From contig NZ_AUMJ01000004.1 of the NCBI RefSeq assembly GCF_000430625.1, forward strand, positions 62,001 to 126,000: 64,000 bases of DNA. The letters run 5' to 3'. The DNA comes from Aneurinibacillus terranovensis DSM 18919. GTDB lineage: Bacteria > Bacillota > Bacilli > Aneurinibacillales > Aneurinibacillaceae. Below, in pieces: positions 1 through 64,000 of the stretch (position 1 is the stretch's first letter; every line of letters starts with the position of its first letter). The notes below the pieces were generated by a model. The model saw only the letters and a list, made by a program, of their open reading frames with translations, was not told the origin of the DNA and made no database searches. Made by a program: the position numbers and the translations under genes.

Positions 1-1223
1 GCAAAACGATTGCAAAAATCGCCGAAAAAATAGAAGAAGAAGGCCATCAACCAATCGATGTGACCGATCAATTGGTTGTCCCGGGGTTTATTGATATGCA
101 TGTCCATTTACGCGAGCCGGGTTTCGAGGCAAAAGAAACTATTGCAACGGGTACAGCAGCCGCGGCGCGCGGCGGATTTACGACGGTAGCCTGCATGCCA
201 AATACGCGGCCCGTCATTGATACACCTGAAACGGTTTCACGTATTCTCAGCAAAGCACAAGAAGAAGGATGCGTAAGGGTGCTTCCGATGGGGGCCATTA
301 CCGTACGGGAACTTGGCGAAGAATTAACCGATATGCAGGCGCTTAAAGAAGCCGGAATCGTTGCCGTATCTGACGATGGTGTGGGCGTCCAGAGCAGCAG
401 GATGATGAAAGAGGCCATGCTACGGGCCGCTTCGCTTGACCTGCCGGTGGTTGCCCACTGTGAGGATGACAGCCTGGCTGAAGGCGGCTGTGTGCATGAA
501 GGAATTTTTAGTGAAAAACATGGATTGAAGGGGATTCCTTCCGAAGCGGAGTCGATCCAGGTGGGTCGTGATATCCTGCTGGCGGAGGCAACAGGGGCCC
601 ATTACCACGTATGCCATATCAGTACGGCAGAATCCGTCCGGCTCGTACGGGAGGCGAAACAGCGGGGCGCGCGGGTGAGCGCGGAAGTTTGCCCGCATCA
701 TTTGCTGCTGTGCGACGAAGATATCCCGGGAGCTGACCCGAATTATAAAATGAATCCGCCTCTGCGATCCAGACGGGATCGGGAGGCGCTGATTGAAGGG
801 TTGAAAGACGGTTCCATCGATATCATTGTGACAGACCATGCGCCTCACACAGCGGAAGAAAAAGCGCGCGGCATGCAGTTGGCTCCCTTCGGCATAGTCG
901 GGCTGGAAACCGCATTCCCGCTTCTCTATACGAAGCTGGTGGAAACCGGGGCATTCACCTTACAGGAAATTGTGGACCGGATGACCCGCATCCCTGCCGA
1001 GCTGTTTCATCTTCCGTGGGGTCGGATAGAAGAAGGAGCAGATGCCGATATTGCCGTACTTGATTTAGCGGGCGAACAGGCCGTAAATCCCGAACAATTC
1101 TTGAGTAAGGGGAAGAATACGCCGTTTGCCGGCTGGAAGCTGAAAGGATGGACAACATTGACAATCTGCGATGGCAGCATCATCTGGCAAAGTGAACAAC
1201 AGGGGAAAGGGGACATCGAATAA
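1..1223 (+). CDS. pyrC: Dihydroorotase PyrC (5' end outside the window)
   Basis: This enzyme cyclises carbamoyl-aspartate to dihydroorotate, the third step of pyrimidine synthesis in the cytoplasm. The frame is already open at position 3 and reads into the window without a start codon. The ATG at 60 falls in the middle of the conserved N-terminal region, so the true start lies upstream and the gene is 5'-partial. Visible family motifs are the metal-binding HVHLREPG (HxH), [15 protein letters not shown] and VTDHAPHT, as in class I dihydroorotases. The stop codon TAA overlaps the carA start by one base, so the two are cotranscribed. The reading frame is intact throughout and identification is firm. 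Confidence 0.95.
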
Positions 1224-2323
1224 TGGGAACAAAAGCGCGTCTGATTCTGGAGGACGGAACGGTCTTTGCGGGAAAATCTTTTGGAGCAACCGGAGAATCG
1301 CTAGGTGAGGTCGTATTTAATACCGGAATCACCGGCTACCAGGAAGTGCTCTCAGACCCATCCTACTGTGGGCAAATCGTAACGATGACCTACCCGTTAA
1401 TCGGCAATTACGGCATTAACCGCGACGATTTTGAATCGATTCGCCCGTTTGTTTCGGGATTTGTTGTGCGTGAATACTGCGAATACGCGAGCAACTGGCG
1501 CAGCGTGCAATCGATCGATTCTGTTTTAAAAGAGTACGGAATCCCTGGCATATCGGAAGTAGATACACGGAAGTTAACACGAATCATTCGCAAGCACGGA
1601 ACATTGAAAGGAATTCTTACAACGGCAGACGGTTCCGTTGAGTCGCTGATTAAAAAGGTAAAGGTTCCATTCATGACCGACCAGGTATCCCGGGTATCAA
1701 CGAAAAGTATGTTCGCCGTACCCGGACACGGCCCGCGCATCGTGCTGGTCGACTTCGGCGCGAAATACGGCATTTTGCGCGAACTGAACAGGCGCAATTG
1801 CGATGTGGTAGTCGTCCCCTATAATGTTTCGGCGGACGAAATTCGCCGGATTCGTCCGGACGGGATTGTTCTGTCTAACGGCCCGGGAGACCCGAAAGAC
1901 GTTCCGGAAGCGATTTGTATGATCAAAGAAATCCTCGGTGAATACCCGCTGTTCGGTATCTGCCTCGGCCACCAGCTGTTTGCGCTCGCGTGCGGCGCGG
2001 ATACCGCCAAGCTTACATTTGGACATCGTGGCGGCAACCACCCGGTGAAGGAAGTTGAAACCGGACGAACCTACATTACATCGCAAAACCATGGCTACAC
2101 GGTAACGAACGACTCCATCGCAGGCACAGACCTTGGAATCAGCCATATCGCTCTCAATGACGGAACGATTGAAGGGCTTATCCATAAAAAATATCCGGCG
2201 TTTTCGGTTCAATATCACCCGGAGGCCGCACCCGGACCGTTTGATTCCGGCTATTTATTCGACCGATTCTTAGAGCAAATCGCTCGTTCAAAGGAGGACG
2301 CAAACCATGCCACGACTCGATAA
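1223..2323 (+). CDS. carA: Carbamoyl-phosphate synthase small (glutaminase) subunit
   Basis: CarA (PyrAA in Bacillus) hydrolyses glutamine and channels ammonia to CarB for carbamoyl phosphate synthesis. The 366-residue product has the N-terminal CPSase_sm domain (about residues 1-135) and a C-terminal class I glutamine amidotransferase domain. The nucleophile elbow GICLGHQLF and the catalytic His-Glu pair in YHPEAAPGP are present. The ATG overlaps the pyrC stop by one base. The 3' end overlaps carB by 17 bases, which suggests translational coupling between the two subunits. Its place inside the pyr operon indicates the pyrimidine-regulated isozyme rather than an arginine-specific one. Confidence 0.97.
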
Positions 2324-5300
2324 GTTAAAAAAAATCCTTGTCATCGGCTCCGGACCGATTGTGATTGGCCAGGCCGCTGAATTTGATTACGCAGGAACTC
2401 AGGCGTGTGAAGCGCTGAAAGAAGAAGGGTTCGAAGTAATTCTGGTCAACAGCAATCCGGCAACGATCATGACCGACACCAATATGGCCGACCGGGTCTA
2501 CATTGAGCCGCTGACGCTTGATTTTGTCACCCGTATTATCCGAAAAGAAAAGCCGGATGGGCTGCTGGCAACGCTCGGCGGCCAGACAGGTTTGAATCTG
2601 GCGATGGAACTGGACGAAGCGGGGGTGCTTAAAGAAGAGAATGTCATTCTTCTTGGCACAGACCTGGAGGCGATTAAGAAAGCGGAAGACCGTGAATTGT
2701 TCCGTACTCTGATGCAGAAAATTAACGAGCCGGTACCGCCGAGCGACATTGTTCATACCGTTGAGCAGGCTCTTGCGTTTGCCGGACGGATCGGGTATCC
2801 GATTATCGTTCGCCCCGCCTACACTCTTGGCGGGACAGGCGGCGGGATTGCTGACACGGAAGAGGAGCTGCGCGAAATTGTCTCCAGCGGACTTAAATAT
2901 AGCCCGATTTCCCAGTGTCTGGTTGAAAAAAGTATCGCCGGTTTTAAGGAGATTGAGTATGAAGTGATGCGGGATGCCAGCGACAATTGTATCGTTGTCT
3001 GCAATATGGAAAACATTGACCCGGTCGGCATTCATACCGGCGACAGTATCGTGGTAGCACCAAGCCAGACGCTGTCCGACCGCGAATATCAAATGCTGCG
3101 AACCGCCTCCTTAAAAATTATCAGGGAGTTAAATATAAAAGGCGGCTGTAACGTTCAGCTTGCGCTCGACCCGCACAGCTTCCAGTACTACGTCATCGAA
3201 GTCAACCCGCGGGTGAGCCGCTCTTCCGCCCTCGCTTCGAAAGCAACCGGCTACCCGATTGCAAAAATGGCGGCGAAAATCGCGGTCGGCTACACGCTTG
3301 ATGAATTAAAAAATCCGGTTACACGTCAGACATATGCTTGCTTCGAGCCAACGCTCGACTATATCGTGACGAAAATCCCGCGCTGGCCGTTCGATAAGTT
3401 CATCTCTGCCAACCGCAAGCTCGGGACTCAGATGAAAGCGACCGGCGAAGTGATGGCAATCGGGAGGACGTTTGAAGAATCGATTCACAAAGCAGTCCGC
3501 TCCCTGGAAGTCGGCCTGCACAGCCTGGAGCTGCCCGAAGCGAAAGAACTAAGTGATGAACAGCTTGCACACCGCTTACGTAAAGCGGATGATGAGCGCC
3601 TGTTCCTTCTCGCGGAAGCGTTGCGCCGCGGCATCACCATTCAGGAAATTCACGAGATAACGAAAATTGACGTATTCTTTCTTGCCAAATTTGAGAAAAT
3701 CATCACCTTTGAACGCACACTGCACGAAGCAGCCGGCATGGGCAGGTTCGACGGTGACATACTCAGGCAGGCGAAGCGCATGGGCTTCACGGATGAGCGA
3801 ATCGCGGATCTGACGGGCATCCCGGTCGATCGCATCCATTCGATGCGACGTGAGGCGAACATTGTGCCTGTGTATAAAATGGTCGATACGTGTGCCGCGG
3901 AATTTGAAGCCGCGACCCCATATTATTACTCGACATACGAAGAGGAAGATGAGCGGGCAGAAACGGACAAACCGCGCGTGATTGTCCTCGGCTCCGGCCC
4001 GATTCGCATCGGCCAGGGAATCGAGTTTGATTATTCTACGGTTCACGCCGTATGGGCGCTGAAAGAAATGGGATATGAAGCCGTTATTATTAACAATAAC
4101 CCTGAAACGGTTTCGACCGACTTCAACACGTCTGACCGGCTGTATTTTGAACCGCTCTATCTGGAAGATGTGCTTCACATTATTGAAAAAGAAAAACCGG
4201 CCGGCGTGATTGTCCAATTCGGCGGGCAAACAGCGATTAATCTTGCCAGCGGCCTTGAGCAGGCGGGAGTTAACATCCTTGGCACATCTCTTGAAAATAT
4301 TGACGCTGCAGAGGACAGGGAAAAATTCGAACAGCTGCTGCGTACACTGGGCATCGCGCAGCCGCCGGGAAAAACCGTGACGTCGGTTGAGGAAGCGGTA
4401 GACGCGGCAGCAGGTCTTGGCTATCCGGCACTTGTCCGCCCGTCTTATGTGCTTGGCGGCCGGGCAATGGAAATTGTCTATAACGAACAGGAACTCCTTA
4501 CGTACATGAAGGAAGCGGTAAAAATAAACCCTGCTCACCCGGTGCTTATCGATACGTATTTGATGGGAACCGAGGTCGAGGTCGATGCCATTAGCGACGG
4601 CCAAAATGTGTTGATTCCCGGGATTATGGAGCACATTGAACGGGCGGGTGTGCATTCCGGCGATTCGATTGCCGTCTATCCTTCGCAGAATATCCCGCAG
4701 GCGCTCAAGGATGAACTCATCGAAATGACAACAAATATTGCCCGGGGGCTCGCTATCAAAGGGCTGTTAAACATCCAGTTCGTGATTCACAAAGGTAAGC
4801 CGTACGTGCTTGAGGTCAACCCCCGCTCGTCGCGCACCGTTCCTTTCTTAAGCAAAATCACAAACTTGCCAATGGCCAATATCGCAACGAAAGTAATACT
4901 TGGGTCATCTTTACCTGAACTCGGGTATACGCCGGGCTATCATCCGGAATCGGATCATGTATCTGTAAAGGTGCCGGTCTTCTCCTTTGCCAAACTGCGC
5001 CGTGTGGACACAACGTTAGGGCCCGAAATGAAGTCAACCGGTGAAGTCATGGGTCGTGATAAAACACTGGCAAAAGCGTTATACAAAGGGCTGTTGGCCT
5101 CCGGTATGAACATCCCGACGCACGGGTCGCTGCTTGTGACCATCGCCGATAAGGACAAAGAGGAAGCGCGGGAAATTATCAAAGGGTTTAGCGACCTTGG
5201 CTTCAAGTTATTGGCGACGGACGGGACAGGGGCTTATCTGGAAAAAGAGGGGCTGTCCGTCGGCCGTGTCCGCAAAGTACACGAAGCGTCCCCTAATCTG

Positions 5301-5526
5301 CTGGATGTGATTCGCACAGGTGAAGCAAATATCGTTATCAATACGTTGACGAAAGGGAAAACTCCGGAGCGTGACGGATTCCGGATTCGCCGGGAAGCAG
5401 TGGAAAATGGCGTCATCTGCTTCACTTCACTCGATACGGCGCGCGCGCTGCTCAAAGTGCTTGAGGCGATTACCTTTACGGCACAGGCACTGCCGCAGGC
5501 GGGGGAGAAGCGGAAAGAGGAGTTGA

Positions 5527-5540
<14 letters not shown>
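2307..5540 (+). CDS. carB: Carbamoyl-phosphate synthase large subunit
   Basis: CarB makes carbamoyl phosphate from bicarbonate, ammonia and two ATP. The 1077-residue protein has the usual duplicated structure: an N-terminal carboxyphosphate ATP-grasp half (about 1-400), an oligomerisation segment (about 400-550), a second carbamate-phosphorylating ATP-grasp half (about 555-935) and a C-terminal MGS-like allosteric domain. The paired motifs [18 protein letters not shown] and [18 protein letters not shown] mark the starts of the two halves. The ATG lies inside carA (17-base overlap), preceded by AAGGAGG. The length is normal for the family. In Bacillales this enzyme is controlled by UMP and PRPP through the C-terminal domain; that is family knowledge. 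Confidence 0.97.
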
Positions 5541-8014
<2,474 letters not shown>

Positions 8015-8016
8015 AC

Positions 8017-8646
8017 ATGGAAACAGCGAAACAAATTGCCGGGAAGCTTTTAGAGATTGATGCCGTGGCTTTGAGGCCTGATGAACCCTTCACGTGGACA
8101 TCCGGAATTAAAAGCCCGATTTACTGCGATAACCGGCTTACCATGTCCTATCCCGAGGTGCGCCGCATGATTTGTCAGGCATTCGCCGCGCGAATCCGCG
8201 AGACGTTCCCGGATACAGAAGTAATCGCAGGCACTGCCACCGCCGGGATCCCGCATGCCGCATGGCTTGCAGAGGAACTGAACCTGCCAATGATTTATGT
8301 GCGCTCTAAGCCAAAAGGCCATGGAAAGGAAAATCAAATCGAAGGCAAGCTCGTTAAGGATGCCAAAACGATCGTAATTGAAGATTTAATCTCGACAGGC
8401 GGAAGCTCGATTGAAGCCGCCCAGGCGGTGCAGAAGGCAGGCGGCATCGTGCAAAGCGTGTTAGCAATTTTCTCCTACCAGTTTCCGCAGGCGGCGGAAG
8501 CCTTTGCGGCAGCGGGCATTCCGTTTGAGACATTAAGCCATTACACCGCACTTCTACAGGTAGCCGAGGCGAGAGGCACCATCCGCCCCGACCAGCTTGA
8601 TGCCCTTGCCCGGTGGAAAGAAAACCCCGCAGATTACTGGAAGTAA
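8017..8646 (+). CDS. pyrE: Orotate phosphoribosyltransferase
   Basis: PyrE transfers phosphoribose from PRPP to orotate, giving OMP. The 209-residue product contains the type I PRTase PRPP loop in VIEDLISTGGSS and the flexible-loop segment RSKPKGHGKENQIEG. The gene begins two bases after pyrF; its ribosome-binding site AAGGAG is inside the pyrF end. It is the last gene of the operon, since the next gene is convergent and a hairpin with flanking A and T runs follows within 45 bases. Confidence 0.96.
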   Translation: METAKQIAGKLLEIDAVALRPDEPFTWTSGIKSPIYCDNRLTMSYPEVRRMICQAFAARIRETFPDTEVIAGTATAGIPHAAWLAEELNLPMIYVRSKPKGHGKENQIEGKLVKDAKTIVIEDLISTGGSSIEAAQAVQKAGGIVQSVLAIFSYQFPQAAEAFAAAGIPFETLSHYTALLQVAEARGTIRPDQLDALARWKENPADYWK

Positions 8647-8689
8647 ATTTACTTCTGAAAAAACTTTCGCACAACGACTCCCCGCAATG

Positions 8690-8723
8690 AAAAAAGTGGA
8701 CCGCTAGCGCAGTCCGCTTTTTT
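8690..8723. terminator. Bidirectional terminator between pyrE and the flippase gene
   Basis: A hairpin pairs AAAAAAGTGGAC with GTCCGCTTTTTT (one G-T pair) around a ten-base loop. The A and T tracts on the two sides let it work for both the pyr operon and the convergent minus-strand gene, whose stop codon falls inside the structure. Confidence 0.85.
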
Positions 8724-10671
8724 GTTGTTCAGTATAAGCGGGGACGATTCGGTAGTGGGAAAGGAACCGGTAGGCCCGCTGTGCAGCACGCGGTAAATAT
8801 TGAATTTCGTTCATATCAATTCCTTTTAACCAGAACAAAGTCAGGGCGTATGCGGACATACTAAAAACAGCAATAAGCCCTGACTCTATTCCGTAGAAAA
8901 GAAAATCGGGGACGTGAATGGCGGGCCTGATTTTAAGACCCAGTTTTACTAATAGGCCGCCGATCGCGACAAGCAGGAAGGAGGCGGCGATAAATGCGCG
9001 CCATCTTTCCCCGAGTATCGTTAGCGGTGCGTATCGGTGAATCGCACGAATATTAAGCACCATCACAATCACAAAGCAAAGCGTGGTAGACAGGATAATT
9101 CCATAGATGCCGAATAAGGGAGCGAAAATATAATTCCCAATCCATTTCACAACCACGCCGATGGCCACATAAAACATCGGCAGGTCACTGCGTCCGAGAC
9201 CCATCAAAATCCCATTCGATGTCATCATCATATTCTGAAAAATGGTACCGAAGCAAAGAGCCGCAATAATATACGAGCCTTGGACAAAGATATCGCTCGT
9301 ATTGTGGTATAAAAATCCGTTTATTGGCAGAGCCGCCACCGTTAAATACAGCGCTGCAGGCACACCCGTCAACAGTGCCAATCGCAGAGCCAACGAGCTC
9401 ATGCGCTGTACTTCCCCTTTGTCTCGTCTTGAGTGGGCAGCGGAAACCACCGGAATAATCGACACGCTTAACGCTGTGGCGAGAATAATAGGCAGGCCGG
9501 CAAGAGGCTGAGCACTTCCTGACAGAATCCCGTTGAGGACCATCGCTTTATTATACTCATGAAGCTGGTCGGTGAAGAACCGCTGGGGAACCATTGCAAT
9601 CCCGTTCTTGTATTTCAAAAATCCAAGATTCTTTTGATTCACCACCACTTTCTGGTTCACTGCCAGCCAGACGTTTGTTTTTCCCCACACGACATGCACG
9701 TTTTGTCCCGTTTTATCCCATGTGATCGTCGCCCCCAGCGGTTTTCCTACACTTTCCAAGGGAACCATTGTCACGTTGTGGTCCAGCGACGGAGCGACAG
9801 GAAGTTCCACACTTTTTCCGGCTATCATCGCCGTTTTATTGTTTAATGTAAACGAAACGCGCTCATTGACGGGCGTTAAAAGGCGGAGGCCTGTCGATGA
9901 ATCGATAAAATAGAGGGCGGGAACGGCAAGGGACGTAAGGGTAATCGGAATCGATAGTTTAAGCAGCCTTCCATATATCTCCCGGTAAGTAAGAATCGTG
10001 TATTTTTTTTGTAAGGCCAGCTGTTTCTTCTGTTTTGGACGGTGATTTTTATAGAAGTAGATCATCACGGCAAGAGCGGCTACGCTTCCGGTGAACGCGC
10101 CAAACGACGCCCCTGCGACTGCGACATCCTTGTTGTAACCTAGGTATAATAAAATCAGTGGAAACAAAACCGCGGTTATTACGCGAAAAACCTGTTCATT
10201 GATCTGGGACAGTCCTGTTGGGTGCATCAGCTGCTGACCCTGAAAATAACCGCGCATGATTGCAATTAACGGAAATAACACCAGGGCCGGAGCAATCGCT
10301 TTGATAGCCAGTTCGGACTGTGGTGCCAGCGTGTAATCCGCATAATAGGGAGCGATCAAATATAATAACGCCGCCATAAATACGCCGCCCACGAGCGTGA
10401 AATTGCGGGCGGCTTTGTATGTTTGATAGGCCTCATGGTATTTTCCGACGGCTGTATAACCGGCTACCTGTTTGCTTAGCGCGCTTGGAATGCCAAGCGT
10501 CGCAATCACGAAAAGTATGTTATATACATTATACGAAATGCTGTACAAATTCATCCCGTCATTTCCCATAATATGCTGCAGGGGTACGCGCTGGATGACG
10601 CCGAGCAGGCGGGCAACCACAGCCGCCATTGTTAAAATAAGCGTACCTTTCAAAAAAGACTTATTAGACAT
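8704..10671 (-). CDS. MOP-superfamily lipid flippase (SpoVB/YtgP-like) with an inserted stalk domain
   Basis: The protein belongs to the polysaccharide biosynthesis/lipid II flippase group related to SpoVB, YtgP and MurJ, which move undecaprenyl-linked precursors across the membrane. Some 12-14 membrane segments are visible; the N-terminal half covers about residues 10-260. Between segments 7 and 8, roughly residues 270-372 form an extra soluble domain that matches the copper amine oxidase N-terminal-like domain: motifs MVPLESVGKPLG, ITWDKTGQNV and AMVPQRF. Removing it leaves about 555 residues, near the usual size of YtgP. With the N terminus inside, the insert faces outward. ATG at 10671 is preferred over 10677 because GAGG then has proper spacing. 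It follows rqcH by 12 bases, so the two form an operon. Substrate and role are inferred. Confidence 0.88.
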   Translation of the reverse strand: MSNKSFLKGTLILTMAAVVARLLGVIQRVPLQHIMGNDGMNLYSISYNVYNILFVIATLGIPSALSKQVAGYTAVGKYHEAYQTYKAARNFTLVGGVFMAALLYLIAPYYADYTLAPQSELAIKAIAPALVLFPLIAIMRGYFQGQQLMHPTGLSQINEQVFRVITAVLFPLILLYLGYNKDVAVAGASFGAFTGSVAALAVMIYFYKNHRPKQKKQLALQKKYTILTYREIYGRLLKLSIPITLTSLAVPALYFIDSSTGLRLLTPVNERVSFTLNNKTAMIAGKSVELPVAPSLDHNVTMVPLESVGKPLGATITWDKTGQNVHVVWGKTNVWLAVNQKVVVNQKNLGFLKYKNGIAMVPQRFFTDQLHEYNKAMVLNGILSGSAQPLAGLPIILATALSVSIIPVVSAAHSRRDKGEVQRMSSLALRLALLTGVPAALYLTVAALPINGFLYHNTSDIFVQGSYIIAALCFGTIFQNMMMTSNGILMGLGRSDLPMFYVAIGVVVKWIGNYIFAPLFGIYGIILSTTLCFVIVMVLNIRAIHRYAPLTILGERWRAFIAASFLLVAIGGLLVKLGLKIRPAIHVPDFLFYGIESGLIAVFSMSAYALTLFWLKGIDMNEIQYLPRAAQRAYRFLSHYRIVPAYTEQQKSGLR

Positions 10672-10683
10672 AACCATTCCTCA

Positions 10684-12402
10684 TTACGCATTTTTTGTTT
10701 CGAGTAGTCTTCGAATAATGGAACCATCCGGTGTGATAAACAGCGTTTTTTGCTGCTCATAAACCACAAACCCGGGTTTCGTCCCTTTGGGTTTTTTCAC
10801 GTGCCGGATTGCGGTATAATCCACAGGAACCTGGCTGGATTCTCGGCCTTTACTGAAGTAAGCAGCCAATTGGGCGGCTTCATACAGCGTAGCTTCACCA
10901 TACGACCGGCTGCGAATCACAACGTGGGATCCGGGTATGTCCTTCGTGTGAAGCCATGTGTCATCGGCATCCGCCAGCTTATTCGTCAGAAAATCATTTT
11001 GCCGGTTGTTTTTCCCGACCAAGATCGTAATTCCTTCACTCGATTGATAGTGTTCGACCGCGGGTGCTTTCGGCTTCACTTTTCGGTTGTTTTTGATATG
11101 GCGTGCCCGGATATACCCTTGCTCTACCAATTCCTCGCGGATTTCTTCAATATCCTGTAGGCCCGCGCCTTCAATCTGCTGCAGGATCGTATCCAGATAT
11201 TGTACTTCCTGATAGGCGTGTTCGATCTGTTCATCGAGTACAGCCAGGCTGTTTTTCGCTTTTGTATACCGCTTGAAAAACGCCTGGGCATTCTCAGACG
11301 GTGATAAAGCAGGATCGAGCGGGATCGTAAGCATAGGCGATCCTTCCTCGTAGTAGTTTAACACGTTTGCTTCTGTTTGACCTCTTTTTAATTGATAGAG
11401 ATTGGCCGTCAGCAGTTCTCCATACTGCTGAAAACGCTTGGCGTCCTCCGCTTCCAGCTTTGTTTGCTGCAGTTTGTCAATTTTTTTTGCGTTTTTATTC
11501 CGCTCGTTGCTAACAAGGCGAATTAAGTCATGAAGCCGCTGCTTTACCGTATCACGCTCGGCTTTACCATAATAAAAAGCTTCCAGACATTCGCTGATAC
11601 TGGTAAAGGTTTCACTGGTCCCTTCCGATAGATGAGTTAGGGGGACCACGGAGAAAACCGCTTTTTCCCCATATTGAATCGTTGGCGTATACTGATGGTT
11701 TGCCACGGGCTCGAATACGCTGCGAAATGCGTTCCACAATGCCTCCCGTGTGGCAAGGCGGGCCCTGTATGTGATTTCATTGGCGATCAGGGGGCTTACA
11801 CCGGCGAACCGGGCGACAATCTGTTTGTTGAGTTTTCCCTGATTGAAATCAAGCGTACGGATAAACGTATCGCCATCTACAGTTAATGGATTCCTTTTCC
11901 CCTGGGAAGGGGGGGCGATATACATTCGGCCCGGCAGAACGACACGGTGCTGGCTGATCGCGGGTGTGACATGGTGGAGGCCGTCATGGATAATTCCGGT
12001 CTCCGGATCCAGTAGAATGAGATTGCTGTGCCGTCCCATAATCTCCAGTACAAGCCTCTTACGGCGGTCATCGCCTAACTCGTCCCGGCTCTTTATGTTG
12101 ATATGCACGATTCGCTCCATCTCAACCTGCGTGATCGATTCGATGATAGCACCCTCACAGTATTTGCGCAGAAGCATACAAAACATCGGGGGTTCCATCG
12201 GATTCTGGTAGTCTTTACGCGTCATATGAATGCGCGGGAAACTGTGGCTCGCGGAAAGCAACAGGCGGACATTTCCGGTGCGCGTGCGTATTTGCATAAT
12301 GATATCGGTTGCGGTGGGTTGGTACACTTTATTAATGCGCCCGGTTACGAGCGGGTTAAGTTCATGAACAATAGCTCTTGTTACAATGCCGTCAAAGGCC
12401 AC
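10684..12402 (-). CDS. rqcH: Rqc2 homologue RqcH (NFACT, formerly FbpA/YloA)
   Basis: RqcH binds stalled large ribosomal subunits and recruits alanine tRNA to add C-terminal alanine tails to the blocked peptide, marking it for proteolysis. The 572-residue protein has the NFACT-N domain (starting MAFDGIVTRA, with PPMFCMLLRKYCEG and IMGRHSNLILLD), a central coiled coil of about residues 280-420 and the NFACT-R domain with WLHTKDIPGSHVVIRS. The position next to the calcium ATPase gene matches yloA-yloB in B. subtilis, but here the two are divergent. Older annotations call it a fibronectin-binding protein. It is the first gene of a two-gene minus-strand unit. Confidence 0.93.
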   Translation of the reverse strand: MAFDGIVTRAIVHELNPLVTGRINKVYQPTATDIIMQIRTRTGNVRLLLSASHSFPRIHMTRKDYQNPMEPPMFCMLLRKYCEGAIIESITQVEMERIVHINIKSRDELGDDRRKRLVLEIMGRHSNLILLDPETGIIHDGLHHVTPAISQHRVVLPGRMYIAPPSQGKRNPLTVDGDTFIRTLDFNQGKLNKQIVARFAGVSPLIANEITYRARLATREALWNAFRSVFEPVANHQYTPTIQYGEKAVFSVVPLTHLSEGTSETFTSISECLEAFYYGKAERDTVKQRLHDLIRLVSNERNKNAKKIDKLQQTKLEAEDAKRFQQYGELLTANLYQLKRGQTEANVLNYYEEGSPMLTIPLDPALSPSENAQAFFKRYTKAKNSLAVLDEQIEHAYQEVQYLDTILQQIEGAGLQDIEEIREELVEQGYIRARHIKNNRKVKPKAPAVEHYQSSEGITILVGKNNRQNDFLTNKLADADDTWLHTKDIPGSHVVIRSRSYGEATLYEAAQLAAYFSKGRESSQVPVDYTAIRHVKKPKGTKPGFVVYEQQKTLFITPDGSIIRRLLETKNA

Positions 12403-12474
12403 AAAAAATCACCTCGTTATTAACATGTAAACAGTATAGCATTTTTTAAAGCTTGTCAGAATAAGTTAGCTTAT

Positions 12475-12545
12475 AAAGAAAACTTGGCTGGCGCCAAGCC
12501 GCAGGCGCGGGTGACAGCCTTAGTTGCCCTTATGCAGATAAGAAA
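12475..12545 (-). repeat. Dispersed repeat family A, copy A1
   Basis: Read on the minus strand, this segment carries TTTCTTATCTGCATAAG, GCAACTAAGGC and GCCAAGTTTTCTTT in the same order as the copy at 49088-49164. A second copy of its plus-strand edge AAGAAAACTTGGCTG recurs at 12540-12554, so the repeat end is partly duplicated. It lies in the 222-base gap between the divergent rqcH and calcium ATPase genes. Confidence 0.75.
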
Positions 12546-12566
12546 ACTTGGCTGTACGTATGTAAA

Positions 12567-12587
12567 TAAGAAAGTTCCGCTTTCTTA
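12567..12587. repeat. Short inverted repeat next to repeat A1
   Basis: TAAGAAAG and CTTTCTTA pair perfectly around a five-base loop. The copy at 49088 has an equivalent hairpin in the same relative place, so this is probably part of the family A unit. It lies 24 bases upstream of the ATPase ribosome-binding site. Confidence 0.6.
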
Positions 12588-12624
12588 CACGGAGAAAAGA
12601 ACGGGATAGAGGAGGGACGACAAG

Positions 12625-15372
12625 TTGAGTCAACAGCATTATTGGTTTAGCTACGGTGCAGATGATCTTGAAAAAATTTTAAAAACGGACGTGAAAAATG
12701 GGCTTTCAGAGAAAGAAGCAGAGGAACGCCTGGAAAAAATGGGGGAGAATGTGCTTGCGGAAAAGCAAAAAATTTCTCCGCTGGCCCTGTTTTTAGGTCA
12801 GTTTAAAGATTTTATGGTTCTTGTTTTACTCGCGGCTACCCTGATTTCAGGTTTCCTGGGGGAATACATTGACGCCATTGCCATTATCGCCATCGTCGTT
12901 GTAAACGGGATTCTCGGTTTTATTCAGGAATTTCGGGCCGAACGTTCCTTATCCGCATTAAAGGAACTAACTGCTCCGCTGGCCTACTGTATCCGTGACG
13001 GACAGCCCACCCATATTCCGGCAAAAAATCTGGTGCCGGGAGATATTATTTATCTCGAAGGGGGAGACAGGATTCCGGCTGACGTGCGGTTTATCAAAAC
13101 CAACGGCCTGCATGTCGAAGAATCGACGTTGACGGGAGAGTCTGTGCCGGTCCTTAAAAACGTACAGACATTAAAACACGAGAAAATCCCGCTTGGCGAC
13201 CAGCAAAATATGGGATTTATGGGAACAATGGTTACAGGCGGAACCGCTTACGGTCTGGTTGTTACGACCGGAATGATGACGGAGATGGGGAAAATCGCCG
13301 ACCTGATTCAAACGACGGAGACACAGGAGACCCCTCTGCAGCTCAAACTGGAGGAATTAGGGAAAATATTAATCGTTGTCGCCCTCGCATTAACGGCGCT
13401 GGTCGTGGGAGTGGGCATTATGCACGGCCACAATGCCTACAATATGTTCCTGGCCGGTGTCAGCCTGGCGGTAGCGGCCATTCCGGAGGGACTGCCGGCG
13501 ATCGTTACGGTGGCACTTGCGCTCGGGGTGCAGCGCATGATTAGACGAAGGGCAATTGTGCGCAAATTGCCCTCGGTGGAAACGCTCGGGAGCGCCAGCG
13601 TGATTTGTTCGGATAAAACCGGTACGCTTACGCAGAACAAAATGACTGTGACCCACGTATGGGTAGACGATACGCTCCTCGAAGTCAGCGGAACGGGCTA
13701 TGAACCGACTGGTGAATATTTTCTTAACCGCAAGGCGGTGCGCCCCCGCGCCCAGGCTTCGCTTTATAAAATGCTGCAGCTTGGTATCCTTTGCAACAAT
13801 GCTTACTTGGAAATGCAAGTGGATACTAAAAAGAAGCTGTTTAAAAAGACGGATGAAAAATGGGTCATTACCGGGGACCCGACGGAGGGGGCACTGCTCG
13901 TCGCCGGGGCAAAGGCGGGGATAAATCGGGAGGAGCTGGCGCAGATGTGGCGGCGGGTCGGAGAATTTCCGTTCGATTCTACTCGTAAAATGATGACCGT
14001 ACAGGTGGAAGACCATTCCGGCACCCGCATGCTGGCAACGAAGGGCGCACCCGATGTACTGCTCAGCCGCTGCTCGCATATTATGCTCGAAGGGCGCGTC
14101 GTTCAGCTGACCCCCACCATGCGCCGGCAAATTATTATCGCAAACGAAACGATGGCAAAAAAAGCGCTGCGCGTGCTGGCGGTCGCCTATCGTGAACTGC
14201 GCGCGGGAGAAAGCATCCGAAGTGAACATTCCGCGGAGCGCAGCCTTGTGTTTGCCGGATTGTACGGGATGATTGACCCCCCGCGTGAAGAAGTAAAGCT
14301 GGCCATTAAGAAATGCCGCCAGGCGGGAATTAAAACGGTAATGATTACGGGCGACCATCAAACGACAGCGGAAGCGATTGCCGTTCAATTGGGAATACTT
14401 CCACCGAATGGGTTGACATTAAATGGACAGGATTTATATAATATATCAGATAGTGAGTTCGAGAATATCGTTGACAATGTATACGTATATGCCCGGGTAT
14501 CGCCCGAACACAAGCTGCGGATTGTAAAGGCCCTGCAGAAGAAAGGCCATGTGGTGGCAATGACAGGGGATGGGGTCAATGATGCGCCGGCGATTAAAGC
14601 GGCTGATATCGGCATCGCGATGGGGATTACGGGAACGGATGTTTCGAAAGAAGCCGCGTCGCTCGTGCTTGCGGATGATAATTTTGCTTCGATCGAGGCG
14701 GCCATTGAAGAAGGGCGGACCATTTACGATAACATCCGTAAGTTTATCCGCTACCTGCTCGCCTCCAATGTCGGAGAGATCATGGTTATGTTTTTCGCCA
14801 TGATTGCCGGCCTGCCGCTGCCTCTTGTGCCGATTCAAATTCTCTGGGTGAATCTTGTCACCGACGGATTACCGGCGCTTGCGCTCGGGGTGGACCAGCC
14901 GGAAGAGGCGACTATGTTGCGTATGCCGCGCTCGCGAACGGAAGGCGTATTTGCCCGCGGACTTGCCTGGAAAATTGTCTCCCGCGGCCTGCTTATCGGG
15001 CTTGTCACGCTTGCTGCGTTCTGGATGACATCGGAAGCCCATCCGGATGAATTGATGCGGGCCCAAACGGTTGCGTTCGCTACGCTTGTGATGGCCCAGT
15101 TGATTCATGTATTTGACTGTCGGAGCGAGATTTCCATTTTCAGCCGCAATCCTTTCGAGAATAAATCGCTTGTACTCGCCGTTGTTTCTTCTGTTCTGCT
15201 TGTGCTGCCCGTGATTTATTTGCCTGCCCTGCAGCCCGTTTTCAATACGGTTGCTCTGTCTGCCAATGAGTGGGTGTTTGTAATTTTGTGGTCGGCGGTT
15301 CCAACATTTGCAACGGGTATTTTATCTGCGGCAGGGAACCGGGTTGGACATTCCAGAAAGGTTGGAGCGTAA
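12625..15372 (+). CDS. Calcium-transporting P-type ATPase (YloB type, P2A)
   Basis: This membrane pump exports Ca2+ at the cost of ATP; the B. subtilis homologue YloB is expressed during sporulation. The 915-residue protein has an N-terminal cation-ATPase domain, the actuator motif LTGES, the phosphorylation site CSDKTGTLTQNK, the hinge motif TGDGVNDAPA and about ten membrane segments, with PEGLPAIVTVALALG in segment 4 carrying SERCA-like calcium ligands. Translation starts at TTG 12625, eight bases after GGAGGG. No ATG is suitable nearby. The stop codon overlaps the dapF start by one base, an unusual partner for a calcium pump. Confidence 0.93.
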   Translation: MSQQHYWFSYGADDLEKILKTDVKNGLSEKEAEERLEKMGENVLAEKQKISPLALFLGQFKDFMVLVLLAATLISGFLGEYIDAIAIIAIVVVNGILGFIQEFRAERSLSALKELTAPLAYCIRDGQPTHIPAKNLVPGDIIYLEGGDRIPADVRFIKTNGLHVEESTLTGESVPVLKNVQTLKHEKIPLGDQQNMGFMGTMVTGGTAYGLVVTTGMMTEMGKIADLIQTTETQETPLQLKLEELGKILIVVALALTALVVGVGIMHGHNAYNMFLAGVSLAVAAIPEGLPAIVTVALALGVQRMIRRRAIVRKLPSVETLGSASVICSDKTGTLTQNKMTVTHVWVDDTLLEVSGTGYEPTGEYFLNRKAVRPRAQASLYKMLQLGILCNNAYLEMQVDTKKKLFKKTDEKWVITGDPTEGALLVAGAKAGINREELAQMWRRVGEFPFDSTRKMMTVQVEDHSGTRMLATKGAPDVLLSRCSHIMLEGRVVQLTPTMRRQIIIANETMAKKALRVLAVAYRELRAGESIRSEHSAERSLVFAGLYGMIDPPREEVKLAIKKCRQAGIKTVMITGDHQTTAEAIAVQLGILPPNGLTLNGQDLYNISDSEFENIVDNVYVYARVSPEHKLRIVKALQKKGHVVAMTGDGVNDAPAIKAADIGIAMGITGTDVSKEAASLVLADDNFASIEAAIEEGRTIYDNIRKFIRYLLASNVGEIMVMFFAMIAGLPLPLVPIQILWVNLVTDGLPALALGVDQPEEATMLRMPRSRTEGVFARGLAWKIVSRGLLIGLVTLAAFWMTSEAHPDELMRAQTVAFATLVMAQLIHVFDCRSEISIFSRNPFENKSLVLAVVSSVLLVLPVIYLPALQPVFNTVALSANEWVFVILWSAVPTFATGILSAAGNRVGHSRKVGA

Positions 15373-16205
15373 TGAATTTCACAAAGATGAATGGTCTGGG
15401 CAACGATTTTATAATCGTTGCCCATTTTGAAACAATGCCGCACGATGCGGATGTAATGGCAAGAAAGATGTGTGACCGCCATTTCGGCATCGGGGCGGAT
15501 GGTCTCGTGTTTATCCTGCCTTCTACACGGGCGGATTTTTGCATGCGCATTATAAATGCGGATGGTTCTGAGCCTGAACAATGCGGCAATGCGATACGGT
15601 GTGTAGCCAAATACATTTATGATTATCAACTGGCCGTGAAAGATACCCTTTCCATCGAAACACTGGCGGGTGTCCAGCATGTGCGGCTCACGGTGGAAAA
15701 CGGACGGGCGGTTAAAATACGCGTGGATATGGGGGAACCGATACTGAAAGGGGCGAATATCCCGCTGACTGTGGATGCCGATCAAGTGGTCAACCACCCG
15801 ATTGCCGTAGAAGACAGCACATTTTCGTTTACCGGGGTGTCGATGGGAAATCCCCATGCCGTTATTTTCGTGGAAAATGCCGTTACCTTTGATGTGGAAA
15901 AATGGGGACCTTTGTTTGAAACCCATTCAATGTTTCCCCGGAAAGCCAATATTGAATTCGTATCGGTCCGGTCGCCCGAAGAAATCGATATGCGGGTATG
16001 GGAGCGGGGGTGCGGACAGACGCTCGCCTGCGGCACCGGCGCCTGTGCCACGCTGGTTGCCGGCGCGCTGACAGGACGGACAAAGCGGCATGCGGTCGTC
16101 CATCTCAAAGGCGGGGATCTCGATATTGAGTGGGCATCCGACGGACATGTCTATATGACCGGTCCCGCTGAAGAAGTGTTTACGGGTATATGGAAAAAGA
16201 AATAA
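15372..16205 (+). CDS. dapF: Diaminopimelate epimerase
   Basis: DapF interconverts LL- and meso-diaminopimelate for lysine and peptidoglycan synthesis. The predicted 277-residue protein starts MNFTKMNGLGNDF, the classical DapF N terminus, at an ATG that overlaps the ATPase stop codon. Upstream in-frame starts lie within the ATPase gene and were rejected. Both active-site cysteines are visible, in EPEQCGNAIRC and in ACGTGACATLVAG. The gene is not part of this cluster in B. subtilis, so its insertion between the ATPase and yicC genes is a lineage feature. Confidence 0.95.
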   Translation: MNFTKMNGLGNDFIIVAHFETMPHDADVMARKMCDRHFGIGADGLVFILPSTRADFCMRIINADGSEPEQCGNAIRCVAKYIYDYQLAVKDTLSIETLAGVQHVRLTVENGRAVKIRVDMGEPILKGANIPLTVDADQVVNHPIAVEDSTFSFTGVSMGNPHAVIFVENAVTFDVEKWGPLFETHSMFPRKANIEFVSVRSPEEIDMRVWERGCGQTLACGTGACATLVAGALTGRTKRHAVVHLKGGDLDIEWASDGHVYMTGPAEEVFTGIWKKK

Positions 16206-16239
16206 ACCTATAATTGAGCGAATGAGGCAGGTGGACACC

Positions 16240-17118
16240 ATGGTGCACAGCATGACCGGATACGGGCGTGCAGAAAGAAGGAGTGAACGCATTCACTTAA
16301 TCGTTGAGATGCGTTCCGTCAATCACCGGTTTAATGAAATATCCCTACGTCTGCCCCGTGAACTCGGGGCGCTGGAAGATGCGGTGCGCCGCACGATTCA
16401 GAGCAGGGTCCGGCGCGGCAGAGTGGACGTCTTTATTACAATGAAGTCGGACACTGTACCGGCCGCGCTGCAGGTCAACTGGGAATTGGCCCGACAGTAT
16501 GCAGAGGCGGCCCGCAGGATGTCCGAGATGCTGGGGCGGCAGGAAGAAGTCAGCGCCTATCAAATCATGGGCATGCCGGATGTTATTCATGTAAATGAAG
16601 AGCAGATGGATCCTGAAATGTACCGTATCCCCCTGATGGAAGCGGTGGAAGAAGCGGGGGATATGCTCGTATCAATGCGTAAAATAGAGGGACAGGCTCT
16701 TTACGAGGATATTTTTCTGCGGTTGAAGTATATGAGTCAACTGGTTGAGAACATAAAAGAACTTGCTCCGCGCGTTACCGAAAGTTACAGAGAACGAATT
16801 AGGGCAAGAATAGTAGAATACATACAGGAACTTGTCCCGCTCGATGAAGCGAGGCTGTTAAATGAAGTTGCTTTATTCGCGGAGCGTGCGGACATTTCGG
16901 AAGAAATAACGCGCCTCGCGAGCCACTTTTCTCAGTTTACGCAAATTATGGAAGAGGGAGAACCTGTTGGCCGTAAGCTGGATTTTCTTGTTCAGGAATG
17001 CCACCGTGAAATTAATACGATTGGCTCCAAGGCAAACTATCTGGAAATCAGCCAAAAAGTTGTTATTTTAAAGGCAGAGCTAGAAAAAGTGAAAGAACAG
17101 GTGCAAAATATAGAGTAA
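16240..17118 (+). CDS. YicC/YloC-family endoribonuclease
   Basis: Members of the YicC family are endoribonucleases; the E. coli protein affects small-RNA turnover. The predicted 292-residue protein starts MVHSMTGYGRAE, the family's characteristic N terminus, has the N-terminal YicC domain to about residue 155, and ends with the DUF1732 domain containing FLVQECHREINTIGSKAN. I chose ATG 16240, preceded by AGGTGG, over the ATG at 16222. The location between the ATPase/dapF genes and remA matches yloC. The biological role in this organism is not evident from sequence. Confidence 0.9.
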   Translation: MVHSMTGYGRAERRSERIHLIVEMRSVNHRFNEISLRLPRELGALEDAVRRTIQSRVRRGRVDVFITMKSDTVPAALQVNWELARQYAEAARRMSEMLGRQEEVSAYQIMGMPDVIHVNEEQMDPEMYRIPLMEAVEEAGDMLVSMRKIEGQALYEDIFLRLKYMSQLVENIKELAPRVTESYRERIRARIVEYIQELVPLDEARLLNEVALFAERADISEEITRLASHFSQFTQIMEEGEPVGRKLDFLVQECHREINTIGSKANYLEISQKVVILKAELEKVKEQVQNIE

Positions 17119-17165
17119 AGAAGTAAAATAGGCATATCTGCTCCGAAAAAAGGGAGGCACGTGAG

Positions 17166-17426
17166 ATGGCCATTAAACTCATTAATATTGGATTTGGGAA
17201 TATTGTTTCTGCGAACCGTATTATTTCCATCGTTAGCCCTGAATCTGCGCCAATTAAACGGATTATCCAGGAAGCGCGCGACCGGGGGATGTTAATTGAT
17301 GCAACGTACGGAAGGCGGACGAGAGCGGTTATTGTAACAGATAGTGATCATGTGATACTATCGGCGGTACAGCCTGAAACGGTCGCTCACAGATTGACCA
17401 GTAAAGATGATGATTCAGACGAATAA
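17166..17426 (+). CDS. remA: Extracellular matrix regulator RemA
   Basis: RemA is a small DNA-binding protein that activates biofilm matrix operons in B. subtilis. The 86-residue product keeps the family core: [15 protein letters not shown], the [13 protein letters not shown] segment and the [18 protein letters not shown] stretch. AGGGAGG precedes the ATG with good spacing. It sits directly before gmk, 17 bases away, exactly as ylzA does in B. subtilis, so it is probably cotranscribed with yicC and gmk. Confidence 0.95.
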
Positions 17427-17443
17427 GTAAGCGGGGGTTTATC

Positions 17444-18064
17444 ATGACGCAAGAAAGAGGGTTGTTGCTTGTTCTTTCAGGGCCTTCCGGAGTGGGAAAA
17501 GGGACTGTGTGCGCTGCGCTGCGGCCGCGCATGACGGATTTGGTGTATTCGGTATCCGCTACGACAAGAAAACCAAGAACGGGCGAAGTGGAAGGAGTCA
17601 ATTACTTCTTTAAAGCCCAGCAGGAATTTAAGCGGATGATCGAACGGGACGAGCTGCTGGAATGGGCAGAATATGTGGGGAATTTCTATGGAACTCCACG
17701 TGAGTTTGTAGATAAAACGCTCGCGTCAGGCAGGGATGTTTTTCTTGAGATTGAGGTGCAGGGGGCGCTCCAGGTAAAAGAAAAATACCCTGAGGGGATT
17801 TTTATTTTCCTCGCGCCGCCGGATTTAAATGAACTCCGCTGCCGCATTACAGGAAGGGGAACCGAGACGGAAGAGAGCATCCGGCATCGCATGCAGGTCG
17901 CCAAAGCCGAGATTGATTTAATGGACCACTACAATTATGTGGTCGTCAATGATGAGGTAGAAAAAGCGTGTGAACGCATTCAGGCGATTGTGATGGCGGA
18001 ACATTTAAAGAAGGAAAGGCAAATCGCCAAATATCGCGAATTGATTAAGGAGGTTAACATATGA
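17444..18064 (+). CDS. gmk: Guanylate kinase
   Basis: Gmk phosphorylates GMP to GDP and so links nucleotide synthesis to (p)ppGpp metabolism; in Bacillales it is inhibited by (p)ppGpp. The 206-residue protein has the P-loop [12 protein letters not shown], the GMP-binding [17 protein letters not shown] segment and the lid region [14 protein letters not shown]. It starts with ATG 17444 and ends in an ATGA overlap with rpoZ, so the two are translationally coupled, as in many Firmicutes. Confidence 0.97.
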
Positions 18065-18258
18065 TTTATCCGTCTGTTGACGAATTATTAAAAAAGGTGG
18101 ACAGCAAGTACACGCTGGTCAGCATTGCATCCAAGCGTGCCCGCCAGATGCGGGAAAATGACACATTTCTGATTGATAAACCGGTCTCCCACAAGTTTGT
18201 CGGCACGGCGCTTGAAGAATTGAATGCCGGAAAAATTCAATTCGAAAGAGTAAAATAA
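18061..18258 (+). CDS. rpoZ: RNA polymerase omega subunit
   Basis: Omega helps assemble and stabilise RNA polymerase by binding the beta-prime subunit. The 65-residue product starts [10 protein letters not shown] and contains the conserved [10 protein letters not shown] helix and the [10 protein letters not shown] segment typical of Firmicutes omega. The ATG overlaps the gmk stop in ATGA, with AAGGAGG just upstream inside gmk. A strong hairpin follows within ten bases. Confidence 0.95.
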
Positions 18259-18264
18259 AATGGT

Positions 18265-18321
18265 AAACGCATATCGACTTCTGTGTTAGGGATACTGACC
18301 GGCATGGAAGGATATGCGTTT
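18265..18321 (+). terminator. Hairpin between rpoZ and coaBC (possible attenuator)
   Basis: AAACGCATATC and GATATGCGTTT form a perfect 11-base stem around a 35-base loop, followed by TTCTATT. It sits between two genes that are normally cotranscribed, so it may act as a partial terminator or a processing site rather than a full stop. Confidence 0.55.
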
Positions 18322-18343
18322 TCTATTGAGGAGTGAAGAACAT

Positions 18344-19558
18344 ATGATCGAAGGGAAAACCATAGTGATTGGTGTAACCGGAGGGATCGCGATATACAAA
18401 ATCGCGGATGTTTGCAGCAAGCTTACCCAGAAGGGCGCAAATGTTTGGGTGTTAATGACGGAAGCGGCCACCCGGTTCGTTCAGCCGATTACGTTCCAGG
18501 CGCTTGTCCGCAATCCGGTGCTTACCCATACATTTCAGGAACCGAATCCTGCCGTTATCTCTCACATTAACGTTGCCGATAAAGCGGATTTAATGCTGAT
18601 CGCACCGGCCACAGCCAACATGATTGGAAAGCTTGCCAATGGCATTGCCGATGATATGATCAGCACCACGTTCCTTGCAACGAAGGCACCGGTCTGGCTG
18701 GCGCCGGCGATGAATGTGAATATGTATGCTCACCCTGCTGTCCGCAAAAACATACAGCAGCTGACGGAGTGGGGCTACCGATTTATCGAGCCGGAGGATG
18801 GGTATCTCGCCTGCGGTTGGGTTGGCAAAGGCCGGCTTGCTCCACCTCAGGATATTCTCGCGGAAATTGAAGCTTTCTTCGATGAGCCGTCCACCTGTGA
18901 TTTCCGGGGAAAAAAGGTGCTGGTCACAGCCGGAGCCACCCGTGAATCGATCGACCCGGTGCGGTTTTTTACCAACCATTCGTCAGGGAAAATGGGATAT
19001 GCCATTGCGGAAGCTGCCGCCAGACGGGGAGCCGACGTTGTATTGGTGAGTGGAAAGACGAATCTGACGCCCCCGAAGGGTGTAACATACGTGGAAACAC
19101 TAACAGCGGAGGAGATGTACGGAGAAGTCATCGCCCGCTATGAGAATATGGACCTCGTCATTAAGGCCGCAGCTGTTGCCGATTACCGCCCGAAGGTTGT
19201 CCACACACAAAAGATGAAAAAACAGCCGGGAAACCTTGTGATTGAGTTGGAAAGGACACCGGACATTTTAGCCGAGCTCGGGAAGCGGAAAACCCATCAG
19301 TTTCTTGTTGGCTTTGCCGCGGAAACGGAAAATGTTCAGGAAAACGCCGCCGCCAAAATGGAACGCAAAAATGCGGATATGATTGTCGCCAACAACATTA
19401 CCGAACAGGGCGCTGGTTTCGGAGTGGATACGAACATCGTAACCATTTTCCGCAAAGGCCATGAGAATGTTTCACTGCCGCAGATGGATAAGCGGCAAAT
19501 TGCCGATACGATTCTTGATTGTATCCTGGAAGAGTGGAAGGCACGCGGTGAGCAGTAA
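18344..19558 (+). CDS. coaBC: Bifunctional phosphopantothenoylcysteine decarboxylase/synthetase
   Basis: CoaBC performs two steps of coenzyme A synthesis: joining cysteine to phosphopantothenate and decarboxylating the product. The predicted 404-residue protein has an N-terminal flavoprotein CoaC domain (SHINVADKADLMLIAPATAN, the substrate motif PAMNVNMYAHP, and the active-site Cys in GYLACGWVGKGRL) and a C-terminal CoaB domain (NHSSGKMGYAIAEAA and the KMKK nucleotide-binding lysines). I prefer ATG 18344 with GAGGAG upstream over the ATG at 18314, which lies in the hairpin. The end overlaps priA. Confidence 0.95.
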   Translation: MIEGKTIVIGVTGGIAIYKIADVCSKLTQKGANVWVLMTEAATRFVQPITFQALVRNPVLTHTFQEPNPAVISHINVADKADLMLIAPATANMIGKLANGIADDMISTTFLATKAPVWLAPAMNVNMYAHPAVRKNIQQLTEWGYRFIEPEDGYLACGWVGKGRLAPPQDILAEIEAFFDEPSTCDFRGKKVLVTAGATRESIDPVRFFTNHSSGKMGYAIAEAAARRGADVVLVSGKTNLTPPKGVTYVETLTAEEMYGEVIARYENMDLVIKAAAVADYRPKVVHTQKMKKQPGNLVIELERTPDILAELGKRKTHQFLVGFAAETENVQENAAAKMERKNADMIVANNITEQGAGFGVDTNIVTIFRKGHENVSLPQMDKRQIADTILDCILEEWKARGEQ

Positions 19559-21986
19559 CATGTATGCCCGGGTCATTGTAGACGTACCCGTTGCGGATAC
19601 CGACCGCCCATTTGATTACCATATCCCGGCTCCCCTTCACCCCTTTGTCCGGATTGGGAGCAGAGTGTCCGTCCCGTTTGGACCCCGGAAACTTCAGGGG
19701 TTTGTAATTGACATTACAGCAGAGTCAGAAGTGGAAAAAACAAAAGATATTCTTGATGTACTCGATGTTGAGCCGCCGCTGACACGCGAGCTCGTCCGGC
19801 TTGCGGGATGGATGAGTGAACGGTATGTGTGCGCGTATTACACGGCGTTGCAATCGATGATTCCCGCCGCTCTCAGGTCAAGCTATGAAAAGCTGATCAC
19901 GATCAAAACAGAACCGGATATTCATTTATTGTTGTCTGACGAACAAAGCTTCTATCAATATATACGGGAGCGGCAGCCTGTCTCATGGGACAAACTGCTT
20001 AAACAGTTCCCGGATGCCGCTGTGTGGATAAAAGACGGCTTGGAAAAAGGCTACCTGCACGTTGAACAGGTGGTAGGCGACCGCACAACGAAAAAAATCG
20101 TGACGATGCTCACTCCGTCTGTCGCGAAACATGAATTGGATAAAATAAAGGAAAGCTTGCCGACTTCCGCGGCGCGCCAGAAGGAAGTGCTCGACTATTT
20201 CACCCGGCATTATGGGCCGATTTCACAGCCGGATTTATTATCCCGCCTGCAGATTTCCCATCAAACCGTGAACAGACTGGTGGAGAAAGGTGTGCTCCTG
20301 CGCGAGGAAAGGGAAGACTACCGTGATCCGTATACCGGAAGAACCTTCCTGCCCGTGACCAAACACCCGTTTACCCCGATGCAGCAGGAAGTGATCGAAG
20401 GAATTGCGGCAGGAATGGCCGACGACGTCTATTTTCCCTGCCTCATTCATGGGGTAACCGGCAGCGGAAAAACAGAAGTTTATCTTGAAATTATGGAGCG
20501 CACGATAGCTAAAGGAAAAGAAGCGATTTTACTCGTACCTGAAATTTCGCTTACGCCGCAAATGGTGGAGCGCTTTAAAGGCCGGTTTGGCGACCAGGTT
20601 GCAGTACTCCACAGCAGGCTGTCCCATGGAGAGCGCCATGATGAGTGGCGGAAAATCAGGCGGGGAGAAGTAAAGGTTGCGATCGGCGCCCGCTCTGCAG
20701 TGTTCGCGCCGTTCGAAAATCTTGGCCTGATCATCATGGACGAAGAGCATGAGGGTAGCTACAAACAAGAAGAAACGCCACGCTACCATGCGAGAGCCGT
20801 TGCACACTACCGGGGAAATTACCATAAAGCCGTCGTTATTCTCGGCAGCGCTACGCCGTCTCTTGAATCGTACAATCAGGCCATCCAGCAGAAAATAAAA
20901 TTATTTACGATGGCGCAGCGCGTGGGAAACCGCCCGCTGCCCGATGTGTCGATTGTCGATATGCGGTTGGAACTGCAAAAGGGAAACCGGGCGATGTTTA
21001 GCGGAGAATTGATGAACGCGATTAACGATCGGTTGGCCAAAAATGAGCAGATGGTGCTTTTTTTAAACCGGCGGGGCTTTTCTACTTTTGTTATGTGCCG
21101 ATCCTGCGGGTTTGTCACACAGTGTCCGCACTGTGACATCTCGCTAACTTACCACCGGAGCAATCGGACGCTGCGCTGCCATTATTGCGGGTATACGGAA
21201 CGGGAGCCGGAAACGTGCCCTGAATGCGGAAGTGAACATATTCGCTTTTTTGGCACCGGTACACAAAAAGTAGAGGAAGAACTGGCTAAATACTTTCCTG
21301 GAATTCGTGTCATCCGGATGGACGTTGACACGACGACGCAGAAAGGGGCTCATGAACGGCTCCTGCAGAATTTTCGCCAGGGCAAAGGGGATGTTCTTCT
21401 CGGTACGCAGATGATTGCCAAAGGGCTCGATTTTCCCAACGTGACGCTTGTTGGTGTGTTGGCGGCTGACAGCATGCTGAATCTGCCCGATTTTAGAGCG
21501 AGTGAACGGACGTTCCAGCTCCTTACCCAGGTGGGCGGTCGCGCCGGGCGGCACGAGAAAAAAGGTGAAGTCGTTATTCAGACATACTCGGCAGACCACT
21601 TTAGCATTCGGTACGCAAGCAAGCATGATTACCACGGTTTTTTCCACGAAGAAATTAACCAGCGGTATGTAAAAGGATACCCGCCGTTCAGCCGGCTTAT
21701 CCTGTTTACGTTTGCGCATGAAAATGTGGCGCTCATCATCAAATCAGCCGAAGCGTTTGCTAAAAAACTGCGTGAAATTCTGCCTCCGGGTGCATTCCTG
21801 CTTGGTCCTGTCGCCTCACCTATCGCCCGGATCAAAGATAGATATCGATTTCAATGCATGGTAAAATATAATCACGATCCGTCTGTTGTTTCCCGCATCC
21901 ATTCACTGGTGCGGAAATATGAAGAGGAACGGAAAAAAAGCGGGATGTTGCTCACGGTAGATGTAGACCCGTACATGATGATGTGA
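19548..21986 (+). CDS. priA: Primosomal replication restart helicase PriA
   Basis: PriA recognises stalled or recombined forks and starts reassembly of the replisome. The product (812 residues from GTG 19548) has the N-terminal 3'-OH-binding domain, a winged helix (about 215-270), helicase motifs HGVTGSGKTEVY and DEEHE, a four-pair cysteine zinc region (CRSCG, CPHCD, CHYCGY, CPECG) and the C-terminal domain. Start choice is uncertain: GTG 19548 has GGAAGG with six-base spacing, and ATG 19560 has a weaker site. Both overlap or touch the coaBC end. Length matches the family. Confidence 0.95.
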   Translation: MSSNMYARVIVDVPVADTDRPFDYHIPAPLHPFVRIGSRVSVPFGPRKLQGFVIDITAESEVEKTKDILDVLDVEPPLTRELVRLAGWMSERYVCAYYTALQSMIPAALRSSYEKLITIKTEPDIHLLLSDEQSFYQYIRERQPVSWDKLLKQFPDAAVWIKDGLEKGYLHVEQVVGDRTTKKIVTMLTPSVAKHELDKIKESLPTSAARQKEVLDYFTRHYGPISQPDLLSRLQISHQTVNRLVEKGVLLREEREDYRDPYTGRTFLPVTKHPFTPMQQEVIEGIAAGMADDVYFPCLIHGVTGSGKTEVYLEIMERTIAKGKEAILLVPEISLTPQMVERFKGRFGDQVAVLHSRLSHGERHDEWRKIRRGEVKVAIGARSAVFAPFENLGLIIMDEEHEGSYKQEETPRYHARAVAHYRGNYHKAVVILGSATPSLESYNQAIQQKIKLFTMAQRVGNRPLPDVSIVDMRLELQKGNRAMFSGELMNAINDRLAKNEQMVLFLNRRGFSTFVMCRSCGFVTQCPHCDISLTYHRSNRTLRCHYCGYTEREPETCPECGSEHIRFFGTGTQKVEEELAKYFPGIRVIRMDVDTTTQKGAHERLLQNFRQGKGDVLLGTQMIAKGLDFPNVTLVGVLAADSMLNLPDFRASERTFQLLTQVGGRAGRHEKKGEVVIQTYSADHFSIRYASKHDYHGFFHEEINQRYVKGYPPFSRLILFTFAHENVALIIKSAEAFAKKLREILPPGAFLLGPVASPIARIKDRYRFQCMVKYNHDPSVVSRIHSLVRKYEEERKKSGMLLTVDVDPYMMM

Positions 21987-22034
21987 ACATGCAAAGCGAG
22001 TGTTCCATTCGCATAAACAGGAGGATATAACGTT

Positions 22035-22496
22035 ATGGCAATTCGGATGATTGTAAAACACCCCGACCCGGTGCTGCGGGAAAAATGCGCGCCGGTTAAA
22101 AAATTTACCCCCAATATTCATAAATTGCTTGATGATATGAAGGAAACGATGTATGATGCGGAAGGCGTGGGCCTTGCGGCACCGCAGGTTGGCATCACTA
22201 AACGCGTTGTTGTGATCGACGCCGGTGACGGCCTGGTTGAAATGATTAACCCCGAAATCCTTGAACGGAGAGACGAGCAGTTCGGCCCCGAAGGATGTTT
22301 AAGCATTCCGGGTTTAGTGGGGGATGTTCGCAGGGCAAAATGGGTAAAAGCTAAAGCGCTGGACCGGAACGGGAAGGAGTTTGTGATCGAAGGCGAAGAT
22401 TTGCTCGCCCGCGCCATCCAGCATGAGATTGACCATTTAAATGGTGTTCTGTTCATTGATTTAGCGGAAAGAACGTACAGTGGAAAAGATGAATAA
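22035..22496 (+). CDS. def: Peptide deformylase
   Basis: Def removes the formyl group from nascent proteins at the ribosome exit. The 153-residue product shows all three metalloenzyme motifs: GVGLAAPQVG, EGCLSIPG with the metal Cys, and QHEIDHLNG with two His ligands and the catalytic Glu. AGGAGGATAT precedes the ATG. It lies directly before fmt, whose product adds the formyl group, so both halves of the formylation cycle are coexpressed. Confidence 0.97.
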   Translation: MAIRMIVKHPDPVLREKCAPVKKFTPNIHKLLDDMKETMYDAEGVGLAAPQVGITKRVVVIDAGDGLVEMINPEILERRDEQFGPEGCLSIPGLVGDVRRAKWVKAKALDRNGKEFVIEGEDLLARAIQHEIDHLNGVLFIDLAERTYSGKDE

Positions 22497-22521
22497 TATC
22501 GCCAAGAGGAGCTGAATACTT

Positions 22522-23481
22522 GTGCGAATTGTATTTATGGGCACCCCGGATTTCGCGGTGCCCTCTTTGCAAAAACTCGTGCAAAACAATTTTAATGTGG
22601 TGGCGGTTGTTACTCAGCCTGACCGCCCGAAAGGCCGCAAAAAGCAGCTGGCGGCGCCGCCTGTCAAAGAAGCGGCTCTCCAGCTGGGCTTACCGGTGCT
22701 GCAGCCGGAAAAATTAAAAGTTTCCGGCGTAGAGGAAATCCTGAATTACAATCCGGATCTTATCGTAACGGCCGCTTTTGGCCAGATACTCCCGAAGGAG
22801 CTCATCGAGTATCCGAAATTTGGCTGTATTAATGTGCATGCTTCCCTGCTTCCTGAATACCGCGGTGGCGCCCCGATACATAAAGCAATCATGGATGGAA
22901 AAAAAGAAACGGGCGTCACGATCATGTATATGGTTGAAAAACTGGATGCCGGGGATATGTTGAGTCAGGTGCGTGTTCCGATTGAAGAAAACGATAATGT
23001 CGGAACGATGTTTGCGAAACTGGGTGAAGCGGGCTCTAATCTGCTGATTGAAACGCTGCCCCGGCTTATTAACGGAGACATACAGCCGAAGCCGCAGGAT
23101 GAAACGAAAGTTACGTATGCGTGGAACATTAAGCGAGAAGATGAACAGATTTTGTGGAATCGGAGTGCCCGCGAACTTTATAACCAAATTCGCGGCCTGC
23201 ATCCATGGCCTGTTGCCTATACTTCGCTGAACGACCAGGTGATGAAAATTTGGCAAGCGCAGGTTCTCCGGGAAGAAGGCGAAGGAGAACCCGGCCGCAT
23301 TATCGGTATTTCACCGCAGGGCATCGACGTTCAGACGGGCCGGGGCGTGCTCCGCCTTTTGGAAGTTCAGCCGGCGGGTAAGAAGGCGATGAGCGTGGCC
23401 GATTATGTGCGGGGTGTCGGATCCTCCCTTGCTGCAGGCATGCGTTTTGAAGCGGAAAGAGGTGTGAGCCGGAATGAATAG
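22522..23481 (+). CDS. fmt: Methionyl-tRNA formyltransferase
   Basis: Fmt formylates initiator Met-tRNA using 10-formyl-tetrahydrofolate. The 319-residue protein begins with [16 protein letters not shown] at a GTG preceded by AAGAGGAG, and contains the folate-site motifs [17 protein letters not shown] and [10 protein letters not shown]. The C-terminal tRNA-binding domain covers about residues 205-310. The 3' end overlaps rsmB by eight bases. The order def-fmt-rsmB is conserved widely in bacteria. Confidence 0.97.
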
Positions 23482-24865
23482 ACGTGCAGAGAAAGCTCCG
23501 ACGAATGCCCGTGAACTGGCGGTACAGGTGTTAGTGCAGGTGGAAAGTAAGCAAGCATACAGCAACCTGGAATTAAAACAGGCGCTCAACCGGGCCAAGC
23601 TGGAGCGCAGAGACGTTAACCTCGCTACCGAGCTTGTGTATGGAACATTAAGCCGGCTAAATACGCTCGATTGGATGTCTCAGCAGTTCCTCTCCCGGCC
23701 GTTGCACAAGCTGGAAGACTGGGTGCGCAACCTGCTGCGCATCAGCTTTTATCAGCTTTCTTATCTGGATCGGATTCCGGAGCGGGCTGCTGTTAATGAG
23801 GCCGTGAAAATTGCCAAGCTGTGGGGGCATCAGGGAATTGCGGGCATGGTGAACGGTGTGCTACGTTCCCGCCTTCGTCAGCCGGATAAAATCATTATCC
23901 CGTCCGATTTGCCGTATGCTAAATACATCGCCTTGCTGCATTCCCACCCTGAATGGATGGTCGAGGAGTGGATCAGGCAGTACGGGACGTCCGAAACGGT
24001 ACAGATGTGCGAAGAAAATAACCGGGCACCGGGGATAACCCTGCGCACCAACCGACTGCGTACGAATCGGGAAGCGCTTATTGAAACCATCCAGAAGCAG
24101 GTGGAAGGGGCCTATCTTCAGCCTTCCTCCCTCACAGCTGAAGGAATAAATGTGAGCGGGATCGGGAACGTTGCCGAGTTGCCCGCATATCGGGAAGGGA
24201 ACTGTACCGTTCAGGATGAAAGCTCTATGCTGGTAGCGTATGCCGTTTCTCCGGAAAGTGGCATGCTCGTGCTTGATGCGTGTGCCGCTCCTGGCGGCAA
24301 GACCACTCATATGGCGGAACGTATGGAAAATAAAGGGAAAATTATCGCGTTGGATGTGCATCCCCACAAGCTTGAACTCATTCGTGAAAACGCGCAGCGC
24401 CTTGGCATTTCTATCATTTCAGGCCATCAGGCAGATGCGCGTGAAGCGGACCGAAAGCTAGCCGGACAAACGTTTGACCGCATTCTCGTTGATGCGCCCT
24501 GTACAGGACTGGGAGTCATTCGCCGCAAGCCGGACATTAAATGGCATAAATGGCAGGCAGATGCCGGGGCGATCCGGGCCATTCAGTATGAGATTCTATG
24601 TTCGGCCGCCCGTTTGCTAAAGCCGGAAGGCAAACTCGTATACAGCACCTGCACGGTTCAGCCGACCGAAAACCAAGAGGTAATCCGGCGATTCCTGGCT
24701 GAACATGCGGATTGGGAAGCAGACGGCGACTTAATTCATGACATGCCCGAAGTGATTCGGGACAAGTATCCGACGCTTTCAGAGGGATATATGCAAATTT
24801 TACCGCATCATTTTCATACGGACGGGTTTTTCATTTCCCGTTTGAAACGGAAACCATCACGATGA
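23474..24865 (+). CDS. rsmB: 16S rRNA (cytosine-967-C5)-methyltransferase
   Basis: RsmB methylates C967 of 16S rRNA. The 463-residue protein has an N-terminal NusB-like RNA-binding domain (about 1-150) and a C-terminal SAM-dependent domain with [17 protein letters not shown], the catalytic motif [15 protein letters not shown] and the second catalytic Cys in [12 protein letters not shown]. The start overlaps the end of fmt. The next gene, rlmN, is separated by 421 bases filled with a repeat and a gene fragment, so it probably has its own promoter. Confidence 0.96.
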
Positions 24866-24873
24866 AGGTGAAT

Positions 24874-24895
24874 GGAATGGACCGTTTTATTTTTT
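24874..24895 (+). repeat. Repeat family B, detached 5' end
   Basis: The edge AATGGACCGTTTTATTTTTT, followed by GC, matches the beginning of the family B copy at 31606. Its expected continuation CTTTTTTTCCGCTGC is found only at about 25088, beyond the CoiA fragment. The two pieces look like one element split by foreign DNA. Confidence 0.55.
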
Positions 24896-24903
24896 GCGCG
24901 TTT

Positions 24904-25032
24904 TCCACCGAGTATCCAAAAATCTACTATGTTTGCTCGCTTGTATAAGTTGTGTCGTTCCAGCCAAACAGTTTCTGAAATACGACTACACTGAAATTCA
25001 AAAGCCCATCGTTCACCTGATGGATGTATCAC
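24904..25032 (-). pseudogene. Fragment of a CoiA-family (competence/nuclease-like) gene
   Basis: On the minus strand this stretch encodes residues with the family features WAFEFQCSRIS, WLERHNLYKRA and FWILGG, which recall the core of competence protein CoiA and related restriction-endonuclease-fold proteins. Only about 43 residues remain. An in-frame TGA lies just upstream of the GTG at 25032, and downstream the frame runs into repeat B sequence and stops at 24814. There is no ribosome-binding site. It is therefore a decayed fragment. The family call rests on motif memory, with moderate certainty. Confidence 0.6.
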
Positions 25033-25083
25033 TATTCATGGCAAAGTAAATTACAATTAATATGTGGTCGGTGTGCAAAATGA

Positions 25084-25190
25084 GCACGCTTTTTTTCCGC
25101 TGCCTAGTGTTACGACAAAGGGGGACGTCTTTCTGCCCGACTGCCTCCCTCTTTAAACTACCCGGATGTTTCGGGCAGTTCCCCCTTTCC
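25084..25190 (+). repeat. Dispersed repeat family B, copy B1
   Basis: This copy folds into a hairpin with an outer stem AAAGGGGGA/TCCCCCTTT (25117-25125 with 25180-25188) and an inner stem CTGCCCGA/TCGGGCAG (25133-25140 with 25171-25178). The loop contains CTACCCGGATGT, equivalent to the CTACCCAGATGT of the copy at 43091. The rest of the 24866-25286 gap holds only the CoiA fragment and, near 25211-25217, a TACAATA that could be a -10 element for rlmN. Confidence 0.7.
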
Positions 25191-25286
25191 TTATCTTTAG
25201 AAATCAATTGTGGTACAATATAGCAGAGTGTCATCCCTGCACCTTTATTCGCAATGCCAACTTTTAAGAAAAACGGTGATAAATGA

Positions 25287-26333
25287 ATGAAATCGTTTAT
25301 TTATAATTTAACCCGGCCTGAACTGAAAGAATGGTTGGTTCAGAACGGGGAGAAAGCGTTTCGTACCGAGCAGATTTTTGACTGGTTGTATGTCAAACGC
25401 GTATCGTCCTTCAACGACATGAGCAATCTCTCTAAAACGCTGCGCGAGAAGCTCAGTGCTTTTTTTTCAATGGATACCTTAAAAGAAATTACCCGCCAGG
25501 AATCCACTGACGGGACGATTAAATTTCTGTTTTCGTTACACGACGGCCATGCCATTGAAACGGTGATTATGCGCCATAACTACGGAAATAGCATCTGTGT
25601 GACAACACAGGTTGGATGCCGGATTGGCTGCACGTTCTGTGCTTCGACGCTCGGAGGGCTTAAGCGCAACCTTGAACCGGGCGAAATCGTTATGCAGGTG
25701 CTGGCTGCGCAAAAAGCGCTGGACGAAGAGGAACAGCGCGCCAGCCATGTGGTCGTGATGGGAATCGGTGAGCCGTTTGAAAACTACGACGCCCTTCTGA
25801 GCTTTTTCCGGATTATTAACGACGAAAAAGGACTTTCCATCGGACAGCGTCATATTACGGTATCGACAAGCGGGATTGTGCCGTCGATTTATCGTTTTGC
25901 AGATGAAAAGTTACAAATTAACCTTGCGATTTCACTACATGCGCCGAATACGGAGATCCGTTCGCGCCTTATGCCTGTCAATCGCAGATATCCGATGTCG
26001 GAACTGATGGAGGCATGCAGGTACTATATAAAAACAACCGGGCGGCGCCTTACGTTTGAATATGGGTTATTTGGCAAAGTTAACGACCAGCCGGAGCACG
26101 CGGAGGAGCTCGCCAACCTGTTAAAAGGCATAATGTGCCATGTCAATTTGATTCCGGTTAATTATGTGCCTGAACGTAACTATGTGCGTACATCCCGAAA
26201 CGATATTTTTACATTTATGCGTATTCTTGAAAAAAGAGGAATTAATGTAACGATTCGCCGTGAACACGGCAGTGACATTGCCGCGGCATGCGGGCAGCTG
26301 CGCGCCCAGCACGCGAAACAGACGACGAGGTGA
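25287..26333 (+). CDS. rlmN: Dual-specificity 23S rRNA/tRNA adenine C2-methyltransferase
   Basis: RlmN is a radical SAM enzyme that methylates A2503 of 23S rRNA and A37 of some tRNAs. The 348-residue protein has the N-terminal helical accessory domain, the iron-sulphur motif [15 protein letters not shown] and the SAM-binding [10 protein letters not shown] segment. The two mechanistic cysteines are those of the family, one near the end in [10 protein letters not shown]. The start at ATG 25287 follows a weak site (GGTGAT). Spacing to prpC is seven bases, so they form one operon with prkC and rsgA. Confidence 0.96.
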
Positions 26334-26340
26334 ATGGGAG

Positions 26341-27081
26341 ATGGAGTCAGCCATACAAACACATATTGGTTGTGTGAGACAAACAAATGAGGATTCTGGA
26401 GTCATTAACAGGTTTGATAATGGCTGGGTTCTCGCCATTGTGGCGGACGGAATGGGCGGCCACCAGGCGGGAGATGTTGCGAGCCAGATGGCTGTCAAAA
26501 TCATAACGGACTATATGCAGGGTGTCGAAGAGACGACACCCGATGCGCTGCAGAGCAAGCTGAATGAAGCCATTCAGCTTGCCAATCAGCAGATTTTTTC
26601 CTATGCGGCGTCCCACGAAGAGTGCCGTGGCATGGGGACCACCGTAGTTCTCGCGCTTGTCAACGAGCAGGTAGCGATTTTGGCGCATATTGGAGACAGC
26701 AGAATATACCGCTACCATGACAGCGATTTAATGCAGATAACGAATGACCATACCCTGGTAAATGAACTCGTACGGAATCATCAGATTACGGCGCAGGAAG
26801 CTGCCAATCATCCCCAGCGCAACATTTTGACCCGGGCGCTTGGCACCGATCAGTCAGTCAAAGCTGACTTTACTGTGCTCACATGGGATCCGATGGATAT
26901 ACTGCTGCTGTGTTCAGATGGTTTATCGGGAAAGGTCAGGACGGAAACGATGACCGAAATTTTACACAACGGGTCCCTGGAAAATATGGTTGAAAAATTA
27001 ATTACCCGGGCGCTGGAGTCTGGTGGAGAAGACAATATAACCGTTATATTGCTGCGAAACCAAACCAGGTACTCGGGATGA
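26341..27081 (+). CDS. prpC: PPM-family Ser/Thr protein phosphatase PrpC (Stp)
   Basis: PrpC dephosphorylates PrkC and its targets, including translation factors and cell-wall regulators. The predicted 246-residue protein starts MESAIQTHIGCVRQTNEDS at ATG 26341, with GGGAG upstream; an earlier in-frame ATG lies within rlmN. PP2C metal motifs are present: VADGMGGHQAGD, GDSRIYRY, SDGLSGKV and GGEDNITVI. It precedes its cognate kinase by 15 bases, so kinase and phosphatase are made together. Confidence 0.96.
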   Translation: MESAIQTHIGCVRQTNEDSGVINRFDNGWVLAIVADGMGGHQAGDVASQMAVKIITDYMQGVEETTPDALQSKLNEAIQLANQQIFSYAASHEECRGMGTTVVLALVNEQVAILAHIGDSRIYRYHDSDLMQITNDHTLVNELVRNHQITAQEAANHPQRNILTRALGTDQSVKADFTVLTWDPMDILLLCSDGLSGKVRTETMTEILHNGSLENMVEKLITRALESGGEDNITVILLRNQTRYSG

Positions 27082-27096
27082 AGGGGGGGCCAGTTT

Positions 27097-29061
27097 ATGA
27101 TTGGAAAGAGACTCGGTGGCCGCTATGATATTGAGAAGCGGATAGGTGAAGGCGGAATGGCCGTTGTGTACCGTGCGCGGGATATTCTGCTCAATCGCAC
27201 CGTAGCCCTAAAAGTTCTGCGCTCCCAGTTTGGCAACGATGACGATTTTATTGCCCGCTTCCATCGAGAAGCTCAGGCAGCAGCCAGCCTTTCTCATCCG
27301 AATGTGGTTAACATTTATGATCTGGGCCAGGAAGATGACGTCTATTATATCGTGATGGAATATGTAGAGGGAAAAACGCTTAAACAATATATTAATGAGC
27401 GCGCGCCGCTCGAGGTCCGCGATGCGGTAGATATCGCGATTCAAATTAGCGATGCGCTTGACCATGCGCATCAGAACCATCTAATACACCGGGATATTAA
27501 ACCGCATAATATCATGATTAATGATAAGGGACGTATTAAAGTAACGGATTTCGGAATCGCTCGTGCGGTTTCCTCTGTCACCATTACACATACCGGCTCT
27601 GTTCTCGGTTCCGTCCATTATTTTTCGCCCGAACAGGCCAAGGGAGTTATGACGGATGCCAAGTCTGACCTATATTCGCTTGGTGTCGTATTGTACGAAA
27701 TGCTGACAGGCCAGCTCCCGTTTTCCGGAGATTCGCCAATTAGTGTCGCACTTAAACATTTGCAGGAGTCATACATACATCCGCGTAAGATTCGGCCGGA
27801 AATTCCGCAGAGCGTTGAGAATGTTGTGATTCGGGCGCTGGCAAAAGACCCGATTTACCGCTATGAATCTGCGCATGAAATGTTGAACGACCTCAAAACA
27901 TGCCTGACACCTGAGCGAAGAAACGAGCCTGAATATGTTTTGCCTGAGAAATATCAGGAGGATGATGCGGAAATCACCCGTGTGATCCCGGCAATCAAAC
28001 CGGAGATGAGCGGAAAACGCACTGAATTTGCTGCCGCTTCCCAGGCGGTAAACGGTGAGGACGATGAAGAAGAAAACGAAGAACTACCCGAGGACAAACC
28101 GAAAACGTCAAAAAAGATTTTAAAGAAAGGAATTCTTTGGCTGTTTGGAATTTTTCTTTTTCTCCTGGTCAGCCTTGTGGGTATTTATTATTCCTACAGC
28201 CTTTTTACCGTTCCGGATGTTTCGGTTCCATCCGTTGTGCATATGCCGCTGGATCAAGCCCGTAAACTGCTGGACGATAAGAAGTTACAGGCGGTGATTA
28301 CGGAACAAAACGACCCGAATGAACCTGCGGGATCGGTCATTAAACAAACGCCAGAGGCAAATATGCAGGTAAAGCAAAATTCAGTTGTGACGCTCATTGT
28401 CAGCAAGGGGAAGCAAAAAGTCCTAATGCCAAATTATATTGGTAAAAAGAAAAGTGATATTGATAACGAACTAAACGTTTACAAAAAGGTAACGGTTGAT
28501 GAAGTTAATGATGACCAGAGTGATCCGGGGACGATTCTCAAACAGGACCCGGCTGCCAACCAGGAAGTTGTCCCTTCCGATACGGAATTACATTTAGTGG
28601 TAAGTAAAGGAAAAGAAACGGTAGCCATGCCTAACCTTATCGGTTCCACTCAGGAAGAAATGCAGCGAACGATGGACGACAAAGGACTTGTTGCCGATGT
28701 AAAGCAGGTAACGAGCTATCAGAAACAAGGCATCGTGCTTTCCCAATCGTTTAAAGCAGGAGACCAGTTGCTGAAAGGGCAGCATGTAACGGTCGAAGTC
28801 AGTTCCGGTCTACCGCAGGAAGCCCGGAAAACACGGGTTCCTGTAGAAGTTTTCCTCAACCCGGGAGAAACGGCCAACATTGAAATTAAGCTTACGGATG
28901 CGACGGGAACCAATCAGACGGTAGAGAAATTAACGATTACACAGAGCATGCAATTTCAAGTCACATGTGTTCTGTCACCGACTCAGGATGCAACGATTCA
29001 AGTGCTGCGCGACGGGACGCAAATTGAACAAAAAGTGGTGAAATATTCGGATGTGCAATAG
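27097..29061 (+). CDS. prkC: Membrane Ser/Thr protein kinase PrkC with PASTA repeats
   Basis: PrkC senses muropeptides and cell-wall precursors and signals dormancy exit and wall homeostasis. The 654-residue protein has a cytoplasmic kinase domain (residues 10-270, with GEGGMAVVYRA, HRDIKPHN and DFGIARA), an acidic/basic linker, one membrane segment at about 348-372, three extracellular PASTA repeats to about residue 575 and a C-terminal beta domain. A variable activation loop, SVTITHTGS, carries the probable autophosphorylation threonines. It is followed after 14 bases by rsgA, the same order as in B. subtilis. Confidence 0.96.
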   Translation: MIGKRLGGRYDIEKRIGEGGMAVVYRARDILLNRTVALKVLRSQFGNDDDFIARFHREAQAAASLSHPNVVNIYDLGQEDDVYYIVMEYVEGKTLKQYINERAPLEVRDAVDIAIQISDALDHAHQNHLIHRDIKPHNIMINDKGRIKVTDFGIARAVSSVTITHTGSVLGSVHYFSPEQAKGVMTDAKSDLYSLGVVLYEMLTGQLPFSGDSPISVALKHLQESYIHPRKIRPEIPQSVENVVIRALAKDPIYRYESAHEMLNDLKTCLTPERRNEPEYVLPEKYQEDDAEITRVIPAIKPEMSGKRTEFAAASQAVNGEDDEEENEELPEDKPKTSKKILKKGILWLFGIFLFLLVSLVGIYYSYSLFTVPDVSVPSVVHMPLDQARKLLDDKKLQAVITEQNDPNEPAGSVIKQTPEANMQVKQNSVVTLIVSKGKQKVLMPNYIGKKKSDIDNELNVYKKVTVDEVNDDQSDPGTILKQDPAANQEVVPSDTELHLVVSKGKETVAMPNLIGSTQEEMQRTMDDKGLVADVKQVTSYQKQGIVLSQSFKAGDQLLKGQHVTVEVSSGLPQEARKTRVPVEVFLNPGETANIEIKLTDATGTNQTVEKLTITQSMQFQVTCVLSPTQDATIQVLRDGTQIEQKVVKYSDVQ

Positions 29062-29075
29062 CCTGGAGGGACCGT

Positions 29076-29948
29076 ATGCAGGGCCGTATCGTTAAAGCGC
29101 TGGCAGGGTATTATTACGTTTCGGACGGCACGACATTATTGCAATGCCGGGCGCGTGGAGTCTTTCGGAAAAAAGGCATCACCCCGCTCGTCGGAGATGA
29201 AGTGAAATGCGAGGGCAGCAACGGGGAAGGAGTCATCACGGAAATTCTCCCGCGTTCAAGTGAGTTGATTCGCCCTCCAATCGCAAACATTAATCAGGCA
29301 ATTCTCGTTTTTTCACTGGAAGAACCCGCGTTTAATCCGCAGTTGCTGGATAAATTTCTTGTTCATACGGAGTCTGCCGGCGTGGAAGCCGTCATCTGTT
29401 TAACTAAGGCGGATCTGGTGAGTGACAACCGTAAAATCGAGTCCATCTGCCGGGAGTATGAAGCGATTGGCTATCCGGTCATTGTCACGAGTTCGAAGGG
29501 GAGAAACGGGATCCGGGACATTCGAGCCCATCTGGCGGGCCATTTGTCTGTTTTCTCCGGACAGTCAGGCGTTGGAAAATCGTCTCTGCTTAATGAGCTC
29601 TTTAGCCACCTTCAGCTGGAAACAGCGCCAATCAGCTATAAGCTTGGGCGTGGCAAACACACGACAAGGCATGTGGAGCTTATTTCCATGCCCGAAGGCG
29701 GCTGGGTGGCTGACACTCCCGGGTTTAGCTCGCTTGATTTTGCCACGATTGAGGCCGAGGAATTAGTCCTGTATTTTAAAGAAATGAGACAACGAATAGG
29801 CGAGTGTAAGTTTCGCGGATGCCTGCATACGAATGAGCCTGGATGCGTGATCAGGCAGTCTGTTGAAGAGGGAACGGTGCTTGCGTCCCGTTACAAACAT
29901 TACATCCAGTTTTTACAGGAAATTAAAGAAAGAAAGCCGAGGTATTGA
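29076..29948 (+). CDS. rsgA: Ribosome small-subunit GTPase RsgA
   Basis: RsgA is a circularly permuted GTPase that checks late assembly of the 30S subunit. The 290-residue product shows an N-terminal OB fold, then G motifs in the permuted order: TKAD, the P-loop SGQSGVGKSSL and DTPGFSS. A zinc-finger tail follows, with Cys residues in ECKFRGCLHTNEPGC. A site GGAGGG precedes the ATG. It lies one base upstream of rpe, so the two are cotranscribed, as with yloQ-yloR. Confidence 0.96.
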   Translation: MQGRIVKALAGYYYVSDGTTLLQCRARGVFRKKGITPLVGDEVKCEGSNGEGVITEILPRSSELIRPPIANINQAILVFSLEEPAFNPQLLDKFLVHTESAGVEAVICLTKADLVSDNRKIESICREYEAIGYPVIVTSSKGRNGIRDIRAHLAGHLSVFSGQSGVGKSSLLNELFSHLQLETAPISYKLGRGKHTTRHVELISMPEGGWVADTPGFSSLDFATIEAEELVLYFKEMRQRIGECKFRGCLHTNEPGCVIRQSVEEGTVLASRYKHYIQFLQEIKERKPRY

Positions 29949-29949
29949 C

Positions 29950-30609
29950 ATGGTTAAAATAGCACCTTCTATCTTATCGGCCGATTTTGCCCGACTCGGG
30001 GATGAGATTAAAGAAGTGGAGCGGGCGGGTGCGGATTGGATTCACGTCGATGTGATGGATGGCCATTTTGTTCCTAATATTACGATTGGCCCGCTTATTG
30101 TTAGTGCGATTCGTCCACACACAACCCTACCGCTCGATGTTCATTTAATGATTGAGAATCCGGATGTATATATACCGGAATTTGCAAAAAGCGGGGCCGA
30201 TATCATTACGGTACATCAGGAAGTGTGTGTGCATCTTCATCGCACGATTTATCATATTAAAGAGCAGGGAGTGAGAGCGGCCGTTTCTTTGAATCCGTCT
30301 ACGCCGGTCTCCACCCTGCAGCACGTACTGGGAGACCTTGATATGGTGCTTCTTATGTCGGTAAACCCGGGATTTGGCGGCCAGAAGTTTATTCCTGAAG
30401 TGATCAAAAAGTGCGAACAGCTTAAAAATATGCTGCGTGACAAAGGGCTGGACGAGAAAGTTGAAATTGAAATTGACGGTGGAATTAATGCTGAGACGGC
30501 CGGACTCATTACGCAGGCAGGAGCGACCTGCCTGGTAGCGGGCAGCGCAGTGTTTGGACAGCCCGACCGGGCGCAGGCTATCATGAACATAAGGCAAGTC
30601 TGCAAATGA
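29950..30609 (+). CDS. rpe: Ribulose-phosphate 3-epimerase
   Basis: Rpe interconverts ribulose-5-phosphate and xylulose-5-phosphate in the pentose phosphate pathway. The predicted 219-residue TIM-barrel protein starts MVKIAPSILSADF and contains HVDVMDGHFVPN, LDVHLMIENP, MSVNPGFGGQKF and the catalytic Asp in EIDGGIN. I chose ATG 29950; an in-frame start at 29863 lies inside rsgA. The end overlaps the next gene in ATGA. Confidence 0.96.
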   Translation: MVKIAPSILSADFARLGDEIKEVERAGADWIHVDVMDGHFVPNITIGPLIVSAIRPHTTLPLDVHLMIENPDVYIPEFAKSGADIITVHQEVCVHLHRTIYHIKEQGVRAAVSLNPSTPVSTLQHVLGDLDMVLLMSVNPGFGGQKFIPEVIKKCEQLKNMLRDKGLDEKVEIEIDGGINAETAGLITQAGATCLVAGSAVFGQPDRAQAIMNIRQVCK

Positions 30610-31520
30610 AAACCTTCCTTGCCGTGGCCGTCACCTTATTGTTCTGGTCGTCCGCCTTTGCCGGGATTAAAGTAGGCCTGGCCGGATACAGGCCGGGACA
30701 TGTTGTCCTGCTTCGCTTCCTGAGCGCTTCAGCCGTGTTTATTCTTTATGCCTGCGTAAAACCAATCCGCCTTCCGGACAAAAAAGACATTGGGAAAATC
30801 TTTGGTTTATCGCTGCTCGGGATTACCATTTACCATGGAGCTCTTACCTTTGGTGAAGTCGTCGTACCGGCGGGAACGGCCAGCTTGCTCATCGCAACTG
30901 TCCCCGCATTTACTGCTGTTTTCTCCTATATCTTTTTAAAAGAAAAGCTGACCCGCCTGGGCTGGAGCGGGATTGCGTTCGGGTTTGCCGGTGTCACTAT
31001 GATTACGTTAGGTTCCGGAAAGGGATTTGCGTTTGCGACTGATGCGCTGTTGATCATCGTTTCCGCCGTTTCAACTTCTCTTTTTTTCATCTTCCAAAAA
31101 CCTTTATTTTCAAGGTATTCCGCGCTTGAACTCACCGCTTATTTCACGTGGTTTGGAACGATTCCGTTGCTTATCTTTTCACCGGGGCTGATAAAAGCTG
31201 TGGCGGACGCTCCGCTGGCATCGACCTGGTCCTGTATTTATATCGGTGTGTTTCCCGCCGCGGTCGCATACGTAACCTGGGCGATTGCTTTATCAACCGC
31301 TCCGGCCAGCCTGGTTGCAACCGGACTGTACATCAACCCGCTGCTCGCGATTCTCGTAGCCTGGGTATGGCTGGGAGAACTTCCGCATCCGATCGCTTTT
31401 CTAGGCGGCGGCATCGCCCTTGCCGGTGTACTCCTTGTTAATTTTTACGGGAAACAACGAGTTGTCAAACCCGGGGAAACCCAAGCAAATCATACAGTTA
31501 GCACGCCCGATTGCACTTGA
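30606..31520 (+). CDS. EamA/DMT-superfamily transporter
   Basis: This is a ten-segment membrane protein of 304 residues made of two EamA repeats, a family that includes exporters of amino acids and metabolites; the substrate cannot be told from sequence. It begins MKTFLAVAVTLLFWSSAFAG, with the FWSSAF motif frequent in the family, and its start overlaps the rpe stop in ATGA. In B. subtilis this place is occupied by thiN (yloS), which is absent here. A strong terminator overlaps its stop codon. It may be a lineage-specific insertion into the rsgA-rpe operon. Confidence 0.88.
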   Translation: MKTFLAVAVTLLFWSSAFAGIKVGLAGYRPGHVVLLRFLSASAVFILYACVKPIRLPDKKDIGKIFGLSLLGITIYHGALTFGEVVVPAGTASLLIATVPAFTAVFSYIFLKEKLTRLGWSGIAFGFAGVTMITLGSGKGFAFATDALLIIVSAVSTSLFFIFQKPLFSRYSALELTAYFTWFGTIPLLIFSPGLIKAVADAPLASTWSCIYIGVFPAAVAYVTWAIALSTAPASLVATGLYINPLLAILVAWVWLGELPHPIAFLGGGIALAGVLLVNFYGKQRVVKPGETQANHTVSTPDCT

Positions 31521-31540
31521 TAGTTGTGCGATCGGGCTTT
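31505..31540 (+). terminator. Rho-independent terminator after the EamA gene
   Basis: GCCCGAT-T-GCAC pairs with GTGC-G-ATCGGGC around a nine-base loop and is followed by TTTATTTA. The stop codon of the transporter lies in the loop. It ends the rlmN-prpC-prkC-rsgA-rpe operon. Confidence 0.85.
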
Positions 31541-31605
31541 ATTTATATTTCTGTAACGTATGAGCACAGGGTCAAGCGTAAATTCCAGAGGCAGTGGTGC
31601 AATCA

Positions 31606-31696
31606 AATGGACCGTTATTATTTTTTGCTTTTTTTTCTGTTACTCAGTGCTTCTCTGGAGCTTGGAGGTGCTTTTAGGCCCGACGATGCATCTTGC
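31606..31696 (+). repeat. Dispersed repeat family B, deleted copy B5
   Basis: The left arm runs from AATGGACCG through CAGTGCTTCTCTGGAG to TTTTAGGCCCGA, very like 43100-43172, and then joins directly to CGATGCATCTTGC, which is the right-hand terminus of the copy at 43091-43296. The centre and right arm are missing, so the hairpin cannot form. In the remaining 125 bases before spoVM I see no further feature except the spoVM ribosome-binding site. Confidence 0.65.
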
Positions 31697-31821
31697 AAAC
31701 ACTCATATTTTCGCTCTGCCCTGCATATTCTGAAAGGAGAAAATAACGGGGAAAAGATACACATTTCTGGTTGATAGGTGAATATACTAAATTAACGGTA
31801 CATGAATGAGGAGGGGGCATC

Positions 31822-31899
31822 ATGCGATTTTATACGATTAAATTACCGAGGATTCTGGGAGGAATCATCCGTGCCATTCTGGGTGCTGGAAAGAAGTGA
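31822..31899 (+). CDS. spoVM: Stage V sporulation protein SpoVM
   Basis: SpoVM is an amphipathic peptide that recognises the curvature of the forespore membrane and anchors SpoIVA for coat and cortex assembly. The 25-residue product begins MRFYTIKLPRILGGIIRAIL, close to the B. subtilis protein in its first 20 positions, and keeps Pro9, which is needed for shallow membrane insertion. GAGGAGGGGG lies seven bases before the ATG. Its place between the rpe operon and rpmB matches B. subtilis. A terminator follows 31 bases downstream. It marks the organism as an endospore former. Confidence 0.93.
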   Translation: MRFYTIKLPRILGGIIRAILGAGKK

Positions 31900-31930
31900 A
31901 AAAACGAAGAGCATATGCAAGAAATAAAAA

Positions 31931-31955
31931 AGCACCGCTAAAGGGTGCTTTTTTT
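31931..31955. terminator. Bidirectional terminator between spoVM and rpmB
   Basis: AGCACC (31931-31936) pairs with GGTGCT (31944-31949), with A-rich sequence on the left and seven T on the right. It can serve both the spoVM transcript and the convergent rpmB transcript. Confidence 0.8.
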
Positions 31956-31962
31956 GTCGCTA

Positions 31963-32151
31963 TTAAGCGCGGGTTACAAGACCGGAGCGTAAAGCTTTTG
32001 TACTTACATAAACGCGCTTTGGCTTACCATCAACAAGAATACGTACTTTTTGTACGTTAACGCCCCATTTGCGTTTATTTGCACGGTTGGAGTGACTTCT
32101 TGAGTTACCGGTTTTTGCTCGTTTTCCAGTTACAAAACATACACGTGCCAT
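31963..32151 (-). CDS. rpmB: Ribosomal protein bL28
   Basis: bL28 is a small protein of the 50S subunit near the E site. The 62-residue product has the conserved [14 protein letters not shown] segment and ends [11 protein letters not shown]. The two CxxC pairs of the zinc-binding form are missing (only one Cys, in [11 protein letters not shown]), so this is the zinc-independent type. AAGGAGGTG precedes the ATG. As in B. subtilis it is transcribed opposite to its neighbours, from its own promoter. Confidence 0.97.
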
Positions 32152-32213
32152 TCATTCCACCTCCTTATGTGAGATGAAGTCGTTCATCGTGACTCTTATT
32201 TACATACTTTAGC

Positions 32214-32242
32214 ATAATATCACACATTCATAGAATAATCAA
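32214..32242 (-). promoter_or_regulatory. Vegetative promoter of rpmB
   Basis: On the minus strand TTGATT is followed after 17 bases by TATTAT, with TGTGA directly before the -10. A second candidate with a consensus TTGACA at 32249-32254 and TATGAA sixteen bases later overlaps it. Either would start rpmB about 55-80 bases before its ATG. Confidence 0.65.
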
Positions 32243-32269
32243 TACACCTGTCAAGAAATTCCCTTTACT

Positions 32270-32330
32270 CATAAGTGCAACTAAGGCTACCATCTGCGCT
32301 TTTGGCTTGATGCTAGCCAAGTTTTCTTTA
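32270..32330 (+). repeat. Dispersed repeat family A, copy A2
   Basis: The segment begins CATAAGTGCAACTAAGGCT and ends GCTAGCCAAGTTTTCTTTA; the middle contains CTGCGCTTTTGGCTT, also seen in the copy at 35417. It lies between the divergent rpmB and Asp23 genes. Confidence 0.75.
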
Positions 32331-32409
32331 AAATAAAAGGGGTTTGTAGTAAAATGATGAGGAGTTTTCGTACATACGGCAAAACATTGATTTAAAGGGG
32401 GCTTTTCCT

Positions 32410-32772
32410 ATGACCATTCAGTTAAGCACAGAGCTTGGAAAGATTGAAATCGAAAAAGAGGTGATTGCCACCCTTGCCGGCGCTGTGGCGATGGAGTGCT
32501 ACGGTCTTGTCGGCATGTCGTCGCGTAGAGCGATGAAAGACGGGATTGCCGATATTTTGCGGCGTGAGAACTTGTCTCGCGGTGTAGAGGTGGACAATGA
32601 AGGCAAATTGGTGGAGATTAATTTATATATAATCGTGAGATACGGCACGAAGATATCGGAAGTGGCCCATATTGTGCAGGAACGTGTGAAGTATGCGATG
32701 AATAAAGATTTAGGCATTGATGTTGACAGGGTTAATATATATGTGCAGGGTGTTCGTGGCGAGAACTCCTAG
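32410..32772 (+). CDS. Asp23/Gls24-family protein (YloU-like)
   Basis: The 120-residue product belongs to the Asp23 family, small alkaline-shock-related proteins often linked to the cell envelope; the B. subtilis homologue YloU sits at the same place before yloV. Visible features are the start MTIQLSTELGKIEIEKEVIA, the GAVAMECYGLVGMSS segment and the C-terminal RVNIYVQGVR strand. The protein has no membrane segment. It lies 13 bases upstream of fakA and is probably cotranscribed with it, but its molecular role is not established. Confidence 0.9.
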   Translation: MTIQLSTELGKIEIEKEVIATLAGAVAMECYGLVGMSSRRAMKDGIADILRRENLSRGVEVDNEGKLVEINLYIIVRYGTKISEVAHIVQERVKYAMNKDLGIDVDRVNIYVQGVRGENS

Positions 32773-32785
32773 GGGAGGAAATAGT

Positions 32786-34537
32786 GTGATCGAAAAGACG
32801 TTAAACGGACAGGTGCTGCGCCGGATGTTTGCCGCGGGTGCAAACTGTTTGGAACAGAATGCCGCGAGAGTGAATGCGCTTAATGTTTTCCCGGTTCCGG
32901 ACGGGGACACCGGAACAAATATGAACTTAACGTTCCGTTCAGGCATAGATGAACTTAATAAAAGCACGGACGAAGCAGTGGAGGCGGTAGCAGCGGTTCT
33001 TTCACGGGGACTCTTACTGGGCGCCCGCGGCAACTCCGGCGTGATCCTCTCCCAGCTCTTTCGGGGGTTTGCCAAAGGGATGGCGGAACTACAGGTTGCA
33101 GATGCCAAACAGCTGGCCCATGCGTTCGTTCAGGGTGTCGATATGGCGTACAAAGCCGTTCTAAAACCTGTAGAAGGGACGATTCTAACCGTTGCCAGGG
33201 AAGCGGCAAACGCCGCCCGGAATGCTGCACGGTATGGCTCGGTGCCTGATGTGTTAGAGGCTCTTTTGGAAGGAGCGAGGAAAGCGCTTGCGAATACACC
33301 GAACCAGCTCCCGGTGCTTAAAGAAGTGGGAGTCGTCGATTCCGGCGGACAAGGACTGGTGTATATTTATGAAGGCTTTGTCAGGAGTGTGGACAAGGCA
33401 GAACCGCTGCAGGAACCCTTCATTACCGGTGATGCCGTACCGCAGAATAAAACGGCGTTGTCCATAAACAATGATGTAATGGAACACCATCATATAAACC
33501 CGGCTGCCATTCAATACGGATACTGTACGGAGTTTATGGTTCACCTGACGAACAGTAAGCGATTTTCGGAAGAGAGCTTTCGGGAACAGTTGAGCGGGTT
33601 TGGTGATTCACTACTTGTTGTATCGGATGCTGATCTTGTCAAGGTTCACATTCATGCGGAGGAACCCGGCCGTGTGCTCACCTACGCTCAAAAATACGGC
33701 ATGCTTGACCGGATGAAAATTGAAAACATGCGGTTGCAGCATGAAGAAGTGTTAAAAAAACAGGAAGCACGCCAGCACTCTGTACAGCAAGCCAGCGTGC
33801 AGGACGATAAAATGCCGAACCTGAACCCTGAATTTATCGCTCCATTCCACCTGCCGGCTGAAAGTGATTCCCTCAACCGCAAGCCGTACGAAATCGTAAC
33901 GGTGGCTGCGGGAAAAGGCATTGAACAAATTTTTAAAAGCCTTGGTGCGGATATCGTCATCGAAGGCGGACAAACAATGAATCCGAGTGCGGAACAATTC
34001 GTGAAGGCGATTGATTCCTGCCAGGCCGACAACGTTATCATTTTGCCGAACAATAAAAATATCATCATGGCTGCTGAGCAGGCGGCACAGCTGGTGAGCA
34101 TACCGTGTGAAGTGATTCCGTCCCTAACCATTCCACAGGGGATGTCTGCGCTGCTCGCGTTTGATCCGTCTATTGAATTAGGAGCAAATAAAGAAAAAAT
34201 GCGGCAATCCCTGGCCCTCGTTAAGACTGGCCACATAACGTATGCCGTGCGCGATACGACCATCAATGAACAGGAGATTCATTCCGGTGATTTTATGGGT
34301 ATTGTAGACGGGGCAATCGTAACAGCCGCCAAAGACATTGTTGAAACAGCCCGAAACATGCTGGTTCAAATGGTGTCCGGTGAGGATGAATTGATTACGG
34401 TTATTTATGGCGAAGATGTAAACGAACCGGTGCTCGACCGCCTTGTAAAGCAAATTAAGACAGATTATCCGGAAATGGAAGTGGAAATTCACAATGGTAA
34501 ACAACCGCTCTATTCTTTTATTATCGCTGTGGAGTAG
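32786..34537 (+). CDS. fakA: Fatty acid kinase catalytic subunit FakA (YloV)
   Basis: FakA phosphorylates fatty acids bound to a FakB carrier, giving acyl-phosphate for PlsX/PlsY. The predicted 583-residue protein has an N-terminal DAK2/DhaL-like kinase domain (PVPDGDTGTNMNLT and the ADP-site GARGNSGVILSQL), a middle zinc-type domain with HINPAAIQYGYCTEF and VKVHIHAEEPG, and a C-terminal DegV-like domain. I chose GTG 32786 because AGGGGAGGAAAT lies just before it; earlier in-frame starts overlap the previous gene. The adjacent gene is a DegV/FakB protein, its expected partner. Confidence 0.93.
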   Translation: MIEKTLNGQVLRRMFAAGANCLEQNAARVNALNVFPVPDGDTGTNMNLTFRSGIDELNKSTDEAVEAVAAVLSRGLLLGARGNSGVILSQLFRGFAKGMAELQVADAKQLAHAFVQGVDMAYKAVLKPVEGTILTVAREAANAARNAARYGSVPDVLEALLEGARKALANTPNQLPVLKEVGVVDSGGQGLVYIYEGFVRSVDKAEPLQEPFITGDAVPQNKTALSINNDVMEHHHINPAAIQYGYCTEFMVHLTNSKRFSEESFREQLSGFGDSLLVVSDADLVKVHIHAEEPGRVLTYAQKYGMLDRMKIENMRLQHEEVLKKQEARQHSVQQASVQDDKMPNLNPEFIAPFHLPAESDSLNRKPYEIVTVAAGKGIEQIFKSLGADIVIEGGQTMNPSAEQFVKAIDSCQADNVIILPNNKNIIMAAEQAAQLVSIPCEVIPSLTIPQGMSALLAFDPSIELGANKEKMRQSLALVKTGHITYAVRDTTINEQEIHSGDFMGIVDGAIVTAAKDIVETARNMLVQMVSGEDELITVIYGEDVNEPVLDRLVKQIKTDYPEMEVEIHNGKQPLYSFIIAVE

Positions 34538-34564
34538 TAATGAAACAGGTAAAGGGGTCAATGT

Positions 34565-35413
34565 ATGCGATTGCGAATTGTAACGGACAGCACGGCTGAT
34601 ATACCAAAGGCATTAGCAGAGGAACTGGACATCTCCATTGTTCCGCTAAAAGTTCATTTTGACGAGCAAAGCTACCTCGACAATGTCGATTTATTGCCAG
34701 CGGATTTTTACGAAAAACTTACAAATGCGGAGAAACTGCCCACAACATCCCAGCCGTCTCCGGTCGATTTTACAGACTTGTATGAAAGACTCGCAGAGGA
34801 AGGCGAAGTCGAGATTATTTCGATTCACCTTTCCGGTTCTCTGAGTGGAACCTACCAGACGGCCACATTAGCTGCCGGAATGGTGGAAGACAAAGTAAAG
34901 GTTCATGTGGTAGACAGCAAAAGCGCGTCTTACGTGCTCGGGGCCATCGTGGTGGCGGTCGCCAGAGCCGCGCGGGACGGAAAAACGGGGGACGAATGCC
35001 TTGCTATCGGGCAGAAAATCATGGAGAACCAGCGGGTATTTTTCGTTGTGGATACTCTTACGTATTTGCAAAAAGGCGGTCGAATTGGTAAAGCGTCCGC
35101 TATCGTCGGTTCCCTCTTAAATGTGAAGCCTATCCTTACCCTGGACGGGAATGGGGTGGTGGCCCCGGTAGAAAAAGTGCGGGGGAAGAAAAAGGCGGTG
35201 GGCCATATTCTCGAACGGTGTAAAGAGCTTGCCGGGGACGAGCAGGTAGCGGCCGCTGTCCTGTATTCTACGGATGAGGAAGAAGCACGCACACTAATGG
35301 AGCAAGTAAAACGTGAACTGAACACGACGGAATTGATTCTTACACAGATCGGGCCGGTCATCGGCACTTATGGCGGTCCGGGTCTGTTAGCGATTACGTT
35401 TTATAAGGTATAA
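34565..35413 (+). CDS. DegV/FakB-family fatty-acid-binding protein
   Basis: DegV proteins bind a fatty acid and present its carboxyl group to FakA. The 282-residue protein shows the N-terminal IVTDSTADIP, the lipid-site motifs TTSQPSP and IHLSGSLSGTYQ, and the C-terminal glycine-rich IGTYGGPGLL. In the FakB proteins I know, the last motif usually reads GTH; here the His is Tyr, which may alter carboxylate contacts. The gene lies 27 bases after fakA, a strong functional hint. AAAGGGG precedes the ATG. A family A repeat follows directly. Confidence 0.9.
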   Translation: MRLRIVTDSTADIPKALAEELDISIVPLKVHFDEQSYLDNVDLLPADFYEKLTNAEKLPTTSQPSPVDFTDLYERLAEEGEVEIISIHLSGSLSGTYQTATLAAGMVEDKVKVHVVDSKSASYVLGAIVVAVARAARDGKTGDECLAIGQKIMENQRVFFVVDTLTYLQKGGRIGKASAIVGSLLNVKPILTLDGNGVVAPVEKVRGKKKAVGHILERCKELAGDEQVAAAVLYSTDEEEARTLMEQVKRELNTTELILTQIGPVIGTYGGPGLLAITFYKV

Positions 35414-35416
35414 TAA

Positions 35417-35469
35417 GAGCAGCTTAAGCTATTGCCTGCGCTTTTGGTTTAGGCGAGCCAAGTTTTTTC
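35417..35469 (+). repeat. Dispersed repeat family A, diverged copy A3
   Basis: CTGCGCTTTTGGTTTAGGC followed by GAGCCAAGTTTTTTC aligns with 32293-32328; the GTGCAACTAAGG part is diverged here. GCCT and AGGC can pair around the CGCTTTTGG centre. The copy fills the gap between the DegV gene and sdaAB and ends next to the sdaAB ribosome-binding site. Confidence 0.6.
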
Positions 35470-35485
35470 CTATGGGGAGGAAATT

Positions 35486-36151
35486 ATGAAGTATCGTACT
35501 GTATTTGACATCATTGGGCCTGTGATGATCGGCCCTTCCAGTTCCCATACAGCCGGGGCCGCCAGAATCGGGCGTGTGGCCCGTACGCTTTTTGCCAGGC
35601 AGCCCGACGTTGTTGACATTACCTTTTACGGTTCCTTTGCGCAAACGCACAAGGGGCATGGAACAGATATCGCCATTGTTGGCGGCATTCTGGATTTTGA
35701 TACCTTTGATCGTCGAATCGTGGACTCTCTTGCAATTGCAAAAGACCTTGGTGTGGATGTGAACTTTCATGTGAGCCAGGATGAGGCCGACCATCCGAAT
35801 ACAGCAAGAATTAAACTGCGGGATAAAGAGGGCTTCCAACTCGAGGTCGTCGGCATCTCGATTGGCGGCGGTAAAATTGAAATGACGGAAATCAACGGGT
35901 TTCCGTTAAAATTATCGGGAAATGCCCCAACCTTACTGGTCCTCCATGAAGATCGCTATGGAATGATTTCCGGTGTATCCAATGCCCTTGCGAAATATAA
36001 AATTAATATCGGGGCGATGGAAATGGCCCGCCGTGAAAAGGGAAGCGAGGCATTAATGGTCATTGAAACGGACCAGCCGATCCCTGAGCGGTTAGTAGAG
36101 GAAATTACATCCATGCCGTATGTTCTCTCCGTCTCTGTTCTTATGCCATAA
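35486..36151 (+). CDS. sdaAB: L-serine dehydratase, beta subunit
   Basis: SdaAB pairs with SdaAA to deaminate serine to pyruvate and ammonia with an iron-sulphur cluster. The 221-residue protein has an N-terminal SDH-beta domain (SSSHTAGAARIGRVAR) and a C-terminal ACT domain (about residues 148-221) that may bind serine. GGGGAGG lies seven bases before the ATG. It is followed by sdaAA after 47 bases, the split two-gene form usual in Firmicutes. Confidence 0.95.
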   Translation: MKYRTVFDIIGPVMIGPSSSHTAGAARIGRVARTLFARQPDVVDITFYGSFAQTHKGHGTDIAIVGGILDFDTFDRRIVDSLAIAKDLGVDVNFHVSQDEADHPNTARIKLRDKEGFQLEVVGISIGGGKIEMTEINGFPLKLSGNAPTLLVLHEDRYGMISGVSNALAKYKINIGAMEMARREKGSEALMVIETDQPIPERLVEEITSMPYVLSVSVLMP

Positions 36152-36198
36152 CCAAGCTTATTATCATCTAAGAAGGTCAGATAGAAGGGAGCATGTAA

Positions 36199-37089
36199 AT
36201 GAATTTTAAAACAGTGGCGGAACTGGTTGAATTGTGTCTAAAGGAAAACAAGCCAATTTCAGAAATTATGATTCTGGCTGAAATGGACATATCAGGGCGC
36301 GGCCGTGAAGCCATAATGAGCCAAATGTACCGTAACCTGGATATTATGGAGGAAGCGGTGCAGCGGGGAATTACCGAAGACGTCAAGTCGCGCAGCGGCT
36401 TGAGCGGAGGAGACGCCAAAAAGCTGCAGGAATATATCCGCAAAGGCAAAACGATCGCCGGCCCGGATATTCTCGACTCGGTAAGTAAAGCGATCGCGAC
36501 CAATGAAGTCAATGCGGCAATGGGAACGATTGTTGCCACCCCTACGGCCGGTGCATGCGGGATTGTGCCGGGAACTCTGTTTTCAACGGCATCAAAGCTT
36601 GGGGCAGGAAGGGAAGCGATGGTTCGTTACTTATTTACCGCCGGCGCGATTGGTTTTGTTATCGCAAACAATGCATGCATTTCCGGCGCGGCCGGGGGCT
36701 GCCAGGCTGAAGTGGGATCCGCGACTGCAATGGCAGCTGCTGCTATTGTCGAGCTGGCCGGGGGAACAGCCCAACAATCGGCGCACGCCACCGCCATCGC
36801 ATTAAAAAACCTGCTTGGCCTCGTGTGTGACCCTGTCGCAGGCCTTGTAGAAGTACCCTGTGTCAAACGAAATGCGATGGGCGCGGCAGTGGCTACGGTA
36901 GCGGCTGATATGGCGCTGGCGGGCATTGAAAGCCGGGTTCCGTGTGATGAGGTGATTGACGCAATGTATCGTATCGGAAAAACGATGCCGCACACATTGC
37001 GGGAAACGGCGCTGGGAGGATTGGCGGCTACTCCAACGGGACGTGCACTGGAAGGGAAAATTTTCGGTGTGCCGCTGAATCAGAAATAG
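36199..37089 (+). CDS. sdaAA: L-serine dehydratase, alpha subunit
   Basis: This is the catalytic, [4Fe-4S]-bearing subunit. In the 296-residue product the cluster cysteines lie in PTAGACGIVPG, NACISGAAGGCQAE and GLVCDPVAGLVEVPC. The start ATG 36199 follows AAGGGAG. The stop overlaps the recG start by one base. Position and order (sdaAB-sdaAA-recG) equal those of B. subtilis. No unusual features were found. Confidence 0.95.
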   Translation: MNFKTVAELVELCLKENKPISEIMILAEMDISGRGREAIMSQMYRNLDIMEEAVQRGITEDVKSRSGLSGGDAKKLQEYIRKGKTIAGPDILDSVSKAIATNEVNAAMGTIVATPTAGACGIVPGTLFSTASKLGAGREAMVRYLFTAGAIGFVIANNACISGAAGGCQAEVGSATAMAAAAIVELAGGTAQQSAHATAIALKNLLGLVCDPVAGLVEVPCVKRNAMGAAVATVAADMALAGIESRVPCDEVIDAMYRIGKTMPHTLRETALGGLAATPTGRALEGKIFGVPLNQK

Positions 37090-39146
37090 TGAATGCTTTA
37101 CTGAGCCCCGTAACAAAGGTGAAGGGGATTGGAGCGGAGAGCAGCGCCGACCTTCAATCCTTACATATTGAAACGGTCCGGGACTTACTGGAGCATTTCC
37201 CTTACCGCTACGAAGATTACAGGGTACGCGATTTATCGCAGGCGGAAGAAGGAGAGAAAATTACCGTCATCGGCACGATATACGGTGAGCCGGTTGTTCG
37301 TTTTTACGGGAAGAAAAAATCAAGAATTTCAGTAAAAATTGTTGTGGACCGTGTGGTCGTAACAGCGAACTGGTTTAACCGTCCTTTTCTGAAAAACCAG
37401 CTGCAAACCGGACGGGAAATTATGGTGAGCGGCAAATTTGAACGGTCACGGCTCCAACTGTCTGTAAGCGAGCATCATTTTATGGATGCGGCAAAAACGA
37501 AAGAAAAAGAAGGAACCATTGCGCCGGTCTACTCCACGACGGCGTCTATTTCTGTCAAGCAGATGCGCCGTTGGATTCGCGCCGCGCTCGACCAGTTCGG
37601 CCATGACATTCGAGAGATTTTGCCACCGTATTTGCTGGAAAAGTATCGCTTAATGTCACGGGAAGAGGCGATACGCCATATTCATTTTCCGGCCAGCGTG
37701 GAGGACGGGAAGCAGGGGCGCAGGCGGCTTGCTTTTGAAGAACTGTTGTTATTCCAGCTAAAAATGCAGGCATATCATGCGGTCAACAGGCGCAGTACCG
37801 ATGGAACGGCCATGCCGATCCCGATGGATAAGATACGTGAATTTGTTCACAGCCTGCCATTTCCACTTACCCGGGCACAGCGTCGTGTGGCAGGAGACAT
37901 TCTCAAAGATATGCAGGCGGATTACAGTATGAACCGCCTGCTGCAGGGCGACGTGGGGTCCGGAAAGACCGTTGTCGCTGCGATTGCTTTATATGCAGCG
38001 GTGTGTGCCGGATACCAGGGGGCGCTGATGGTGCCGACTGAAATTCTGGCCGAGCAGCATTATGCCACACTAAAAGACCTGCTTACACCGTTTCACGTAG
38101 AAATCGCGCTGCTTTCCGGCAGCGCAACGGTGCGACAGCGCAGGGATGTTCTGGCACAGCTCCAGTCCGGCATGTTGAACATCATTGTCGGCACCCATGC
38201 GCTTATTCAGGAGGATGTATATTTCGCCAACCTTGGGCTCGTTATCACAGACGAACAGCATCGTTTTGGGGTGGAACAGCGGCGGATATTGAGAGAGAAG
38301 GGACTTCACCCGGATGTTTTATTTATGACGGCGACGCCGATTCCGCGGACTCTCGCTATTACCGCGTTTGGCGATATGGATGTTTCAACGATTGATGAGC
38401 TTCCCGCGGGACGCAAGCCGGTTGAAACGTATTGGGTGCGGCACGAGATGCTGGAGAGGATTTTCGCATTTATCCGCAAAGAGGTCGACAAAGGGCGTCA
38501 GGCGTATGTCATCTGTCCGCTTATCGAAGAATCGGAAAAGCTTGATGTGCAGAATGCCATTGATGTCCACGCCGCGCTTAACCGGTATTTTACCCGTGCC
38601 TATCAGATCGGTTTAATGCACGGCAGGCTCCATCCGCGTGAAAAAGAAGAAGTGATGGAGGGATTTAACAGGGGAGAAATACAGGTGCTTGTCTCCACGA
38701 CGGTCGTTGAGGTCGGGGTAAACGTACCGAATGCGTCTGTCATGGTAATCTATGATGCCGATCGCTTCGGGCTGGCACAGCTCCACCAACTGCGCGGCCG
38801 CGTCGGACGGGGGGAGGAGCAATCGTACTGCATCCTTATTGCAGACCCGAAATCGGAAGTGGGCAGGGAGAGAATGCGGATTATGACGGAGACAAACGAC
38901 GGGTTTGAAGTCGCGCAGCGTGATCTGGAGCTGCGCGGACCCGGTGATTTCTTTGGGACAAAACAGAGCGGCCTGCCCGAATTTAAGCTGGCGGATGTCG
39001 TGCAGGATTACCGGATGCTTGAGGTAGCCCGGCAGGAAGCGGCCGAACTGGTGGAAAATGAAGCCTTTTGGGAAGCCGAGGCTTATTCCGGCCTGCGGCA
39101 TTATTTGAAAGAAGACGAATTTTTCGCCGGAAAAGTACGAGATTAA
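37089..39146 (+). CDS. recG: ATP-dependent DNA helicase RecG
   Basis: RecG regresses stalled forks and processes branched recombination intermediates. The 685-residue protein has an N-terminal wedge (OB) domain (about residues 60-160), helicase motifs GDVGSGKTVVAA and TDEQHRFGVEQR, the RVGRGEEQSYC motif VI, and a C-terminal TRG-like region with DLELRGPGDFFGTKQSG. It starts at GTG 37089, overlapping the sdaAA stop codon. Length is that of the family. Confidence 0.96.
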   Translation: MNALLSPVTKVKGIGAESSADLQSLHIETVRDLLEHFPYRYEDYRVRDLSQAEEGEKITVIGTIYGEPVVRFYGKKKSRISVKIVVDRVVVTANWFNRPFLKNQLQTGREIMVSGKFERSRLQLSVSEHHFMDAAKTKEKEGTIAPVYSTTASISVKQMRRWIRAALDQFGHDIREILPPYLLEKYRLMSREEAIRHIHFPASVEDGKQGRRRLAFEELLLFQLKMQAYHAVNRRSTDGTAMPIPMDKIREFVHSLPFPLTRAQRRVAGDILKDMQADYSMNRLLQGDVGSGKTVVAAIALYAAVCAGYQGALMVPTEILAEQHYATLKDLLTPFHVEIALLSGSATVRQRRDVLAQLQSGMLNIIVGTHALIQEDVYFANLGLVITDEQHRFGVEQRRILREKGLHPDVLFMTATPIPRTLAITAFGDMDVSTIDELPAGRKPVETYWVRHEMLERIFAFIRKEVDKGRQAYVICPLIEESEKLDVQNAIDVHAALNRYFTRAYQIGLMHGRLHPREKEEVMEGFNRGEIQVLVSTTVVEVGVNVPNASVMVIYDADRFGLAQLHQLRGRVGRGEEQSYCILIADPKSEVGRERMRIMTETNDGFEVAQRDLELRGPGDFFGTKQSGLPEFKLADVVQDYRMLEVARQEAAELVENEAFWEAEAYSGLRHYLKEDEFFAGKVRD

Positions 39147-39168
39147 AAGCAGGGGACACGGCCAGGAA

Positions 39169-39669
39169 CTAATGATCGGTGTCTTCATCCTCCGCACCGG
39201 ACGTTTTTTGCTTTTTTTCGAATCGCTCGCCAAGCCGCAGAATCGTATACATGACAACCATAGAGAAAGCTGTCATACCGTAGAAGCCAGCTCCTACGGC
39301 AATACCGATTCCACCGGCGAAAAAAATCATAGCGGCGGAAGTCAGGCCATGAATCGATTGGCCCTGGTGAATAATCAGACCTGCCCCAAGAAAGCCGAGC
39401 CCGCTGACAATCTGTGCGGCGAGGCGCATCGGATCCATCGTCGTATGGCCCGGGATCGAATAGAGTTGAACCGCATAGATCGAGACAAGGGTCAACAGCG
39501 TGGAGGCCACACATACAAAGGAATACGTTTTAATTCCGGCAGGCTTTGATTTGCTGCTCCGTTCTAGCCCTATCGCAAACCCGAAGATTGCACTCAGCAA
39601 AAGGCGGATGTACATTTCCAGGTGTTCATATTTCGTTAAATACTGAGTTAAGTGATTGAAAATATCCAT
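39169..39669 (-). CDS. MgtC/SapB-family membrane protein
   Basis: MgtC-family proteins are small membrane proteins; some regulate the F-type ATPase or magnesium homeostasis, others have unknown roles. The predicted 166-residue product has four or five hydrophobic segments and the family signature GLERSSKSKPAGIKTY, plus QIVSGLGFLGAGLI. I chose ATG 39669 because GGAAA precedes it and the family begins there; an upstream ATG at 39723 would add 18 residues. The C-terminal soluble ACT-like domain of MgtC itself is absent, so it is closer to the short SapB type. Confidence 0.88.
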   Translation of the reverse strand: MDIFNHLTQYLTKYEHLEMYIRLLLSAIFGFAIGLERSSKSKPAGIKTYSFVCVASTLLTLVSIYAVQLYSIPGHTTMDPMRLAAQIVSGLGFLGAGLIIHQGQSIHGLTSAAMIFFAGGIGIAVGAGFYGMTAFSMVVMYTILRLGERFEKKQKTSGAEDEDTDH

Positions 39670-39786
39670 GGTGATTTCGTTTCCTTTTTTATCATAGTAA
39701 AAAGGGTATGCCGCATGAAGCACCGGCTCCCCGTTGATGTACCTTATTCTATTCTATGATAGAGAATAGGGTGATTATTATTTCGA

Positions 39787-39829
39787 GACAAACAAATTCC
39801 CCGGCAGGTTAGCGGGGAATTTGTTTGTC
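39787..39829 (-). terminator. Seventeen-base-pair hairpin at the end of the EAL gene
   Basis: GACAAACAAATTCCCCG (39787-39803) pairs perfectly with CGGGGAATTTGTTTGTC (39813-39829); the stop codon of the minus-strand gene is in the nine-base loop. There is no clean T run beyond the T-rich stem, so termination strength is uncertain. The rest of the gap to the MgtC gene (39724-39786) shows nothing clear. Confidence 0.65.
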
Positions 39830-41539
39830 CAAAATTTTCTCCAATTCGCTGACTGGAAGGGGAGGAGTAAATAAATATCCTTGCGCCTCTTTACAATATT
39901 GTTGTTTCAAAAATAAAAGCTGTTCCTCTGTTTCGACTCCCTCTGCAATGACATGAAGCTTCAGATTATGGGCCATCGTAATAATCGTTGTCACAATGGC
40001 CGAATCTTTTGAGCCGCTGTGAATGTCGCGCACAAAAGATTTGTCAATTTTTAAACGGTTAATGGGAAAGTTTTTTAAATAGTTAAGCGAACTAAATCCC
40101 GTACCGAAATCGTCCATGCTGATTTGAACGCCGAGATCCCGGAGTTGATGCAGAGTTTCGATGGCCGGTTCCACCTTCATCATCATGCTTTCGGTAATCT
40201 CCAGTTCTAAGTATTTTGGGTCCAGTTCCGTGTCCCTAAGGATTCGGGCAACGGTTTCCACAAGATTATCCTGTTGAAATTGCTGGGACGAAAGATTGAC
40301 GGCGATCCGCAAAGGCGGGTATCCGGCAAGCTGCCATGTTTTGTTTTGCCGGCAGGCGGTACGCAGCACCCATTCGCCGATCGGTTCAATTAATTTTGTT
40401 TCTTCCGCGAGTGGAATGAATTCCATCGGGGGAATAAACCCCTGCTCGGGATGTTGCCATCTGATTAGCGCTTCGGTTCCTACGATATGTCCGGTATGAA
40501 TGTCAATTTGCGGCTGATAATAGAGGACAAACTCGTCGCGCTCCAGCGCTTTACGAAGATTTGTCTCCAGCATAAGTTTTTCATACGCGGTGTTATTCAT
40601 ATGAGGGGTATAGAACTGATAAGAAACGGCCTTTTGCTTCGCGTGAGAAAGGGCGGTATCGGCTTCCTTCAGAAGCATGTCCGCGTCTTTTCCTTCTGTG
40701 GAAAAAGAAATTCCTATGGAAGGGGAAACATAGACATCGTATCCTTCTAAGCAAAAAGGGCGGGTAAACTCGCAGATAATCTTGTCAACGCTGGTCTGGA
40801 CCTTTTTTTGCTCGGTATCTGGGAGTATAATCGTAAATTTGTCTCCGTCTAAACGGGCGACGGTATCTTCCACGGCAACGCATGTAAGAAGCCTCTCTGC
40901 GACATTTCGCAGCAGGTGATCCCCGAATAGATGGCCCAGTGAATCATTGACTACATTGAATTTGTCTAAATCGATATACATTACCGCGAGAGGATTTCCC
41001 GTGTCGAGTGCCGTGGTCAGGCGTTCGTGAAACAGCCTGCGGTTAGGAAGCTTTGTAAGCGAGTCGTGGTAGGCCATAAAGTTTATTTTTTCTTCGAATG
41101 CTTTTCGCTTTGTGATATCATTTCGAATGGATATGTATTGATAGGGTTTTCCGTTCTGGTCCAAAAAAGGGACAATCGTCGTCTGAACCCAGTACATCTT
41201 ACCGTCCTTGGTGCGGTTTTTTATCTCCCCGTGCCATATCTCCCCACTCACTATCGTTCTCCACATATCTTCAAAAAAATCCTTTGAGTGAAACCCCGAT
41301 TTAATGATACGGTGAGTCCGTCCTACTAACTCTTCTTTACTAAACTTGGAAATTTCACAAAATTTTTTATTTACATATTGAATAATGCCTTCTGCATCGG
41401 TAATGGCGACAATGGAGGATTCGTCGAGCGCATGTTTAATATCCTCCAACTGTTTAAGCAGGGTTTCCTCTGCGCCGGTTTTGTGGCTAAGTACATAGTC
41501 TTCTATTTCTCTATTCTTTGCATTCATGTTGTCCGTCAC
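39809..41539 (-). CDS. PAS-GGDEF-EAL cyclic-di-GMP protein, probable phosphodiesterase
   Basis: The 576-residue protein lacks a membrane segment. It has a coiled start, a PAS sensor (about 35-140, with [15 protein letters not shown]), a GGDEF domain (about 150-305) and an EAL domain (about 315-565). The GGDEF signature reads DGDKF in place of GGDEF, so cyclase activity is doubtful. The EAL domain looks complete: [35 protein letters not shown] and AEGVET. A phosphodiesterase, perhaps allosterically controlled by GTP or the PAS ligand, is the best reading. GAGGTGACG precedes the ATG. A hairpin with a T run lies about 85 bases upstream on the same strand. Confidence 0.92.
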
Positions 41540-41586
41540 CTCGTTAGAGGAATGAATCCCCTCTATATGAAAATGTAGCCATTATT

Positions 41587-41615
41587 AGTATAAGATAAAG
41601 AACGGTAAAACTCTA
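41587..41615 (-). promoter_or_regulatory. Possible promoter of the EAL gene
   Basis: On the minus strand TAGAGT is followed after 17 bases by TATACT. The -35 is poor. If real, transcription would start after the upstream hairpin, making that hairpin irrelevant for this gene. Confidence 0.35.
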
Positions 41616-41620
41616 CAAAA

Positions 41621-41652
41621 TAAAAAAACCGCCCGATAAATTCATCGGACGG
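41621..41652 (-). terminator. Hairpin with T run upstream of the EAL gene
   Basis: CCGCCCGAT and ATCGGACGG form a stem with one mismatch around a six-base loop. On the minus strand it is followed by seven T. No minus-strand gene ends here, so it may end an unannotated transcript or act as an attenuator of the PAS-GGDEF-EAL gene. Confidence 0.5.
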
Positions 41653-41760
41653 GCAAACCTTCCTAAGAAGGCTCGCATAATGGGAGAGGAGAAACCGGAG
41701 GAAGAACTTATGGGGAAACGTAAGTCTTCTCCGCGGTTGTCTACAGCACATCCCGTGCTG
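41629..41760 (+). ncRNA. Chain of stem-loops upstream of rsmD (candidate leader RNA)
   Basis: Four consecutive stem-loops can be drawn: CCGCCCGAT/ATCGGACGG (41629-41652), CCTTC/GAAGG with loop CTAA (41658-41671), a long bulged stem from ACCGGAGGAAG to CTTCTCCGCGGT (41694-41737) and CAGCAC/GTGCTG (41744-41760). A structured leader upstream of ylbH, the rsmD homologue, has been described in Bacillus; I cannot align it from memory. The remaining 119 bases up to rsmD contain no clear signal. Plus-strand orientation is inferred from the downstream gene. Confidence 0.45.
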
Positions 41761-41879
41761 ATACTCGTATTGTGGTCCAAAAAGGGAAAGAATATACCTA
41801 ATCAATTCTTATTTACCTTAAATCACCGTTTGTGTTACGATGTGAAGGTGCAAAAGCCCGTGAAAGCGAGGATAATGTT

Positions 41880-42437
41880 ATGCGAGTTGTATCCGGGTCT
41901 AAGAAGGGGCATCCATTGCAAGCGGTGCCAGGAAAAGGAACGCGCCCGACCGTGGACAAAGTAAAAGAATCTGTTTTTAACATGATCGGCCCCTATTTCG
42001 AAGGGGGAACGGCGCTTGATTTATACGCGGGTACCGGAGGGCTTGGCATCGAAGCATTGAGCCGTGGAATGGAGCGATGCGTCTTTGTGGATGCGAACCG
42101 TAAAGCCATCTCGGTTATTTACGACAATCTTACAGCGACCGGCTTTCGGGAGCAGGCAGAAGTCTACCGGAATGATGCCAACCGTGCGCTTCAGGCGCTG
42201 ATTAAACGGGAACTGGTGTTTCATGTGGTATTTCTCGATCCGCCGTATGCCGAGCAAAAAATCGAAAGTCAGATTGCTATGATGGATAATCACAACCTTC
42301 TTGCGGATGGCGCTGTGATTGTGGCTGAACATGCTTCTGATGATGTTTTGGCGGATAAAATTGGTTCCGTACGCAAAATAAAAGAATCAAATTACGGCCT
42401 GACCACCATTACGATATATACGAAACACAGTACATAA
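41880..42437 (+). CDS. rsmD: 16S rRNA (guanine-966-N2)-methyltransferase RsmD (YlbH)
   Basis: RsmD methylates G966 of 16S rRNA. The predicted 185-residue protein starts MRVVSGSKKGHPLQAV at ATG 41880 with GCGAGG upstream; an earlier in-frame ATG at 41832 lacks a site. The SAM-binding motif LDLYAGTGGLGIEALSRG and the catalytic LDPPY are visible. It is followed after 36 bases by coaD, the ylbH-ylbI order of B. subtilis. Confidence 0.94.
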   Translation: MRVVSGSKKGHPLQAVPGKGTRPTVDKVKESVFNMIGPYFEGGTALDLYAGTGGLGIEALSRGMERCVFVDANRKAISVIYDNLTATGFREQAEVYRNDANRALQALIKRELVFHVVFLDPPYAEQKIESQIAMMDNHNLLADGAVIVAEHASDDVLADKIGSVRKIKESNYGLTTITIYTKHST

Positions 42438-42974
<537 letters not shown>

Positions 42975-43011
42975 AACGGTAAGTCTGCCTTGCTTTGGCA
43001 ATCAAAATTCA

Positions 43012-43063
43012 GCAAAAAAAGTCCGTACCACTTACCTTAGGAGTGATCACGGGCTTTTTTTGC
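43012..43063 (+). terminator. Terminator after coaD
   Basis: GCAAAAAAAGTCCGT and ACGGGCTTTTTTTGC form a 15-base stem with one G-T pair and flanking A/T runs, so it may work in both directions. Confidence 0.85.
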
Positions 43064-43090
43064 TTAGTATTTACATTCCGTGAAACGTTG

Positions 43091-43296
43091 AAGATGCATC
43101 GAAATCCGTTTATTTTTGCTTTTTTTCCGCTGCTCAGTGCTTCTCTGGAGTTTGGGGACGCTTTTAGGCCCGACTGACTCCATAATTGAGCTACCCAGAT
43201 GTTTCGGGACGGTTCCCAATCGGAAGAGAAGCACGGACACTAGATACTTCCCCGCAAGGGAAAACTCCGCAAAAATACATGGATTCGATGCATCTT
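43091..43296. repeat. Dispersed repeat family B, most complete copy B2
   Basis: This 206-base element is a long imperfect palindrome. Its arms pair as AAGATGCATCGAA with TTCGATGCATCTT, TATTTTTGC with GCAAAAATA, GTGCTTCTC with GAGAAGCAC, TTGGGGAC with GTTCCCAA and CCCGA with TCGGG. The tip carries GAGCTACCCAGATGTT. It lies between the convergent coaD and ylbJ genes. Short open frames inside it differ in start and reading frame between copies, so coding is unlikely. Confidence 0.8.
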
Positions 43297-43312
43297 GCAC
43301 GTAACATTACAT

Positions 43313-44542
43313 TCACCGGCTTTTTCTGGCATACACTTTACATATTCCGAGAAAAAGTGCCATGATAATAATAATCCCGATGCATAGAACGCTGGAAATC
43401 CCGGTGTAAGGTACGACGGTTCCTGATGAGAAGCTGGACAGCTCCAGGCTGTCCAGCCAGACCGTCATGGCGTTATCCTGCAAATGCCCGTATAGAGCGG
43501 AGCCGATCGGAAAAGTCAGGATAAAGGCGAGAACGGCATGGCAGCAGCGCGCGAATAAAAACGGGAGATAGCGAATATCAGTTTCAGCAAGAATACTCGC
43601 AACCTGAGCATGGACAGAAATCCCGCCCCATGCGAGAATAGCGCTTGCAACTGCCATGATAAACAGTGATAGATCCGAACTGAACAGAGTGCTTGCCTGT
43701 TTAGCTCCCAGCGTGACTTCGAAAAAACCATAAATGAAAGCCTTTGCGCTATGTAATGGATAGCCGAGCATATGAAGGAGATTTCCCAGTGGGACGGATA
43801 TCAGGGTGATGAAGTTCAATTTCATAAGAACAGTGAGTACAACGGAAAAAAACAGCATGAATCCGCCGACGAGGAGCTGGGTCTGAATCGCTCCGTTAAC
43901 AGCGTCCCCCATCAACATTCCAATTGGACGCCCGTCCCGCATACGCGCCCGGTGCATGGACTGCAGCGCCCGGTATAAAATAGGTTTATCGGAAGGGTTT
44001 AATGACGGGGTTTTTTCATCCCCTCGCCTGTAAAAACTCATGATAGCACCGATAAGCAGCGCGGAGAGATAGTGGACGACAAGGAGAATAATCCCTGTCT
44101 TTACGCTGTGAAAGAAGCCGACCGCAACGGCTCCGGTGATGAACACAGGGTCTGATGTCGTTGTAAACGATACAAGACGCTCCCCTTCAACACGGGAGAT
44201 GAGCTTTTGTTCACGCAGGCGGGTGGTTAGTTTGGCGCTCACCGGATAGCCGGAAGCAAATCCCATGGTCAGGACAAAGGATCCGGTACCTGGCAGGTTA
44301 AAAACAGGACGCATAAGAGGTTCAAGCAGGACGCCCATAAAATGGGCCAGACCAAATCCGAGCAGGATCTCTGATGCGATAAAGAAGGGAAGCAAAGCCG
44401 GGAAAACAACATCCCACCATATCGTAAGCCCGCGAAGGGACGCTTTAAATGAGTCCTCAGGAAAAAGCAATAGGCTAAAGGCAAGTATAAACGAGCAGGC
44501 TCCTAGGAGCAGCGTTACAAGGTGGGGTCGGGCGATGCGCAT
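43313..44542 (-). CDS. ylbJ: Sporulation integral membrane protein YlbJ
   Basis: YlbJ is a sigma-E-controlled membrane protein needed for spore cortex formation in B. subtilis. The predicted 409-residue product has about eight to ten membrane segments, two nucleoside-recognition (gate) domains, and the GFASGYPVSAKLTTRL motif. I chose ATG 44542 because TTGGAGGAATC stands just before it and it gives the family length; the frame continues upstream to 44608. It is divergent from ylbK, and the 100-base space between them should hold both promoters; I could not identify a sigma-E sequence with confidence. Confidence 0.92.
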   Translation of the reverse strand: MRIARPHLVTLLLGACSFILAFSLLLFPEDSFKASLRGLTIWWDVVFPALLPFFIASEILLGFGLAHFMGVLLEPLMRPVFNLPGTGSFVLTMGFASGYPVSAKLTTRLREQKLISRVEGERLVSFTTTSDPVFITGAVAVGFFHSVKTGIILLVVHYLSALLIGAIMSFYRRGDEKTPSLNPSDKPILYRALQSMHRARMRDGRPIGMLMGDAVNGAIQTQLLVGGFMLFFSVVLTVLMKLNFITLISVPLGNLLHMLGYPLHSAKAFIYGFFEVTLGAKQASTLFSSDLSLFIMAVASAILAWGGISVHAQVASILAETDIRYLPFLFARCCHAVLAFILTFPIGSALYGHLQDNAMTVWLDSLELSSFSSGTVVPYTGISSVLCIGIIIIMALFLGICKVYARKSR

Positions 44543-44642
44543 GCTTGATTCCTCCAATCGTACAATCCTGTATATATCTGTACGTATTTGGTTTTTGAAA
44601 TAGACCAACCCCTCAAAAGGTTGGAGATAAAGAGGTGAGAGA

Positions 44643-45434
44643 ATGCTTTCGATCGGATTGGCATTAGGGGCGGGAGGCGCGCGGGGGTTTGCGCATATCG
44701 GTGTGCTGGAAGTCCTGGAGGAAAACGGAGTGTATCCGGCGTATCTTGCAGGCAGCAGTATGGGGAGTTTAATCGCCGCTTTGTATGCCTGTGACTATAC
44801 GCCGCGTATGATGGAGAAGTTGGCGGTTCATTTAAAGCGTAAGCACTGGCTTGACCTTAGCATGCCCGGCACAGGCTTTGTCACAGGCGAAAAGCTGCGG
44901 CAGGTCGTTGCGCTTCTGACGAAGAATCAGATGATCGAACAATTGGCGCGTCCGCTTTCCATTGTTGCCACAGACCTGCTGTCGGGAGAACGCGTTATTT
45001 TTAAAGACGGACCGATTTATCAGGCTGTCCGTGCCAGCGTGTCCATTCCGGGGATTTTTGTACCCTACAAGCTTGGTGATAAACTGCTTGTGGATGGAGG
45101 CGTTGTGGATCGTGTGCCGATTGAAGTGGCGAAAGCCATGGGAGCGAATCTCACCATTGGAGTGGATGTAGCATCGTCAGCTTCTACTGTGCCTATCCGC
45201 TCGTTTTTCGATGTGATATCACAGACGGTAGATATTATGGAGCAGGAAATTTTCCGCCACCGGGTCATTCACGCGGATGTTATGATTTCTCCGCAAGTGG
45301 GGCAGTTTAGCTCCACATCGTTTACGAACATTGACCGGATTATAGAAGAGGGCAGACTGGCCGCCCGTAAGATGATTCCAGAGATTAAGCAGAAAATAAA
45401 TGAATGGAGAATGAACAATGAAAGAACAACATAG
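44643..45434 (+). CDS. Patatin-like phospholipase (YlbK/RssA type)
   Basis: The 263-residue protein belongs to the bacterial patatin family of serine acyl hydrolases. The oxyanion motif GAGGARGFAHIG, the nucleophile GSSMG and the Asp of the dyad in DGGVVDRVP are all present. No signal peptide or membrane segment is evident. Its substrate is unknown; in B. subtilis the gene stands between ylbJ and ylbL as here. It overlaps the next gene by 17 bases, suggesting coupled translation with the membrane protease. Confidence 0.92.
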   Translation: MLSIGLALGAGGARGFAHIGVLEVLEENGVYPAYLAGSSMGSLIAALYACDYTPRMMEKLAVHLKRKHWLDLSMPGTGFVTGEKLRQVVALLTKNQMIEQLARPLSIVATDLLSGERVIFKDGPIYQAVRASVSIPGIFVPYKLGDKLLVDGGVVDRVPIEVAKAMGANLTIGVDVASSASTVPIRSFFDVISQTVDIMEQEIFRHRVIHADVMISPQVGQFSSTSFTNIDRIIEEGRLAARKMIPEIKQKINEWRMNNERTT

Positions 45435-46503
45435 ACGGCCACGTTTTTTAAACAACTGGTCGGCATTTTTACTTGCCGTGATTTTGGCGGTTGCCCTCGC
45501 CGCCGTCGCATTTATCCCGACTTCCTACTATGTGATTCGCCCCGGCTCGGCCATCGCGCTGCAGCCTATGGTCACTGTCGAGGGCGGAGAGAAGCGTGAG
45601 AAGGGGGTACTGATGCTGACAACGGTCCGTATGGGCCCAACGACTGTACTGACGTATCTTCTCGCCAAAGCCGACCCGTATGCGGATTTAATGAATGTGC
45701 GTGACATTCACAGCCCGAACGAAACGGATCAGCAGTATGAGAGACAGCAGCTGGAAGTGATGAAAGATTCTCAGGAAAAAGCGGAAATAGTAGCTTTCAA
45801 AAAAGCCGGTGTCCTGTTTAAAGTGAAAAATGAAGGCGCGATGGTCATGGAAACGATCCCCGGAATGCCTGCCGAGAAGATTTTTAAGGTAGCGGATGAT
45901 ATTATTGCCGTCGACGGACAGCCGGTGACAACTGCACAGGAGCTGTTAAAAGCGCTCCAGGGCAGGAAAATCGGAGAAACCGTAAAAATCGAATTTCTCC
46001 GGGACAACCAGAGCAGGAGTGTCACCGTGGCGTTGCAAAAGCTTCCGACTGCACCGGGACAGCCGGCACGGGCAGGTCTCGGCATTTATGCGCCTGCCAC
46101 AAAGCGGACGGTAGAACTGTCCCGCAAAGTCACGATCCATTCCGACCAGATTGGCGGTCCTTCCGCCGGTATGATGTTCACGCTTGAAATTTTAAATCAG
46201 CTGCAAAAAACCGATTTAACAAAGGGGTACCGCATCGCCGGAACCGGTGAAATTTTTGAAGATGGGACGGTAGGACGTATCGGGGGCATCCAGCATAAGG
46301 TGCAGGCTTCCGATAAGGAAAAAGCGGATATCTTTTTCGCCCCGAACGATATCGTTCCCCCGGGAAGCGGACTGCTGCCCAATTATGTGGAAGCCAAACA
46401 GGCGGCGGACAAGTTAAAGACTAAGATGAAGATCGTGCCGGTTCGTACGATTGATGACGCGCTCCGTTATTTACACAGCTTGCCGCCTAAAACGAACGGT
46501 TAA
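45418..46503 (+). CDS. Membrane PDZ and Lon-like serine protease (YlbL/SepM type)
   Basis: The 361-residue protein has an N-terminal membrane anchor (about residues 15-38), a PDZ domain (about 125-210, KVADDIIAVDGQPV) and a Lon-type protease domain with the catalytic Ser in GGPSAGMMF and Lys in SDKEKADIFF. It faces the cell exterior. Relatives process the competence peptide in streptococci (SepM) or take part in quality control with CtpA after DNA damage in B. subtilis (YlbL). The end overlaps the convergent tmcAL by four bases. Confidence 0.93.
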   Translation: MKEQHRRPRFLNNWSAFLLAVILAVALAAVAFIPTSYYVIRPGSAIALQPMVTVEGGEKREKGVLMLTTVRMGPTTVLTYLLAKADPYADLMNVRDIHSPNETDQQYERQQLEVMKDSQEKAEIVAFKKAGVLFKVKNEGAMVMETIPGMPAEKIFKVADDIIAVDGQPVTTAQELLKALQGRKIGETVKIEFLRDNQSRSVTVALQKLPTAPGQPARAGLGIYAPATKRTVELSRKVTIHSDQIGGPSAGMMFTLEILNQLQKTDLTKGYRIAGTGEIFEDGTVGRIGGIQHKVQASDKEKADIFFAPNDIVPPGSGLLPNYVEAKQAADKLKTKMKIVPVRTIDDALRYLHSLPPKTNG

Positions 46504-47723
46504 ACCTGCAGGGGGGATTGCCAGAATTCCCTCTGCTTTTCTTTGTCCCGAACCGCTGCGGGAAGCCCGATCGCATACATTTCACCCGCCCGTATATCGA
46601 GCGTAAGCATCGGGTGGCGGTTTTGTCCAATGCGCGTAATAATGGGAAGAGAACACGTTTCCTTCATTTGTTTCAACAGCATCCGCCCCTGTTCGGTAAA
46701 GCCGAGAACCCGGATGTAAGCGGGGGCGGTGCCGGCGTGTTTCATTTTATCTTCCGTCAGGTTCAGCAAAATGTAGAGAAGGGTGCGCTGCAGACGATTC
46801 CATGTATAACGCTTTGTTTTCAGTGCGTGCAACAACTGTTCAAATGCAGACGTTTGCATGGTTTGTTTATAAACACGATTCTCCAGTCCCTCTCCCATCT
46901 CAAAAATGGCGGCGAGTTCATCCGGTCCGCGGGTGATAATCTGGGCCAGCAGGTACGGATAGAACTGATCCCATGTTACCGGAAAGCGGCCGGCCAGCTT
47001 CTCCCGCTGCAGAATGCCGTACGTGGTCCCGGGCACGTACGGGCGGATGTCCGATAAATCGCCGCTCTCCCGGATGATGCGGCGGATAGCCGTTGCGCTC
47101 GCGATAGCATGGTCGGTAATAACGGGTTGGTGGTATCCCGCTTTGGAGCGCTGAACCGTGACGGGAACGATGGGGCTTTGCAGGCGTGCCAGCGCCATGC
47201 AGTAGTTCAATCCAAGAATATTGTTTGGTTCGGACACATTCACCTTGCTGCGTAAGTCCGGCAAACCGGCAAGTAGGACATTTACCGCGTGGGCATAGGC
47301 TGCCGGGTAGCTTGTCCCGGACGATAACGCCAACCGGAGCGCCTGCTGAAACAGCGCCGGTTCCTCTGCGAGATGCTTTGCGAGCGGCATCATCCACGAA
47401 ATATCGCCGCTCTCCGACCCGAAGCACAGGGTATCCACCACACCTGTTGCATGAAGGATGGACACCGCCCCGTATGCAAATTGTTCGGCATTTCGGGCAG
47501 CATAAACAAAAGGGAGTTCAAGTACAAGGTCAATCCCCAGGTGCAAGGCCATTTCGGCGCGCGCCCACTTGTTTGTGATGGCCGGTTCACCCCGCTGGAG
47601 GAAATGGCCGCTCATAACCGCGATCGCGGCAGCGGCCCCTGTCTGTTCCCTGGCAGCTTGAAAATGGTAAGCATGTCCATTATGTAAAGGGTTGTATTCC
47701 ACAATAAGACCAACCGTTTTCAT
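46500..47723 (-). CDS. tmcAL: tRNA(Met) cytidine acetate ligase TmcAL (YlbM)
   Basis: TmcAL activates acetate with ATP and acetylates the wobble cytidine of elongator tRNA-Met. The 407-residue protein starts MKTVGLIVEYNPLHNGHAYH, with the HNGH nucleotidyltransferase motif, and has VMSGHFLQRGEPAI and LELPFVYAARNAEQFA further on. Only the stop region overlaps the convergent protease gene. GGAGGACC lies before the ATG on the minus strand. It keeps its place next to ylbL and ylbN as in B. subtilis. Confidence 0.94.
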   Translation of the reverse strand: MKTVGLIVEYNPLHNGHAYHFQAAREQTGAAAAIAVMSGHFLQRGEPAITNKWARAEMALHLGIDLVLELPFVYAARNAEQFAYGAVSILHATGVVDTLCFGSESGDISWMMPLAKHLAEEPALFQQALRLALSSGTSYPAAYAHAVNVLLAGLPDLRSKVNVSEPNNILGLNYCMALARLQSPIVPVTVQRSKAGYHQPVITDHAIASATAIRRIIRESGDLSDIRPYVPGTTYGILQREKLAGRFPVTWDQFYPYLLAQIITRGPDELAAIFEMGEGLENRVYKQTMQTSAFEQLLHALKTKRYTWNRLQRTLLYILLNLTEDKMKHAGTAPAYIRVLGFTEQGRMLLKQMKETCSLPIITRIGQNRHPMLTLDIRAGEMYAIGLPAAVRDKEKQREFWQSPLQV

Positions 47724-47762
47724 GTGGTCCTCCTCAACTGGTCAGAATGAATGCCGTTAACA

Positions 47763-47799
47763 AAGTTATACTTTTTAATCTATATCCGTGCAACTAAGG
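47763..47799 (+). repeat. Repeat family A, partial copy A5
   Basis: AAAGTTATACTTT followed by TATCCGTGCAACTAAGG aligns with the first half of the copy at 49088. The GCCAAGTTTTC half is missing. Confidence 0.5.
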
Positions 47800-47853
47800 A
47801 TTGTGACATGGGCTCTCCTAAAATACAGCCGTATTTTCTTTGTTTCCTTACGA

Positions 47854-47883
47854 TTGACAAAATAATTGTTGAAAAGATATAAT
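47854..47883 (+). promoter_or_regulatory. Sigma-A-type promoter for yceD-rpmF
   Basis: A consensus TTGACA is followed after 18 bases by a consensus TATAAT. The predicted start would be about 25 bases before the YceD start codon. Confidence 0.8.
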
Positions 47884-47915
47884 AAAATCTGTTGCTCGAA
47901 ATGAGGTGAACCTCG

Positions 47916-48434
47916 ATGAAAATCCATAAAAATGAATTGCTGCAGCTCCACGGCAACAAGATGCCGATTGATCGGGAGGTGGCGCTTCACTTGAAAGGTC
48001 GCCATCCGCAAATTATCGATGCAGGGCCCGCCCGTTTCGCTGGTGAGGCTTATACGACATCCGGACTCTATATGGTAGAAGGACACGTTGCGGGAGAGCT
48101 CACGATGGAGTGTGCCCGCTGTCTGGAACCTTTTACGTACGCGTATCGTGAAACGATAAAGGAAACGTTTGTAGACGAGAAAGCTGCCGAGATTGAGATA
48201 GATGAAGAGATGGAAATCCACCCGCTGGAAAATGACCAATTGGATCTTCAGCCTCATCTTGAGGGGGCTGTTCTTCTGTCGGTGCCTTCGGTTCTTATTT
48301 GCAAGGACGATTGCAAAGGAATTTGTCCGGAATGCGGAACGAACCGGAATCGGAAATCATGCGGCTGTGTTGTTGAGAGAATTGACCCTCGTTTGGCGGT
48401 TCTTGGCGAACTTTTTGGCAAACAGGATAAATAA
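47916..48434 (+). CDS. YceD/DUF177-family protein (YlbN)
   Basis: The 172-residue protein belongs to the DUF177 family, nearly always encoded next to rpmF and linked to ribosomal RNA or large-subunit assembly in plants and E. coli; its exact role in Bacillales is unknown. Visible are a CARC pair in the middle (MECARCLEPF) and a C-terminal cysteine cluster (CKDDCKGICPECG and CGC) that may bind metal. GAGGTGAACC precedes the ATG. It is followed by rpmF after 113 bases. Confidence 0.92.
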   Translation: MKIHKNELLQLHGNKMPIDREVALHLKGRHPQIIDAGPARFAGEAYTTSGLYMVEGHVAGELTMECARCLEPFTYAYRETIKETFVDEKAAEIEIDEEMEIHPLENDQLDLQPHLEGAVLLSVPSVLICKDDCKGICPECGTNRNRKSCGCVVERIDPRLAVLGELFGKQDK

Positions 48435-48547
48435 ATGCTTTTCATTTCTAAGAAAATCAGGTAATATGATTGTTGTTTTGATGGATTTTATGTCCTGTCA
48501 AATAGATAACATTTGCTTTTTGTGCTCTTGTAAAGGGGGTGGGATTA

Positions 48548-48721
48548 ATGGCAGTACCTCAAAGAAGAACATCCAAAACTCGTAAGAACAAGCGTCGTAC
48601 TCACTTCAAATTAGAAGTGCCAGGTATGGTAAAATGCCCACAGTGCGGCGAGCTTAAATTAGCGCATCGTGTATGCAAAAGCTGTGGAACATACAAAGGA
48701 AACCAAATCGTTAATCAATAA
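48548..48721 (+). CDS. rpmF: Ribosomal protein bL32
   Basis: bL32 is a small protein of the 50S subunit. The predicted 57-residue product starts [19 protein letters not shown] and has the zinc-binding pairs CPQC and CKSC, so it is the zinc-dependent form, in contrast to the zinc-free bL28 at 31963. I chose ATG 48548 with AAGGGGGTGGG upstream. A strong terminator begins seven bases after the stop. Confidence 0.97.
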
Positions 48722-48727
48722 TGCGGC

Positions 48728-48764
48728 AAAAAAGGGCGGGATAACAGTTATCCTGCCTTTTTTT
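48728..48764 (+). terminator. Terminator after rpmF
   Basis: AAAAAAGGGCGGGATAAC pairs with GTTATCCTGCCTTTTTTT with one G-T pair, around a single-base gap. It separates rpmF from the fapR operon. Confidence 0.9.
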
Positions 48765-48773
48765 GTCGTTAAG

Positions 48774-48817
48774 GAAAGTATATGTTGCTTTACAGTGTTA
48801 AAGCAACATATACTTTC
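48774..48817. repeat. Perfect 19-base inverted repeat
   Basis: GAAAGTATATGTTGCTTTA (48774-48792) and its exact complement (48799-48817) flank the six-base loop CAGTGT. It begins ten bases after the rpmF terminator and precedes the family B element. Confidence 0.85.
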
Positions 48818-48832
48818 TTCCGTTGGTCACCT

Positions 48833-49027
48833 GAGAAAAACTCACGGGGGTGTGCCGAACGTTGCTTTTTCGATGTGGAGCGTGTGGCCGGAAGGTTGAT
48901 CAGACCGACAATTGTCTCCATCCTTGAGATACCCAGATGTTTTGTCGGTCCGACCTTCCGGTCACTAAGCGGCCGTTTCGCTACCCTGCAGAAAAAGGCC
49001 GAGCGGCAACGCCCGCGAGTTTTTCTC
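48833..49027. repeat. Dispersed repeat family B, copy B4
   Basis: The 195-base element folds end to end: GAGAAAAACTC/GAGTTTTTCTC at the base, CCGGAAGGT/ACCTTCCGG in the middle and GACCGACAA/TTGTCGGTC near the tip, with TTGAGATACCCAGATG in the loop. The stems differ in sequence from copies at 25084 and 43091 but stay paired. The surrounding 542-base gap (48722-49263) holds only repeats, the fapR promoter and its operator. Confidence 0.8.
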
Positions 49028-49087
49028 ATCTTTATTTTTTGCCAAGCAGGAAAGCGGCTGGTGCAGCGAGAAGATAATTTCTTCGGT

Positions 49088-49164
49088 AGATAAGAAAGTA
49101 TAACTTTCTTATCTGCATAAGTGCAACTAAGGCCAGCGCTTGACGCTAGCCAAGTTTTCTTTAG
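49088..49164 (+). repeat. Dispersed repeat family A, copy A4
   Basis: A perfect 12-base hairpin AGATAAGAAAGT/ACTTTCTTATCT with loop ATA is followed by GCATAAGTGCAACTAAGG, a second small hairpin (AGCG/CGCT) and GCTAGCCAAGTTTTCTTTAG. It ends 20 bases before the fapR promoter. Confidence 0.75.
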
Positions 49165-49183
49165 AAGAAGAGTGAAATTACTG

Positions 49184-49212
49184 TTGTCATCGCGTTAAAA
49201 TTTATTTATACT
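49184..49212 (+). promoter_or_regulatory. Promoter of the fapR operon
   Basis: TTGTCA is separated by exactly 17 bases from TATACT. The predicted start lies within the FapR operator that follows, matching the arrangement at B. subtilis fap promoters. Confidence 0.8.
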
Positions 49213-49216
49213 GCTC

Positions 49217-49233
49217 TTAATACCAGGTAATAA
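49217..49233. promoter_or_regulatory. FapR operator
   Basis: The 17-base palindrome TTAATACCAGGTAATAA closely resembles the FapR consensus (TTAGTACC-n-GGTACTAA type). It begins four bases after the -10 element, so bound FapR would block transcription; malonyl-CoA should release it, from knowledge of the B. subtilis system. Confidence 0.85.
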
Positions 49234-49263
49234 AAAATCGAAAATAGGTGGCGATGAAGCGGT

Positions 49264-49842
49264 ATGCCTCGCCTTAGCAAAAAAGTTCGCCAGCAGGTGC
49301 TGGCCGAAATGCTGGAAAGAAATCCGTTTTATACTGATGAAGAGCTTGCGGACCATTTTAAGGTGAGCGTTCCGACCGTGCGGCTCGACCGGTTGGAGAT
49401 GGGGATTCCCGAATTGCGTGAACGGATTAGATACGTCGCGCAGCGCAAGCTTGATGACGTGAAGTCGCTTCCGTTGAATGAGGTTGTCGGTGAACTGGTT
49501 GATTTGCAGTTGGACCACTCCGCGATTTCGATTCTTGAGATTACATACGACCATATATTTTCACGAACGCAGATTGCCAGAGGGCACCATATCTTTGCCC
49601 AGGCGAATTCATTGGCGGTGGCTGTCATTGAGGACGATGTCGTCTTAACCGCGGCAGCCAGAGTGCGGTACGTGCGTCCTGTACACCTGGGTGAAAAGCT
49701 GGTTGCGAAAGCTTTTGTCCGTTCGACAGACGGCGACCAAAGCAAAGTGCGGGTGGAAACGCGCGTCCGTGATGAACTTGTATTTACCGGTACGTTTCGC
49801 GTGTACCGGGTGAAAGATTTTGACAGGCAAAGCCAGCCATGA
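49264..49842 (+). CDS. fapR: Fatty-acid and phospholipid synthesis repressor FapR
   Basis: FapR represses lipid-synthesis genes and is released by malonyl-CoA. The 192-residue product has an N-terminal helix-turn-helix (about 20-50, DEELADHFKVSVPTVRLDR) and a C-terminal hot-dog domain that binds malonyl-CoA (HHIFAQANSLAVAVIEDD). It is the first gene of its own target operon, followed by plsX after 15 bases. ATG 49264 has GGTGGCG upstream, a modest site. Confidence 0.95.
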   Translation: MPRLSKKVRQQVLAEMLERNPFYTDEELADHFKVSVPTVRLDRLEMGIPELRERIRYVAQRKLDDVKSLPLNEVVGELVDLQLDHSAISILEITYDHIFSRTQIARGHHIFAQANSLAVAVIEDDVVLTAAARVRYVRPVHLGEKLVAKAFVRSTDGDQSKVRVETRVRDELVFTGTFRVYRVKDFDRQSQP

Positions 49843-49857
49843 AAATTAGGAGGAATT

Positions 49858-50862
49858 ATGATTATTGCCATTGATGCGATGGGAGGCGACTTTGCTCCCC
49901 ATGCAACAGTTGAAGGCTCTTTACAGGCTGCGAAAGATTGGCCGGACCTGCGTATTATTCTGGTCGGAGATGAACAACAGCTAATGCCTTTACTGGAAAA
50001 CGCGCCGAAAAATATCGAGGTACGCCACGCGAGCGAAATCATTTCTGCCGATGAAGAACCGGTTAAAGCGATGCGCCGCAAGCGAGACTCTTCCCTTGTT
50101 GTAGCAGTTACGATGGTAAAAAACAAAGAGGCAGATGCGTGCATTTCGGCAGGCAACACCGGGGCTTTTATGACGTCCGGGCTGTTGATTACCGGCCGGA
50201 TTAAGGGGATCGAACGTCCGGCCTTAAGCCCGATTGTCCCTACAATTAGCGGTCAGGGGGTTATGATTTTGGATGCCGGGGCCAATATGGATGTAGGGCC
50301 TAAAAATCTTCTCCAATATGCCATAATGGGAAGCATCTATGCAGAAAAGGTAATGAAGGTGGAAAAACCGCGGATTGGCCTTTTGAATGTCGGGACAGAG
50401 GCCGGTAAAGGAAGCGAGTTAACAAAGGAAGCATACGGGCTGCTGCAGAACAGTTCGGTCAATTTTATCGGCAATGTAGAGGCTCGCGACGTTACGGAGC
50501 ATGTATGTGATGTCGTTGTCTGCGATGGGTTTTCCGGAAATATTTTGCTTAAAACAATGGAAGGTATGGCGCGTGCCATCTTTAATATTATGAAAGAGGA
50601 GTTTACTCGCAATATTCCAAGTAAAGCCGCAGCGATGATGTTAAAGCCGGCTTTAAAGCGAATTAAGCTGCAGATGGACTATGCGGAATATGGCGGTGCA
50701 CTCCTTATGGGGATCCAGGGTACGTGCATCAAGGCGCACGGTTCCTCGAACGCCCGGGCCATCCGAAATGCGATTGCCCAGGCAAAGAGCTTTGTCGAAC
50801 AGGACGTAAATATGTTAATTGCGCAAGAAATACAGGGAGAAAGTGGTGAAGGAAATGAGTAA
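49858..50862 (+). CDS. plsX: Phosphate acyltransferase PlsX
   Basis: PlsX converts acyl-ACP to acyl-phosphate for PlsY, starting phospholipid synthesis; the FakA pathway in this window feeds the same pool. The 334-residue product begins [20 protein letters not shown] and contains [12 protein letters not shown] and [19 protein letters not shown] precedes the ATG. The end overlaps fabH by eight bases (ATGAGTAA). Confidence 0.96.
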
Positions 50863-51868
50863 GGAACGTTCAGTGGGTATTCTTGGAACCGGTCGTTATT
50901 TGCCGGAGCGAGTACTAACAAACGCAGATTTGGAAAAAATGGTAGACACCTCGGATGAATGGATCGTTTCCCGCACCGGAATTAGCGAGCGCCATATTGC
51001 ACGCGAAGATCAGGCTTCATCGGATCTGGCATTTGAGGCGGCCTCCCGTGCCCTTGAAACATCCGGCGTGGCAGCTGAAGACCTTGATCTGATTATTATT
51101 ACTACGGTAACTCCGGACATGTTTTTTCCGTCCACAGCCTGCATCGTGCAGGAAAAACTGGGGGCAAAGAAAGCAGCCGCTTTTGATTTGTCCGCGGCCT
51201 GCTCCGGCTTTTTATATGGCGCATCCGTTGCCACGCAGTTTATCAAAAGTGGAATGTACCGTTATGTACTGGTTGTCGGGGTAGAGAGTCTTTCGAAAAT
51301 TACGGATTACACGGATCGCAGCACGTGTGTATTGTTCGGTGATGGCGCGGGTGCCGCTGTTATCGGACCGGTGGAAGATGGAATGGGCTTTCTTTCGTTC
51401 GACCTTGGCGCGGACGGAAGCGGCGCGGAATCGCTCAAGCTGCCAGCCGGTGGTTCACGCAAGCCGCTATCTAAAGTTGAACCGGGCAGTCGTGATAATT
51501 TCCTCTATATGAGCGGTAACGAGGTATTTAAATTTGCTGTACGCGTGATGGGTTCCGCCTGTGACAGAGTGCTGGAGAAAGCGGGTCTTACGAAGGAAGA
51601 TGTCGATTTTCTCGTACCGCACCAGGCCAATATTCGAATTATAGATTCTGCCATGCGGCGCCTCGGTTTGTCCGAAGATAAAGTGGTTGTCAACTTGAAT
51701 CGTTACGGAAATATGTCCTCGGCGTCAATCCCGGTGGCTCTTGACGAAGCGGTGAGCGAAGGGCGGATTAAAGAGGGAGATACGCTTGTACTGGTGGGAT
51801 TCGGCGGCGGCCTCACATGGGGTGCTACCGCAATCAAATGGTCAACAAAAGAGAAAGGACGCGAATAA
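50855..51868 (+). CDS. fabH: Beta-ketoacyl-ACP synthase III
   Basis: FabH starts fatty-acid synthesis by condensing acyl-CoA with malonyl-ACP; in Bacillales it prefers branched primers. The predicted 337-residue protein shows the catalytic Cys in DLSAACSGF, His in PHQANIRI and Asn in [10 protein letters not shown]. The start is open: ATG 50855 overlaps plsX, while GTG 50846 has the better site AGGGAG at six-base spacing and would add three residues. In B. subtilis fabH is elsewhere; here it lies inside the fapR operon. Confidence 0.95.
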
Positions 51869-51872
51869 AAAA

Positions 51873-52820
51873 ATGGGTAAAATAGCGTTTATATTTCCCG
51901 GCCAGGGCTCTCAATTTGTTGGCATGGGCAAAGATTTCTATGAAGCGGAGCCAGCGGCCAGGAACGTATTTGACGCCGCGGATCAAGCGCTCGGGTTTTC
52001 CCTTTCCAAACTTTGCTTTGAAGGGCCGGAGGAGGAACTGCGCCTGACGGCGAACACGCAGCCGGCCCTCTTAACGACAAGTACGGCTATCCTGCGGGTG
52101 ATAGAAGAGAAGATAGGGATTGTGCCCGACTACGCAGCCGGGCACAGCCTTGGCGAATATTCCGCGCTTGTTGCGGTAGGATCCCTTGCTTTCGGGGATG
52201 CGGTACAAATCGTCCGGGCACGCGGCGAATATATGGAACAGGCGGTTCCCGCCGGACAGGGAGCAATGGCCGCGGTCATGGGGATGGATCGCGAACCTCT
52301 CGCCGGGCTGTGCACGCAGGTTGCGGCAACGGGGGACCCTGTACAGCTGGCCAACCTCAATTGTCCCGGGCAGATCGTGATTTCCGGAAGTGCCGCGGGA
52401 GTATCGAAAGCGGGAGACATGGCGAAAGAGGCGGGGGCTAAACGCGTCATACCACTCAATGTCAGCGGTCCATTCCATTCTGTGTTGATGGAACCGGCAG
52501 CAGTAAAACTCCAGGAGAAGCTAGGCGGCTATGAAATCAACAATGCGAAAGCGCTTGTTGTCGCTAACGTTTCCGCTAAGGCTATCACTAACCAAACAGA
52601 CATTCGCACTGCACTTATCGAGCAGGTGGCTTCGCCTGTTTTATGGGAAGATTCCGTTCGTTTTATGCTGGAAGCAGGAGTGGATCTCTTCGTTGAGATT
52701 GGCCCTGGAACGGTGCTCTCCGGTCTCGTAAAAAAGGTGGATCGCAAAGTGAAAACGATCGCCATTTCGGATATTCCCACGCTTGAAAAGGCGGTAGAGG
52801 AACTGAAAGCGCTGGTCTAA
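51873..52820 (+). CDS. fabD: Malonyl-CoA:ACP transacylase
   Basis: FabD loads malonyl groups onto acyl carrier protein. The predicted 315-residue protein begins MGKIAFIFPGQGSQFVGMG and has the catalytic Ser in AGHSLGEYSAL and His in VSGPFHSVLM. ATG 51873 is four bases after fabH; AAGGA is about 13 bases upstream, a long spacing, but an upstream in-frame start would lie deep in fabH. Confidence 0.95.
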   Translation: MGKIAFIFPGQGSQFVGMGKDFYEAEPAARNVFDAADQALGFSLSKLCFEGPEEELRLTANTQPALLTTSTAILRVIEEKIGIVPDYAAGHSLGEYSALVAVGSLAFGDAVQIVRARGEYMEQAVPAGQGAMAAVMGMDREPLAGLCTQVAATGDPVQLANLNCPGQIVISGSAAGVSKAGDMAKEAGAKRVIPLNVSGPFHSVLMEPAAVKLQEKLGGYEINNAKALVVANVSAKAITNQTDIRTALIEQVASPVLWEDSVRFMLEAGVDLFVEIGPGTVLSGLVKKVDRKVKTIAISDIPTLEKAVEELKALV

Positions 52821-52844
52821 TAGAGAAAAGGGGGAAGAAAGCGC

Positions 52845-53585
52845 ATGTTACAAGGAAAAGCAGCGCTTGTTACAGGGGCGTCCCGGGGTATCGGCCGGGC
52901 GATCGCGGTTTCGCTTGCGGAGCAGGGAGCGGACATCGCGGTCAATTATGCCGGAAACGAAGCGGCCGCGAAGGAAGTAGCAGACATCATCAGCGGGATG
53001 GGGCGCAAAGCTATTCTCGTGAAGGCCGACGTTGCGAATGCCGAACAGGTGGAAGGGATGGTCAAGCAGGTGATCGAAGCGTTTGGAAAGCTTGATATCC
53101 TAGTCAACAATGCGGGAATTACCCGTGACAATCTTCTGATGCGCATGAAAGAAGAAGACTTTGACCAGGTCATCGCAACCAACCTGAAAGGCGTGTTTAA
53201 CTGCATTAAAGCGGTTACTCGCCCGATGATGAAAGCGCGAGGCGGACGGATTATCAATATTTCATCGGTGGTTGGCGTTATGGGCAACGCCGGGCAGGCG
53301 AATTATGTCGCCGCTAAAGCGGGTGTGATTGGACTGACGAAATCGGCGGCCCGCGAACTTGCCAGTCGGAATATTACCGTCAATGCGGTGGCCCCCGGGT
53401 TCATTGAAACGGACATGACGGATGTTCTTGGTGAAGAAACAACAGGTGCCCTTCTTTCACAAATTCCGCTGGCACGGCTTGGCAAGCCGGAAGATGTGGC
53501 GAACGTCGTAAAATTTCTCGCTTCCGATGAATCATCGTATATGACAGGCCAGGTTTTGCATGTAGATGGTGGCATGTACATGTAA
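52845..53585 (+). CDS. fabG: 3-oxoacyl-ACP reductase
   Basis: FabG reduces beta-ketoacyl-ACP with NADPH. The 246-residue short-chain dehydrogenase has the cofactor motif [10 protein letters not shown], the NNAGI motif, the catalytic Ser in ISSVVG and the YVAAK tyrosine-lysine pair. GGGGG lies before the ATG. It is 24 bases after fabD and 35 before the acpP start. Confidence 0.96.
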
Positions 53586-53620
53586 CAATATCGTATAATA
53601 CTTGAGGGGAGGTGAATGAA

Positions 53621-53854
53621 TTGGCTGATACTTTCGACCGTGTAAAGAAAATTATCGTTGATCGCCTCGGTGTTGACGAATCTGAAATTACAATGGAAGC
53701 ATCATTTAAAGACAATCTGGGTGCAGATTCTCTTGATGTTGTAGAATTAGTTATGGAACTCGAAGATGAATTCGACCTTGAGATTTCTGATGAGGATGCT
53801 GAGAAGATCGCAACTGTGGGTGACGTGATTAATTACATAAACTCACATAAGTAA
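53621..53854 (+). CDS. acpP: Acyl carrier protein
   Basis: AcpP carries growing acyl chains on a phosphopantetheine arm. I chose TTG 53621, six bases after GGGGAGGTG: the resulting 77-residue protein starts [11 protein letters not shown] and aligns end to end with B. subtilis AcpA. The GTG at 53612 would overlap the binding site. The arm attaches to Ser37 in [10 protein letters not shown], and the acidic helix II is typical. A hairpin follows 18 bases after the stop. Confidence 0.95.
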
Positions 53855-53872
53855 GTAGAGTAGTCTAGTTAG

Positions 53873-53901
53873 AAGTCCCGTATATTTTACATGCGGGACT
53901 T
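53873..53901 (+). terminator. Hairpin between acpP and fabF
   Basis: AAGTCCCG pairs with CGGGACTT around a 13-base loop. The following TTCTAAG is a weak T tract, so some readthrough into fabF is likely. Confidence 0.55.
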
Positions 53902-53962
53902 TCTAAGTAGATAAGAATGAATATCAGTTCATGGAGCTGTTTAACATAGCAGAGGTGAAATT

Positions 53963-55204
53963 ATGAAAAATCGTGTAGTGGTAACAGGTATGGGAGCGGT
54001 GACTCCAATTGGTAACAATGCAGCCGATTTCTGGGAAGGCCTCCTGAACGGTAAATCCGGTGTTGATTATATTACAGCGTTTGACACAGCGGATTATCCG
54101 ACAAAAATAGCGGCAGAAGTAAAAAATTTCAACCCGGAAGATTACTTGGAAAGAAAAGACGTAAAGCGCACGGATCGCTTTGTTCAGTTTGCTGTCGCTG
54201 CGGCGAAAATGGCCGTGGAGGATGCGAAACTCGATATTGGCGAAGAAAACGCAGAACGAGTCGGTGTGTACATCGGTTCGGGCATCGGCGGACTCGGTAC
54301 GTGGGAAGATCAGCACACCATTTTGCTTGAGAAAGGCCCGCGCCGCGTCAGCCCGTTCTTTATTCCGATGATGATTGCGAATATGGCATCCGGCCAGGTA
54401 TCCATTGCGTTGGGCGCAAAAGGACCAAACAGCGCTGCGGTTACAGCGTGTGCGAGTGCTACCCACTCCATCGGAGATGCTTTTAAAATCATTGAGCGTG
54501 GCATTGCGGATGTGATGATTACAGGAGGGGCGGAAGCTACTGTTCGCCCGATGGCTCTTGCCGGTTTTTCCAGCGCAAAAGCACTTTCAACCCGTAATGA
54601 TGAACCGCAAAAAGCAAGCCGCCCATTCGACAAAGACCGGGATGGGTTTGTCATGGGTGAGGGTGCGGGTGTTATCGTCCTTGAATCACTGGAGCATGCG
54701 AAAAAACGAGGGGCCACAATTCTTGCTGAAATTATTGGATACGGGATGAGTGCGGACGCGTATCATCTTACCCAGCCGGCACCCGAAGGGGAAGGCGCGG
54801 CCCGGGCGATGACCGCAGCGCTGAAGGATGCGGGAATTGAACCAAGTCAAGTCGACTACATCAATGCCCACGGCACATCCACCGATTATAATGATAAATT
54901 TGAAACGATGGCTATCAAAAAGTCGTTTGGTGAGCATGCTTATAAAGTAGCAATCAGTTCAACGAAGTCCATGACGGGACATTTGCTTGGCGCGGCGGGC
55001 GGGGTTGAGGCGATTGCCTGCACGCTTGCGATTCGCGATCACATCGTCCCGCCAACGATCAATTATGAGACTCCGGACCCGGAATGCGACTTGGATTATG
55101 TGCCAAATGAAGCGAGAAAGATGGATGTAAACATTGCAATGTCTAATTCATTGGGATTCGGTGGCCATAATGCGACAATTATCTTTAAAAAATACACGGA
55201 TTGA
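53963..55204 (+). CDS. fabF: Beta-ketoacyl-ACP synthase II
   Basis: FabF elongates acyl chains. The 413-residue product has the nucleophile Cys in [14 protein letters not shown] and the two active-site His residues in [11 protein letters not shown] and [18 protein letters not shown] precedes the ATG. It stands between acpP and rnc; in B. subtilis it is paired with fabH elsewhere, so this organism keeps nearly the whole elongation set together. Confidence 0.96.
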
Positions 55205-55225
55205 GCATTTGGTGGTGAACAGGTT

Positions 55226-55915
55226 TTGGATTTTCTACAGCTACAGAATCAATTAGGCATACGCTATAAAAATGAAAAACTGCTCAAACAGGCGTTTACC
55301 CATTCATCGTATGTGAACGAACACCGGGGAAAGCCATTTCAGGACAATGAACGCCTTGAGTTTTTGGGAGATGCCGTGCTTGAACTAACGGTTTCGCAAT
55401 TTCTCTACATGAATTATCCGAAAATGTCGGAAGGTGAGCTGACGAAATTGCGCGCTTCTATCGTATGTGAACCTTCCCTTGTGCATTTTGCCAACCAGCT
55501 TCACTTTGGGGATCTCGTGCTGCTTGGCAAAGGGGAGGAACTGACGGGGGGGCGCTACCGTCCGGCGCTGTTAGCCGATGTTTTTGAGGCGTTTATCGGT
55601 TCGCTTTATCTCGATCAGGGGATTGAGGAAGTCTTTCGCTTTCTTGAAAAATATGTGTACCCGAGCATTAACCAGGGTAATTTTACCCGGGTCATCGATT
55701 ACAAAAGTCAGTTGCAGGAATTTGTCCAACATGACAGTCTCGGTGAAATCCATTACCGGATTGTCCAGGAATACGGTCCCGCGCACAACCGGGAGTTTGT
55801 TTCGGAAGTAACGCTGAATGGAAGCGTAATGGGACAGGGAAAAGGCCGCTCCAAGAAAGAAGCGGAACAGAACGCAGCCCAGGTGGCCATGCAGCTGCTT
55901 AAGGTAAAGCGATAA
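55226..55915 (+). CDS. rnc: Ribonuclease III
   Basis: RNase III cuts double-stranded RNA, including rRNA precursors. The 229-residue protein starts at TTG 55226 after GGTGGTGAAC, has the catalytic signature [14 protein letters not shown], and ends with a double-stranded RNA-binding domain (about 155-225, [18 protein letters not shown]). It is 21 bases after fabF and 14 before the next gene. Confidence 0.95.
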
Positions 55916-55929
55916 AGCAAGGTGATAAC

Positions 55930-56994
55930 ATGAAACAGCATGTCAATATTGCTGTATTTGTCCCCCACCAGGGGTGTCCGAAAGATTGTGTGTTTTGCAA
56001 TCAATCCCGGATTACCGGACAAAAACGGGAAAACATACTGACCGGGGAAGCTGTGCGGGCATCGATTGAAAATCAGCTTTCAACGGTGCAGCCCGGGCAA
56101 TCTGCTGAAATTGCATACTTTGGCGGGAGCTTTACCGGTCTGCCGCGCAAATACCAGACGATGCTGCTGTCGGTTGCCAGGGAGTATATAGATGCAGGAC
56201 GTGTGCAGGGCATCAGGTTGTCCACGCGGCCGGATTACATTGCGGACCACATTATGGAGTATTTGTTAACGTACGGGGTAACCACGGTGGAGCTTGGCTG
56301 CCAGTCGCTTGATAATGAAGTGCTTGAGCTTTCAAAACGGGGGCATACGGCTGAAGATGTGGTGAAAGCCGTCAAGATCGTTCGCAAGTTTCCTTCTGTC
56401 CGGCTTGGCCTTCAGGTTCTTCCGGGGTTACCGGGCGATACGCTTGAAAAAAGCATGGAGACGATCAAAACGATTGTCGCCCTTGCCCCGGATTTTGTGC
56501 GGATCTATCCGGCACTTGTCATTGCCGGTACGGAACTGGAATGGCTATATGTCACGCATCAGTATAAGCCTTTAACGGTGGAAGAGGCAGTCCGCTGGGT
56601 CGCTGAAATGTGGGTACCGCTCCTACAAGCTGATATTCCCGTTATTCGAATGGGATTGCATTCTTCCGAAGACATTCGTTCAGACGGTACCTTATTGGCC
56701 GGTCCTTTCCATCCTTCGTTTCGCCAACTGGTGGAAGAAGAATTGTACAGCCGCTTGTTGAAGCGAATGATAGAAGAGATTGGCACGGTTACGAATGATT
56801 TGGAAGTATGGATTCACCCGGCCGATGAAACGCCTCTGCGCGGCAGGGGCGGAGTGAACTGGCGGGGATTCGTATCCGGTTTCGCCCATTCACGGGTCGC
56901 ACTCCGTACTTCCCGCACGTGCAAACGTCAGCAAATCAGCTGGCGCACCGCAGGTTTGGATGACTCGCAGACGCTGTCGTTTAGCAGCGTATAA
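55930..56994 (+). CDS. Radical SAM protein of the Elp3-like group
   Basis: The 354-residue protein has the iron-sulphur motif in CPKDCVFCNQS (CxxxCxxC) and SAM-domain features FGGSFTGLP and STRPDYI, then LQVLPGLPGDT. It resembles the Elp3/YhcC-like radical SAM proteins found between rnc and smc in Paenibacillaceae-type genomes. The acetyltransferase domain of true Elp3 is missing. The last 40 residues are rich in Arg and Ser and I could not match them. Target unknown. Confidence 0.82.
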   Translation: MKQHVNIAVFVPHQGCPKDCVFCNQSRITGQKRENILTGEAVRASIENQLSTVQPGQSAEIAYFGGSFTGLPRKYQTMLLSVAREYIDAGRVQGIRLSTRPDYIADHIMEYLLTYGVTTVELGCQSLDNEVLELSKRGHTAEDVVKAVKIVRKFPSVRLGLQVLPGLPGDTLEKSMETIKTIVALAPDFVRIYPALVIAGTELEWLYVTHQYKPLTVEEAVRWVAEMWVPLLQADIPVIRMGLHSSEDIRSDGTLLAGPFHPSFRQLVEEELYSRLLKRMIEEIGTVTNDLEVWIHPADETPLRGRGGVNWRGFVSGFAHSRVALRTSRTCKRQQISWRTAGLDDSQTLSFSSV

Positions 56995-57008
56995 ACGCAC
57001 CTCGATAG

Positions 57009-57045
57009 AAACCCAGTCACCTTTTTTTCGACAGGAGCTGGGTTT
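57009..57045 (+). terminator. Probable terminator after the radical SAM gene
   Basis: AAACCCAG and CTGGGTTT pair around a 21-base loop and are followed by TATTCTCG. The T tract is short, and the loop itself contains seven T. Confidence 0.5.
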
Positions 57046-57062
57046 TATTCTCGCCTTCTGCT

Positions 57063-57297
57063 TTTTTTGCCAGATCGCAATCTGGGTAGCACAAAGAGAG
57101 ACAATCGGGCCTAAAAACATCCCCAAACTTCGGAGAAGCACTGGGTAGCGGGAAAAAAGCAAAAAATAAACATCCGTCCATTCCATTTACCCACCGAGAT
57201 GTTTCGAGACGGTCCCCAAACGTAAGAACAGCACGGACGCCGAAAGCTTCCCCGCAAGGGAAAATTCTGCAAAATAAACGGATTCGATGCATCTCGG
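57063..57297. repeat. Repeat family B, rearranged copy B3
   Basis: Bases 57063-57182 equal the left half of the family B element on the minus strand (GTGCTTCTCCGAAGTTTGGG, TTAGGCCCGA). Bases 57183-57297 equal its right half on the plus strand (GAGATGTTTCGAGACGG, CGGATTCGATGCATCT). The halves are therefore inverted relative to the copy at 43091. It fills most of the 411-base gap between the radical SAM gene and smc. Confidence 0.7.
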
Positions 57298-57343
57298 GAT
57301 AACCGTTTTTTTTACCACAACTGAGTTTGGTTCACTTGCAGGA

Positions 57344-57372
57344 ATGACATCCTTCCCAAACGAATGTATACT
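57344..57372 (+). promoter_or_regulatory. Possible promoter of smc
   Basis: ATGACA and TATACT are separated by 17 bases. The start would lie about 30 bases before the smc start codon, after the repeat. Confidence 0.5.
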
Positions 57373-57405
57373 GCAAAGACGCAAGAAAATAAAGGAGGCA
57401 TATGG

Positions 57406-60400
57406 ATGTACTTAAAGCGCCTCGAACTAACAGGTTTTAAATCATTTGCCGATAGAACCGAATTGGAATTTGTGCCGGGAATTACGGCGGTAGTGGGGCC
57501 GAACGGCAGCGGGAAGAGCAATATATCCGATGCGATTCGCTGGGTGCTCGGAGAGCAGAGCGCCAAAACGCTGCGGGGAGCCAAAATGGAAGACATTATT
57601 TTTTCCGGCAGCGATTCGCGAAAGGCTGTCAATTACTGTGAAGTATCGCTTACACTTGATAATTCCGATGACAAGCTGACGATTGATTTTTCAGAAGTGA
57701 CCGTGACGCGGCGCGTCTATCGTTCCGGTGATAGTGAATATTACATCAACCGCCAGAGCTGCCGGCTGCGGGACATCATTGAACTGTTTATGGATACCGG
57801 AGTCGGAAAAGAAGCTTATTCCGTTATCGGACAGGGCCGGATTGAAGAAATCCTGAGCACACGTTCGGAAGACAGGCGCGGGTTATTCGAAGAAGCGGCG
57901 GGCATTGTTAAATACAAAGCACGGAAACGGGAAGCCGTGAAAAAGCTCGATGAAACCGAACAAAATCTGGTCCGCATTCAAGATATTATGAGCGAAATCA
58001 CAGATCAAATAGACCCGCTCGCCGAGCAGGCGGAAAAAGCCAAACGCTATATCGAACTGAAAGAAGCGCTCAGGCAAAATGAAGTAGGCCTGTATGTCAA
58101 ACAATTTGATACGCTCCACCTGCAGTGGAATGAAATGAAAACGCTGGTGGAAGAACTCACAAACGAGCAGGTTGCGTCCACTGCTGAGGTAAATGGGCTT
58201 GATGCGCAGATGGTGGATTTGCGCCACCATGCGAGTGAGCAGGACCAGGTGCTTGAAGAGCTTCAGCAGCGGCTGCTCGATGTAACGGAAGATGCCGAAC
58301 GGAAGGAAGGGTTGCGGGAGGTTCTCCGTGAGCGGCTCCGCAATAACAGCAAAAATAAGCAGGAGTCACGAAATAAAGCAATCGCACTGCAGGAAAGACA
58401 GGAGGACCTGCGCAGGCAGTTAGAGGTGTGTGAACGGAATGTTGAGAACGCAAGGGAAGCGCTTGCCGAGCTTGAAAAGGAACTTGCGCTGGAACAAAAA
58501 CGGTATGTGAATTTTACCGCTTTTTCAGACGGGGACGTGGATCGGCTGAAAGGTGACTATATTGAAATTTTGAACCAGATGGCATCCATGCGCAATGACC
58601 TCCGCCATTACCAGCAAATCATCGAAACTACCCGAGGCAAGTGGCAGCGGCTTGAAGAAAATAACCAGCAGCTGATCGAGGAAAAACAGCGGCTTTCCAC
58701 ACAGCGCGAACAGCTTGAAGCAGAATTGAAAATCATTTCAGAGAAGCTTGCCGCTGGTCTTCTTTTATTCAAAGAACAGGCAGCAAAGCAAAAAGAAAGC
58801 GCCGAACAGAAAACCCGCTGGCTTGAAGCGCTGCGAACGGGTGAACAAAAGCTCAACAATCTTCTTTCCCGCTACGATGTTTTAAAAGAGGTGCAGGCGG
58901 ATTTTTCAGGCTTTATGCAGGGTGTAAAAGAAGTCCTTAAAGCGCGGACACGTGGGTTTGAGGGGATTGAAGGCGCGGTTGCCGAACTTATCACCGTGGA
59001 AAAGCGTTTTGAAACCGCGATTGAAACCGCGCTGGGCGGTGCGTTACAGCATGTTGTCGTCCGCGATGAAGCGGTGGGCAGACAGGCGATTGCTTTTCTG
59101 AAACAAAATCGTGCAGGACGGGCTACCTTCCTTCCGCTTGACGTGATAAAGCCCCGGCAGCTGCAGCCCGCGGAAAGAGGACGGTTGGAGCATGAGCCGG
59201 GTGTAGTCGGTGTCGCAGCTGAACTTGTGGAAGTGGCTCCCCGGTACCGGAGCATCATTGAGAATATGCTTGGCCATGTGATCGTCACGACGAGCCTGGA
59301 AGAAGCGAATAAAGTCGCCCGACAGTTCCAGTACCGGTATCGCATTGTTACGCTGGAAGGAGATGTGGTGAATCCAGGTGGCTCTATGAGCGGGGGATCG
59401 CTGCAGCAGAAGACGAACCATTTGCTTGGCCGCCAGCGGGAGCTGGAACAATTAGAGGAAGCCATCCGGGAGCAGAAGAAGTCGAATGCGGAATGGTACC
59501 ACAAGCTGGAGGCGCTCTCCGACGAGCAGGCGAAGTGGGAGGAAAAACTCGAACAGCTTCGCAAGGAAGGCGAACAGCTTCGTATAAACGAACAGGAATT
59601 AAAGGGGCACATGCGGGAACTGGATGCCAAAGAGAAAAGCATTGCGGATCGCTGGGAGTTTTTCCAGCAGGATCAGGCGGTTCTCGACAAGGAGAACGCT
59701 CAGGCACAGCACAGGATTGCGAGAATCGAAGAAGAATTGGAAGAACTCGCGATCGCCGAACAGGAAAAACAGCAGGAAATCGAAGCGGCCGAGCGCAGCC
59801 GGCGGGAGAAAGAAACGAGCAGGGAAGAGTTAAATAGTCTGATTACCAATTTGAAGGTTCAGGCAGCAACTCTCAGGGAACAGCATGAAGCGCATAAAAA
59901 GGAATGGGAACGCCTGACCGCCGAATTGCGCCAGATCACGCAGGAAGTAGAACAAACGACAAGGCAGATCCTCATGCTTGATTCGCACGGGGCGAACAGC
60001 GATGAAGAGGAGGAAAAGCTGGATGCCGAAATACGGGAGCTTCGTGCCCGAAAAGAACAATACACATTACATATTCAGGATCAGCGCCAGAAACGCCAGG
60101 ACGTATACCAGCGAATCGAGGTCCATGAACAGGCCAGAAAAGAAAAGCGCCGCGAACTGAAACAAATTGAAGAGCGGCTGCACAAGACCGAGGTGAAGGT
60201 GGAACGTTTTGACGTTGAACTCGATAATTTGCTTCACAAACTGCGCGATGAATATGAACTCAGCTATGAAATGGCAAAAACAACATTTGAACAACCGGAA
60301 AATATGGAAGAGGCGGAGCAGGTTGTCAAATCGCTGAAAGCTGAGATCGCTGAGCTTGGCACCGTCAATCTCGGGGCGATTGAAGAATACGAACGGCTGC

Positions 60401-60966
60401 ATGAGCGCCAGTTATTCCTTGAAGCGCAGCATATTGATTTAAGCGAGGCAAAAACTACGCTCTATGGTGTCATTAAAGACATCGAGGAAGAAATGTCCCG
60501 GCGTTTCCTTGAAACGTTTGAGGCGATTCGGGAACATTTTGGCACAGTATTCGCCAAGCTTTTCGGCGGGGGACGTGCGGACCTTAAACTGTCAAATCCC
60601 GATAATTTGCTTGAGACCGGCATTGATATTGTGGCTCAGCCGCCCGGCAAAAAGCTGCAGTATCTGGCTCTTCTTTCCGGAGGAGAAAAAGCGCTGACCG
60701 CCATCGCCTTGCTTTTCTCTATTTTACATGTCAAACCTGTCCCGTTCTGCGTCCTTGATGAAGTGGAAGCGGCGCTCGATGACGCGAACGTTACCCGGTT
60801 CGCGGAATATTTGCGTGAGTTCTGTGAAAATACCCAGTTTATCGTCGTTACACACCGCAAGGGAACGATGGAAGGGGCCGATGTGCTGTATGGTGTAACC
60901 ATGCAGGAGTCCGGAGTGTCGAAACTGGTTTCCGTTCGGTTGGAAGACCAGACAATGGTTTCATAG
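57406..60966 (+). CDS. smc: Chromosome condensation ATPase SMC
   Basis: SMC dimers with ScpA and ScpB fold and separate the chromosome. The predicted 1186-residue protein equals the B. subtilis length. It has the Walker A GPNGSGKSN at the N terminus, two long coiled coils (about 170-500 and 670-1010) separated by a hinge domain, and the C-terminal signature LSGGEKAL with Walker B FCVLDEVEAALDD. I chose ATG 57406, nine bases after AGGAGG; an ATG at 57364 lacks a site. ftsY follows after 17 bases. Confidence 0.96.
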   Translation: MYLKRLELTGFKSFADRTELEFVPGITAVVGPNGSGKSNISDAIRWVLGEQSAKTLRGAKMEDIIFSGSDSRKAVNYCEVSLTLDNSDDKLTIDFSEVTVTRRVYRSGDSEYYINRQSCRLRDIIELFMDTGVGKEAYSVIGQGRIEEILSTRSEDRRGLFEEAAGIVKYKARKREAVKKLDETEQNLVRIQDIMSEITDQIDPLAEQAEKAKRYIELKEALRQNEVGLYVKQFDTLHLQWNEMKTLVEELTNEQVASTAEVNGLDAQMVDLRHHASEQDQVLEELQQRLLDVTEDAERKEGLREVLRERLRNNSKNKQESRNKAIALQERQEDLRRQLEVCERNVENAREALAELEKELALEQKRYVNFTAFSDGDVDRLKGDYIEILNQMASMRNDLRHYQQIIETTRGKWQRLEENNQQLIEEKQRLSTQREQLEAELKIISEKLAAGLLLFKEQAAKQKESAEQKTRWLEALRTGEQKLNNLLSRYDVLKEVQADFSGFMQGVKEVLKARTRGFEGIEGAVAELITVEKRFETAIETALGGALQHVVVRDEAVGRQAIAFLKQNRAGRATFLPLDVIKPRQLQPAERGRLEHEPGVVGVAAELVEVAPRYRSIIENMLGHVIVTTSLEEANKVARQFQYRYRIVTLEGDVVNPGGSMSGGSLQQKTNHLLGRQRELEQLEEAIREQKKSNAEWYHKLEALSDEQAKWEEKLEQLRKEGEQLRINEQELKGHMRELDAKEKSIADRWEFFQQDQAVLDKENAQAQHRIARIEEELEELAIAEQEKQQEIEAAERSRREKETSREELNSLITNLKVQAATLREQHEAHKKEWERLTAELRQITQEVEQTTRQILMLDSHGANSDEEEEKLDAEIRELRARKEQYTLHIQDQRQKRQDVYQRIEVHEQARKEKRRELKQIEERLHKTEVKVERFDVELDNLLHKLRDEYELSYEMAKTTFEQPENMEEAEQVVKSLKAEIAELGTVNLGAIEEYERLHERQLFLEAQHIDLSEAKTTLYGVIKDIEEEMSRRFLETFEAIREHFGTVFAKLFGGGRADLKLSNPDNLLETGIDIVAQPPGKKLQYLALLSGGEKALTAIALLFSILHVKPVPFCVLDEVEAALDDANVTRFAEYLREFCENTQFIVVTHRKGTMEGADVLYGVTMQESGVSKLVSVRLEDQTMVS

Positions 60967-60983
60967 AAGAAAGGGGCAAACTG

Positions 60984-61970
60984 ATGAGTTTCTTTAAAAA
61001 ATTAAAGGAAAAGATTTCGGGTCAGGCTGAATCGGTAACCGCGAAATTTAAACAAGGCTTGACAAAAACGCGCGGGGCCTTTGAAAAAGTGGAGGATCTC
61101 GTGCGCCGGTATAAACGAATTGACGAGGAATTCTACGAAGAACTAGAGGAAATCCTGATCAGCGCCGATGTTGGGGTCAATACCGTGCTGCAGCTTGTCG
61201 ATGAACTGCGCAATGAGGCCCGCAAGCGCAAAATCGAGAACGCTGCCGAGCTTCAGCCGGTGCTGTCTGAAAAACTTGTCGGCCTCCTGCAGGAGAAAGA
61301 CGAAGACATCTCCCTTAACATTGAAGATGGCCGAATGAATGTGATTCTTTTTGTGGGCGTGAACGGAGTCGGTAAAACGACGACGATCGGGAAGATGGCC
61401 CACCTCTTTAAAAATCAGGGGAAAAAGGTTGTGCTGGCGGCGGGTGATACATTTAGAGCGGGCGCAATTGAACAGCTTGAAGTGTGGGGCCAGCGCGTCG
61501 GTGTGGATGTGGTCAAGCAGCACCAGGGATCGGACCCCGCTGCCGTGATTTTTGACGGCATCCATGCGGCACGTAAAAAGAATGCGGACATACTTCTATG
61601 TGATACGGCGGGACGCCTGCAGAACAAAGCGAATTTGATGGAGGAACTTGCCAAAATCAACCGAATTATCGAGCGGGAGATTCCCGGCGCTCCGCACGAG
61701 ACGCTTCTTGTCCTTGATGGTACGACCGGGCAAAATGCGCTCAGCCAGGCAAAAGCATTTGGCGAATCCACGAATATTTCGGGGATCGTTCTAACCAAGC
61801 TCGATGGAACCGCTAAAGGCGGGATTGTCATTGCGATTCGAAATGAACTGCATATTCCCGTTAAATTCGTCGGCCTTGGCGAGAAAATGGACGACCTCCA
61901 GCCATTCGACGCTGAGCAGTTCGTCCATGCCCTGTTTGCCGATTCGATTGAAAAAGATACTGCAAAGTAA
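60984..61970 (+). CDS. ftsY: Signal recognition particle receptor FtsY
   Basis: FtsY is the membrane-associated GTPase that receives SRP-ribosome complexes. The 328-residue protein has a helical N domain, the P-loop GVNGVGKTTTIGKM, DTAGRLQNKANLM and the TKLDGTAKGG motif. The acidic A domain of E. coli FtsY is absent, as usual in Firmicutes. AAAGGGG precedes the ATG. It is cotranscribed with smc; a strong promoter for the next genes lies 12 bases after its stop. Confidence 0.96.
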   Translation: MSFFKKLKEKISGQAESVTAKFKQGLTKTRGAFEKVEDLVRRYKRIDEEFYEELEEILISADVGVNTVLQLVDELRNEARKRKIENAAELQPVLSEKLVGLLQEKDEDISLNIEDGRMNVILFVGVNGVGKTTTIGKMAHLFKNQGKKVVLAAGDTFRAGAIEQLEVWGQRVGVDVVKQHQGSDPAAVIFDGIHAARKKNADILLCDTAGRLQNKANLMEELAKINRIIEREIPGAPHETLLVLDGTTGQNALSQAKAFGESTNISGIVLTKLDGTAKGGIVIAIRNELHIPVKFVGLGEKMDDLQPFDAEQFVHALFADSIEKDTAK

Positions 61971-61981
61971 AGATAAATTTC

Positions 61982-62010
61982 TTGACAGCGCTCGCTCAAT
62001 TTTGTATGAT
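61982..62010 (+). promoter_or_regulatory. Sigma-A-type promoter for ylxM-ffh
   Basis: Consensus TTGACA and TATGAT are separated by exactly 17 bases. A hairpin TAATTCCT/AGGAATTA with a four-base loop (62011-62030) covers the expected transcription start. Confidence 0.85.
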
Positions 62011-62070
62011 TAATTCCTGTAAAGGAATTATGCTTTACAACCAAATCTTTCACATGGGGGACGCAAGCCC

Positions 62071-62412
62071 ATGCTCGAAGAAGAAAGCCGAAACAGGCTT
62101 CTGCTGTTGTTTGATTTGTACGGTAAGCTTCTCAAGGAAAAGCAGCGGCATTATTTCGAAATGTACTACCATGAAGACCTGTCGCTCGGCGAGATTGCCG
62201 AGCTGCAGAATGTAAGCCGTCAGGCCGTGTTTGACCAGGTCAAGCGGGTAGAAAAACAGATGGAACAGTATGAAGACAGCCTCGGGTTGTTATCCCGCCA
62301 CGAAAAACGCCGCCAATTGATGGCCGAGCTGCAGAAAGAACTGGGACATCACCATTCCAAAGCCCATGCGCTTTTGCGAGAGCTTTATGAATTAGAAATG
62401 GATATTGATTAG
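62071..62412 (+). CDS. ylxM: YlxM/p13-family SRP-associated HTH protein
   Basis: YlxM is a small helix-turn-helix protein always found next to ffh; in streptococci it binds SRP components. The 113-residue product has the sigma-70-region-4-like helix YHEDLSLGEIAELQNVSRQA. The ATG follows GGGGGACGC. Eleven bases separate it from ffh. Its precise function remains open. Confidence 0.92.
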   Translation: MLEEESRNRLLLLFDLYGKLLKEKQRHYFEMYYHEDLSLGEIAELQNVSRQAVFDQVKRVEKQMEQYEDSLGLLSRHEKRRQLMAELQKELGHHHSKAHALLRELYELEMDID

Positions 62413-62422
62413 GAGGCGGATC

Positions 62423-63775
62423 ATGGCATTTGAAAGCTTAGCCAGCCGACTGCAATCCACCTTTGACAAGCTCCGCGGCAAGGGGAAGGTAACCGAAGAG
62501 GACGTCACCAAAGCGATGCGTGAGGTGCGGCTCGCCCTTCTCGAAGCGGATGTTAATTTCAAAGTTGTTAAAGATTTCGTCAATCGCGTCAAAGAGCGCG
62601 CGATCGGTCAGGAAGTGTTAAAAAGCCTTACGCCGGGGCAGCAGGTTATTAAAGTCGTAAATGACGAATTAACCGAGCTAATGGGCGGTGGACAGAGCAA
62701 GATTGCGGTGTCCACTCGTCCGCCGACGGTTGTGATGATGGTCGGGCTGCAGGGTGCCGGTAAAACGACGACTACAGGCAAGCTTGCGAACTACCTGCGT
62801 GGCAAGCAGAACCGTAAGCCTCTTTTGGTCGCTTGTGACGTGTACCGTCCGGCAGCCATCAAACAGTTGCAGGTTCTGGGAAGCCAGCTCGATATTCCTG
62901 TTTTTTCGATGGGTAACGAGGTAAGCCCGGTAGAAATTGCGAGAGCGGCGATTGAGCATGCGAAAGCCGAGCACCTTGACTATGTGCTCATCGATACGGC
63001 AGGTCGACTCCACATCGATGAAGCGCTCATGAATGAACTGCAGCAGATTAAAGAGGTCGCCAGGCCGGAAGAAATCATGCTCGTCGTTGACGCCATGACC
63101 GGGCAGGATGCCGTCAATGTCGCAGAAAGCTTCAATCAGCAGCTTGCCTTAAGCGGGGTTATTCTGACGAAGCTGGATGGGGACACCAAAGGCGGGGCGG
63201 CGCTTTCCGTCAAATCCGTTACCGGTACACCCATTAAGTTTGTCGGGATGGGGGAGAAAATGGATGCGCTCGAACCTTTTTATCCTGATCGGATGGCTAG
63301 CCGGATTCTCGGGATGGGTGACGTACTGACCCTGATTGAAAAAGCGCAGATTGATGTTGATGCAGAACAGGCGAAAGAATTGGAACGTAAATTCCGCAAA
63401 GCCGAATTTACGTTTGAAGACTTCCTTACCCAGATGGAACAGGTCCGCAAGATGGGCCCGCTTAATGAATTGCTGAGTATGATGCCCGGCATGAACAAAT
63501 TAAAGGGCATGAAAGATGTTAAAGTTGATGAAAGCGCGCTGGGGCGGGTGGAAGCGATTGTACGCTCCATGACCCGGGAAGAAAAGCTCAAGCCTGAGAT
63601 GATAAATGCAAGCCGCCGCAAGCGGATTGCCAAAGGCAGCGGCACGTCCGTGCAGGAAGTAAACCGCCTTATCAAGCAGTTTGAAGACATGCGCAAGATG
63701 ATGAAGCAATTTACCAAAATGACGGACAAAGCCAAGAAAAAAGGCGGGGGATTTAAATTCCCTTTTATGCCTTAG
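62423..63775 (+). CDS. ffh: Signal recognition particle protein Ffh
   Basis: Ffh binds signal sequences and 4.5S/6S-type SRP RNA and delivers ribosomes to FtsY. The predicted 450-residue protein has an N domain, the G domain (GLQGAGKTTTTGKL, DTAGRLHIDEALM, TKLDGDTKGGAAL) and a methionine-rich M domain from about residue 325. I chose ATG 62423 with AGGAGG nine bases upstream; earlier in-frame starts overlap ylxM. The last residues KKGGGFKFPFMP are typical. Confidence 0.97.
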   Translation: MAFESLASRLQSTFDKLRGKGKVTEEDVTKAMREVRLALLEADVNFKVVKDFVNRVKERAIGQEVLKSLTPGQQVIKVVNDELTELMGGGQSKIAVSTRPPTVVMMVGLQGAGKTTTTGKLANYLRGKQNRKPLLVACDVYRPAAIKQLQVLGSQLDIPVFSMGNEVSPVEIARAAIEHAKAEHLDYVLIDTAGRLHIDEALMNELQQIKEVARPEEIMLVVDAMTGQDAVNVAESFNQQLALSGVILTKLDGDTKGGAALSVKSVTGTPIKFVGMGEKMDALEPFYPDRMASRILGMGDVLTLIEKAQIDVDAEQAKELERKFRKAEFTFEDFLTQMEQVRKMGPLNELLSMMPGMNKLKGMKDVKVDESALGRVEAIVRSMTREEKLKPEMINASRRKRIAKGSGTSVQEVNRLIKQFEDMRKMMKQFTKMTDKAKKKGGGFKFPFMP

Positions 63776-63870
63776 CATTTGTATGAGAAGTTCTAACACA
63801 AGTTTTCTGTTTCAGAGACTTTGTTATAAGTAAAAAACTATGTGCAAAATACAACATGGAGGTAATAGTA

Positions 63871-64000
63871 ATGGCAGTTAAAATTCGTTTAAAGCGCATG
63901 GGTGCAAAGAAAGCCCCATTTTATCGTGTAGTGGTGGCAGATTCCCGTGCACCTCGTGACGGACGTTTTATTGAAGAAATCGGAACATACAATCCTGTAG
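63871..64000 (+). CDS. rpsP: Ribosomal protein bS16 (3' end outside the window)
   Basis: bS16 is a small-subunit protein needed for assembly. The first 43 residues are visible, beginning [20 protein letters not shown] and continuing [17 protein letters not shown]. The ATG is preceded by GGAGGT. The frame is still open at base 64000, so the gene is 3'-partial. It follows ffh by 95 bases, the standard order in Bacillales (ffh-rpsP). Confidence 0.95.

Follow-up and report, generated by a model that had tools for sequence, protein, structure and literature searches.

The flippase locus

The window analysed here, a stretch of 64,000 nucleotides from Aneurinibacillus terranovensis DSM 18919, carries on its reverse strand a gene for a SpoVB-type flippase that is interrupted, between the seventh and eighth predicted membrane segments, by a stalk-type domain of Pfam family PF07833 (Table 1). 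A sequence-only reading of the same DNA had set this gene at 8704–10671; the span is a real open reading frame, although position 10671 corresponds to Met3, at which the flippase orthologues start, and the first ATG opens the frame at 10677. Both flanking genes were named from sequence and gene order, the upstream one being presumably rqcH-like and the convergent one, we assume, pyrE. At the loci examined in the family the flippase gene is likewise bordered by a convergent pyrE on one side and by an rqcH-like gene and a P-type ATPase on the other, except that pyrE was not found within the stretch read of one contig from a metagenome-assembled genome (MAG). The surroundings of the flippase are different in the sister family and beyond.

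Table 1. Positions in the window of the flippase gene, its parts and its neighbours.
Feature	Position	Strand	Basis or remark
Whole flippase gene	8704..10677	-	657 aa from first ATG; orthologue start at Met3, 10671
N-terminal flippase part, residues 9-261, TM1-TM7	9895..10653	-	PF01943 match
TM7 (predicted), residues 241-259, C-terminal residue Asp259	9901..9957	-	Hydropathy
Inserted segment, residues 271-375, 105 aa	9553..9867	-	Missing from extra-family orthologues and from paralogues
PF07833 stalk-domain match, residues 285-372, profile positions 2-93 of 108	9562..9825	-	Pfam and fold
C-terminal flippase part, residues 393-577, TM8 onward	8947..9501	-	PF03023 (MurJ) match
rqcH-like gene (presumed), upstream, 6 bases from flippase ORF	10684..12402	-	Order kept in family
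pyrE (presumed), convergent neighbour, end of pyrimidine operon	8017..8646	+	Order kept in family

Identity and limits of the inserted domain

The N-terminal part of the protein matches PF01943 (E 3.7e-23, 82.8 bits against a cut-off of 28.2) and the C-terminal part PF03023, the MurJ family (E 1.1e-14). The intervening match to PF07833, titled "copper amine oxidase N-terminal", reaches E 6.6e-22 and 77.9 bits against a cut-off of 24.2, and by these scores and coordinates the match is well beyond chance and falls between the lobes of the flippase. It is one of 14 PF07833 matches found by a profile search of the whole genome. Among the NCBIfam equivalogs, SpoVB (TIGR02900) scores 230.9 bits, under its cut-off of 372.3, and MurJ (TIGR01695) 41 bits against a cut-off of 235.55, so that the protein belongs to neither equivalog.

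Alignment with insert-free orthologues gives the junctions as ...DSSTGLRLLTP / 271-375 / YNKAMVLNGIL..., with no evident loss of the flippase body at either side. Without the insert the protein has 552 residues, a normal length for its family; across the carriers the insert measures 105–113 aa and the remainder of the open frame 551–556 aa, while the open frames of most insert-free homologues measure 535–566 aa. The PF07833 match ends at profile position 93 of 108 and the TM8 segment follows on VPQRFFTDQL, so that the domain is incomplete, the final strand pair of canonical copies being replaced by the run into TM8. Interruption of a flippase by a PF07833 domain, as the sequence-only reading had proposed, is confirmed by Pfam, hydropathy and fold. 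The motifs that it had quoted (MVPLESVGKPLG, ITWDKTGQNV and AMVPQRF) all occur in the flippase frame, its limits of 270–372 were correct to within 3 residues, its statement that the length without the insert is that of the family holds, and the domain search that it had suggested returned the significant PF07833 match flanked by PF01943 and PF03023.

Structure prediction, also suggested there, assigns the insert to the fold class of the amine oxidase N-terminal domain. Modelled on its own with AlphaFold, the insert takes a confident β-rich fold (pLDDT 83, pTM 0.75), and E. coli amine oxidase accounts for all of the model's best 18 Foldseek matches in the PDB (E 2e-3 to 4e-2, probability 1.0), with a TM score of about 0.5 on the query, by which the fold class is clear and the E-value modest; sequence searches of the PDB using the insert alone gave no significant match. 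In a full-length model built from a 7-sequence alignment the insert is again β-rich, with short helices, at a pLDDT of about 76–83, and the body is weak (mean pLDDT 52), for which reason the orientation of the insert over the cavity was left unread. Despite its weak body, this model matches MurJ (Foldseek E 3.6e-5), and it also matches amine oxidase chains over about 71 residues. Residues 270–372 are neither membrane helices nor an ordinary loop, either of which would have told against the domain, and are modelled instead as a folded β-rich unit.

With the SpoVB/YabM group (PF01943, TIGR02900) the flippase shares the sequence of both lobes, 14 predicted segments and its length minus the insert, but it differs in the 105-aa soluble domain of loop 7-8, in forming a separate clade and in its sub-cut-off SpoVB equivalog score. 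With MurJ (MviN type, PF03023) it shares the fold match and an HMM match from TM8 onward; unlike MurJ, it stays under the TIGR01695 cut-off, and the genome has a separate MviN-type protein. We know of no inserted soluble domain in the corresponding loop of the matched solved MurJ chains. Exported, wall-associated proteins are known to carry PF07833 domains (PMC4137172), and the insert resembles these domains in its profile match, in the repeated VPL...G..(V/I)TWD motifs and in fold class, whereas here the domain sits inside a polytopic carrier and has no last strand pair. In the genomes examined the domain also occurs in an exported protein that we take by eye to be amidase-like. No published description of a PF07833 domain in a flippase was found in the openly accessible literature, outside which most subscription papers lie, and searches on stalk-domain proteins, domains inserted in MOP carriers and Aneurinibacillus flippases gave nothing on point; domain databases may list the architecture uncommented.

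Topology and position relative to the outer gate

Hydropathy predicts 14 membrane segments, as fits the roughly 12–14 of a SpoVB-type flippase with two lobes and a MurJ/MATE-like fold, and the insert follows the seventh. Loop 6-7 holds 10 K/R and 1 D/E, which by the positive-inside rule places it inside and the insert-bearing loop 7-8 outside, and the insert itself has no membrane-like stretch (highest 19-residue hydropathy mean 0.69). Together with MurJ homology, the charge distribution supports, as a prediction, the earlier view that this loop faces outward, so that the insert would lie outside the membrane.

In MurJ, straightening of TM7 drives the transport cycle, residues close to where TM8 starts make up the periplasmic gate, Gly245/Ser248 bonding to Asp39, and Asp235 is a residue of the Na+ site (PMC6465408). 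The HMM alignment to solved MurJ chains spans TM8 onward, and counting back along it, the insert would end just before the counterpart of Gly245/Ser248. Asp259, at the end of TM7 and before the insert, is invariant in the protein alignment (A6, where it is numbered D258 in the first row) and is, by the same register, the likely counterpart of Asp235.

Distribution, history and selection

The insert is present in all 11 genomes examined of the family, which comprises Aneurinibacillus and its kin, and the ten other copies are 59–74% identical to that of the window. Its carriers include Aneurinibacillus sp. Ricciae_BoGa-3, A. tyrosinisolvens, A. thermoaerophilus, A. aneurinilyticus, A. danicus and one MAG labelled Paenibacillaceae. 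In the sister family of the same order, an orthologue (45–59% identity) occurs in 4/4 genomes, each time without the insert, which is also absent from orthologues of more distant families and from the genome's own SpoVB and YabM paralogues. The proposed check of related genera thus found it in every family genome examined and in none outside.

When 400 genomes of the class were searched, full-length matches were confined to the 11 family genomes. The other strong matches consist of a separate N-part, ending near residue 259–275, and C-part, starting near 375–379, which adjoin wherever both are listed. A profile of the junction, run against 399 genomes each of the phylum and of the order of genome G017, gave no match spanning the junction; its matches were to the insert only (other PF07833 proteins) or to TM8 only (flippases without insert). 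Both the class and the junction searches scored a few top candidates in each genome, and a rare second case may therefore exist elsewhere; classes other than Bacilli were sampled mainly through the phylum junction search, and the search in the class of G472 reached 3 genomes. The phylum match in G472 proved to be an exported, PDZ/protease-like protein that carries stalk domains, not a flippase with insert, and frames of unusual length in G388 and G047, considered as further carriers, have no insert.

In a tree of 33 proteins the insert-bearing sequences form one clade (100/100), adjoined by the sister-family orthologues (100/100), the two being joined at 95/93; four other insert-free orthologues fall outside both, and the SpoVB-like and YabM-like paralogues form separate groups apart from the flippase clade. 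Given this placement, a single gain on the family stem would suffice, and the distribution indicates that the insert is fixed and old in the family. Identical junctions in 11 genomes rule out an artefact or misassembly. A recent origin by transfer from one of the genome's own stalk proteins was rejected: outside copies in the order score no better than E 2.7e-14, against 2.5e-41 or lower within the family, and these PF07833 copies are too distant for a donor to be named.

In three close pairs (G005/G008, G004/G002 and G003/G004) dN/dS is about 0.03–0.10 for the insert and about 0.02–0.03 for the body, and over 55 pairs the insert averages 54% identity and the body 76%. These values point to purifying selection on the insert, though less than on the carrier body. 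Its net charge ranges from -7 to +6 across the family and, given also the faster evolution, no strongly conserved surface is seen.

Carrier role and genomic context

The protein is a SpoVB-type member of the MOP superfamily and on homology would act as a flippase. The genome encodes two further relatives, named by eye from their sequence and gene order: a SpoVB-like one in a tgt/yajC/secDF neighbourhood, as for syntenic SpoVB, and a YabM-like one between spoVT-like and mazG-like genes. The separate MviN/MurJ-type protein (PF03023 E 9.5e-78; L132 5629-7203, G000 C18:31727-33046) is encoded in what is presumably a polysaccharide cluster, with glycosyltransferase-like and CsaB-like genes named by eye; owing to this cluster it may serve surface polysaccharide, instead of or besides peptidoglycan. 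Amj (PF10997), an alternative lipid II flippase, was not found in the window's own genome. Across the order Amj is patchy, occurring in 4/15 genomes, all four in the Aneurinibacillus family. The idea that the flippase described here is the sole lipid II flippase was dropped, as the genome, though without Amj, also encodes the YabM-like, SpoVB-like and MviN-type proteins.

In family f5 an insert-free orthologue stands beside a DUF456-like membrane protein, a HAD-like hydrolase and two PBP-like genes (L125 5349-12616, L089 6020-13815; named by eye), a neighbourhood that would fit a peptidoglycan role for the flippase clade. A distant homologue in family f18 lies near gmk-, coaBC- and priA-like genes (L123 5334-6959); in other Bacilli such a neighbourhood is found near rqcH, a possible sign of an ancient common locus. 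The other flippases of the genome, the absence of Amj and the PBP-like neighbours in f5 make a wall precursor the likely cargo, possibly lipid II.

Proposed function of the insert

We propose that in the ancestor at the family stem a SpoVB-type flippase of lipid-linked oligosaccharides gained one PF07833 domain in its outward TM7-TM8 loop. In the unchanged transport body, a rocking of the two lobes would carry an undecaprenyl-linked wall precursor (lipid II or a relative) across the membrane, while the insert, outside the membrane beside the outer gate and connected through short linkers with the ends of TM7 and TM8, would offer a docking surface that holds the exit side of the carrier near a wall-building partner, be it a polymerase, another envelope protein or the wall. 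This extracytoplasmic docking module is the favoured reading because PF07833 is found in exported wall-associated proteins and has a known contact domain among its members, and because the insert is retained in 11/11 genomes with dN/dS below 1. It is nevertheless a guess, with a probability of roughly 0.45, and against it stand a gene order (pyrE, rqcH-like) that points to no wall partner, the faster evolution of the insert and its variable charge. That the insert goes further, as a built-in coupling domain that hands lipid-linked cargo to the wall machinery or is gated by it, joining export and use, is distinctly unlikely.

The main rival, although itself improbable, is that the insert pairs two flippase molecules outside the membrane. 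Such a part is played by the PF07833 domain of the Paenibacillus lautus Cu/Zn-SOD (PDB 8IMD), a dimerisation module that stabilises its host protein (PMC10432803). That domain belongs to the same Pfam family and is likewise a contact domain added to an ordinary protein, but it is terminal rather than inserted and its host is soluble; 8IMD appears among the matches of the insert at levels that are not significant (sequence E 1.7; Foldseek rank 25, E 1.0), and the final strand pair that canonical copies have is missing from the insert. We consider it similarly improbable that the insert is a compact domain tolerated in a permissive outer loop, folded only to spare the carrier and with no job of its own. 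Its evolution, faster than that of the body, and the relatives that manage without it would agree with such a passenger, whereas its retention in 11/11 genomes, never lost or frayed, its near-constant length (105–113 aa) and a dN/dS well below 1 would not.

It is less probable again that the insert serves as a lid or brake on the outer gate, altering the transport cycle or the choice of cargo. It does link TM7 to TM8, both tied to the cycle and gate of MurJ (PMC6465408), and hardly any linker separates the second motif of the domain from the TM8 segment; insert-free orthologues, however, are common and presumably work, and the weak body model does not allow the insert to be placed over the cavity. 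A sensor or metal site, suggested by the family name, by the predicted outside location and by the earlier reading, is very improbable: no conserved metal or ligand site was found in the insert, which has no conserved Cys and at most 3 His per copy, none invariant, on which grounds a copper or metal site was rejected, and in amine oxidase itself the N-terminal domain is not known to hold the copper site.

Significance

To our knowledge, MOP flippases are nearly bare of soluble domains, and their placement beside the enzymes that use their cargo is unsettled. The flippase of this family is predicted to carry an extra folded domain beside its exit gate, where no other relative examined carries one. 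Such an insert could serve as a natural fiducial in structure work, and even if it is only a passenger, it would still mark the TM7-TM8 loop as a tolerant site for tags. As a natural soluble domain by the exit gate that is fixed in one family but missing from the sister family, it would allow a clean deletion test of the tethering of flippases to the wall machinery.

Follow-up and report, generated by a model that had tools for sequence, protein, structure and literature searches.

Intergenic repeats of about 200-300 bp are dispersed through the genome of Aneurinibacillus terranovensis DSM 18919, and we consider it probable (at roughly 60%) that they are mobile elements that are non-autonomous, have a conserved folded RNA at their core and are copied or inserted via RNA. 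In the predicted fold, a closing stem leads through a purine-rich internal loop to variable inner stems, which have a bulge on one side and are capped by a near-constant tip of 30 nt. Active copies would produce RNA of the sense strand, and the RNA fold would be required for copying; young copies would decay afterwards, and source lineages would retain the fold. With less confidence, we suggest that RNA-based machinery of the group IIC type may insert the element RNA in trans, in the manner of a bacterial SINE. The starting point was a 64,000-nucleotide stretch of the genome (positions 62,001 to 126,000 of contig NZ_AUMJ01000004.1), here called the window, to which all coordinates below refer.

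Copies in the window and their two types

A first-pass annotation had described palindromic copies at 25084, 43091 and 48833 with different stem sequences, and all of them are present in the sequence with the stems that it quoted: CCCGA/TCGGG at 43169-43173/43204-43208 in the 43.1-kb copy, CTGCCCGA/TCGGGCAG at 25133-25140/25171-25178 in the 25.1-kb copy, and GACCGACAA/TTGTCGGTC within a 12-nt arm pair at 48900-48911/48942-48953 in the 48.8-kb copy. It had treated the three as one element. They do belong to one RNA family, but the 48.8-kb copy is a member of a distinct and younger subfamily, Type 2, which differs in sequence outside the tip and core. Type 1, to which the 43.1-kb and 25.1-kb copies belong, is diverged and has two kinds of outer arms, found by eye in every combination. 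Type 2 has a separate 5' hairpin and then a closing stem with a T-run at the end of its 3' arm, and the two types have little sequence in common outside the tip and core.

The 43.1-kb copy (Type 1, + strand) lies between the convergent genes coaD (+) and ylbJ (-), as assigned by NCBIfam. It had been delimited as 43091-43296, but its inverted-repeat outer arms (43085-43103/43284-43302 and 43103-43119/43269-43285) place the borders at approximately 43085 and 43302. The conserved 30-nt tip occupies 43174-43203 (+), with the pattern match at 43178-43203 containing one mismatch. Between coaD and the element, a hairpin with a T-run at 43004-43071 (+; inverted repeat 43004-43026/43049-43071) is the putative coaD terminator. 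A ylbH leader RNA (RF00516, 79.1 bits) is found at 41620-41736 (+), upstream of the gene cluster that contains coaD.

The Type 2 copy lies between rpmF and fapR (NCBIfam) at 48766-49028 (+), as delimited by inverted repeats and BLAST identity. It follows the rpmF terminator, a hairpin with a T-run recognised as an inverted repeat at 48724-48768 (+), which was the target of the insertion. Its 5' hairpin (48774-48817, +) has perfect 19-nt arms, and its closing stem P1 spans 48832-49028 (+), with arms at 48832-48851/49009-49028 and the T-run at the end of the 3' arm. Besides the three copies that had been named, the window contains a rearranged Type 1 copy near 57003-57294, whose halves are oppositely oriented (BLAST pieces 57080-57171 on the - strand and 57185-57294 on the + strand), and a Type 1 fragment at 31622-31684 (+), which is 87% identical over 63 nt. 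One Type 2 copy elsewhere (locus L237, around 1536-1750, +) has its inner segment inverted between the closing-stem arms.

One RNA family with covarying stems

The tip pattern matches three times in the window and never in 100 shuffles of it. Across the whole genome (4.25 Mb in 98 contigs), a scan allowing up to three mismatches gave 78 matches, and the reversed control gave none; the first-pass annotation had named a restriction to the few copies it saw as grounds for giving up its proposal, and the family is far larger than that. The 43.1-kb region folds 6.6 SD below shuffled sequences on the + strand and 5.4 SD below on the - strand.

Two alignments were examined. A1 comprises 26 sequences, all of them Type 2 or like elements, taken from this genome and its relatives, with Type 1 excluded, and A2 contains 11 of the 23 Type 1 copies. 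The layout is the same in both: an outer stem is followed by a purine-rich internal loop and by inner stems that carry a bulge on one side and end in the near-constant tip. In A1, 83.2% of the cells pair, and 93 cells are changed on both sides, compared with 30.9 +/- 5.2 in shuffles (0 of 500 reached this value); every column slide gave far lower numbers. In A2, 87.7% of the cells pair and 38 are double-changed against 17.1 in shuffles, and the number of further pair types showed no excess (249 of 500 shuffles). An ungapped test anchored on the tip, using 127 non-redundant copies with 61 unique flank pairs, showed that at offset 0 each of seven positions had 44-53 of the 61 pairs canonical (72-87%); at offset -1, one position reached 54 of 61, and some copies are displaced by one base. 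The covariance analysis that had been proposed thus bears out the claim that the stems change while pairing is kept and the tip stays almost constant, and with it the suggestion of selection on RNA or DNA structure.

A covariance model built from A1 alone (R1) recovers most of the Type 1 loci that it was run against; it aligns along the entire 43.1-kb copy (43116-43279, E 4e-9) and matches the 25.1-kb copy at 25133-25178 (E 1e-5). Because R1 finds these two copies with no Type 1 sequence in its training, all three copies belong to one RNA family with covarying stems. The 48.8-kb copy, on which R1 was trained, matches at 48859-49017 (E 1.4e-36). A second model, R2, whose training set includes the 43.1-kb copy, matches that copy at 43116-43283 (E 1.1e-23); it also delimits the 25.1-kb copy, between rsmB and rlmN, at 25086-25225 (+; E 1e-12) and matches the rearranged copy at 57003-57162 (-; E 3e-4). 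No Rfam family scored above its gathering threshold, and permissive thresholds gave weak sub-threshold matches over the elements. Two additional pairings were considered by eye and rejected: several copies disrupt a CATC/GATG pseudoknot in the tip, and the tip word ACTGTC does not pair consistently with GACAGT of the internal loop from one subfamily to the next.

Template switching is a known mutational process in quasi-palindromes, and it could copy one arm onto the other and so preserve pairing by mutation alone, with no selection on structure. The near-perfect pairing of many stems is what it would produce. However, it would also erase bulges and loops, and the one-sided bulge, the internal loop and the tip persist across bacterial families; together with an asymmetry between G-T and A-C pairs in one relative, this makes mutation alone an improbable explanation.

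This asymmetry was measured by counting only single transitions from Watson-Crick consensus pairs, after raw G-T and A-C counts had been dropped when column-slide controls exposed a composition bias in them. Among the copies of Aneurinibacillus sp. Ricciae_BoGa-3, there are 61 G-T against 11 A-C changes (in 24 versus 7 columns), and unpaired sites lean in the opposite direction (6 C>T versus 25 G>A). In A. tyrosinisolvens, the counts are 5 versus 4 for copies of the main type and 13 versus 5 for a second type. In the present genome, Type 1 copies show a small excess (118 versus 85, in 44 versus 41 columns), and Type 2 copies show no bias (41 versus 45). The enrichment of G-U pairs in one relative therefore favours RNA of the tip strand over DNA as the folded molecule, but the young copies of this genome do not show it. 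These observations suggest that the fold is kept in the source lineages and that young copies drift. Promoter scans of two copies gave no site.

Mobility, landing sites and distribution

Full-length Type 2 copies occur at no fewer than 40 places in the genome with 94-100% identity (40 of 123 candidates were scored); the 48.8-kb copy is among them and is 94-97% identical to the other 39. At the rpmF site, the hairpin and T-rich run are present without the element in all ten other genomes of the bacterial family, and three Type 2 copies are nested in Type 1 copies (L033, L059 and L071). Type 2 has therefore been mobile recently, and the earlier idea of a non-autonomous palindromic element gains direct signs of movement. 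Compared by eye with other Type 1 copies, the three nested junctions are blunt and have no target duplication; the ends of 17 Type 1 copies likewise have no consistent duplication.

A landing site was scored when a stable hairpin preceded the element and T made up six or more of the 12 bases immediately in front of it. This arrangement was found at 61 of 70 insertion points of Type 2 and like elements in this genome, truncated copies included, and at 22 of 32 in Ricciae_BoGa-3 and A. tyrosinisolvens, compared with 65 of 2000 random control points; a previous count that demanded more T found it at 28 of 46 points, compared with 2.2% in the control. The upstream gene is co-directional for 37 of 42 Type 2 copies and 18 of 23 Type 1 copies, and the left junctions vary, with no fixed short target word; counts of overlap with ORFs were set aside, since spurious ORFs entered them. 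Type 2 thus inserts 3' of terminator-like hairpins with T-tracts and is oriented like the gene upstream. A second small repeat of about 100 nt (GATAAGAAAGTATAACTTTCTTATC...GCCAAGTTTTCTTTA), found in the window at 49081-49165 (+) and, in minus-strand numbering, near 51465, begins with GAAAGTATA as Type 2 does and likewise tends to be preceded by T-tracts; in several loci, Type 2 sits directly behind its 3' end.

Truncated Type 2 copies number about nine without the 3' part and about five without the 5' part. The nine had looked decisive as an argument about the polarity of retrotransposition, but copies truncated at the 5' end exist too, and truncation polarity gives no clear pointer to reverse transcription.

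Outside this genome, a pattern scan of genome contigs returned 57 stretches, all from Ricciae_BoGa-3 and A. tyrosinisolvens. R1 matched 21 of 398 Bacilli genomes, namely every one of the 11 from this bacterial family and 10 of the remaining 387, spread over four further families. Most of the distant matches examined keep the internal-loop words CAGCGGA and AGCGG(A/G/C)CA, and some of them keep the tip. In a phylum-wide draw searched with R2, the only match among 398 genomes was this genome, so that the element family looks confined to a few lineages. Searches of plasmids, phages and viral contigs with single members or the tip pattern gave no match. Among the relatives, twelve Ricciae_BoGa-3 copies (in L107, L109, L111, L112, L127, L129, L137, L140, L141, L146 and, twice, L156) have the same kind of insert of about 75 nt at one point just past the tip, and elements are frequently paired in divergent orientation, with about 150-350 nt between them (L160, L265, L266, L267 and L276).

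Retention of the repeats behind terminators as 3'-end RNAs or insulators useful to the host would account for the strong conservation of the tip, the co-directional upstream genes and the T-run that ends P1 of Type 2. On the contrary, the empty rpmF sites, the burst of near-identical copies, the drift of young copies with no strand bias and the scarcity of matches among the other Bacilli all argue against a cellular role, which we regard as quite unlikely.

Candidate machinery and known repeats

A DNA-level alternative is movement as a MITE, in which the long hairpin, exposed in single-stranded DNA, would be the substrate of a transposase or recombinase and RNA pairing would be a by-product. 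The long inverted repeats, the strong folding on both strands and the unbiased Type 2 copies of this genome are consistent with this, and Y1 transposases are present in 10 of the 11 genomes of the family. For IS200/IS605 elements, a fixed short target word is expected at the left end, and the left junctions here have none. Moreover, none of the 20 Y1 transposase loci carries both element ends (in three of them, some other part of the locus loosely matches one end), and no transposase gene with matching ends was found. Movement as DNA also leaves unexplained the G-T excess in Ricciae_BoGa-3, the conservation of the tip and the internal loop, both unpaired, between bacterial families, and nesting without target duplication. 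We consider it unlikely.

An RNA-based route is suggested by the resident group II intron. This intron, whose reverse transcriptase/maturase was assigned by NCBIfam, stands after a hairpin and T-tract in six of six places in these genomes, as Type 2 does, and its target and size indicate that it is probably of class IIC. Group IIC introns use DNA hairpins such as terminators as targets (PMC3898094). The element has the same kind of target, 3' of a terminator-type hairpin with a T-tract, but it is far shorter, has no reverse transcriptase and has no sequence in common with the resident intron. Because the insertion points match those of the intron, insertion in trans by group II-type machinery may be proposed, and RNA-based insertion of the IIC kind is compatible with where and in which orientation the element lands and with the absence of target duplication. 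The element might then be a counterpart of SINEs, a protein-less structured RNA that uses borrowed group IIC intron machinery to insert itself and spread behind terminators, with the tip and internal loop as its protein handle; this more specific proposal is tentative and, on balance, doubtful. Against IIC-like machinery stand the lack of common sequence, the indecisive truncation polarity and the state of the intron, which in this genome (a draft with gaps) is a 1-kb relic, the other reverse transcriptases belonging to other group II introns. Eight reverse-transcriptase loci contained no element ends apart from separate elements nearby. As for the element being itself an ORF-less group II intron, it has no Rfam intron match, and no domain V was recognised by eye. 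In Ricciae_BoGa-3, the reverse transcriptase frame of a multi-copy group II intron (L242-L247) is split by an insert of about 3 kb with tyrosine recombinase genes.

Among known repeats, the bcr1/BCR repeats of the Bacillus cereus group are, by published description, the closest in size, copy number and structure. Published accounts present them as intergenic, 100-400 bp long and present in tens of copies, with mobile features and a predicted common RNA structure, and also as specific to the B. cereus group, with mobility linked to a TTTAT motif (PMC6542083, PMC2267715); on these descriptions, the last two properties set them apart from the present family. Bacterial MITEs such as NEMIS, RUP and ERIC are short and non-coding, with inverted repeats and folded transcripts, and most of those covered in the text consulted have TA ends and target duplications (PMC2229807). 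The element is likewise short, with terminal inverted repeats and many dispersed copies, but duplications are absent from the nested Type 2 cases and inconsistent in Type 1. REP/BIME sequences with RAYT are, like the present elements, structured intergenic repeats that sometimes stand in inverted pairs, but the REP unit is given as 20-40 bp (PMC3733652), compared with about 200-300 bp here. Our literature search found no description of this element family.

Small mobile repeats of bacteria are generally regarded as DNA MITEs, and for structured examples such as bcr1 the mode of movement is not clear. The present family adds an RNA core that is supported by covariation, lacks an Rfam match and extends across several families of Bacilli, and it adds a subfamily, Type 2, with a precise landing rule in common with group II introns. 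With an RNA core and an intron-like landing rule in the same elements, the RNA-based spread of non-autonomous bacterial repeats becomes a testable proposition.
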